A program made the position numbers and the translations under genes. Of a DNA stretch of 34,449 nucleotides, positions 1 to 34,449 are shown piece after piece. Every line of letters starts with the position of its first letter. The stretch's first letter is position 1. The notes under the pieces are model-generated. The model saw nothing but the letters and a program-made list of their open reading frames with translations. It did not search any database and was not told the origin of the DNA. Origin of the DNA: an uncultured Flavobacteriales bacterium. Its GTDB lineage: Bacteria; Bacteroidota; Bacteroidia; Flavobacteriales_D; Parvicellaceae. Location: positions 1 through 34,449 of the forward strand of contig CAJQPO010000114.1 in the NCBI GenBank assembly GCA_905480225.1, read 5' to 3'.

Positions 1-8
1 ACACTATT

Positions 9-401
9 TTACCAATTAGAAAATCCACCATTCAATTCCAGCACATGGATGAAACCTAAATGAACCATTACTTGCATTGCCATTGCACTACGTCCGCCAC
101 CCTGACAATAAATCAATGTTGGTTTTGACTTATCCAATTGACTAATTTCTTCCTTAAAGTTTGTTCCGTTAAAGTCAATATTAATAGCATTTTCAATTTT
201 GCCATTTTTAAATTCGTTAGGAGTTCTCACATCTACAAGCTGCACTTGATCCATGTTTGTTAGTGCATCTTTAAACGCTTCCTTACTCACACGTTTAGCA
301 ATCTCTATTTCCTGTACCCTTTGCTGATTGACATTATTCTCTTGAGCACAACCCGAAATTACTATAGCCCATACCATTGATACAATGAGCAAATTTTTCA
401 T
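9..401 (-). CDS. Rhodanese-like domain lipoprotein
   Basis: Single-domain rhodanese (sulfurtransferase fold) predicted to be exported and lipid-anchored. From the start chosen here the protein is 130 residues: a signal peptide ends in a lipobox-like ISGC with Cys18, and the rhodanese domain spans about residues 35-130. It shows the DVRTPNEF substrate-side motif (57-64) and an active-site loop CQGGGRS with the presumed persulfide-carrying Cys99. The start at 401 overlaps the stop of the upstream rhodanese as ATGA, which indicates translational coupling; a longer frame to 422 would add MANTGSI before the signal peptide and is less likely. A periplasmic rhodanese downstream of a cytoplasmic one suggests sulfur-compound handling on both sides of the membrane. 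The substrate cannot be told from sequence. Confidence 0.85.
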   Translation of the reverse strand: MKNLLIVSMVWAIVISGCAQENNVNQQRVQEIEIAKRVSKEAFKDALTNMDQVQLVDVRTPNEFKNGKIENAINIDFNGTNFKEEISQLDKSKPTLIYCQGGGRSAMAMQVMVHLGFIHVLELNGGFSNW

Positions 402-703
402 GATCGAGCCAGTGTTTGCCAAGCGCCTGCGTTATGAGCATGGATACCGTTTGAAGTTAATATTGATTTAGCTTGACCCGACCTTGCTCCGGACCTGCAA
501 ACTAAAATGACTTCTTTTCCCTTGAGCACATCCAATTTAGCTGAAATTTCGTTTAGTGGTATGTTTTTACTACCCTGTATGTGCCCGCTTTTAAACTCAC
601 CTTGTGTTCTTACATCTACTACAATCGCTCCTTTGCTTATCAAGTCCGTATAGTCTATTGTTTCTCCTAAAATCATTTCTTTTAATTTATTTAATACGCC
701 CAT
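398..703 (-). CDS. Cytoplasmic single-domain rhodanese (sulfurtransferase)
   Basis: Short rhodanese of 101 residues from the preferred ATG at 703; the frame stays open upstream to 742, but the extra residues are not domain-like. It has no signal peptide. DVRTQGEFKSGHI (30-42) is the usual rhodanese motif, and CRSGARS (69-75) is a standard active-site loop with catalytic Cys69, so the protein should carry sulfane sulfur as a cysteine persulfide. It is followed with an ATGA overlap by a lipoprotein rhodanese, and preceded by a Crp/Fnr-type regulator gene. A TATCTTTT box at 732-739 (7 of 8 to TAnnTTTG) and a palindrome at 754-767 lie just upstream, so this pair probably has its own regulated promoter. 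The physiological donor and acceptor are unknown. Confidence 0.9.
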   Translation of the reverse strand: MGVLNKLKEMILGETIDYTDLISKGAIVVDVRTQGEFKSGHIQGSKNIPLNEISAKLDVLKGKEVILVCRSGARSGQAKSILTSNGIHAHNAGAWQTLARS

Positions 704-731
704 CAATCTTAATTTTCTGTGTGCTAAACTA

Positions 732-767
732 AAAAGATACAATGAGAACCACAGTAACTTATGTTAC
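732..767 (-). promoter_or_regulatory. Predicted Crp/Fnr operator and promoter of the rhodanese pair
   Basis: GTAAC-TTAT-GTTAC at 754-767 is a perfect inverted repeat with the 5-N4-5 geometry of FNR-family sites. On the minus strand a TATCTTTT element (732-739) matches TAnnTTTG in 7 of 8 positions, which puts the palindrome centre roughly 35-42 bp before the expected transcription start, the class II activator position. The neighbouring Crp/Fnr gene is the obvious candidate regulator. Binding is inferred. Confidence 0.55.
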
Positions 768-780
768 ACAGCGTAAAAAT

Positions 781-1413
781 TTAATAATTAAGTATTTCTA
801 TCTTGTTCCGATACAGCTTAATGGATCCAGACATCTCAAGCTTTTTTAATATTCTGGAAACAACTACTCTGGACGTATTTAAATCATTCGCTATTTCCTG
901 ATGGGTAAGATTAAGAATGGTCTCTTTACAGATTTTAACTTTTTCAATTAAATGCTTTTCAATTCTAGCACTCATATCGTAAAATGCCAAGCTGTCAATG
1001 GCCTCTAACATTTCTTGAAAACGCACTTGATAGGCATTAAAAATATATTTCCTCCATGACTCGTACTTAATCAACCACCGATTCATGAATTCTATCGGTA
1101 TTACAATCAATTCAGCATCTGAATCACAAATGGCTCTTATTTCACTTTTAGACACACCTATTCCATGATTCATAGACATCGCACAAGTGTCACCGCATTC
1201 CAAATAATAAAGCAGCAACTCATCTCCATTTTTGTCTTCTCGTAAGATTTTAATGGTGCCTGAAATTAACAAAGGAATACTCTTGATGTAATCCCCGATG
1301 TCTAACATCTTCTCACCCTCAGCTATAGCAATCAAGCGTCCATCCTGGGCTATTTCAGACAATAGATCTGGTTCAAACAAAAAACCATATGAATTTTCTA
1401 ACTTTTGTCTCAT
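781..1413 (-). CDS. Crp/Fnr family transcriptional regulator
   Basis: 210-residue regulator with an N-terminal cyclic-nucleotide-binding-like beta-barrel (about 20-115), a dimerisation helix (about 118-150) and a C-terminal winged helix. The helix-turn-helix is visible around 170-192 (LTHQEIANDLNTSRVVVSRIL), typical of Crp/Fnr. There is no N-terminal four-cysteine cluster as in the Fe-S oxygen sensor FNR, but the sensor domain holds Cys73, Cys77 (ECGDTCAMS) and Cys96, which could act as a thiol or persulfide sensor; that is inference from the rhodanese neighbours. It lies 77 bp upstream of two rhodanese genes on the same strand with a palindromic FNR-geometry site between. A half-site GTAAC at 1479-1483 in its own upstream region hints at autoregulation. 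The effector is unknown. Confidence 0.9.
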   Translation of the reverse strand: MRQKLENSYGFLFEPDLLSEIAQDGRLIAIAEGEKMLDIGDYIKSIPLLISGTIKILREDKNGDELLLYYLECGDTCAMSMNHGIGVSKSEIRAICDSDAELIVIPIEFMNRWLIKYESWRKYIFNAYQVRFQEMLEAIDSLAFYDMSARIEKHLIEKVKICKETILNLTHQEIANDLNTSRVVVSRILKKLEMSGSIKLYRNKIEILNY

Positions 1414-1670
1414 TAATCACGGGTTACATCTTCTCTCTTCAACTAGAATAAGGTAAATAAAATTTAGACAAGTCTATTGTAACACATAAAAGTCTTGAGA
1501 AACAAATTATCGTGAAGTTCGCATTTTGAGTGCTTACCCTACCCTATTAAAAGAATCAAAAATAACCAACGCTTTGTTTCGTATTTACTATTGATGCATG
1601 TAAAAAATAGACAGCCACCAATAATCGCTCTTTATGGTATTAATTGATCAAAGAAAAAATACCAAGACAT
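1414..1670. other. Intergenic region upstream of the Crp/Fnr gene
   Basis: No credible ORF. On the minus strand TAGACTTG, next to the GTAAC half-site at 1479-1483, matches the Bacteroidota -7 element in 7 of 8 positions, but no convincing -33 element lies at the right distance. The promoter of the regulator must lie here. Confidence 0.3.
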
Positions 1671-1673
1671 AAA

Positions 1674-1702
1674 AAAAGGCCCCTTAAAAAAAGGAGCCTT
1701 TT
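1674..1702 (-). terminator. Rho-independent terminator after susD
   Basis: A 12-bp stem (1674-1685 with 1691-1702, one G-U pair in the minus-strand RNA) with a 5-nt loop, followed on the minus strand by a run of U. It starts 19 nt after the SusD stop, so it closes the susCD operon. Confidence 0.85.
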
Positions 1703-1720
1703 ATATATAGTAACTAAATA

Positions 1721-3151
1721 TTAATTCACATCCCAGAAAACTTTGCCGGTCAGGGCATCGTTACTTCCGTTAGCCGCAGCTACGTTAGTACCATTCACAG
1801 AATATTCATCAACAGAATAATTATATCTAAATGGAGGAACTGTTCCAGCACCAGCTGCTACATTCATAGCTGGATAGTCATACATTCTCCATGTTGACCA
1901 AGCTTCAAGGCTTTGATCATACATTGCTACCCACTTCTGAGTTCCAATCAATTCTCCTGCATTAGCTGCATTCCATTGAACCGAAGGCTCCATTAAGAAA
2001 GCATCAGCATCCGCTTGTGCACCGCCCCATTGCATAATGGAAGCACTAACTGCATAACCGTAATGCACATCAGCAGCACCTGGCGTAGCCCAACCTCTAT
2101 TAGCAGCATCTGCTAAATGAAATTGAACTTCAGCATAAGATAACAACACACCTGCATGAGTAGGCACTTCTAGTGCATCTCCTGGCTGTGAATAATCAGC
2201 ATAAGCACCACCTAAACCATGTGGATTACCTATAATTGAATCCCCTGTACCAAGATTTCTAAAATACATGGCTCTTCGTGGATCATTGCTAGCATTCATG
2301 ATATCAGCCAATGTGTTCGAAGCAATAAAATCAGTTCGTCCACTTTGCACTAAATCTTCCCAAATTGGATTTGTATTAGGTGATGCAGATTGATAGTTAA
2401 GAACTGCGTGGTCACTGTTTGAACCAAACACGTCATTAACTACTGATTCTACCATTGCCTGACTACCACTTCCAGAGACATCAGCCATTCTCATAGCTAA
2501 TCTCAATTTTAAAGAAGCAGCAAACATAGCCCAATGAGCAGTGCTTCCTCCGTAAAGGATGTCTGAAGTACCGAAATTACCCATACTACTACTTCCCTTA
2601 AGAGTCGTGACAGCTGCAGTTAAATCTGCAAGAATACTTGCATAAATAGTTGCATCGTCATCATAAGCAGGAGATAAGTTATCAATACCCATCAATGCTT
2701 CAGTATATGGTACATCGCCAAAAACATCCACTAAGATTGAATATGCATAAGCTTCAATCACATCAAGACAAGCAAGTTGTGAATTCTTAACTTCTGCTGA
2801 TAAAGAACCGTCAGCGTTAACAAAACCGCGCGACTCTTTCACATCTCTAAGCACTCTTGCATACATTCTATCAAACACTTCACCGTTTATGTTTCTTTCG
2901 GTTAATTCGTAATTTGATTCATCAATGTAAGTAGTTTGAGTCCAATGCTGAGACCACAATCTAAAAGTATTTACATTAACGTTGATGTTCGACACATAGT
3001 CAGTCAATTCTTTAATTGAATTTGCAAATAAAGAATTAGCTGGTACAGTTGTCGGTTGTTTATCATTATCGTTGAATTCGATAATCTCTTTTTGACATCC
3101 TCCAAAACTAAGAAGAATGACTACCAAGCTTAAATTAATAATTCGTTTCAT
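1721..3151 (-). CDS. SusD/RagB-like nutrient-binding outer-membrane lipoprotein
   Basis: 476-residue SusD homologue, the lipid-anchored lid of a SusC-type importer. The signal peptide ends in a lipobox FGGC with Cys19. The body is the alpha-helical TPR-rich fold: the stretch ACLDVIEAYAYSILVDVFGDVPYTEAL (roughly 127-153) is diagnostic of the family, and the helix containing HWAMFAASLKLRLAMRMADV is typical of the SusD-like_2 subgroup (SusD/RagB nutrient-binding). It begins 4 nt after the stop of the SusC gene, so the two are co-transcribed and should form one complex at the cell surface. No glycoside hydrolase, peptidase or sulfatase lies in the window, so the substrate (glycan or peptide) cannot be assigned. 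Confidence 0.93.
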   Translation of the reverse strand: MKRIINLSLVVILLSFGGCQKEIIEFNDNDKQPTTVPANSLFANSIKELTDYVSNINVNVNTFRLWSQHWTQTTYIDESNYELTERNINGEVFDRMYARVLRDVKESRGFVNADGSLSAEVKNSQLACLDVIEAYAYSILVDVFGDVPYTEALMGIDNLSPAYDDDATIYASILADLTAAVTTLKGSSSMGNFGTSDILYGGSTAHWAMFAASLKLRLAMRMADVSGSGSQAMVESVVNDVFGSNSDHAVLNYQSASPNTNPIWEDLVQSGRTDFIASNTLADIMNASNDPRRAMYFRNLGTGDSIIGNPHGLGGAYADYSQPGDALEVPTHAGVLLSYAEVQFHLADAANRGWATPGAADVHYGYAVSASIMQWGGAQADADAFLMEPSVQWNAANAGELIGTQKWVAMYDQSLEAWSTWRMYDYPAMNVAAGAGTVPPFRYNYSVDEYSVNGTNVAAANGSNDALTGKVFWDVN

Positions 3152-3155
3152 TTTC

Positions 3156-6100
3156 TTAAAATTTAAAAGTTACGTTTAAACCAAGCTCCTTAACAGCTGG
3201 ATATGCTCCCGATTGGTAACCTTGAACATTACCTGCACTTAATCCGGCTTCAGGATCAGTATGAGGAGAATTTTTAAACAAAATAGCTAGATTTCTACCT
3301 ATGATTCCAACATCAATTCCTTGAATACCTTTTCCATTAAACATAGTCGTTGGAAAAGAATAAGTAATCATCAATTGTCTCAGCTTTACATAAGTGGCAT
3401 CATAAACATGCATTGCATTTGGAGCAGTTGCCCAACCATATGCATTTGCATAATTATCAAAATCACCATTGATTGTGTTTTCAGCACCTGTAGAAGTCAT
3501 GTTTCCATCAGCATCATATATATAAGCTCCAGAACCATCTACAGCAGCACTAACAGCACCTTCAATATCAATTCCTCCACCATCACTTACGTAATCTCTA
3601 ATGGGATTTCCATCTGAGTTAGTTCCAGCAGTAATGTCGTAAATACCTGTTCCGTAACCATACCAAGTATCCAGAGAGAAGAAACTTCCACCTTTTTGGA
3701 TATCAATTAAAGCGCTTACAGATAGATTTTTATAGCTGAAAGTATTCGTTATACCACCCGTCCAATCTGGAAGCATGTTACCCAAAATTTCTGGCTTAGA
3801 CGTTTTGGCGTATCTAACACCTGAAGCTTCCGTACCATAAACTATTGGTTTACCATCGTGGTATACATAGTTAGTACCATTGATTGTTCCATAAGATTCA
3901 CCAACAGTCGCTTCAATAGTAATACCACCTTGCAATGAGGCTAATTGATACGTTTCTAAATCACCAGTCAACGAAACAACCTTATTTTGGTTTGTTGCCC
4001 AATTCAATCTCATATCCCAGCTAAAATCGCCTGATTTAGATGTGAAAATATTACCATAAAGCTGAAGCTCCATACCTTTATTTTCAATCTCACCAGCATT
4101 AACATACTGGAAATAAGTACCAGAAGAAGATGAAGGTCTAACTGCTAAAATTTGATTCGCAGTAGTAGCCGAGTAATAAGTGAAATCAAATCCTAGTTTA
4201 TTTTTGAAGAATTTATTTTCAAATCCTATTTCAAAACTAGTTGTGTTTTCTGGAAGTAAAGCGTTGTTATAGCCTGTATTTGGAGCACTTGAAAGCGTTG
4301 TCCCTCCAAATGGTGTTCCAACAGAGTAAACATTTTGCAACCGTTGCATTGGTGCATCGTTACCTACCTGAGCGTAATTCAATCTTACTTTACCAAAATC
4401 CATAAAGCTAACATCCAACAATTCAGAATACAATAAACTTAACGTAGCTGCCGGATAGAAGAACGTGTTGTTCTCTTCTGGAAGCGTTGAGCTTTTATCC
4501 ATTCTTGCAGATAAATCTAAATACAAAAACTTGTCATAAGCCAATGTTGCTCTTCCTAAGTATCCATTTACAGCTCTAGATGCATCTGTCTCAGCAGGTG
4601 CTTCAATTCCATTAACACTGTTGCTAAATGAATAAATTCCTGGAACTACCAAACCACCATTCGTCATGGCATCTGTCGTATTAACACCTGATCTTCTAAT
4701 GTTAGTACCGACCATTCCGTAAAGATTGAAAACATCATCCGTTCCGAAACTTCTATCAAAATTCAAGAATAAATCATAATTTCTCTCGTAAAATGATTTG
4801 GTGTACTTACTGTACATGGGTACATCTACAGACTGAGCTCCAATTCTTTCTTCTTGCAATTCACTGAAATTATCATTTGTAATTCTTCCCATTACAGATA
4901 ACCAATCGTTGATTTCATAATCCAACACCATGTTGCCTATGAATCGATCTCTATTGTCTGTGGAATAATTTTGATACCTCATGTAGTAAGGATTATCAAA
5001 GTAATGTGGATCTGCTCTCGTACTCTCTGGAGCAGTGAAACCATAAGCATTCCATGATAAGTTATTCTCATTTAACATGTACGCATCGTATTGTTGTACC
5101 ATATCAACATTAGTACCGTACCATTGTCTGAAACACTGGTTAACGTTTCTATTATCATATCCTGTTCCGAATCGGCCCAAGCCTTGCGTGTTTACATATT
5201 GCATTGATGAGCTGAAGGATAACTTATCCGTCAAATCATAGTTCACATTCAAAGAAGCATTGTTCTTTCTCAAGTTACTATTAGGCATGATTCCTTTTTG
5301 CCTCATATCCGTTAAAGAAAATCTAAATGCACCATTATCATTTGCTCCATCCAAGGCGACTGAATTAGTCGTCATCATGGAAGTTTCATAAAATGTCGTT
5401 GGATCGTTTTCTGCCGCTTCATAAGGAACTGGCTGTAAATATGTCGACATTTCTGGATGAATAGATTGCCATGAAAGTAATTGATCTGCTTCGCTATAGG
5501 CTAAACCAAAAGAAGCATCATCACCCATAGGTGTTGATAGTCCATCTAATGTACCGTCATTATCCACATCAACTTGTTCTACATAACCATTGTAAACAGC
5601 ACCAGTATAAACTGTATCTGGACCATAGTATCGACCGTATCCTTGACCGTATTCTTTCTGATACGTAGGCATGGTGTTTTTATTTATTTTACCAAAGGTC
5701 AAACCAGATGTTACCGTAACACCAATACCTTTTTTACCCTTTGTACCTTTTTTCGTAGTAATCAAAATTACTCCGTTCGCTGCACGCGCACCATACAAAG
5801 CAGATGCAGCAGCACCTTTCAGTACAGATACAGATTCTATATCCTGCGGGTTAATATCCATAGCAGCATTTCCGTAATCAAATCCACCCCTACCAGTTTG
5901 TTGGTTTGAGCTATTTGTAACATCGTTATTAATTGGAATACCGTCTACAACATATAAGGGTTGATTATTACCGCCTATAGAAGTATATCCTCTTATAATA
6001 ACGTTAGCAGACCCACCCATAGTACCACTATTTTTGATTTGAGCACCTGCAACTTGACCGGAAAGAGAACTCATAAAGTTCACGTCGTTCATTTTTGCAA

Positions 6101-6482
6101 TACCGTCACCATCAATAGTTTGTGTCGCGTAACCTAGCGATTTTTTATCTCTAGAGACACCTAGAGCAGTTACAACTAGTTCTTCCATCATCTGGCCTTC
6201 ACCCAGCATCACATCAATCGTTGTGAGCCCCTTTACAGGTTTTTCTTGAGAATCCATTCCAGTAAAAGAAAATACCAATACCGCATCTTCATTTGGCACT
6301 TCTATTTTGTATTTCCCGTTGTCATCAGATGTAGCGCCCTTGTCCGAGCCCTTGATCATAATCATGACTCCTGGAAATCCTCCTCCAGAATCATCGGTAA
6401 CTGTACCACTTACAGTTTTTACTTGTCCTATCACTGCGCTCGAAAGCAGCAGAAACAGAACCATAGTTAAGCAATGTTTCAT
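3156..6482 (-). CDS. SusC/RagA family TonB-linked outer-membrane protein
   Basis: 1108-residue TonB-dependent transporter that imports large nutrients through the outer membrane together with SusD. Order of parts: signal peptide (1-19), CarboxypepD_reg-like domain (about 22-95, VSGTVTDDSGGGFPGVMIMI), a short linker with VVTALG, the plug domain (about 115-245, with RGYTSIGGNNQPLYVVDGIP and the SVLKGAAASALYGARAANGVI segment), and a 22-strand barrel ending in the outer-membrane signature GLNVTFKF. Length and layout are normal for the family. The promoter must lie in the 471-bp gap upstream. No ECF sigma or anti-sigma pair is adjacent, so control by such a pair is not supported here. Confidence 0.95.
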   Translation of the reverse strand: MKHCLTMVLFLLLSSAVIGQVKTVSGTVTDDSGGGFPGVMIMIKGSDKGATSDDNGKYKIEVPNEDAVLVFSFTGMDSQEKPVKGLTTIDVMLGEGQMMEELVVTALGVSRDKKSLGYATQTIDGDGIAKMNDVNFMSSLSGQVAGAQIKNSGTMGGSANVIIRGYTSIGGNNQPLYVVDGIPINNDVTNSSNQQTGRGGFDYGNAAMDINPQDIESVSVLKGAAASALYGARAANGVILITTKKGTKGKKGIGVTVTSGLTFGKINKNTMPTYQKEYGQGYGRYYGPDTVYTGAVYNGYVEQVDVDNDGTLDGLSTPMGDDASFGLAYSEADQLLSWQSIHPEMSTYLQPVPYEAAENDPTTFYETSMMTTNSVALDGANDNGAFRFSLTDMRQKGIMPNSNLRKNNASLNVNYDLTDKLSFSSSMQYVNTQGLGRFGTGYDNRNVNQCFRQWYGTNVDMVQQYDAYMLNENNLSWNAYGFTAPESTRADPHYFDNPYYMRYQNYSTDNRDRFIGNMVLDYEINDWLSVMGRITNDNFSELQEERIGAQSVDVPMYSKYTKSFYERNYDLFLNFDRSFGTDDVFNLYGMVGTNIRRSGVNTTDAMTNGGLVVPGIYSFSNSVNGIEAPAETDASRAVNGYLGRATLAYDKFLYLDLSARMDKSSTLPEENNTFFYPAATLSLLYSELLDVSFMDFGKVRLNYAQVGNDAPMQRLQNVYSVGTPFGGTTLSSAPNTGYNNALLPENTTSFEIGFENKFFKNKLGFDFTYYSATTANQILAVRPSSSSGTYFQYVNAGEIENKGMELQLYGNIFTSKSGDFSWDMRLNWATNQNKVVSLTGDLETYQLASLQGGITIEATVGESYGTINGTNYVYHDGKPIVYGTEASGVRYAKTSKPEILGNMLPDWTGGITNTFSYKNLSVSALIDIQKGGSFFSLDTWYGYGTGIYDITAGTNSDGNPIRDYVSDGGGIDIEGAVSAAVDGSGAYIYDADGNMTSTGAENTINGDFDNYANAYGWATAPNAMHVYDATYVKLRQLMITYSFPTTMFNGKGIQGIDVGIIGRNLAILFKNSPHTDPEAGLSAGNVQGYQSGAYPAVKELGLNVTFKF

Positions 6483-6953
6483 AATTTCACTTTTTGATTT
6501 TTAGATAAAGTTTTCATTTATAAAACTCCTGTTTTCAAGAGTTTAAACAATTAGTTAGTTCACAAAAATTTGGTAAAGAATTAAGACTGAATGGCATCAT
6601 TCATTTTTTGGTCAGTGCTGTAAAAATATCGTTTTTTACTGTGGCATCCAAAAATCAAAATGCCGAAAACCAATAGATTCGTACCGTAAAATCACTTATT
6701 ATACACATACACCACTGATTTACAATCATTTAAAATAGACAATAACTTGTTAGTAATTTACTGAATAAACGATTTACGTCTGGTAATCACGTTGCGTTGG
6801 CATTATTCTTTTGTAATTGGATTTAATTTTATTTGACTGCCAACAAACTAACGACTCATCTCCGAAAGCGGCAGTTTCTTATTCTGTGTAATACTAGTCA
6901 TTGCTATGCGATGTACATATAGGTGTAAACCGAACCAGAGAAGTTGAAATTAA
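6483..6953. other. Leader and promoter region of susCD
   Basis: 471 bp without a convincing gene. On the minus strand TTTTTG (6649-6654) and TATTTTTA (6621-6628) are 20 bp apart and resemble the Bacteroidota -33/-7 pair, with one mismatch in TAnnTTTG. That would give a leader of about 130 nt. I see no known riboswitch fold. The rest of the gap is AT-rich without strong hairpins. Confidence 0.35.
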
Positions 6954-7193
6954 TCATGGGTTATCGGGGAAATGAAGTTTATATTGATCACTTTCCTGCG
7001 CTGACTCCTTAATATATTTGGAAAACATGGTGCGACGAAACTTTAAATCCGAAATTTGAAAGCTATACATGTCGTATCCATGTGTGATTAACCAGCTAAC
7101 AAAATCATCAATCACATCTGGTGTCAATTGAGGCATCGACATGCTATCTTTAAATTGGTCGTATTGGTTTGAATTCTGCATGAAAGAAATCAT
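6954..7193 (-). CDS. Small hypothetical protein
   Basis: 79-residue soluble protein that I do not recognise. It has no signal peptide, membrane helix or cysteine. The middle (about 24-60) reads as mixed alpha/beta, with VIDDFVSWLITHGYDMYSFQISDLKFRR and a basic patch FRRTMFSKYIK. An alternative ATG four codons in (MQNSN) is possible. It lies 112 bp after the response regulator on the same strand, with no terminator seen between, so it may be co-transcribed. Composition looks coding and there is no larger overlapping gene, but with no homology evidence the call rests on the open frame alone. Confidence 0.5.
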   Translation of the reverse strand: MISFMQNSNQYDQFKDSMSMPQLTPDVIDDFVSWLITHGYDMYSFQISDLKFRRTMFSKYIKESAQESDQYKLHFPDNP

Positions 7194-7305
7194 TTAAAAA
7201 ATAAAGATAGTCGAAACAAAATTATGCGTAGTTGCCCATTCAAATTTCAACAAACTTATTATCTGTTAAAAGGCCTTAACACCAACGGAATTAAAATAGA
7301 AAATT

Positions 7306-7881
7306 TTAAGAACAGATCCGAATAATGAAATAGATCAGAATAATATAAAGTATTATACCATAGATGTTATACGACCAGCGCTTGATTTTTATTTCATTCC
7401 AATTTGGACTTACGTGATCCACTTGGAGAATATCTGTAATAACACCACGAAGCTGTTTTTCGTAATATTGGTCTTTAGCAACGTAACTAAAAGCCCCATA
7501 TTTTATCAATTTAGAAGTCACATCCGAATTAGATTGACCTGAAACAATAATCACTTTAGTATTGGGAGACTTTTCATGAATTTCTTGCATCAAATCCAAT
7601 CCATTAATGGAAATTTGGTTAGTAACATCCAGATAATAATCAAGGATGACGATGTCTGGTTTTCTATACATCTCTCTCAAGCATTCCCCCGCGCTTGAAA
7701 AGCCCTCAATAATTAGTTGCTTCGTATTATCTAACGTCTTGTCCGGAAACAAGTTTAAATAACGACGCATGAGCTGCAAATCATATGGAGAATCATCTAC
7801 AATAAAAATAGAGCACTCCTTTAAGGCCGTTTTGCCAGTTATGTAATTGCCAAATCGAAATTGTTGTGTAAATATGGTCAA
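7306..7881 (-). CDS. Response-regulator receiver protein with C-terminal membrane helix
   Basis: The core (about 22-155) is a CheY-like receiver: acidic pair Asp29-Asp30 (IFIVDDS), phospho-acceptor Asp81 (VIILDYYLD region), conserved Ser114 (VIIVSGQS) and Lys136 (AKDQ). Instead of a DNA-binding or enzymatic output domain it ends in a hydrophobic segment (about 171-189, YNIYGIILYIILIYFIIRI), which would anchor it in the inner membrane. That is unusual for a receiver. No histidine kinase is adjacent. The start is uncertain: the frame contains no ATG before residue 38 and stops upstream at 7924-7926. TTG at 7881 gives 191 residues; a shorter product from a non-ATG codon near residue 24, 6 nt after an AAAGGAG string, is also conceivable. 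Confidence 0.85.
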   Translation of the reverse strand: MTIFTQQFRFGNYITGKTALKECSIFIVDDSPYDLQLMRRYLNLFPDKTLDNTKQLIIEGFSSAGECLREMYRKPDIVILDYYLDVTNQISINGLDLMQEIHEKSPNTKVIIVSGQSNSDVTSKLIKYGAFSYVAKDQYYEKQLRGVITDILQVDHVSPNWNEIKIKRWSYNIYGIILYIILIYFIIRICS

Positions 7882-8100
7882 GGCACAGAATTTATTCGTT
7901 CTTAAATTGAGCCACTTGACTTTCTAAATTGCTCATTTTAAATCAACGTATTTAGTTTCTAGACACGTAGTTACGAATTAGAAACTAAAAAAGATTGAAG
8001 TTGTCGATAAGCGGAAGCAAAATGTCGTTTGTTATGCTTCTAAATGCTTTAAGTTGCCAGAGGTTCTTGGAATCTTCAGAATTGAGATTCACAAGTTCAA
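7882..8100. other. Intergenic region upstream of the receiver gene
   Basis: About 220 bp between the terminator at 8105-8126 and the receiver gene. No ORF or strong hairpin was seen. It should hold the receiver promoter, but no clean TTG/TAnnTTTG pair is visible on the minus strand. Confidence 0.3.
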
Positions 8101-8104
8101 AAAA

Positions 8105-8126
8105 AAAGGACTCGTGCGAGTCCTTT
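8105..8126 (-). terminator. Strong terminator of minus-strand cassette A
   Basis: Perfect 10-bp stem (8105-8114 with 8117-8126) followed on the minus strand by seven U residues. It lies 35 nt after the stop of the 21-codon ORF at 8161-8226, so it probably ends that short transcript; it could also serve the lipoprotein gene further upstream. Confidence 0.85.
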
Positions 8127-8160
8127 CTATTGAAAAATTAGAATTCTATTTAAGTGGTTT

Positions 8161-8226
8161 CTATTGTTTTGTTTTAATTTCCAAAAGGGAGGCTAGAACG
8201 CCTCTCACTTGTTGGAAATAAAACAT
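8161..8226 (-). CDS. Candidate 21-residue ORF, cassette A
   Basis: ATG at 8226 to TAG at 8161 encodes 21 residues beginning MFYFQQVRGVLASLLE and ending KTKQ. It lies between a promoter-like element (8259-8266) and a strong terminator (8105-8126), so the whole unit is a transcript of about 150 nt. The RNA over the ORF can fold into a long hairpin (outer arms 8177-8184 with 8212-8219, inner arms 8187-8193 with 8200-8206). It may therefore be a small protein gene, a leader peptide or a non-coding RNA with a chance ORF. A second unit of the same design sits at 9109-9320. Confidence 0.4.
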   Translation of the reverse strand: MFYFQQVRGVLASLLEIKTKQ

Positions 8227-8258
8227 TACGGTTAGACAAGGTTAGTGGTTAACTGATT

Positions 8259-8312
8259 CGAATATACAAATAAAATTTTGTTATTTTCGATAAAACGACA
8301 TTTTATTTCGTT
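8259..8312 (-). promoter_or_regulatory. Promoter region of cassette A
   Basis: Minus strand: TATATTCG (8259-8266) is a 7-of-8 match to TAnnTTTG. Upstream, CGAAATAA and CGAAAATAA are 21 bp apart, about two helical turns, and TTTTATCG pairs partly with the first. The block aligns with the promoter of cassette B. No canonical TTG is at -33. Confidence 0.4.
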
Positions 8313-8361
8313 TTTATGTAAAAAACAACAGTTACACCACCTAATCTACTAGGTAAAACAA

Positions 8362-9009
8362 TTATTGTTTGGTAATTGTCGCCGTGCATGATCCAACTCC
8401 ACCTATCAACGGAATTTGGCTACTATCATAATTAAAGGTAACCGTCATTTCAGTTCCACTGGCATTCATAGTGCCAGCGCCATCAAAAACAACATCACCA
8501 CCGATAGTACTGATAGTTTGTGATGAAAAAGTAATGGTCGAGCCACTAATAGTTGCGGTAGCCATACCTCCTACTGCATTCAAAAAGTTATCAAACTGCA
8601 AACCATCTGAACCTGACGCAACACCTTCCTGGGCAGAATTCAAAGGAAATGCAGTTGCAGAACAATCTGAAGCAAGGTTGTACGAGCCTATATAATTACT
8701 TTGACTAATAACCACATTAACCGCTCTAGACAAATTAGCTGTTCCATACTCGTTTTCAGCAGTATAAGTAACCTCAAATGATCCAGAAGTAGATGTGTTA
8801 ACGGCTGAAAGATCTGCAGTAACCGTTGCTACACTTTCATCTGGGTTAATTGCCGTTGCACCGGCATCCGCGTATGTGCTGCCAACCGTTACCAAATCAG
8901 GATTGTTTCCAAGAATAGTTATGGTAGGTGGATTTTTGTCTTTTTTACATGCAACAAATGCAATTATTAAAGCAAGACTTAGTATTGAAATAAATTTTTT
9001 GTTTCTCAT
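8362..9009 (-). CDS. Ig-like (DUF5011-type) lipoprotein
   Basis: 215-residue secreted lipoprotein from the preferred start MRNKKF at 9009; a longer frame to 9042 puts eleven extra residues before a normal signal peptide. The signal peptide ends in the lipobox FVAC, followed by KKDKNPP. Residues about 26-100 are an immunoglobulin-like repeat of the DUF5011 kind: PTITILGNNPDLVTVGSTYADAGATA is its hallmark, and VTYTAENEYGTANLSRAVNVV its last strands. The remaining 110 residues are a beta-rich domain with two cysteines (SDCSATAF and GSCTATIT), resembling C-terminal domains of other Bacteroidota surface lipoproteins. Probable role is surface adhesion or structural; no enzymatic residues are seen. 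It stands alone between two short terminator-ended cassettes. Confidence 0.85.
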   Translation of the reverse strand: MRNKKFISILSLALIIAFVACKKDKNPPTITILGNNPDLVTVGSTYADAGATAINPDESVATVTADLSAVNTSTSGSFEVTYTAENEYGTANLSRAVNVVISQSNYIGSYNLASDCSATAFPLNSAQEGVASGSDGLQFDNFLNAVGGMATATISGSTITFSSQTISTIGGDVVFDGAGTMNASGTEMTVTFNYDSSQIPLIGGVGSCTATITKQ

Positions 9010-9108
9010 AGTTACAGATTTAATTTCTACGAAAATAATCAAAAGCAGTATATGTTTTTCGTTTAGTCAATTTTTCAACTAATTCTAAACCAAAAAATAG
9101 GCCTAAAA

Positions 9109-9141
9109 AAAAGCACCAACTTAGGAGGAGTTGGTGCTTTT
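9109..9141 (-). terminator. Strong terminator of minus-strand cassette B
   Basis: Perfect 13-bp stem (9109-9121 with 9129-9141), loop of seven, and a run of eight U on the minus strand. It separates cassette B from the lipoprotein gene that starts 100 bp further on. It could act as an attenuator if transcription continues from the cassette into the lipoprotein. Confidence 0.88.
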
Positions 9142-9170
9142 GTTTCGTGACGAAACTTGTAGATGGCGTG

Positions 9171-9242
9171 TTAGTTATTAGCAGTAAGCAATATGGGGTT
9201 TAATTTAGCTGAGCTATATCTCAGAATAAACTTAATAAACAC
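9171..9242 (-). CDS. Candidate 23-residue ORF, cassette B
   Basis: GTG at 9242 to TAA at 9171 encodes 23 residues, VFIKFILRYSSAKLNPIL then LTANN. It sits between a good promoter (9290-9319) and a 13-bp terminator (9109-9141), the same arrangement as cassette A. There is no ATG in this frame; the only nearby ATG (9247-9245 region) reads just four codons before a stop. The RNA has several stems: CTGAG/CTCAG within the ORF, and TTTCG/CGAAA just before the terminator. It may be a leader peptide, a small protein or a structured RNA; coding status is unproven. Confidence 0.33.
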   Translation of the reverse strand: MFIKFILRYSSAKLNPILLTANN

Positions 9243-9289
9243 CCATTTGTAAAATTTTTAATTAAACTTGGTTTATTCGTCTGATTCTT

Positions 9290-9355
9290 CAATAATACAA
9301 ATATTTTTTCAAAAAACAACGATTAAACCGAATATTATTTCGATTAAACCACTTT
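9290..9355 (-). promoter_or_regulatory. Promoter and repeat-type operator of cassette B
   Basis: Minus strand: TTG (9317-9319), 19 bp, TATTATTG (9290-9297), which is a good Bacteroidota promoter. Just upstream the 10-mer GGTTTAATCG occurs twice with a 21-bp period, the phasing used by proteins that bind direct repeats on one face of DNA. The same region aligns with the promoter of cassette A. Confidence 0.55.
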
Positions 9356-9359
9356 TTTT

Positions 9360-9593
9360 AAAGATGAATAGAATTTAGGGCAAGCAAACATAATCGATCA
9401 TTGTGTTGTTTTCCCAAGAATTATCGTCCTTTAATCAGCACAGAAAACAAACCAAAATGACCCCGATGAACCACTTAGATAGAAGCGTTTGTTTTAGGAA
9501 TTGACCACACTGAAAAACTGTCTAGGCTTGCCAATATGGAAGACACTACCCCATTATTCATAAAAACCAATGATTACGAACTAATCGCTTCGC
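9360..9593. other. Intergenic region with a possible degraded plus-strand ORF
   Basis: The plus strand is open from 9479 to 9640 (about 53 codons, e.g. EAFVLGIDHTEKLSRLANM) with an internal ATG at 9536. Another ATG frame at 9457 (MTPMNHLD) is one base out of register with it. This could be the remnant of a small frameshifted gene. Nothing recognisable was found, and the last part overlaps the thioesterase antisense. Confidence 0.2.
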
Positions 9594-10031
9594 TTATTGA
9601 TAACCGATTTTTTGACTCAACATCACCTTACTCTTAACAAAATTACCAGTGCCGAAAGCCACCTCCTTGCCAACGTCATTGAAGAGTGTCGCTGAAGCAG
9701 AAAATAAATTTTCCGACGAAAAACGAATTTCTCCAAATGCACGAACCTTTCCTTCAGATACGGGCCGAACTAAATTAACATTAAAAGATGTCGTGAGAAC
9801 GAAATAATCATCGACCACGGAGTTGACAGCGAAAAATGCTGCATCATCCAACAACTTAAAATAGACTGAACCGTGCATAGCGCCTAGCGCATGAAAATAT
9901 TGATCACTCACTTCCAATCCAACACTGCATCTTCCTTCAGAAATAGTTATGGTAGAAGTGCCATACAATGCTTTATTGAAATTTGCGCCAAGATACATGC
10001 GCTCCAATTTGCGAAAATGCTCTGCACCCAT
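9594..10031 (-). CDS. PaaI-like hotdog-fold thioesterase
   Basis: 145-residue hotdog-fold acyl-CoA thioesterase of the PaaI/YbgC-like group. The key segment is ALGAMHGSVYFKLLDDAAFFAVNS (about 49-72): the HGS turn and the following helix with the acidic residues line the active site in this family. The C-terminal half shows the usual strands (VLTTSFNVNLVRPVSEGKVRAFGEI and SASATLFNDVGKEVAFGTGNF). It starts 9 nt after the small membrane protein gene and should be co-transcribed with it. The acyl substrate is not predictable. In Flavobacteria such genes sometimes lie next to menaquinone genes, but none is seen here. Confidence 0.88.
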   Translation of the reverse strand: MGAEHFRKLERMYLGANFNKALYGTSTITISEGRCSVGLEVSDQYFHALGAMHGSVYFKLLDDAAFFAVNSVVDDYFVLTTSFNVNLVRPVSEGKVRAFGEIRFSSENLFSASATLFNDVGKEVAFGTGNFVKSKVMLSQKIGYQ

Positions 10032-10040
10032 TTCGTCTGA

Positions 10041-10238
10041 TTAATTTGTTGGCAAGATAGAATCTACTTTTGTCTCAACTTCAGAATTTATAGCATCCTT
10101 GGTTTTTGACTTTAAACCATTTAACAAATCGTCTCCTTTTTCTTTAACTTCTTGACAAAATGTCTCGGGATACATATAGATATAAACGTTTTCACCCACT
10201 AAAGCGATGAACAATATAAATATGAGTATACTTTTCAT
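10041..10238 (-). CDS. Small membrane-anchored or secreted protein
   Basis: 65-residue protein, not recognised. An N-terminal hydrophobic segment (about 3-23, SILIFILFIALVGENVYIYMY) is a signal anchor or signal peptide without a lipobox. The rest is a hydrophilic, charged helix (EVKEKGDDLLNGLKSKTKDAINSEVETKVDSILPTN) that resembles short amphipathic helical tails. It begins only 15 nt after the terminator hairpin of the TPR gene, so its promoter must overlap that terminator or it relies on read-through. It precedes the thioesterase by 9 nt. Confidence 0.65.
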   Translation of the reverse strand: MKSILIFILFIALVGENVYIYMYPETFCQEVKEKGDDLLNGLKSKTKDAINSEVETKVDSILPTN

Positions 10239-10253
10239 AAATCAAGAGTACAA

Positions 10254-10290
10254 AAAAAGGCCTTTTGAAATGGAGTCAAAAGGCCTTTTT
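10254..10290 (-). terminator. Terminator after the TPR gene
   Basis: Perfect 15-bp stem (10254-10268 with 10276-10290), 7-nt loop, with U-runs on both strands. It begins 22 nt after the stop of the TPR gene and ends the gyrA-TPR transcription unit. Confidence 0.9.
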
Positions 10291-10311
10291 ATTAAAAGTT
10301 CTTTGTTAAAA

Positions 10312-11535
10312 TTAGCCTTGTAATTTCTTTTTCATTTCTGACCACTTCTCATCCAAACCTAGACGGCCATAAATTTGCTTCAAAGCAGTCATCGTATTCC
10401 GATCTTCAGCATTTATACTGTGTGCCTTTTCCAAAACCGGCATGGCCTTATTCATTAATTCCTCCGCTTTTTTTACTTTCTCATCCTGCAGCACTACGTC
10501 TGTTAACGTCTGCACTTCATCATAAATCTCAACAGCTTGATTAAAATAGGACACTCCTTTAGAATACAATCCATCAAAATAGTTTGGATCAATTGCCAAT
10601 GCTGCGTCGTATGCTTTTTCCGCATCTGCATATCTTTTAAGATTATCATAAATGGTTCCTATTGAAAAATGCAGAACCGGGTTATTAGGTTCTTTCGCAA
10701 TAACTTTCGCCATACTCTCCTCCGCTTTGGCATATTGTTCGGAAAGTAAATATCCATTCAATTGTTCTTTTACCAAATCCATATTACCAGGATATTTTTC
10801 AAGAGCCTGTTCAATAGTAGCCCTCGCCAAATCAGATTTCCCTTGTTTAGTTTGTGTTTGCGAAAGTAAAACATGCGTTAAAGCTCCTTGATAACCGAGA
10901 TCAGCACACCTTTTATAGTATACCTCTGCCTCATCGAACTTTTCCAATTTCTCACATGCCAACCCCGCGTTATAAAACGACAACGAATCAGACAACTCTA
11001 TCAGTTCTGCAATATCTGAAGCACCTTTGAACGCCTCATAGGCCTCATCGTACTTTTTTTCATTGAAAAACTGCACACCAGTGGACGCTAATCCCCATCT
11101 CATCAAATTCATTTTCTGCTTTAGCACGGGCCAATGCTCTTTTTTAGCATCTGTTTCCTTGCATTTTTTGGCAGAACCAAACACCGCTTCTTCCATAAGC
11201 TTGGCATTCTTTTCTACATCTGCCTTCACCTCGGAATCGGTACCTGCCATCATCATGTAAGTAATGTATATATCACACCTATACCTCCATAATTTCGGAA
11301 TATCCCGTGATTTCAAAGCTGGCGCAGCAGCTTGCTTGTCGTGCGCCGCATCAATGTAATTCTTTGCTGAAATAATTTTCCCTTTAACTTTTGAGAAATC
11401 ACTTGACTTTTGGGCTTCTGGCAACATTTTCTGAGCAGAGTTGAACGCCAGAGCTGCTGATGTTAAGTCTTTACCTTGCCCAAAAGCAAGCGATGTTAGA
11501 CCTATCATGCAAATTACAATAAGTGTTTTTTTCAT
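10312..11535 (-). CDS. Secreted tetratricopeptide-repeat protein
   Basis: 407-residue periplasmic protein from ATG at 11535 (an ATG four codons upstream at 11547 is also possible). The signal peptide MKKTLIVICMIGLTSLAFGQ is followed by tetratricopeptide repeats covering most of the chain: repeats are clear at LSFYNAGLACEKLEKFDEAEVYYKRCADLGY, LARATIEQALEKYP, and VLHFSIGTIYDNLKRYADAEKAYDAALAIDP. TPR domains mediate protein contacts, so it may act as a scaffold in the envelope. It follows gyrA by about 160 bp on the same strand, and the gyrA-TPR order recurs in Flavobacteria as far as I recall; the functional link is unknown. Ends in a strong terminator. Confidence 0.88.
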   Translation of the reverse strand: MKKTLIVICMIGLTSLAFGQGKDLTSAALAFNSAQKMLPEAQKSSDFSKVKGKIISAKNYIDAAHDKQAAAPALKSRDIPKLWRYRCDIYITYMMMAGTDSEVKADVEKNAKLMEEAVFGSAKKCKETDAKKEHWPVLKQKMNLMRWGLASTGVQFFNEKKYDEAYEAFKGASDIAELIELSDSLSFYNAGLACEKLEKFDEAEVYYKRCADLGYQGALTHVLLSQTQTKQGKSDLARATIEQALEKYPGNMDLVKEQLNGYLLSEQYAKAEESMAKVIAKEPNNPVLHFSIGTIYDNLKRYADAEKAYDAALAIDPNYFDGLYSKGVSYFNQAVEIYDEVQTLTDVVLQDEKVKKAEELMNKAMPVLEKAHSINAEDRNTMTALKQIYGRLGLDEKWSEMKKKLQG

Positions 11536-11703
11536 TTTGATTTTCATTTAAATGCTTTTAAAGCACTATTCATTTATATGTGATGCAAAAATATAATTTA
11601 ATCCATAAGCCCTATAGCAATTACTTTGCCAATAAATAATCAGTTTATTGAAATAGGAATCACCCAAAGGAGAATACAACTACTCGAAAACATCATTTAA
11701 CTC

Positions 11704-14316
11704 CTATTCCTCTTCTGAATTACCAGCGTCATCACCAACATTTTCTGGTTCAATTGGATTGCCTTCTTCATCCACATCAATCTCTTCATCATCACTTTTT
11801 TCAACTTTGGCTACAGATGCAATCTCATCCGAACCTCTCAGATTAATTAAACGAACCCCCTGAGTAGCTCTACCCATTGTACGCATGCTTTCAACATGCA
11901 TTCGGATCGTGATACCTGATTTTGTAATAATCATTAAATCATCGTCGTCAGACACGATCTTTATGGAGCATAGCTCACCCGTTTTATCAGTTACATTTAA
12001 TGTTTTAACACCTTTTCCACCTCTATTAGTGATTCTGTAAATTGGCTCGCCATCTTCTGGATCGTTTAGGAAAGTCCGTTTACCGTACCCTTTTTCAGAA
12101 ACAACAAGAATGGTGTCACTAGATTCATTTTCAACGCAAACCATACCAATCACATTATTTCCTTGTCCTACATCAACTCCACGTACACCAGAGGCAGTTC
12201 TACCCATAGCTCGAACCTTCTTTTCATTAAAGCGGATGGCACGACCAGAATTAACAGCTAGCAGGATTTCATTCGACCCATTGGTTAATTTCGCCTCAAG
12301 TAATTCATCTCCCTCACGAATACCAATTGCATTGATTCCATTCGTCCTGGGCCTAGAGTATGCTTCAAGAGCCGTTTTCTTAATCACCCCTTTCTTCGTA
12401 CACATTACTATATAATGTCTATCCACCAATTCATCAACAGCACTCGCTAAACCACTCTCAACATCCTCCTGGATAGCAGGTCGTTTTATATACTCTTCAG
12501 ATTTAACATCACCGGTATTAATATATGCCATTACCTTATCGTCTGGCTCTATATTTACCAAGTTTTGAATCGCTCTTCCTTTTGAGATTTTATTTCCTTC
12601 TGGAACCTCAAACACGCGCATCCAAAAACACTTTCCTTTCTGAGTGAATATCAGTAGGTAATTATGATTAGTTGCTACGAATAAGTGCTCTAAGAAATCT
12701 TTATCTCTGGTATTACTTCCTTTAGAACCCACACCTCCTCTGTGTTGTACTTTGTATTCCGCTAAAGACGTCCTCTTAATGTACCCAGCGTGCGATATAG
12801 TAACCACTACTTCTTCATCCGGAATCAAATCCTCAATCCTCATTTCGCTTGCAGAATACTCTATTGTTGATCGCCTTTCATCACCGTACTTATCTCTTAT
12901 TTCTTCAAGTTCTGTTTTGATGATTAACATTCTTCTACCTTCATTGGCCAGGATATCTTTTAAGTCTGTAATTTTTTCAATCAGCTCATTGTATTCTGTT
13001 CTAAGCTTGTCTTGCTCCAGCCCTGTAAGTTGACGAAGTCTCATTTCCACAATGGCTCTTGACTGAATGTCCGAAAGCTCAAATCGTTCAATAAGCTTTT
13101 CCCTGGCCTCTTCAGGACTCTTTGAAGCCCTTATGAGCGCAATCACTTCATCGATGTTGTCCGAGGCGATTATTAACCCCTCCAGGATATGCGCTCTTTC
13201 TTCTGCCTTTCTTAATTCGTACTTGGTCCTTCTTACAACAACCTCATGTCTATGTTCAACATAGTGATGAATCATGTCCCTAAGATTCAGTGCAACCGGC
13301 TTGCCATGAACCAATGCAATGTTATTTACAGAAAAAGACGATTGAAGTGCTGTATACTTGTATAATTTGTTTAATACTACGTTCGGAATTGCATCTCTTT
13401 TAAGCTCATACACGATCCGCATTCCATTTCTATCGGATTCATCTCTAATGTCCGAAATGCCATCTATTTTTTTATCATTAACCAAATCAGCCGTTTTCTT
13501 AATCATATCGGCTTTATTGACCATGTATGGGATTTCGGAAACAATAATAGCTTCGCGACCTTCTCTAATTTCTTCAAACGTTGATGTGCCCCGAATAACT
13601 ACTCTTCCTCTACCTTCCTCAAAGGCAGATTTAACGCCTTCATAACCGTAAATTGTACCACCTGTTGGGAAATCTGGAGCTTTGACGTATTCCATTAAGC
13701 CAGCGACATCTATGTCCCGGTTGTCGATGTATGCAATTGTTCCGTTAATAACTTCTGTTAAATTGTGAGGAGGCATGTTTGTGGCCATACCCACCGCAAT
13801 ACCAGAAGCTCCATTAACCAGCAAATTCGGAATCCTGGAAGGTAAAACAGTTGGCTCACTTAAAGAGTCATCGAAATTGGGTCTAAAATCAACTGTTTCC
13901 TTATCCAGATCAGCGAGCATTTCCTCCGCTATCTTTCTTAATCGTGCCTCTGTATAACGCATGGCAGCCGGACTATCTCCATCAACTGAACCAAAGTTAC
14001 CTTGACCATCGACCATCGGATAACGAAGCGACCAACTTTGCGCCATTCTCACCATGGTATCGTAAACAGACGTATCTCCATGAGGATGGTACTTACCCAA
14101 CACTTCACCGACAATTCTTGCCGATTTTTTATACGGTCTGTTTGAGAAGACACCAAGATCTTGCATTCCATAAAGCACCCTTCTATGCACAGGCTTTAAG
14201 CCATCTCTAACGTCTGGCAAAGCCCTTGACACAATCACAGACATTGAATAATCAATGTATGCTGACTTCATTTCTTCCTCTATGCTTACCGGAATAATTC
14301 TTTCTCCTTCTGCCAT
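11704..14316 (-). CDS. gyrA: DNA gyrase subunit A
   Basis: 870-residue type II topoisomerase subunit that cuts and reseals DNA during negative supercoiling. The catalytic tyrosine is Tyr121 ([10 protein letters not shown]). The quinolone-resistance region reads [18 protein letters not shown]: Thr82 sits where E. coli has Ser83, and Asp86 where it has Asp87. Thr at this site occurs naturally in other bacteria, so it is not evidence of resistance. The C-terminal domain has a GyrA-box-like QHRGGVG at 524-530 (one or two changes from QRRGGKG), which supports gyrase rather than topoisomerase IV. The last 30 residues are strongly acidic ([18 protein letters not shown]). Divergent from clpC and followed by a TPR gene. 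Confidence 0.97.
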
Positions 14317-14365
14317 TCTTTCACTATTTTAAAATTTGCACGCTTTTTGATGTAAAAATCAGCAT

Positions 14366-14373
14366 CGAAAGTA
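14366..14373 (-). promoter_or_regulatory. Candidate -7 element of gyrA
   Basis: Minus-strand TACTTTCG, 7 of 8 to TAnnTTTG, 50 bp before the gyrA start codon. No TTG is present at -33, so this is a weak call. Confidence 0.3.
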
Positions 14374-14454
14374 CGGAAACTCATGATTTTTCACACCTTA
14401 TATATAAAGAAAATTGTTCACAAAATTCTGTTAATAAGATGCCGTCTAAATACC

Positions 14455-14483
14455 TTAGTTTAAATTGAGTATTTCTACCTTTG
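14455..14483 (+). promoter_or_regulatory. Candidate clpC promoter
   Basis: TACCTTTG at 14476-14483 matches the Bacteroidota -7 consensus TAnnTTTG exactly; TTAG at 14455-14458 lies 17 bp upstream as a weak -33 element. The resulting leader would be about 58 nt. No CtsR- or HrcA-type (CIRCE) operator is visible here. Confidence 0.6.
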
Positions 14484-14534
14484 AATTAAGTGGCCTTTCG
14501 ATAAGGAATTAGTATAAATTTGATGTAAATTGTG

Positions 14535-14542
14535 TTAGGAGG
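14535..14542 (+). promoter_or_regulatory. Perfect Shine-Dalgarno sequence of clpC
   Basis: TTAGGAGG, five bases before the clpC ATG. It pairs with the 3' end of 16S rRNA over the full core. The other genes of the window have A-rich leaders without such a motif, as is usual in Bacteroidota, so this site stands out. Confidence 0.9.
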
Positions 14543-14547
14543 TTTTT

Positions 14548-17163
14548 ATGGAAGCGAAGTTTTCACCAAGAGTTAAAGATGTCATTACTTTCAGTAGAGA
14601 GGAAGCATTAAGACTTGGTCATGAATATATAGGAGTTGAGCATTTACTGTTAGGCATTATCCGAGAAGGTGAAGGCGTAGCTGTAAAAATCATGAAGGAA
14701 AGTGGCATCGACATGAAAGAATTGCGTCAAAAAGTCGAAAACGCGATTCAATCAAATAATAGAAAATCTGTTAACTTAGGAAATATACCACTAGTCAAGC
14801 AAGCTGAAAAAGTTCTTAAAATCACTTATCTCGAAGCGAAACTTTACAAAAGTGCCATGATTGGGACGGAGCATTTGCTTCTTTCTATTTTGAAAGATGA
14901 AGATAATATTGCGACACAAACACTTAATAAATTTAAATTGAATTACGATAAGGTGAAGGACGAACTAGATTACATGACTGGAGAAGGTAATGAAGATTTT
15001 AAAGCGGATTTTCCGGGTAGCGAAGCAGAAGATGAGGGTGAAGAAGAAACATACGGCTCAGGTGGCGGAGGTAGTGGTGGTGCCAGAAAAGCAGAATCAA
15101 AATCTAAAACACCGGTTCTAGATAATTTCGGAAGAGATCTTACTCTTATGGCCGAAGAAGACAAACTGGATCCAATTGTTGGTCGCGACCACGAAATTGA
15201 ACGTGTTTCTCAAATTCTATCCAGAAGAAAGAAAAACAATCCTATCCTAATTGGAGAGCCAGGAGTTGGCAAATCAGCAATAGCGGAAGGGCTTGCATTA
15301 CGCATTGTGCAGCGCAAAGTGTCTAGAGTTCTCTTCAACAAGAGAATTGTCTCCCTTGATTTAGCCTCTTTAGTGGCTGGAACAAAATACCGAGGACAAT
15401 TTGAAGAAAGGATGAAGGCTGTTATGAATGAGCTTGAAAAAGACAGGGACATCATTCTATTCATTGATGAAATTCATACCATAATTGGCGCTGGAGGCGC
15501 ATCCGGTTCACTGGATGCATCCAACATGTTCAAACCCGCTTTAGCGCGTGGTGAGCTTCAGGCAATAGGCGCTACCACATTAGACGAATACCGTCAGTAC
15601 ATTGAAAAAGACGGAGCATTGGAAAGACGGTTTCAAAAAGTATTGGTTGAGCCAACTTCGCAAGAAGAGACTTATGAAATCTTAAATAACATCAAAGAAA
15701 AATACGAAGATCATCACAGCGTCACGTACACTGATGATGCGATTAAAGCTTGCGTTAAACTCACTGCAAGGTATATACCCGATAGACATTTACCAGACAA
15801 AGCAATCGATGCATTAGACGAGGTAGGGTCAAGAGTGCACATCACTAATATCAATGTACCGCAGAACATCATTGATATTGAAAACCGAATTGAAGAAGTT
15901 AAAGAAGAAAAAAATCAAGTTGTAAAGTCGCAACGATACGAAGAAGCTGCTCGGTTAAGAGACTCCGAAAGGAAACTTTCGGAAGAACTAGAAACTGCAA
16001 AAACAGTTTGGGAGAACGAGTCAAAAATTAAAAGAGAACTTGTTTCAGAAGAAAATGTCGCCGAAGTTGTAGCGATGATGACTGGTGTACCTGTGACTAG
16101 AATAGCTGAGAAAGAAAGCAACAGGCTTGTTAAAATGAGCGATAACTTGAGCGACTCTGTTATTGGCCAAAATGAAGCAATTAAGAAAGTTGTACGAGCG
16201 ATTCAACGAAATAGAGCCGGCTTAAAAGACCCAGAAAAGCCTATAGGATCCTTTATTTTCCTTGGCCCAACAGGTGTTGGTAAAACTCAATTTTGTAAAG
16301 AATTAGCCAAATACATGTTTGACTCTGAAGAAGCGCTAATCAGAATCGATATGTCTGAATACATGGAGAAGTTTGCCGTTTCAAGACTAATTGGAGCACC
16401 TCCTGGATACGTTGGTTATGAAGAAGGAGGACAACTTACTGAAAAAGTAAGAAGACGCCCCTACTCGATTGTTTTATTGGATGAGATTGAAAAAGCACAC
16501 CCAGATGTTTTTAATTTGCTACTACAAGCGCTTGATGACGGTCAGCTTACAGATAGTCTCGGAAGAAAAATTGATTTCCGAAATGTCATCATCATCATGA
16601 CATCCAATATTGGCGCGCGTCAGTTACAAGATTTTGGAACTGGTGTCGGCTTTGGAACCAAAGCCAAAGAAAATCAAAAAGAGGATGAGTCTAAGGCCAT
16701 CATTCACAATGCGCTTAAAAAGGCATTTGCTCCTGAATTTTTGAACAGAATTGATGATATGATTCTTTTTAATTCTTTGGGACGTGAGGAGATTCACAAA
16801 ATAATAGACATAGAATTAGCAAAACTTTTTAGTAGGGTTTCTGAACTCGGATATAAAATTCAATTAACCGAGCAAGCTAAAGATTATATTGCCGAAAAAG
16901 GATTCGATGCTAAATTTGGAGCAAGACCTCTAAAGAGAGCTATTCAAAAATATTTAGAAGACCCTTTAGCGGAACAAATTATCCAAGCCAAATTAGAAGA
17001 AGGTGACACGTTGAAAGTAGACCTGAATAAAGAAGGTGAAATTGCCGTTAAAATTGCTCGGGCGAAAAAAACACCAGCGAAAGGAAAGGCAACAAAAAAA
17101 TCGGACATTAAGGATAAAACGAAAAACGAAAACAATCCGGATCAAGAACCAAAGTCAGAATAA
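14548..17163 (+). CDS. clpC: ATP-dependent Clp protease ATPase subunit ClpC
   Basis: 871-residue Hsp100 unfoldase that feeds proteins to ClpP. Domains: two Clp_N repeats (about 1-145, RLGHEYIGVEHLLLGI and MIGTEHLLLSIL), an acidic and glycine-rich linker (about 150-185), AAA1 with Walker A GEPGVGKS (236-243) and Walker B ILFIDEIH, a middle domain with a UVR motif (KSQRYEEAARLRDSERKL, about 455-473), AAA2 with Walker A GPTGVGKT (573-580) and Walker B IVLLDEIEKAH, and the ClpP-docking loop VGF (about 700). A C-terminal lysine-rich tail (AKKTPAKGKATKKSDIK) is an extra. The UVR motif and length make ClpC more likely than ClpA or ClpB. The unusually good Shine-Dalgarno may make its translation differ from its neighbours. 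Confidence 0.96.
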   Translation: MEAKFSPRVKDVITFSREEALRLGHEYIGVEHLLLGIIREGEGVAVKIMKESGIDMKELRQKVENAIQSNNRKSVNLGNIPLVKQAEKVLKITYLEAKLYKSAMIGTEHLLLSILKDEDNIATQTLNKFKLNYDKVKDELDYMTGEGNEDFKADFPGSEAEDEGEEETYGSGGGGSGGARKAESKSKTPVLDNFGRDLTLMAEEDKLDPIVGRDHEIERVSQILSRRKKNNPILIGEPGVGKSAIAEGLALRIVQRKVSRVLFNKRIVSLDLASLVAGTKYRGQFEERMKAVMNELEKDRDIILFIDEIHTIIGAGGASGSLDASNMFKPALARGELQAIGATTLDEYRQYIEKDGALERRFQKVLVEPTSQEETYEILNNIKEKYEDHHSVTYTDDAIKACVKLTARYIPDRHLPDKAIDALDEVGSRVHITNINVPQNIIDIENRIEEVKEEKNQVVKSQRYEEAARLRDSERKLSEELETAKTVWENESKIKRELVSEENVAEVVAMMTGVPVTRIAEKESNRLVKMSDNLSDSVIGQNEAIKKVVRAIQRNRAGLKDPEKPIGSFIFLGPTGVGKTQFCKELAKYMFDSEEALIRIDMSEYMEKFAVSRLIGAPPGYVGYEEGGQLTEKVRRRPYSIVLLDEIEKAHPDVFNLLLQALDDGQLTDSLGRKIDFRNVIIIMTSNIGARQLQDFGTGVGFGTKAKENQKEDESKAIIHNALKKAFAPEFLNRIDDMILFNSLGREEIHKIIDIELAKLFSRVSELGYKIQLTEQAKDYIAEKGFDAKFGARPLKRAIQKYLEDPLAEQIIQAKLEEGDTLKVDLNKEGEIAVKIARAKKTPAKGKATKKSDIKDKTKNENNPDQEPKSE

Positions 17164-17183
17164 AACGAACTCGGTTTATCTTT

Positions 17184-17831
17184 TTAGTGTCGCGTAGGTA
17201 AGATTGTCTTGAATCCAAATCCAATTGCAAAGATATGCGATGGACCTACATAGTCTAATGGTACTCCTGATGCAAAAGAATTCAGACATAAATTATCGGG
17301 CCCAAAATGTGCAAGCATAATTTGGTAAGAAAATACGATTCCAAAAGACAACGTTTCAGAACTTTTGATTTCCAATGAAACTGAAGGCTTAAAATTATAC
17401 CCGTTTTTTTGGTGAAATTTTTTTTCAGTTTTTATTTTACATGTTTCGCTAGAAACCAGCATTGCACAATACCCAGCATCAATAGAATAATCAACGCTGA
17501 ATTTATTTTCTGGAGACAGCGTATATCCTATCGTAACACCAGCACCTGCTATTTGCATGGAAGCGTTCGTTGTTTCTGGTATAGACATGTCATCAAAACT
17601 AAAATATTCGTGTCCCACATAAACACCCGCATGCAATGATTTTGTAAATGCCAAATTGAATGAAAAAGTTAAATCTGAAACCCCACTCATGTGCGTTTTA
17701 AATGCATAATTGGCCAATGGTGTAGGCAACTGAAAAGTTCCTTTTATGAAAGGAGCATCCATTTTCTTTTCTTGACTATGCGTCAAGCTACAAATACCTG
17801 ATAAAATCAATATGGAAATTACATATTTCAA
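17184..17831 (-). CDS. Putative outer-membrane beta-barrel protein
   Basis: 215 residues from a TTG start that overlaps the stop of the upstream gene (TTGA). A signal peptide (MKYVISILILSGICSLTHS, 1-19) is followed by alternating hydrophobic/polar strands typical of small barrels: LTFSFNLAFTKSLHAGVYVGHEYF, MQIAGAGVTIGYTLSPENKFSVDYSIDAGY, LSFGIVFSYQIML, and a final HIFAIGFGFKTIL. Two to four cysteines (C109, C117, C176 region) could form a disulphide. The gene runs towards clpC with only 20 bp between the stops and no strong terminator there. Coupled to a membrane-anchored beta-domain protein, so the two may form an envelope pair. No family recognised. Confidence 0.7.
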   Translation of the reverse strand: MKYVISILILSGICSLTHSQEKKMDAPFIKGTFQLPTPLANYAFKTHMSGVSDLTFSFNLAFTKSLHAGVYVGHEYFSFDDMSIPETTNASMQIAGAGVTIGYTLSPENKFSVDYSIDAGYCAMLVSSETCKIKTEKKFHQKNGYNFKPSVSLEIKSSETLSFGIVFSYQIMLAHFGPDNLCLNSFASGVPLDYVGPSHIFAIGFGFKTILPTRH

Positions 17832-18238
17832 ATAGCTGAATTTTTCACTTTGAACACTTTAGTAATTTTTTGAATCTCCGTTTTAAGTTGATAAAAATAA
17901 ATTCCGTCAGGCAATGTTTCGGTATCAAATTCTACTGGGTAATCCCCAGGCTCTCTTTCTTCATCTATCAAAACATTTAGTTCATTTTCATCCTTATCTA
18001 CAATTGAAAATTTCACATTCGCAGCAGTTTTAAGAATAAAATAAAATTGAATTTGACCTTTCGCGGTTTGATTATTTATTAAGGTATACAATTCTGCAAA
18101 TTGTGTATTATTAGCTTTTACCTTCCCTGTACTAATGATATTCAATAAGTACCTATAACCTATAAGTAATAAATAAATTGCAGCTAAGATGGACAATCCT
18201 GCTACGACATTAATAAGAACTCTATCCCAATCAACCAT
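17828..18238 (-). CDS. Membrane-anchored protein with C-terminal beta-sandwich
   Basis: 136 residues. One N-terminal transmembrane helix (about 9-33, INVVAGLSILAAIYLLLIGYRYLL) is not a cleavable signal. The C-terminal half (about 65-133) reads as a small beta-sandwich, with PGDYPVEFDTETLPDGIYFYQLKT resembling the FlgD-like or type IX C-terminal fold found in many Bacteroidota surface proteins. Here it is fixed to the inner membrane rather than a sorting tail of a secreted protein, so I would not call it a type IX cargo. It is translationally coupled (TTGA) to the barrel gene downstream. Function unknown. Confidence 0.65.
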   Translation of the reverse strand: MVDWDRVLINVVAGLSILAAIYLLLIGYRYLLNIISTGKVKANNTQFAELYTLINNQTAKGQIQFYFILKTAANVKFSIVDKDENELNVLIDEEREPGDYPVEFDTETLPDGIYFYQLKTEIQKITKVFKVKNSAI

Positions 18239-18454
18239 GGTGCTAAATTAATTGAAATCATTGGCGTAACGTGCTTCATTCTCAATAATTTCTACTAAGA
18301 TTTGTGCATTAGAAGAACTATTGGGATACAAATTGCTCCTATTGCTATCTCTATGGATTCTCAATAAATCAGAACATAATCGTTAAATTGTAGAATTTCT
18401 ACATAATTTCACCACTTCTACATAATTTCACCACTTAAAGAATCGTTATTAAAT
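18239..18454. repeat. msrB leader with tandem repeat and palindrome
   Basis: 216 bp between divergent genes. GTAGAA-T-TTCTAC at 18390-18402 is a perfect 13-nt palindrome. TTCTACATAATTTCACCAC occurs twice back to back (18397-18415 and 18416-18434), period 19. Both lie right upstream of msrB and may hold its promoter or operator. No typical TAnnTTTG was found in position. Confidence 0.75.
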
Positions 18455-18922
18455 ATGAAACAATTGAGCTATGTCTTTTTACTAATTGCTTTTAGCGCTT
18501 GCGGACAATCCGACAATCCTGAACGAAAGAAGCTCCTCGATATTACTACTGACGAATATTGGAAAGATTCTTTAACCCCTGATGAGTTTTATATCCTACG
18601 AGAACAGGGCACAGAACGTGCTTTTAGTGGCAAATATTGGAATTTTAAAGGCAACGGTATATTTGCATGCAGAGCTTGTCAACTCCCATTGTTCAATTCG
18701 AATACAAAATATAAAAGTGGGACAGGATGGCCAAGCTTTTTTGACCAGCTGGGTAGTAACGTAGAAATGCAAACTGATCAAACACTAGGCTATAGTCGGA
18801 ACGAAATACATTGTACACGATGTAAGGGACACTTAGGTCATGTTTTTGAAGATGGCCCCAAGCCTTCTGGAAAAAGGTATTGTGTTAATTCGCTTTCCAT
18901 CCATTTCCAAGAACTTAAATGA
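18455..18922 (+). CDS. msrB: Peptide-methionine (R)-S-oxide reductase, lipoprotein form
   Basis: 155-residue MsrB that reduces methionine-R-sulfoxide in proteins. The SelR domain covers about 35-153. Zinc-binding pairs are C72/C75 (CRACQ) and C120/C123 (CTRCKGHLGHVF); the catalytic cysteine is C143 in GKRYCVNSLS, and the substrate-pocket segment GTGWPSFFDQ is intact. Unlike the plain cytoplasmic enzyme it has an N-terminal signal peptide with a lipobox FSAC (Cys16), so it should be anchored in the periplasm or on the outer membrane, repairing envelope proteins. It overlaps the nudix gene by ATGA. The preceding leader has a perfect palindrome, which may make it stress-regulated. Confidence 0.95.
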   Translation: MKQLSYVFLLIAFSACGQSDNPERKKLLDITTDEYWKDSLTPDEFYILREQGTERAFSGKYWNFKGNGIFACRACQLPLFNSNTKYKSGTGWPSFFDQLGSNVEMQTDQTLGYSRNEIHCTRCKGHLGHVFEDGPKPSGKRYCVNSLSIHFQELK

Positions 18923-19557
18923 TTTTTAAAGATTTCATCTTTTGTTTATACTCAGCTTTGAATGAAGAGCTTCCAGGCCTGGGCGCCCATGCCAAGATGG
19001 CTCCAGGAAATAGGCCGTCTGCAGCTTCCATATATAAACAAGGTATCTCACCTAAGCTGAGTGCTGTTCTAATCCTTTTTTATCCAATTGATAACACACC
19101 GCATTTTTGTCTAATTCAACGACCTTCCTATGAAGGAGTTCATTCTGACCAAATAAGCTTTCCTGGTGGAAAAATTGACACCATTGATGAACATTTAAAG
19201 GATACAGCACTAAGAGAAACTTGGGAAGAAACAGGCGTCGCTAAAGAGAAGATTAAAATATTATCTCAAATCACTGATGTTTATATTCCACCAAGCAATT
19301 TCTTAGTAACACCATTTATAGGGTTTTGTGAACAGCATCCTAAATTCAAGCTGGATTCCAGAGAGGTAAAAGAACTGTTTTCTGTTCCAACTACAGCCTT
19401 AATTAACGAAAAGACAGTTAAGTGTACATTAATGTCATTTAGCAAGTCCAAAAATGCTGTAAATGTTCCTTACTATGATTTAAATGACAAAATAGTTTGG
19501 GGAGCAACGGCAGTTATCCTATCTGAAGTAAAGGAAATTTTAAAGAAATTTCATTAA
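18919..19557 (+). CDS. NUDIX hydrolase, CoA pyrophosphatase-like
   Basis: 212-residue nudix hydrolase. The nudix box begins at Gly83-Gly84 in SFPGGKIDTIDEHLKDTALRETWEETGV, with REx2EE residues (Arg99, Glu100, Glu103, Glu104) for metal binding and a variant spacing (G-x6-E) typical of the NudL/CoAse group. The preceding FCLIQRPSYEGVHSDQISFPGG matches the UPF0035 signature of CoA pyrophosphatases, so hydrolysis of CoA or a derivative to 4'-phosphopantetheine and ADP is likely. The gene overlaps msrB (ATGA), giving a two-gene unit that may serve oxidative damage repair (oxidised CoA as substrate is inference). Convergent with SulP, 23 bp away, with no terminator. Confidence 0.9.
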   Translation: MIFKDFIFCLYSALNEELPGLGAHAKMAPGNRPSAASIYKQGISPKLSAVLILFYPIDNTPHFCLIQRPSYEGVHSDQISFPGGKIDTIDEHLKDTALRETWEETGVAKEKIKILSQITDVYIPPSNFLVTPFIGFCEQHPKFKLDSREVKELFSVPTTALINEKTVKCTLMSFSKSKNAVNVPYYDLNDKIVWGATAVILSEVKEILKKFH

Positions 19558-19580
19558 AAGCCAAGCATCGCATTTAAGAA

Positions 19581-21272
19581 TCAAAGTTCGTCTTCTAATT
19601 TGTTTTTCAGATACTTCACACCCGCTCGAACCGAATTGTACGCATTCTCCTCAGGCAATGTACCCGGGATTACCTTGAGGTTTTCAAATTGTTTAAAGAT
19701 GTGATCTTTTACCCCCACTAAAACCACCTCAATCCCTTTATCCTTGAAATTACTAATTACTTCCTCCAAAACATAGATTCCAGATGCATCAATGTATGGC
19801 ACACTGGATAAGTTAATAATCACTGCATCTTTGTCTTTAATGGCTTCCGCTTGTGCTTTAAACTGATCTGAAAACCCATAAAAAAGTGGGCCATCTAACT
19901 CGTAATTATAGACGCGATCTTTAATCGAAGCAGGAATTTTCAGTTTCTTTCCAATATCTGACAATGAACTTGTTTTACTTTGCTCTTCGACGATATCACC
20001 CATTTTTTGCATAAAGAAGAAGGAAGATAAGACCATACCTACCCCAACTGCCACCAATAAGTCCGCGAAAACCGTTAACAAAATAACAAGCGCCAGTACA
20101 AGCGTGTCACTATTTCGAATTTTAATCAACCTCTTGATTCCTGTAAAATCAATAATACCAATACCTACCGTGATCAATAGTGCAGATAAAACAGGAATTG
20201 GAACTGTCTCTAGATATTTTCCTAGACCCAACAGAACTAATAGTAAAATTAAGCCCTTAACAATACCACTCAAGTTGGTTTTTCCGTTAGAATTAATGTT
20301 GGCAACTGTTCCGGTAGTTGATCCTGCACCAGGTATTCCACCAAACAATGCAGCCAGAAAATTCCCTAGGCCCTGCCCCATTAATTCTCTATTCCCATTG
20401 TGCTTCGTTTTGGTAACATTATCGGCAACTACAGAAGTAAGTAAAGTGTCTATGGTCCCTAAACCCGCAAGCGTTAAAGCCCCAACCACTATGATGGTGA
20501 GTTTAGTTATATCAAAATCCATTAATACACCTATTTGAAAATCTGGTAACGTATCAGGTATCGCTCCAATGGTTTTAAATGTCCATTCCTCTCCCAGATT
20601 TAATTCAGATATTCCGAAAGACACTAATGTACCGATTATCAAAGCAATTAGACCTGCCGGAATTTTCTTAGAAATCAACGGCAATAAATAAATCAGTAAT
20701 ATGGTTATCAGCCCAAGAATCATGGAACTCCAATGATGATGAATGATTGGATCTGGCAAGTGGCTAATTATATCAATAACGCCGTTAGCCGGACCTTCAC
20801 CATTCTTAATCATTTCATCTTTTAAATTTTCTCCGAAAAAGGAGTGCCATTGAAAAAGGATGATGATAATCCCTATTCCTCCCATAAATCCTGAAAGTAC
20901 CGGATACGAGATGTACTTAACGTATTGGGCCACCTTTATAAATCCAAAAGCAATTTGGAAAATTCCTGCTAAAGCGAATGTACAAATGACCACAACCATG
21001 CCGCCTCCGTCCGTATCCATTGCTGCGGCATAAATACCAGCTGCCACTATTGTCATTGGTCCTGTAGGATCGCTGATTAACGTTTTCGTTCCTGCAATGA
21101 CAGAGGCAACAATGGCTAAAATTATTGCAGTATATAGCCCAGCTTCAGCACCCATTCCGCTTTGTAAACCAAAAGCAAGACCCATGGGTAACGCTATTAT
21201 AGCCGCAGTTAAGCCACCAGTTAAATCGCCCTTAATATTTGAAAAAAATCCAGTTTTCTCCGTTTTTGACAT
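19581..21272 (-). CDS. SulP family anion transporter with STAS domain
   Basis: 563-residue membrane transporter, roughly 10-14 membrane helices (about 15-415), followed by a C-terminal STAS domain (about 450-560). The N-terminal GLTAAIIALPMGLAFGLQSG and the DPTGPMTIVAAGI segment are typical of SulP, and the STAS core AVIINLSSVPYIDASGIYVLEEVI carries the conserved DxSG-like loop. SulP proteins carry sulfate, bicarbonate or other oxyanions; which one cannot be told, but the absence of sulfate-assimilation genes nearby leaves bicarbonate as possible as sulfate. It is the last gene of a three-gene unit, 4 nt after the unknown secreted protein. Confidence 0.93.
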   Translation of the reverse strand: MSKTEKTGFFSNIKGDLTGGLTAAIIALPMGLAFGLQSGMGAEAGLYTAIILAIVASVIAGTKTLISDPTGPMTIVAAGIYAAAMDTDGGGMVVVICTFALAGIFQIAFGFIKVAQYVKYISYPVLSGFMGGIGIIIILFQWHSFFGENLKDEMIKNGEGPANGVIDIISHLPDPIIHHHWSSMILGLITILLIYLLPLISKKIPAGLIALIIGTLVSFGISELNLGEEWTFKTIGAIPDTLPDFQIGVLMDFDITKLTIIVVGALTLAGLGTIDTLLTSVVADNVTKTKHNGNRELMGQGLGNFLAALFGGIPGAGSTTGTVANINSNGKTNLSGIVKGLILLLVLLGLGKYLETVPIPVLSALLITVGIGIIDFTGIKRLIKIRNSDTLVLALVILLTVFADLLVAVGVGMVLSSFFFMQKMGDIVEEQSKTSSLSDIGKKLKIPASIKDRVYNYELDGPLFYGFSDQFKAQAEAIKDKDAVIINLSSVPYIDASGIYVLEEVISNFKDKGIEVVLVGVKDHIFKQFENLKVIPGTLPEENAYNSVRAGVKYLKNKLEDEL

Positions 21273-21276
21273 TTTG

Positions 21277-22164
21277 TTATCGTTTAAATACCGGTTCCAT
21301 AATCCTTACTTCAACCAAAAAATTACTACTTTCTTTTAAGACTCCAACTGATACCGTTGGTTTTTTAGCAATTTCAATAAATTTTTCTGATTCAAATTCC
21401 CAAATAAAAGCGTAAATGCTTTTAGCATATTCGGGGCTAAAGTCTCTAGCGCGTTGATACGTTTTTGGAACTTTATGCTTAATAATATTCTCCAGTAAGC
21501 TGCATAACTCTTTCGCTAAGTTTACGTTTTCTCTACAACTAAACCTGACACAAAACCGTAAATTATTTTCTTCATCAAGAATAATTTGGGGAGCAATTCC
21601 ATTGATCTTGTTATTTGTTGAATAAAATTTACTTTTCCCCAAAGATTTAATCTCCCCTTTTTTCGTTTTTAAAAAACCTATGGATTTAGCATCCTCAAAT
21701 ATCTGGTCAAATTGATTATTAAAATCTTGAGAAAATTTTTGAATTTCGCTTTTAAGGATTACTAAATTAAGTTCATTACAAATTTGCTCCACATGCAGGC
21801 TTATTTGTTTCAGGTCTCCTGCTATCGACTCTGGCACCAATTGATTGCAAATGAGAAATACATTTTCACTAGTTCCCACAAAAGTCTGGACTTTCTTTAT
21901 TAAAGTAGGTCTTGATTGATAACCTTTGTCCGCAATGCTTTGATCCAACCTTAGTACGATGTCATTCAATTGCATGGCGTTCTGAGCGCTAGCTAAATCT
22001 GAAAGCCACTGAGGTTTTTCTTTCTTCCAAGATTTCTCGTAAAAACCTTTTTCAAGGGACTCCCCAATTTCTTTTATTGCATTACGCAAACTTTCAGTAG
22101 CTGTCTGTCCGTGAGCAGGAGCAAAAGAGATTAAAAACAAAACACACCAAAGCAATTTTGCCAT
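21277..22164 (-). CDS. Secreted hypothetical protein
   Basis: 295 residues, signal peptide MAKLLWCVLFLISFAPAHGQ (1-20), no lipobox. The remainder is largely alpha-helical and polar with two cysteine-bearing stretches (LICNQLVPES, VEQICNELNLVI) and a later FCVRFSCRENV. No known family recognised. It starts 3 nt after the DUF5723-like gene stops and ends 4 nt before SulP, so the three should be one transcript. Probably periplasmic; it may link the outer-membrane protein and the transporter, but this is inference from operon position. Confidence 0.7.
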   Translation of the reverse strand: MAKLLWCVLFLISFAPAHGQTATESLRNAIKEIGESLEKGFYEKSWKKEKPQWLSDLASAQNAMQLNDIVLRLDQSIADKGYQSRPTLIKKVQTFVGTSENVFLICNQLVPESIAGDLKQISLHVEQICNELNLVILKSEIQKFSQDFNNQFDQIFEDAKSIGFLKTKKGEIKSLGKSKFYSTNNKINGIAPQIILDEENNLRFCVRFSCRENVNLAKELCSLLENIIKHKVPKTYQRARDFSPEYAKSIYAFIWEFESEKFIEIAKKPTVSVGVLKESSNFLVEVRIMEPVFKR

Positions 22165-22167
22165 GTT

Positions 22168-23664
22168 CTAAAATCTAAATCTCATGAAACCCATGCTGAG
22201 TGAAAGCGTCGGACCGTTTTGAGTGAAAAATGTAATTGCATCTCTGGATGCAACACCCATTTCATAACTTCCATTTTTAGAGATTAGCGTAATGCCTAGC
22301 GGTATCTGAAAATCATAATTGCCCCCGGTAACAAATCCACCTGATAAATTAAGCCATCGAACCGGTGTTATATCTGCTCCAAAACCAAACATAGCGCCTT
22401 CTAGACTACCCGGAACTGTATTCGTAGGCAATAACAAATCACAACCTAATTCTATTTTATCATTGAACCGTAAACTAGCACCTGCACGAAACATCGTCGG
22501 TAAATTTACTTTTTTGCTAGCTAATCCATTCCAGCTAAATACACCTTCATCTCCCACAAGATCTCCTAATTGATTGACTACATTGTAGCTATTTAATCCC
22601 TCATTTTCTGTATCAAACAATAAGGTGTCTTTTGCAGAATAGACATTTCCATCCCACGTAATCGACCCAATATTGGTAACAGAAAATCCTATTTTTAACT
22701 TATTCTTGATTACGGCATTGAACCCAATATCGAAACCCCATCCTTTACCAACAGGATCCGGCATAAATCCGTTGTTTGGTGTTGTAATTGCACTAGGATT
22801 GGTATTTGCAGCAGTACCATAATCAATACCAAAGACAGGAGAAGCGGCCGAAAATGCAGTCAACGTGTTTCCGTCAGATTCCATATCCAATAGCGCCAGG
22901 CCTTGAACAAATTTAACTCCAACACCACCATAAAGCATGAAGGTACTGTCCAGCCCTACCAGTTTTCTACCATAAGAAAGGTTATACTCTCTCGTCCAAG
23001 ACATTGAAATTTGAGAATTGGCAAATAATTCCGAAAAATTTAGAGGTATACTTGCTTGGCCACTAATTACGTTACCCGCCGAATCGGCTGATAAATTACC
23101 GTTGTTTGCAATTATAGTCGTGTCATTGGTTAGGCCAGTAGTGTCAACATAGGTCAACAAATCAAAGTAATTGGAAGTTCGACCTTTAAAAAATAAATCT
23201 GATGCTGTTGGTCCTAACATGGAATAGAACTGTATTTTATCATTAATTCTAAACCCTATCCCTCCTAATTTCTCATCCATGTAGGCAATTCCAAAAGAAC
23301 CGAAATCTGCATTGAATGCTAAACCAGTTTGAGCAAAATTCTCAGCGGCCTCAATCTTTTCATTATACGTGAATTTATCTCCATTCCCATTAATCATTTC
23401 TCTAAAACTATTTCTTAAGTCATCTTTAGACAAAGCTTCGGAATGCAAGGAATAGGCCATTTCCGTTAATCCAAAGGCGACCTTTTTCCCATCAAATTTG
23501 TACTCCCAACCCAAGTTGGCTGGATTAATGCCAATCGCTTGATAATCTGTTGCAAAAGTTGTTGCCCCCCCTCTTCCAGTTGAGGTAAAAGAACTTGATT
23601 CCATTTGGGTGTAACCCGTTTGAATAGTTAAAAAAACAAATGAGGCAAAAAGGAAATTTTTCAT
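22168..23664 (-). CDS. DUF5723-like outer-membrane beta-barrel protein
   Basis: 498-residue protein with a signal peptide (MKNFLFASFVFLTIQTGYT, 1-19) and a FadL/PorV-like barrel pattern. The early segment ATTFATDYQAIGINPANLGW is typical of DUF5723 proteins, where the N-P-A-N-L-G element recurs. Many short strands follow (FGIAYMDEKLGGIGFRINDK, WGFDIGFNAVIKNKLKIGFSVTNIGSI, RFNDKIELGCDLLLP), and it ends in aromatic residue-rich SMGFMRFRF, the barrel C-terminus. It is the first gene of the unit with the secreted protein and SulP. Function unknown; a passive channel or assembly role is possible. Confidence 0.85.
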   Translation of the reverse strand: MKNFLFASFVFLTIQTGYTQMESSSFTSTGRGGATTFATDYQAIGINPANLGWEYKFDGKKVAFGLTEMAYSLHSEALSKDDLRNSFREMINGNGDKFTYNEKIEAAENFAQTGLAFNADFGSFGIAYMDEKLGGIGFRINDKIQFYSMLGPTASDLFFKGRTSNYFDLLTYVDTTGLTNDTTIIANNGNLSADSAGNVISGQASIPLNFSELFANSQISMSWTREYNLSYGRKLVGLDSTFMLYGGVGVKFVQGLALLDMESDGNTLTAFSAASPVFGIDYGTAANTNPSAITTPNNGFMPDPVGKGWGFDIGFNAVIKNKLKIGFSVTNIGSITWDGNVYSAKDTLLFDTENEGLNSYNVVNQLGDLVGDEGVFSWNGLASKKVNLPTMFRAGASLRFNDKIELGCDLLLPTNTVPGSLEGAMFGFGADITPVRWLNLSGGFVTGGNYDFQIPLGITLISKNGSYEMGVASRDAITFFTQNGPTLSLSMGFMRFRF

Positions 23665-23716
23665 ACGATATAGAATATTAGGTTAATTGACACAAAATAA
23701 AAATAAAAAACATAAA

Positions 23717-23738
23717 AAAAGGAGTTAAAACTCCTTTT
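23717..23738 (-). terminator. Terminator after fabI
   Basis: 8-bp stem AAAAGGAG/CTCCTTTT (23717-23724, 23731-23738) with a U-run on the minus strand, 7 nt after the fabI stop. It leaves only 52 bp for the DUF5723 promoter. Confidence 0.85.
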
Positions 23739-23745
23739 CATTGAT

Positions 23746-24558
23746 TTAGTCTTCTTTAAATTTATCCATTACATCAGCGCTTACTCCAGTAGAGCTAAAT
23801 CCTCCATCATGAAAAAGATTTTGCATGGTAACGTATTTTGTAAGATCAGAAAACATTGCCAAACAATAATTGGCACAATCCACTGAACCTGCATTACCGA
23901 GCGGACTCATTGATTCTGAAAAATTAATGAATGCATCAAATCCTCCAACGCCACTTCCTGCTGTAGTAATCGTAGGTGACTGTGAGATCGTATTTACTCG
24001 AACTTTTTTTGCCTTACCATAATGGTAGCCAAAACTTCGGGTAATCGATTCCAATAATGACTTCGCATCAGCCATATCACCATAGTCAGGAAATATTCTT
24101 TGCGCCGCGATATAAGTTAAAGCAACCACACTTCCCCACTCACTTAAAGCATCCAATTTTTTAGCTGTCTGCAAGGTTCTGTGTAATGACATACCAGATA
24201 TATCCAATGTCTTGTGGTACCAATCGTAATTAAGTTCCGTGTAAGATTTTCCTTTCCTTACATTAGGAGACATCCCAATTGAGTGAAGAACAAAATCAAT
24301 TTTACCACCAAGTATTTCTTGAGATTTAACAAACAAGTTTTCCAAATCCTCATTACTTGTTGCATCTGCAGGTATTACTTCGCTTCCTGTTTTTTCTGCT
24401 AAATCATTAATTGCTCCCATCCGCATTGCTACGGGGGCATTCGTTAATACAAAGTTTGCACCTTCTTCATGGGCTCTTTCTGCCACTTTCCATGCAATTG
24501 ACATGTCATTAAGCGCTCCAAAAATAATTCCTCTTTTACCAGTTAATAGTCCAGCCAT
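23746..24558 (-). CDS. fabI: Enoyl-[acyl-carrier-protein] reductase (NADH)
   Basis: 270-residue FabI, the last reductase of each fatty-acid elongation cycle. The nucleotide-binding start GKRGIIFGALNDMSIAW lacks the classic SDR glycine triad in the same way as other FabI enzymes. Catalytic residues align with E. coli: Tyr149 (YIAAQ), Tyr159 and Lys166 in Y-x6-K (DYGDMADAK). HSIGMSPN matches the HSIGFAP segment around the substrate pocket. The length is normal. It is monocistronic by layout: 110 bp after recN and closed by its own terminator. Confidence 0.96.
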   Translation of the reverse strand: MAGLLTGKRGIIFGALNDMSIAWKVAERAHEEGANFVLTNAPVAMRMGAINDLAEKTGSEVIPADATSNEDLENLFVKSQEILGGKIDFVLHSIGMSPNVRKGKSYTELNYDWYHKTLDISGMSLHRTLQTAKKLDALSEWGSVVALTYIAAQRIFPDYGDMADAKSLLESITRSFGYHYGKAKKVRVNTISQSPTITTAGSGVGGFDAFINFSESMSPLGNAGSVDCANYCLAMFSDLTKYVTMQNLFHDGGFSSTGVSADVMDKFKED

Positions 24559-24668
24559 TTTTTACTTTTTTACTTTATATTTTAGTATTAAGCCAACAAA
24601 GGTATAATTAATTGATTCTGTTAGAATACGTTTCTAATAAGAATATTCACCATTAGCAATCAAAAATA

Positions 24669-26318
24669 CTAGTTCAAGAGCTCTCGTGCATTTTGAACCG
24701 CCGCTTCACTCGGATTTTTACCGCTTAACATTTCTGCAATTTCCACTAATCTTTGATCGGTATTTAATACTGTAATTTTGGTATTTGTAATCCCCTCGGA
24801 TGTCTCTTTATACACCTTATAGTGTTGCTGACCTTTACTGGCCATCTGCGGCACATGACTAATACTTACTACTTGCATATTTTTAGAAATGGAAGCAAGT
24901 AATTCAGCAACTCTGTTCGCAATCTCTCCAGAAACGCCCGTATCAATTTCATCAAAAACAATAGTAGGCAAATCCGATTCTTCACTAAGAACAACTTTAA
25001 ATGCGAGCATAATTCTACTTAACTCACCTCCCGATGCCGCCTTTTCGATAGGTAAAAAATCACTTCCTTTATTGAATTTTACATGTAATGAAAGTCGATT
25101 TAATCCAGAAACAGAAGGTGTAGCTAATTTTTCTAGCTCAAATTGAAATTGTACATCCTTCATAGCCAACGAATCCAGTAAGCCCTCCATACTAGCAGCC
25201 AATCCTGGAATAGCCAATTCTCTTTTTAAGGATAGTTTCTCGCCCAAAGCAATCACTTCACTTAGCAATTCAGTCACAATTAATTTCGCATTATCCAGAT
25301 CATTTCCCACTGAACTAACCCATAAAAGCTTTTTTTCCAGTTTTTGTTTTAAATCAATCAGCTCTTCCGTAGTTTCACAATTGTGTTTAAAAAGAAGCCG
25401 ATTTATATGGTTTAATTGCTCTGTTAAGCTATTGATTTGTTCGGGGTCATGGGCTAGATCGATTGTTTTTATCTCAACCTCTTCAGAAATGTCTTTAATC
25501 TCAATTAGGGTACTTATGAATCTATCGGCGATTAATTCAAAGTCAGGACTTATTTTAGCGAGATTATCAATGCCTGATTTTAGTTCGTTGAGCTGGTTTA
25601 AAACAGACTCATCACCAGACAGTCCTTCTGTGAAACTCACGGCTAATTCTTTAAGTCGCTCCGCATTAGACAGCATGGTTAATTGACTCTCCAACGCATC
25701 AACATGCACCCCTTCTAAACTTATTTCCGTCAGTTCATTGAATAAAAATTGATTGTAATCTACATCGGCTCTCGCTTTAATTTCGGCATTTTCCAATTCA
25801 TTTAGCACTATTTGAGCCTTTTTTAATTCATTGAATTTCGAATGGTATTCTAAACAAATAGATTTCGATGATGCATATGCATCCAATACCGCTAATTGGA
25901 AATCACTTTTTCGCACTTTTAATGTTTGGTGCTGACTATGGATATCAATTAGCTGAGAAGCTAATTCTTTCAACTGACTCAAATTAACCAAAGAATCATT
26001 GATGAATGCTCTTGATTTTCCTGCCGAATTAATTTCTCTTCTAATCGTTGTAATTATCTCATAATCGAGTTCGTTCTCAATAAAAAATTTGGAACATTTA
26101 TTTTTATTCAGTCTGAAATCTGCTTCAACAACGCATTTTTTATCTGAAGTAAATAGCACCTTTGAATCCGCCCTTTCGCCAAGTACCAGACCTAGTGCGC
26201 CCAACAATATGGACTTACCAGAGCCCGTTTCTCCTGTAAGGACCGTAAAACCAGATGAAAAATCCAATTCTAAATTGTCAATCAAGGCATAATTTGAAAC
26301 TTTCAGATGAACTAGCAC
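24669..26318 (-). CDS. recN: DNA repair protein RecN
   Basis: 549-residue SMC-like ATPase of double-strand break repair. The Walker A GETGSGKS is at 29-36, the ABC signature SGGELSRIMLA and the Walker B TIVFDEIDTGVSG occur near the C-terminus, with a coiled-coil region (about 150-370) between. The length matches RecN, well below full SMC. The start is GTG at 26318; no in-frame ATG precedes the conserved LVHLKVSNYALIDN. It is the last gene of the bamD-rpoZ-coaBC-DUF4835-recN unit, 32 nt after DUF4835. Confidence 0.95.
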   Translation of the reverse strand: MLVHLKVSNYALIDNLELDFSSGFTVLTGETGSGKSILLGALGLVLGERADSKVLFTSDKKCVVEADFRLNKNKCSKFFIENELDYEIITTIRREINSAGKSRAFINDSLVNLSQLKELASQLIDIHSQHQTLKVRKSDFQLAVLDAYASSKSICLEYHSKFNELKKAQIVLNELENAEIKARADVDYNQFLFNELTEISLEGVHVDALESQLTMLSNAERLKELAVSFTEGLSGDESVLNQLNELKSGIDNLAKISPDFELIADRFISTLIEIKDISEEVEIKTIDLAHDPEQINSLTEQLNHINRLLFKHNCETTEELIDLKQKLEKKLLWVSSVGNDLDNAKLIVTELLSEVIALGEKLSLKRELAIPGLAASMEGLLDSLAMKDVQFQFELEKLATPSVSGLNRLSLHVKFNKGSDFLPIEKAASGGELSRIMLAFKVVLSEESDLPTIVFDEIDTGVSGEIANRVAELLASISKNMQVVSISHVPQMASKGQQHYKVYKETSEGITNTKITVLNTDQRLVEIAEMLSGKNPSEAAVQNARELLN

Positions 26319-26350
26319 AAAGTAAAATTAAGCTATAAGTTTTAGGAAAT

Positions 26351-27268
26351 CTAGTTTTTACCAATCTTATTATACGTGCTCATGTTGACCGCATTTATTT
26401 CCTTTGCTATATTTAAGAATTTGGACTTTTGGCCTTGGTTGGCCTCAGAAAACAGATTTTTTAATTCATCCATTTTAGCCGTAAAGAAGAGTTGCTGATT
26501 GATTGTGTTTGCCCTAATTCTATGCACTTTTCTAATGTATTCTAGCGCCGAAAGAATGGAATTGATGCCATCTTCTTTATCCTCATAAAGTTCATCGAAC
26601 CCTTTGAAGTGATAATTGTACATGCACTTTCTAAGCGGTTTAAAAGCACTTTGCAAGACGTTATCTATGATGTGAAATCGATTTCGCCTGTCTGAATCCG
26701 TTTTCCATCCGCTATATGGCGTGTTTCCAGCGTTCGTTACTATTTGTTGTGCCTTTTGAAAATACTTGGTTCCGCCCTCCAAGGAAAAAGTGTCATAATC
26801 ATATCCAATAATCAGATAGGCATAGAACGCTAGTATAGAAGTGAGATTGCTGGTATGTCTATCTGGTGTAAATATAAGGGCTGTATTTCGTTGATATGAA
26901 ATTTGAAAATCTGTGTCTTTGAAGGTAAATAATGGGGATAAGTAGCTACTGTTATAAACGGGACGAGAGCATTGAACTTGTATCGATCCCTTGTAATTAC
27001 CAGGAGATACTTCTTCGTCAAGCGTAATAAACACACTGCATTCAATCTGTTCATCATCTTGAACTATGTCTTGACTCCACTTCGTATTATTCATGAAATT
27101 CATTACTTCCATCTGAAGCGTATTGAAGATCTCAGTATTAGCAGAGTTATTTTGAAGCTTGGGCGCTACAACTTGTACTTGACAATTCAGCTCATGGCCA
27201 GTTGCCGACAGGCAATAACACATTAATGTGCTAATAAATAATACTTTATAAATATTGAATAAGTTCAT
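26351..27268 (-). CDS. DUF4835 family protein, PorD-like
   Basis: 305 residues from the preferred ATG at 27268 (the frame stays open to 27286). Signal peptide MNLFNIYKVLFISTLMCYCL followed by ELNCQVQVVAPKLQN, the typical start of the mature DUF4835 family. The middle YAYLIIGYDYDTFSLEGG and the following GWK are family hallmarks. From memory this family is named PorD and linked to the type IX secretion system; I have not been able to check this. It overlaps the 3' end of coaBC by 23 nt and precedes recN, an order conserved in Flavobacteria as I recall. Location is periplasmic or outer membrane. Confidence 0.85.
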   Translation of the reverse strand: MNLFNIYKVLFISTLMCYCLSATGHELNCQVQVVAPKLQNNSANTEIFNTLQMEVMNFMNNTKWSQDIVQDDEQIECSVFITLDEEVSPGNYKGSIQVQCSRPVYNSSYLSPLFTFKDTDFQISYQRNTALIFTPDRHTSNLTSILAFYAYLIIGYDYDTFSLEGGTKYFQKAQQIVTNAGNTPYSGWKTDSDRRNRFHIIDNVLQSAFKPLRKCMYNYHFKGFDELYEDKEDGINSILSALEYIRKVHRIRANTINQQLFFTAKMDELKNLFSEANQGQKSKFLNIAKEINAVNMSTYNKIGKN

Positions 27269-28439
27269 CGATAATGTCATTAGCAACTTCTTGCTTCGAT
27301 TTTAACTCGAAGTTAGTTATTTTATTGTGCTGATCTATGATAACAATCTTATTGGTGTCGTGCTGAAAACCTGCTCCTTTTTCATTGATTGAATTATAAA
27401 CAATGAAAGCTAAGTTTTTCGTTTGTAATTTCTTTTTAGCATTTTCCAAACCATTTTCAGTTTCCATTGCAAATCCTACTAGCACTTGATCTTTTTTGAT
27501 CTTGCCCAAATGCAATAAAATGTCTTCTGTTGGTTTTAGTGCAATTGACATTTTTGAATCCGCTTTTTTTATCTTTTGTTTTTCTTTTTGAATAGGAGTG
27601 AAATCTGCAACTGCTGCCGCCATCACTACTGCATCAACATCTGAAAACACATTTTTACATGCCGCAAACATATCGTCTGCAGACTCAACATTTATCCTAT
27701 TGATTTCAGCAGAAGATTCAAGACTAGTCGGTCCTGCAATTAAGGTTATTTGCCCCCCCTTCTCTGCAGCAGCTTCCGCAATTGCAAACCCCATTTTTCC
27801 GGAACTTCTATTACCTATAAATCTAACTGGATCTATTGATTCATGTGTCGGTCCTGCGGTCACCAGTATTTTTTTACCAGTAAGGGGCTTACCTGCCGCT
27901 AAAGACAGTTCCAAAAATGCAAGTATTTCTTCAGGTTCTGCTAATCTACCTTCACCTACAAGGCCACTTGCGAGCTCCCCATATTTTGGTTTAATAATTA
28001 TATTTCCGCGATCTTCTAAGAGTAAAAGATTATCTTTTGTAGACGCATGCTCATACATATCCAGGTCCATAGCGGGAGCAATATAGACCGGACATTTAGC
28101 AGAAAGATAAGTAGCTAACAGAAAGGAATCCGCTTCTCCATGGGCCATTTTTGCTATGGTATTAGCAGTAGCGGGAGCCACCAAAATAAAATCCGCCCAA
28201 AGACCTAAGTCTACATGATTGTTCCAAACTCCAGCATCTGTATCTTTAACAAAGTCGGTTAATACTGGATTTTTGGACAAAGTTCCCAAAGTCAAAGGAG
28301 TAACAAACTCTTTCGATGCCTGAGTCATAACTACTTGTACGTCAGCACCTGCTTTGACAAGCAATCGGATAATAAAACTTGATTTGTAAGCTGCTATACT
28401 ACCGGTTACACAGAGTAATACATTTGAACCGCGTAGCAT
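27246..28439 (-). CDS. coaBC: Bifunctional phosphopantothenoylcysteine decarboxylase/phosphopantothenate-cysteine ligase
   Basis: 397-residue CoA biosynthesis enzyme with two activities. The N-terminal FMN-dependent CoaC domain (about 1-185) has GSIAAYKS, a His in NNHVDLGLWAD, the LVAPATANT loop, and PAMDLDMYEH in place of PAMNxxMW. The C-terminal CoaB domain begins at ILVTAGPTHESIDPVRFIGNRSSGKMG (about 190-216) and includes KKADSKM for ligase chemistry. Length and layout are normal. Starts 11 nt after rpoZ. Confidence 0.96.
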   Translation of the reverse strand: MLRGSNVLLCVTGSIAAYKSSFIIRLLVKAGADVQVVMTQASKEFVTPLTLGTLSKNPVLTDFVKDTDAGVWNNHVDLGLWADFILVAPATANTIAKMAHGEADSFLLATYLSAKCPVYIAPAMDLDMYEHASTKDNLLLLEDRGNIIIKPKYGELASGLVGEGRLAEPEEILAFLELSLAAGKPLTGKKILVTAGPTHESIDPVRFIGNRSSGKMGFAIAEAAAEKGGQITLIAGPTSLESSAEINRINVESADDMFAACKNVFSDVDAVVMAAAVADFTPIQKEKQKIKKADSKMSIALKPTEDILLHLGKIKKDQVLVGFAMETENGLENAKKKLQTKNLAFIVYNSINEKGAGFQHDTNKIVIIDQHNKITNFELKSKQEVANDIIDELIQYL

Positions 28440-28450
28440 AATTAGATTAA

Positions 28451-28774
28451 TTATTCAGACCCTTCTGGATTTCTGTGATATACTTTATCAGCAAGAAATT
28501 CATCAACAGCAATCGCTACGGGTTTAGGTAGCCTTTCATAAAAACGTGAAATTTCTATTTGTTCTCGATTTTCAAAAATTTCTTCCAAATTATCAGTAGA
28601 AGAAGCGAATTCTGCCAATTTCGCAGTTAACTCTTCTTTCATTCCATCATTAATCTGTCTAGACCTTTTTGATATCGTAACGAGTCCTTCGTACAAATTT
28701 CCTAATCGATCACCGATATCACTGACATTTCTAGTAATCGTTGTCTTTTCAGCTACTACGTTTTTATAGCTCAT
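28451..28774 (-). CDS. rpoZ: DNA-directed RNA polymerase omega subunit (Bacteroidota type)
   Basis: 107-residue omega subunit in its divergent Bacteroidota form. The recognisable core is GNLYEGLVTISKRSRQINDGMKEEL (about 25-49) followed by EEIFENREQIEISRFYERLPKP (about 63-84) and a C-terminal KVYHRNPEG. It stabilises the polymerase core. Its ATG overlaps the stop of bamD (ATGA), and it precedes coaBC, as in many bacteria where omega and CoaBC are neighbours. Confidence 0.92.
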   Translation of the reverse strand: MSYKNVVAEKTTITRNVSDIGDRLGNLYEGLVTISKRSRQINDGMKEELTAKLAEFASSTDNLEEIFENREQIEISRFYERLPKPVAIAVDEFLADKVYHRNPEGSE

Positions 28775-29577
28775 AACTCTTGATTTGTTTTTATCTTATC
28801 CAGCTCTTTAAGTGCTGTATTGTAAAAGCCTTCTGCTTCTTTAAATTCATCACTGTCCGGAAAAGCGTCTGCAAATTTATAATAAGATTTTAAAGTTTCC
28901 TTGAATCTTTCTTCTTTTTTAACCTGAATGCTATTATCAGCCAGCATAAAGCTCGCTTTTACCATCAAAAAAAGTATTTCTTCTTTAAACTGCGTATCTG
29001 GATAATCGATTAATAAATTACCTAAAGCCACTTGCGCAGAATTGTACCTTTCCATGTGGTAATACAACTTCGCACTATTCAAAGCTTTGACTTCCAATTT
29101 TTTTCTTAGCCCTTTGATGATGGTGTTACAAGTATCTTGCTGACTACTTTCAGGATAACGATTCATAAATAACTGTAAATCATTAATGGCTTTAATGGTT
29201 TCTGTTTGGTCCAATGTCGGTTTCGGAGAATTCAAGACATTGCACATCGCGCCCAAAAAAAGACATTCTTCGGCTCGTTCACTACCTGGATATGTTTTCA
29301 CAAAATTCTTAAAGTAGTAAGCTGCGACAAAGTATTCCTTTGAACAATAATTGGTTTTTGCATAGTAATAATACACATCCTCACCCTTTGCAGTCAATCT
29401 AAAAAGGGACAGCAGCTCTTCCAGCAAGGGCAAAGCTTTGGAACATTCCCCATCGTGATAATACTCCTTGGCTTTTTCAAACTTGAGATTGTAATCCTTA
29501 CTTTTCAAAATTTTACTATAATCGGAGCAACCAAGCGCTAAAATTCCGGAAATAATTATTACAAGTACTTTGTTCAT
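28771..29577 (-). CDS. bamD: Outer-membrane protein assembly factor BamD
   Basis: 268-residue lipoprotein of the BAM complex, from the ATG at 29577. Lipobox LALGC (Cys17), then SDYSKILKSKDYNLKFEKAKEYYHDGECSKALPLLEEL, the typical first TPR of BamD, with further repeats to about 260. A longer frame reaches 29616, but the -7 element TATATTTG at 29585-29592 lies inside it, so the start at 29577 is preferred. This leaves almost no 5' leader, so translation may begin on a leaderless message. First gene of the unit with rpoZ, coaBC, DUF4835 and recN. Confidence 0.92.
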   Translation of the reverse strand: MNKVLVIIISGILALGCSDYSKILKSKDYNLKFEKAKEYYHDGECSKALPLLEELLSLFRLTAKGEDVYYYYAKTNYCSKEYFVAAYYFKNFVKTYPGSERAEECLFLGAMCNVLNSPKPTLDQTETIKAINDLQLFMNRYPESSQQDTCNTIIKGLRKKLEVKALNSAKLYYHMERYNSAQVALGNLLIDYPDTQFKEEILFLMVKASFMLADNSIQVKKEERFKETLKSYYKFADAFPDSDEFKEAEGFYNTALKELDKIKTNQEL

Positions 29578-29584
29578 TGGGCGA

Positions 29585-29621
29585 CAAATATAGTTGATTT
29601 CAACAAATGAACACATTTGTT
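29585..29621 (-). promoter_or_regulatory. bamD operon promoter with palindromic operator
   Basis: Minus-strand TATATTTG (29585-29592) matches TAnnTTTG exactly. Immediately upstream AACAAATG (29602-29609) and CATTTGTT (29614-29621) form a perfect 8-N4-8 inverted repeat, sitting in the spacer and -33 zone where a repressor would block polymerase. Confidence 0.6.
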
Positions 29622-29740
29622 TGATTATGTTTCAAACGAATAATTATTAATAAAATTACTATTGCTGCAAAAGTCATTTACTGAATACTTCGGTGTGAAT
29701 AAAAATTAGTATTTATCCTTCATTAACAAATAGTTTCCTT

Positions 29741-29766
29741 TAATTTTGTACCGAATTCCTAGGAAT
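29741..29766 (+). promoter_or_regulatory. Promoter of the alpha-oxoamine synthase gene
   Basis: TAATTTTG (29741-29748) matches TAnnTTTG. Over the expected start of transcription lies a perfect 12-bp palindrome ATTCCTAGGAAT (29755-29766), a possible operator. The -33 element is poor. Confidence 0.5.
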
Positions 29767-29806
29767 AGAAGATACGTAGGCGTTCGGAGTCACAAAACGA
29801 GCATGG

Positions 29807-31057
29807 ATGGATATTTTTGAAAGAATAAAAAACAATAGAGGACCACTGGGTCAGCACGCGAAAGAATCTCACGGATATTTCACATTTCCAAAACTTGAAG
29901 GTGAGATCAGTAATAAGATGACTTTTCAAGGTAAAGAGGTGCTCACCTGGAGTATTAACAACTACCTCGGTCTATCGAATCATCCCGAAGTAAGAAAAGC
30001 CGATGTAGAAGCTGCCAAGAACTGGGGAATGGGTTATCCTATGGGCGCCAGGATGATGTCTGGACAAACGTCAAAACACGAAGAATTAGAACAAAGCTTA
30101 GCAGACTTTATGGGGTTTGAATCCGGTTTTCTACTAAATTTTGGATATCAAGGATTCATGTCTGTAATAGATGCACTTGCAGGTAGAAATGACGTAATAG
30201 TTTATGATGAAGAGTGTCATGCTTGTCTGATGGACGGCATGAGAATGCATGTTGGAAAACGATTCATGTTTCCACACAATGACATTGACGCTTGCAGAGA
30301 CCGATTGCAAAAAGCTCAAAAAATTACGGAACAAACAGGAGGAGGCATCCTTTTGATTACCGAAGGTGTATTCGGGATGTCTGGTGATCAAGGAAAAATC
30401 AAAGAAATTGTTGATTTAAGAAAAAATGAGGGATATGATTTTCGATTAATGGTCGATGATGCGCATGGATTTGGAACATTGGGAGAAACGGGACAAGGAG
30501 CTGGTGAGTATCAAGGTGTCCAGAAAGAAATTGATGTTTTATTAGGAACATTCGCAAAATCTATGGCTAGTATCGGCGCTTTTGTTTGTGCCAATTCAGA
30601 TGTAATAGAATATTTAGCTTACAACATGCGATCGCAAATATTTGCAAAATCATTACCAATGCCATTAGTGGTTGGAGCAATTAAGCGTTTGGAATTACTA
30701 AAAGACCCCATTCATAAAAATGCACTTTGGAAAATTGCCGATGCTTTACAAAAAGGCCTCAGAGAAGCAGGTTTTAATTTAGGCAATACCAACTCTTGTG
30801 TTACACCGGTCATGCTTTCCGGTACGCTTGGGGAGGCTACTAAACTTACTTTTGATCTTCGGGAAAAATACGGTTTGTTCTGTTCAATAGTAACCTACCC
30901 CGTAGTGCCTAAAGGAATGATTTTATTGCGTTTGATTCCTACGGCGGTTCATACGCTTGAAGATGTGAGCTATACCATAGAAACCTTTAAGGCAATCAAA
31001 CAAAAGCTGGAGAATGGCGAATACCATTCTGATGAATTGTTAAATGCGAATGCTTAA
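29807..31057 (+). CDS. Alpha-oxoamine synthase: serine palmitoyltransferase or cysteate acyltransferase-like
   Basis: 416-residue PLP enzyme of the KBL/BioF/SPT family, which condenses an acyl-CoA with an amino acid. Visible elements: WSINNYLGLSNHPEV start of the fold, GARMMSGQTSKHEELE, VYDEECHACLMDGMR with the His that stacks on PLP, MVDDAHGFGTLG with the PLP-nitrogen Asp, and PLP lysine Lys251 in GTFAKSMASIGAFV. Bacteroidota use such enzymes for sphingoid bases (serine) or for capnine/sulfonolipids (cysteate). BioF is less likely because no biotin genes are near. An out-of-frame ATG four bases upstream opens only six codons. It is followed by a hairpin-rich gap. Confidence 0.88.
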   Translation: MDIFERIKNNRGPLGQHAKESHGYFTFPKLEGEISNKMTFQGKEVLTWSINNYLGLSNHPEVRKADVEAAKNWGMGYPMGARMMSGQTSKHEELEQSLADFMGFESGFLLNFGYQGFMSVIDALAGRNDVIVYDEECHACLMDGMRMHVGKRFMFPHNDIDACRDRLQKAQKITEQTGGGILLITEGVFGMSGDQGKIKEIVDLRKNEGYDFRLMVDDAHGFGTLGETGQGAGEYQGVQKEIDVLLGTFAKSMASIGAFVCANSDVIEYLAYNMRSQIFAKSLPMPLVVGAIKRLELLKDPIHKNALWKIADALQKGLREAGFNLGNTNSCVTPVMLSGTLGEATKLTFDLREKYGLFCSIVTYPVVPKGMILLRLIPTAVHTLEDVSYTIETFKAIKQKLENGEYHSDELLNANA

Positions 31058-31059
31058 CC

Positions 31060-31320
31060 ATTGATTCTCTCAAGAATCGACTACTTTATTTCCAATAACA
31101 GTCTAGTTAAAGACACGGCTTAAAGAAATTTTTTCAAGATACTTAATCGAAGCATTTTGTTTACTTCGCAAATCGAAGCGTACTTTATAGAACAACTTTA
31201 AAGTTGATTCAATACAAGTCATAGAAGCCACTTGACACCCATAGCAATAAATGGATTGTCTATTTTAAATGCTTCCGATTAAGACAACCGGTTATTCCAT
31301 CAATACACACTGTCTTAAAC
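31060..31320. other. Hairpin-rich intergenic region
   Basis: No ORF. At least five inverted repeats: GATTCT/AGAATC (31063-31078), CTTCG/CGAAG (31164-31178 region), perfect palindrome CAACTTTAAAGTTG (31193-31206), CAAGT/ACTTG (about 31216-31235), TTAAGACA/TGTCTTAA (31279-31286, 31311-31318). AATCGAAGC also occurs twice (31145-31153, 31171-31179). It could hold a structured 3' UTR or small RNA. Confidence 0.4.
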
Positions 31321-31323
31321 AAA

Positions 31324-31347
31324 AAAGACCCGACAAGTCGGGTCTTT
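31324..31347 (-). terminator. Terminator after the beta-barrel gene
   Basis: Perfect 11-bp stem (31324-31334 with 31337-31347) with a U-run on the minus strand, 34 nt after the stop of the beta-barrel gene. A 7-N1-7 palindrome CATTAAG-C-CTTAATG lies at 31354-31368 between stop and terminator. Confidence 0.88.
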
Positions 31348-31381
31348 AAACGGCATTAAGCCTTAATGAATTCAAGAAAGA

Positions 31382-32320
31382 TTAGAAACTGATTTTCAAA
31401 CCAATACTAATTCCAACACTTCCTAATCCAACCTTAGATTTTAGTTCGTCTCGTGGGCTGGTATCCGATTGATTTGGATTTGCCCCTGTATTCGATGAAG
31501 CTGTAATTTCATCGACATAATTTGTTTGAAGTTGATAAACAGTTGAACCAGTAAGATAATCAGTAGTAGTAGTACCTGAAGGATCAGTCGCAGTTCCTGT
31601 AGAACCAGTTATCACTAGTGAACTTGGCGCCAAAGACATGTTGTTCATGTTCATTTCAGCGAACAAAGACATGTTATCACTCAAACTGTATGACGCACCA
31701 ATTGCGCCTGAAAATCCAAATCCTATTCCACCACTCCATTCAAGTGTGGTCACATCCTCATACGTGCCTGTATTAGTACCATCCGAATAAGATCCTGTTT
31801 CTGTACTTGTCGCCATCGCTTTTCCAAAGCCTAGCATTACACCAAATTTGGCATAAGGTCTGATTTTATCTCCATTACCCACAAGAACGAATGAAGGATT
31901 GATTCTTAATAAATTTGCTGACATTGCATCCGTATCTTTACCATTGATAGTCGTTGTAATGGAACCTCCACCTCCAGAACCAGCAACAGTATTGGTTTCA
32001 TTTTCTTCACTAGTTGTAATAAATTGACGACCGATCAAATAATTAACACCCAATTCTGCACCGAAGTTTTCATTAAACATGTAACCAAATCCAGCTCCAA
32101 AATTGATTCCACTACCAAGTGATCCAAAAACCGCTGTTTCCGTGTCTTGTGTGGTCACTCCATCAACCTCAGATAACATAGAGTTAGTTCCTTGCATAGA
32201 ACCATCTCCGAAGCCAAATCCAGCTCCAACATTAACATATGCACCTTGTGCACTCGCATTGCTAGACAATAGTCCAACAACTAAAAAACTCATTAGTAAG
32301 TACGTGTAATTCTTTTTCAT
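31382..32320 (-). CDS. Outer-membrane beta-barrel protein
   Basis: 312 residues, signal peptide MKKNYTYLLMSFLVVGLLSSNASA (1-24). The mature part starts GAYVNVGAGFGFGDG and has a barrel pattern: NFGAGFGYMFNENFGAELGVNYLIG, PYAKFGVMLGFGKAMA, GFSGAIGASYSLSDNMSLFAEMNMNNMSL, and the final VGISIGLKISF. Long Ser/Thr/Gly-rich loops (TTSEENETNTVAGSGGGGSIT, TGSTGTATDPSGTTTTD) would face outward. This is the OmpA/PorT-like 'outer membrane beta-barrel' class; no peptidoglycan-binding domain follows. A clean promoter precedes it, and a strong terminator closes it. Confidence 0.85.
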   Translation of the reverse strand: MKKNYTYLLMSFLVVGLLSSNASAQGAYVNVGAGFGFGDGSMQGTNSMLSEVDGVTTQDTETAVFGSLGSGINFGAGFGYMFNENFGAELGVNYLIGRQFITTSEENETNTVAGSGGGGSITTTINGKDTDAMSANLLRINPSFVLVGNGDKIRPYAKFGVMLGFGKAMATSTETGSYSDGTNTGTYEDVTTLEWSGGIGFGFSGAIGASYSLSDNMSLFAEMNMNNMSLAPSSLVITGSTGTATDPSGTTTTDYLTGSTVYQLQTNYVDEITASSNTGANPNQSDTSPRDELKSKVGLGSVGISIGLKISF

Positions 32321-32337
32321 TTTCTAAATATTTTGAG

Positions 32338-32368
32338 CGAAAATAGTAAAATCATTTAATTCATGCAA
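32338..32368 (-). promoter_or_regulatory. Promoter of the beta-barrel gene
   Basis: Minus strand: TTG (32366-32368), 20 bp, TATTTTCG (32338-32345), 7 of 8 to TAnnTTTG, 17 bp before the start codon. Confidence 0.6.
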
Positions 32369-32523
32369 TAGCAAGCGCATTAGAATTAATTCACATTGAA
32401 CTGTTAAAATCCAATGAATGAAGAACGATTAGTTCCTTTTTTTTCTTGAAATAAAGACTATCCAATTAAACATCCATAGAATCTTACAAATGCATGTAAG
32501 AAATTAACAAACATTAAAAATAA

Positions 32524-32549
32524 AAAGCCTGACAAAAATGCCAGGCTTT
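32524..32549 (-). terminator. Terminator next to the tRNA-His remnant
   Basis: Stem AAAGCCTG/CAGGCTTT (32524-32531, 32542-32549) with a further CA/TG pairing in the loop; U-run on the minus strand. It lies 1 nt after the remnant of the tRNA 3' end. Confidence 0.8.
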
Positions 32550-32550
32550 C

Positions 32551-32568
32551 TGGGTGGAAGACGGGGTT
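32551..32568 (-). repeat. Duplicated 3' end of tRNA-His (att-like remnant)
   Basis: The 18-mer TGGGTGGAAGACGGGGTT is identical at 32551-32568 and 32734-32751. It covers the T-arm 3' strand, the acceptor 3' strand and the discriminator of tRNA-His. The copy here has no remaining tRNA body. The 183-bp period contains a second terminator, so this is either an integration scar or a decayed tandem tRNA. Confidence 0.8.
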
Positions 32569-32700
32569 TGTTACCTCACTTACGCTCGTGAACCCTAGTA
32601 CTTCTGTTGAGCCTTCAAAGACTAAGCTCAATCGCCTTGCGATTGTACGCTTTTTTTGTTTTACTCTTTCGCTCGAATGAATTCGGCTCGGACTAAAAAA
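32569..32700. other. Segment between the tRNA-His repeats
   Basis: No credible gene. Hairpin CAATCGC-CTT-GCGATTG (32629-32645) followed on the plus strand by a T-run (32651-32657), and CGAAT-GA-ATTCG further on. A minus-strand frame stays open across both tRNA ends but looks like a shadow of the tRNA. Confidence 0.35.
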
Positions 32701-32728
32701 AAAGCTCGATACTTTCGTATCGAGCTTT
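32701..32728 (-). terminator. Terminator of tRNA-His
   Basis: Perfect 12-bp stem (32701-32712 with 32717-32728), loop TTTC, followed by nine U on the minus strand, 7 nt after the tRNA. Confidence 0.9.
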
Positions 32729-32735
32729 GTCTTTG

Positions 32736-32810
32736 GGTGGAAGACGGGGTTCGAACCCGCGACCCTCGGTACCACAAACCGATACTCTAACCAGCTGAGC
32801 TACATCCACC
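32736..32810 (-). tRNA. tRNA-His (anticodon GTG)
   Basis: Full cloverleaf on the minus strand: acceptor GTGGATG with CTTCCAC (one U-U mismatch), D-arm GCTC/GAGT, anticodon stem TCGGT/ACCGA around loop TTGTGGT with anticodon GTG, variable loop, and T-arm CGGG-TTCGAAC-CCCG. The extra G at -1 opposite C73 is the identity element of tRNA-His. A complete CCA is not encoded (CCA would need CCA after C73; the sequence reads CAA). Confidence 0.95.
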
Positions 32811-32836
32811 ATTTTACCTCCGAAAAATGGAGAGCG

Positions 32837-32844
32837 CAAATATA
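32837..32844 (-). promoter_or_regulatory. Promoter -7 element of tRNA-His
   Basis: Minus-strand TATATTTG, an exact TAnnTTTG match, 27 bp before the mature 5' end of the tRNA. The -33 element is not clear. Confidence 0.55.
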
Positions 32845-32916
32845 TAAATTTTTCTACATGACTTTTATTTGGAATAAAAATTTCAACTTTACGTTTTATA
32901 TCTTTCAAAGAACGGC

Positions 32917-34176
32917 ATGAAGCTTACAGAAATTGCAAAAAAAGGATCCCTGTCTCTTTTACTCCAGTTTACGGGGTTAGCTGTAAGTTTAGTACTTAAT
33001 CTGTATATGACCAATGTTGCCGGTAAAGAAGCCTATAACGTTTACGTAGTTTCTTTTTCTTGGATTACTTTTCTTGCACACATGGGCTTAATTGGATACG
33101 ATGTCCTCTTAACGCGCGAAATCAGTAACCCCAACAATTCAGAAGAATTGAAAAGCGCTTTGCTATCACGGTCCATTAATTACGCCTTATTGATTTCATT
33201 TTTTCTGGGCAGTCTTCTGATATTAGGAACAATCCTTTTTGTGACCGACGACACACTCAAACTAGCGTTAATACTTTCTGCTGCTGCGGTACCTTTTTTT
33301 TCACTTTTACTATTACTGAAAGCATACTTAATCGGCAAGAAAAGAAATGACCTGGCTATTGTTTGTGAGAAATTGATTCGACCCGGTATTTTCATCTTTG
33401 CAATCGCAACTATAATTGGTGTAATTGGCAGCCTCTCCATTGCATGGATTATTCTTATCAATACCGGCGCAATATTTACCGCATTGATGACCGCAATTAT
33501 CATTAGCAAAATCAAATTGAACGATAAAAAAACCAGTGTACAGGTTGATGATAAATATAAAAAAGCAGCCTGGACATTTTTCTTCCTGTCTTTTGTTGCC
33601 ATGACCAATAACTTAGCAGATGTCTTAATGTTGGGATTTTGGCCAAATACAGTCTCTGAAGTCGGAACTTATAAAATTGATCTGAACCTGACTAATTTTA
33701 TTGCGATGCCTCTCTTAACGCTTAATGCTGTTTTTGCCCCCTATTTTGTAGAATATTTTAACGATCCTTCCAAATCAAACAATCTGATTGCTATCAAGAA
33801 TTTACTTCGAATCGTGTTTGCCTTCGGTTTAGTTCTATGTATTGCCTTTACACTAAAGCCAGACTTTTTCCTGAATTTCTTTGGTCAAGATTACTTGTTA
33901 GGAGCTACACCGCTTGTTGTTTTAAGCTTTGGCCAATTATTCAATGTATTCATGGGACCCGTGGGTAATGCACTGAATATGGCAAATGCTCAACAATCCG
34001 TTTTCAAAATATCAGCATTCACTTTATGCATAAATTTGCTGTTGAACCTGGTTTTAATCCCTTATTACGGACTGCTTGGAGCTTCTGCGGCTACGGTAAT
34101 CACTTTAGCCATTTGGAACTTACTACTCGCCTACCAGCTTAAGAATAAATTTGGAATCAATGTTACCATAATATGA
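32917..34176 (+). CDS. Polysaccharide flippase (MATE/Wzx-like)
   Basis: 419-residue polytopic membrane protein with about 12 helices, of the polysaccharide biosynthesis / O-antigen flippase type (MOP superfamily). The start LTEIAKKGSLSLLLQFTGLAVSLVLNLYMTNVAGKEAYNVYVVSFSW is characteristic, as are the late segments FLNFFGQDYLLGATPLVVLSFGQLFNVFMGPVGNALNMANAQ and LLNLVLIPYYGLLGASAATVITLAIWNLLLAYQL. It would move undecaprenyl-linked sugars across the inner membrane. Its stop overlaps the start of a sulfotransferase-like gene (ATGA), so a surface-polysaccharide cluster probably begins here and continues past the window. Confidence 0.93.
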   Translation: MKLTEIAKKGSLSLLLQFTGLAVSLVLNLYMTNVAGKEAYNVYVVSFSWITFLAHMGLIGYDVLLTREISNPNNSEELKSALLSRSINYALLISFFLGSLLILGTILFVTDDTLKLALILSAAAVPFFSLLLLLKAYLIGKKRNDLAIVCEKLIRPGIFIFAIATIIGVIGSLSIAWIILINTGAIFTALMTAIIISKIKLNDKKTSVQVDDKYKKAAWTFFFLSFVAMTNNLADVLMLGFWPNTVSEVGTYKIDLNLTNFIAMPLLTLNAVFAPYFVEYFNDPSKSNNLIAIKNLLRIVFAFGLVLCIAFTLKPDFFLNFFGQDYLLGATPLVVLSFGQLFNVFMGPVGNALNMANAQQSVFKISAFTLCINLLLNLVLIPYYGLLGASAATVITLAIWNLLLAYQLKNKFGINVTII

Positions 34177-34449
34177 ATACTTTGAGCAACATATTGAATT
34201 TCGCCATTGTAGGAGCTCCCAAGTGCGGAACCACCTCACTTTTCGCTAGTTTAAGTGAGCGGTCGGAAATTTCGTTTCTCGGAAAAGATTCTCATTTATT
34301 AGGACAAGACCTGGAATTATCAAATAGAGATTCCTCTTTTAACAACGGCTGATGCAACAGGTTCAGCAGAAGAACAAATATGGCCTGAGGAAAATGAGAT
34401 TGATATTGCATTTGATGAATTATTCGAATTGAAGGCCCTACGAAACAAA
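34173..34449 (+). pseudogene. Sulfotransferase-like 5' end with apparent frameshift, runs off the window
   Basis: From ATG 34173 the frame gives LNFAIVGAPKCGTTSLFASLSE, the 5'-phosphosulfate-binding loop (GxPKxGTTSL) of PAPS-dependent sulfotransferases, then stops at 34350-34352 after 59 codons. The +1 frame is open from 34303 to the window end and reads as protein (e.g. LLTTADATGSAEEQIWPEEN). One extra base between 34303 and 34349 would join them. This is a broken gene, a sequencing error, or a true +1 shift. The ATGA coupling to the flippase suggests sulfation of a surface polysaccharide. Confidence 0.6.

Follow-up and report, generated by a model that had tools for sequence, protein, structure and literature searches.

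Two candidate small RNA genes with a shared upstream element in a genus of uncultured Flavobacteriales

Background

Two short units, A and B, lie on the minus strand of the window, the whole 34,449-nucleotide stretch of DNA analysed here, which comes from an uncultured Flavobacteriales bacterium. Downstream of unit A on the same strand is a gene for a receiver-domain protein, and downstream of unit B is a gene for an Ig-like lipoprotein. An initial annotation offered three readings of the units, as leaders or attenuators of these genes, as small-protein genes, or as small RNA genes under one regulator, which raises the question of what each unit encodes and how the two are related.

Work on small RNA control in Bacteroidota rests on few cultured species. 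Several small RNAs can be the outputs of one regulator, as are the Qrr RNAs of Vibrio and the csRNAs of streptococci, and in the AgrA-RNAIII system of Staphylococcus a regulatory RNA is placed under a LytTR regulator. Our literature search found no open-access paper on small RNAs of Crocinitomicaceae, or on small RNAs of Flavobacteriales with start sites.

Methods

The draft genome containing the window (G000; 2.76 Mb, 129 contigs) was compared with two other genomes of its genus, G001 and G002. Units A and B were used as blastn queries against 60 relatives, the window genome counted among them, and candidates in each genome were scored (at most 13 for A and 12 for B). Covariance models of both units were searched against 39 family genomes. 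For the pairing tests, the starts of the G002 thioesterase, 65-aa and 79-aa genes were taken from the ORF list.

Results

Both units follow the common plan that the initial annotation had described, with TATTTGTAT and a GAATCAG start zone, CG-containing upstream repeats, a short ORF, and a hairpin followed by a T run (Table 1). The terminators are as strong as claimed, having 9-11 pairs in unit A by folding and 13 in unit B, each with its T run. A mechanical terminator scan of 6000-12000 returned one site versus 4.0 expected and listed neither unit hairpin; folding shows both.

Table 1. Positions of the units, their parts and associated features
Feature	Position	Strand	Observation
Small RNA A, predicted transcript of ~150 nt	8102..8252	-	Start predicted from the -7 box; 129/151 positions same in G002
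Terminator stem-loop of RNA A	8105..8126	-	9/9 pairs kept in G002, one altered on both sides
Long internal hairpin of RNA A	8170..8225	-	Differing columns: 1/38 paired, 11/18 unpaired, in a structure derived from the same G000-G002 alignment
Promoter A: CGAAATAA-N7-TTTTATCG element and -7-like box TATATTCG	8259..8312	-	50/54 identical in G002; exact shared-motif match
Small RNA B, predicted transcript of ~175 nt	9104..9282	-	Start predicted; 161/179 identical in G002
13-pair terminator hairpin of RNA B	9109..9144	-	35/36 identical and one inserted base in G002; 13/13 pairs kept
Conserved stretch of RNA B with small hairpin	9146..9193	-	45/48 identical; candidate pairing region
Promoter B: -7-like box TATTATTG and a pair of TTTAATCG half-sites at 21-bp spacing	9289..9355	-	60/67 identical in G002; exact shared-motif match; lag-21 self-match
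Conserved block beyond terminator B, separate from unit B and just ahead of the Ig-like lipoprotein gene	9012..9060	-	83-90% identity; putative promoter or 5' UTR
Conserved block ahead of the receiver gene, separate from unit A	7965..8035	-	60-83% identity in sliding windows of the alignment
Receiver-domain protein gene	7306-7881		PF00072 the sole Pfam match at E <= 0.01
Lipoprotein-like protein, 366-370 aa	L154:265-1365 (G000:C92); L120:300-1412 (G002:C203); L117:1606-2505 (G001:C71, cut)		

Outside the window genome, the locus bearing A and B was found in G002 only. By blastn, unit A (8102-8312) is 89% identical and unit B (9104-9355) 90% identical to G002 over the full unit, and alignment with this relative confirmed that both promoter blocks picked out in the initial annotation are conserved. 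The four neighbouring genes are 81-85% identical to those of G002, and the intergenic identities are 52.5% (9356-9593), 59.2% (8313-8361), 52.7% (7882-8101) and 58.8% (7194-7305); the units are thus conserved about as well as genes. Between these two genomes, both units are islands of conservation that end at their terminators.

Among the 60 relatives, blastn at E <= 1 gave some match in 59 genomes for A and 57 for B. The single full-length match beyond G000 was that in G002, and the others among the matches listed were short. The covariance models of A and B recovered G000 and G002 at ~1e-37 and ~1e-45. Model A had a match at E <= 1 in 26 of the 39 family genomes, the best beyond these two being 0.0036 (G005), and model B at E <= 0.5 in 4 of the 39, the best being 0.019 (G009). 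With these models the other 37 family genomes yielded no convincing copy of RNA A or RNA B; since the scored candidates numbered at most 74 (A) and 68 (B) per genome, a weak copy may have escaped the search. For G001, neither blastn nor the covariance models gave a convincing match to either unit, and its genome yielded no receiver gene at E <= 1e-20 and no Ig-like lipoprotein at E <= 0.001. The receiver-domain gene is present in 2 of the 39 family genomes, and a contig search of the genome collection with it returned a receiver from another phylum, 29% identical. By eye, the receiver protein has a C-terminal hydrophobic segment. In Rfam 15, a tRNA was the sole match in the window above its gathering score. 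At a relaxed E-value, all 26 matches in 7880-9450 fell below their gathering scores, with no credible family among them.

Both RNAs are predicted to be strongly folded. RNA A has a fold z of -5.86 in G000 and -5.85 in G002, and RNA B has one of -5.11 in G000; for neither was any of 200 shuffles of the G000 sequence equally stable. All counted pairs (28 in RNA A, 50 in RNA B) are still paired in G002, and the differences in the long hairpin of RNA A sit in loops and bulges. One pair in RNA A and two in RNA B are changed on both sides, numbers that 250 and 115 of 500 shuffles also reach; none of this covariation is significant, coming from two close sequences with structures drawn from the same alignments. 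Because double changes are few, shuffles match them frequently and the structures share their alignments, these counts support the folds and do not prove them. The terminator loop of RNA B is C-rich (CTCCTCC), the same in G002, and might base-pair with purine-rich stretches ahead of start codons. According to pairing probabilities, 9146-9193 of RNA B is mostly unpaired in the G000 fold and partly paired in that of G002.

Upstream of the predicted starts, the units share the element CGAAATNA-N8-TTWATCG, which ends 23-24 nt ahead of a sigma-A-like -7 box. The -7-like boxes, TATATTCG in A and TATTATTG in B, are kept in G002 and comprise the letters following TATTTGTAT. They resemble the flavobacterial sigma-A consensus TAnnTTTG given in the excerpted text of PMC9723704. 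The TATTTGTAT of the initial annotation is present, but the TTTG of its copy in unit A is not kept in G002, which has TATTCTTAT there.

It was the pair of TTTAATCG half-sites, 21 bp apart, that first drew attention to additional sites in the G001 and G002 genomes. The full pattern has eight exact matches in the three genomes of the genus, with none of the eight lying in an ORF of at least 90 aa, and they fall into three promoter groups: those of A and of B, each in G000 and G002, and that of a genus-restricted lipoprotein-like gene (upstream sites at G000:C92, G001:C71, G002:C203 and G002:C79). Because the pattern was built from sites already known, G000:C92 is the sole new match of the eight; an orthologous site had served in writing the motif. 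For the 30 of the 36 other family genomes that the listing covered, it gives five exact matches, all inside ORFs of at least 90 aa, of which two look like one gene in two species. At Ig-like lipoprotein loci of other genera, the motif was not reported at 8 of 10, the other two matches coming without a locus. With up to one mismatch allowed, the motif scan that the initial annotation had proposed gave 33 sites in the genus versus 25 for a control pattern (14 versus 7 in G000, 8 versus 5 in G001, 11 versus 13 in G002), no clear enrichment. Among the 22 one-mismatch sites with loci, 17 are inside ORFs and 5 outside; three further matches carry no locus.

The 21-bp repeat period claimed for both units was borne out by self-comparison in promoter B (lag 21, P 0.008 for that lag and 0.17 for any lag) but not in promoter A (P 0.22; best lag 30). 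In the lipoprotein-like promoters the period is clear in G001 and G002, and lag 42 is strongest in G000. Support for the element comes from the match between promoters. By eye, CAAAAT recurs in promoter A and the lipoprotein-like promoters, after the last CG and ahead of the -7 box.

The lipoprotein-like gene is present in 3 of the 39 family genomes, all of this genus. Neither Pfam nor NCBIfam gave a match to the G000 protein at E <= 0.01; the mature part of these proteins, by eye, starts with a CDESENLLTERS-type sequence. Unit B in G000 is flanked by a thioesterase gene and a 65-aa gene, and relatives of both share a contig with the lipoprotein-like gene in G001, a DnaJ/TerB-domain gene lying between. 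Near-identical copies of its promoter occur on two contigs of G002 (G002:C79:95-144, at the contig end, and G002:C203:8061-8110) and could reflect a duplication, or else differences between strains within the assembly.

Pairing of the RNAs with six nearby genes was assessed in 18 tests, of which none stood out and none gave a consistent target (lowest P 0.02 and 0.04, calculated for G000 only). RNA B also matches a gene of both G000 and G002 over 22 nt, but the match lies within the coding gene and in the same sense, and it was rejected as a pairing target for that reason.

Discussion

We conclude that A and B are probably independent genes for two non-coding small RNAs, each ended by an intrinsic terminator, with sigma-A-type promoters and a shared factor that acts on tandem half-sites and also controls the lipoprotein-like gene, trans pairing being the likeliest mode of action. 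The conserved folded RNAs and the shared upstream element favour the suggestion in the initial annotation of small RNA genes under one regulator. Each RNA would be read from a promoter with a TAnnTTTG-like -7 box, its start placed by that box. A transcription factor, which we guess to be an activator, would bind the half-sites CGAAATNA...TTWATCG, spaced by 21 bp or two turns of the helix and placed just upstream of, or overlapping, the -33 region, and would thereby control both RNAs and the genus-restricted gene. By analogy with small RNAs in general, RNA A may pair in trans through its conserved unpaired 5' end, TTAACCACTAACCTTGTCTAACCG, and RNA B through its conserved unpaired middle, TATTGCTTACTGCTAATAACTAACACGCCATCTACAAG.

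The short ORFs of the initial annotation do exist, with 21 codons in unit A and a 23-codon GTG ORF in unit B, but neither is conserved in G002, where indels have left 43 codons with a different second half in A and 34 codons with a different C-terminal part in B. Small proteins of 21-23 residues would account for the open frames in both units and for the likeness of their first parts between the species, the first ~15 codons of the unit B ORF keeping frame; set against this are the alteration of both ORFs in the sole relative found and the hairpin of RNA A, which varies in loops and not in stems. We consider that reading very improbable, and the units, judged from their sequences, look like RNAs rather than peptides.

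A leader role would fit the position of each unit upstream of a same-strand gene, with a signal opening the terminators in the manner of an attenuator or riboswitch. It would also fit RNA B, in which either of two helices can form to the exclusion of the other, ATGGG paired to CCCAT or ATGG-GTGTT to AACAC-CCAT, at -42.2 and -39.8 kcal/mol in G000 and -40.0 and -40.8 in G002; the differences are 2.4 and 0.8 kcal/mol, the three strands involved are unchanged, and energies this similar mean that RNA B may be a switching RNA. Yet the terminator hairpin is retained in both of these folds, and folding revealed no stable antiterminator in either unit or species: even the best antiterminator duplex falls short of the terminator hairpin in unit A (-6.9 versus -11.8 kcal/mol in G000, -3.8 versus -10.3 in G002) and in unit B (-9.1 versus -15.1 and -8.0 versus -15.7). 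Nor is a leader peptide conserved. In sliding windows, identity falls to 20-38% past terminator A and to 60-70% past terminator B, and then rises, to 70-83% around 7980-8025 and in the block before the lipoprotein gene, respectively. The 220 nt that separate terminator A and the start of the receiver gene have 52.7% identity, and the stretch from terminator B to the lipoprotein start has 78.3%. The conserved blocks before the two downstream genes are putative promoters of their own, and each unit has its own promoter-like region and intrinsic terminator, apart from its neighbours in the sequence comparison. This drop past each terminator, followed by a separate block, makes the leader or attenuator role put forward in the initial annotation unlikely for both genes.

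The small RNA reading is compatible with a different view of the upstream element, as a core promoter specific to the taxon, or as curved AT-rich DNA, and not an operator. The element directly adjoins the -33 region and its surroundings are AT-rich, and by eye the block upstream of the Ig-like lipoprotein gene has CGAAAA ~24 nt before TATTTTCG; eight exact matches in three genomes and three promoter groups are, however, too few for a core promoter, and we give this view a low chance. A bound factor may instead resemble LytTR regulators. According to the excerpted text of PMC11347149, the canonical LytTR site consists of 9-bp direct repeats with 10-13 bp spacers, and CoxC has three direct repeats at 18-21 bp intervals. 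The CoxC and RcoM1 operators described there consist of direct repeats, two or three in number and spaced by about two turns of the helix, that overlap the -35 region or lie close to it; the element here resembles them in layout, although the half-site is TTWATCG here and TTCNNGCA for RcoM1 (PMC11347149). LytTR matches number 13 in G000, 12 in G001 and 9 in G002, none linked to the element sites, and a LytTR protein as the regulator is a reasonable if tentative guess. The likeness of A and B to AgrA-RNAIII holds only if the regulator is of that type. Compared by eye, A and B have no obvious resemblance to each other beyond promoter and GAATCA start, and in this they differ from the Qrr and csRNA siblings. 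It is a speculative and rather doubtful extension that RNA B is a bistable sensor, its conserved helices exposing or hiding the conserved pairing stretch, and that a LytTR-type circuit, possibly one that responds to cell density, has A and B as its paired outputs and also sets a surface lipoprotein.

The statement in the initial annotation that no system of this form had been described was too strong, as both short flavobacterial transcripts and LytTR repeats are on record (PMC9723704, PMC11347149, each in excerpt). The excerpt of PMC9723704 describes 85 independent short transcripts in a flavobacterium. The Rfp1-89 RNAs of Flavobacterium psychrophilum (e.g. Rfp18) have a median length of 176 bp and no coding potential; 18 of the 45 that are non-antisense are strongly folded, and some are conserved in other species (PMC9723704). 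Likened by these partial descriptions, A and B resemble the Rfp RNAs of PMC9723704 in phylum, shortness, lack of coding potential and the TAnnTTTG sigma-A -7 box, and differ as a pair with a shared operator-like element found in two species. Small RNA genes being an ordinary, known kind of gene, A and B are best described as two further examples in a small genus-level regulon. If this is right, one operator ties two small RNAs and a lipoprotein-like gene together in a little-studied Bacteroidota lineage, and the regulator could be sought through that operator and the RNA outputs tested.

Two minor features lie close to the units. The block at 7965-8035 contains two CG steps 21 bp apart (AACGACATTTTGCTTCC..TTATCGACAA) and weakly resembles the shared motif (self-comparison P 0.055 at lag 21, 0.55 for any lag); it may be a degenerate site that the shared regulator binds. 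Between the TPR and 65-aa genes, a long inverted repeat with A/T runs, AAAAAGGCCTTTTGA...TCAAAAGGCCTTTTT, is seen by eye at 10250-10292 of the window and is probably a terminator.
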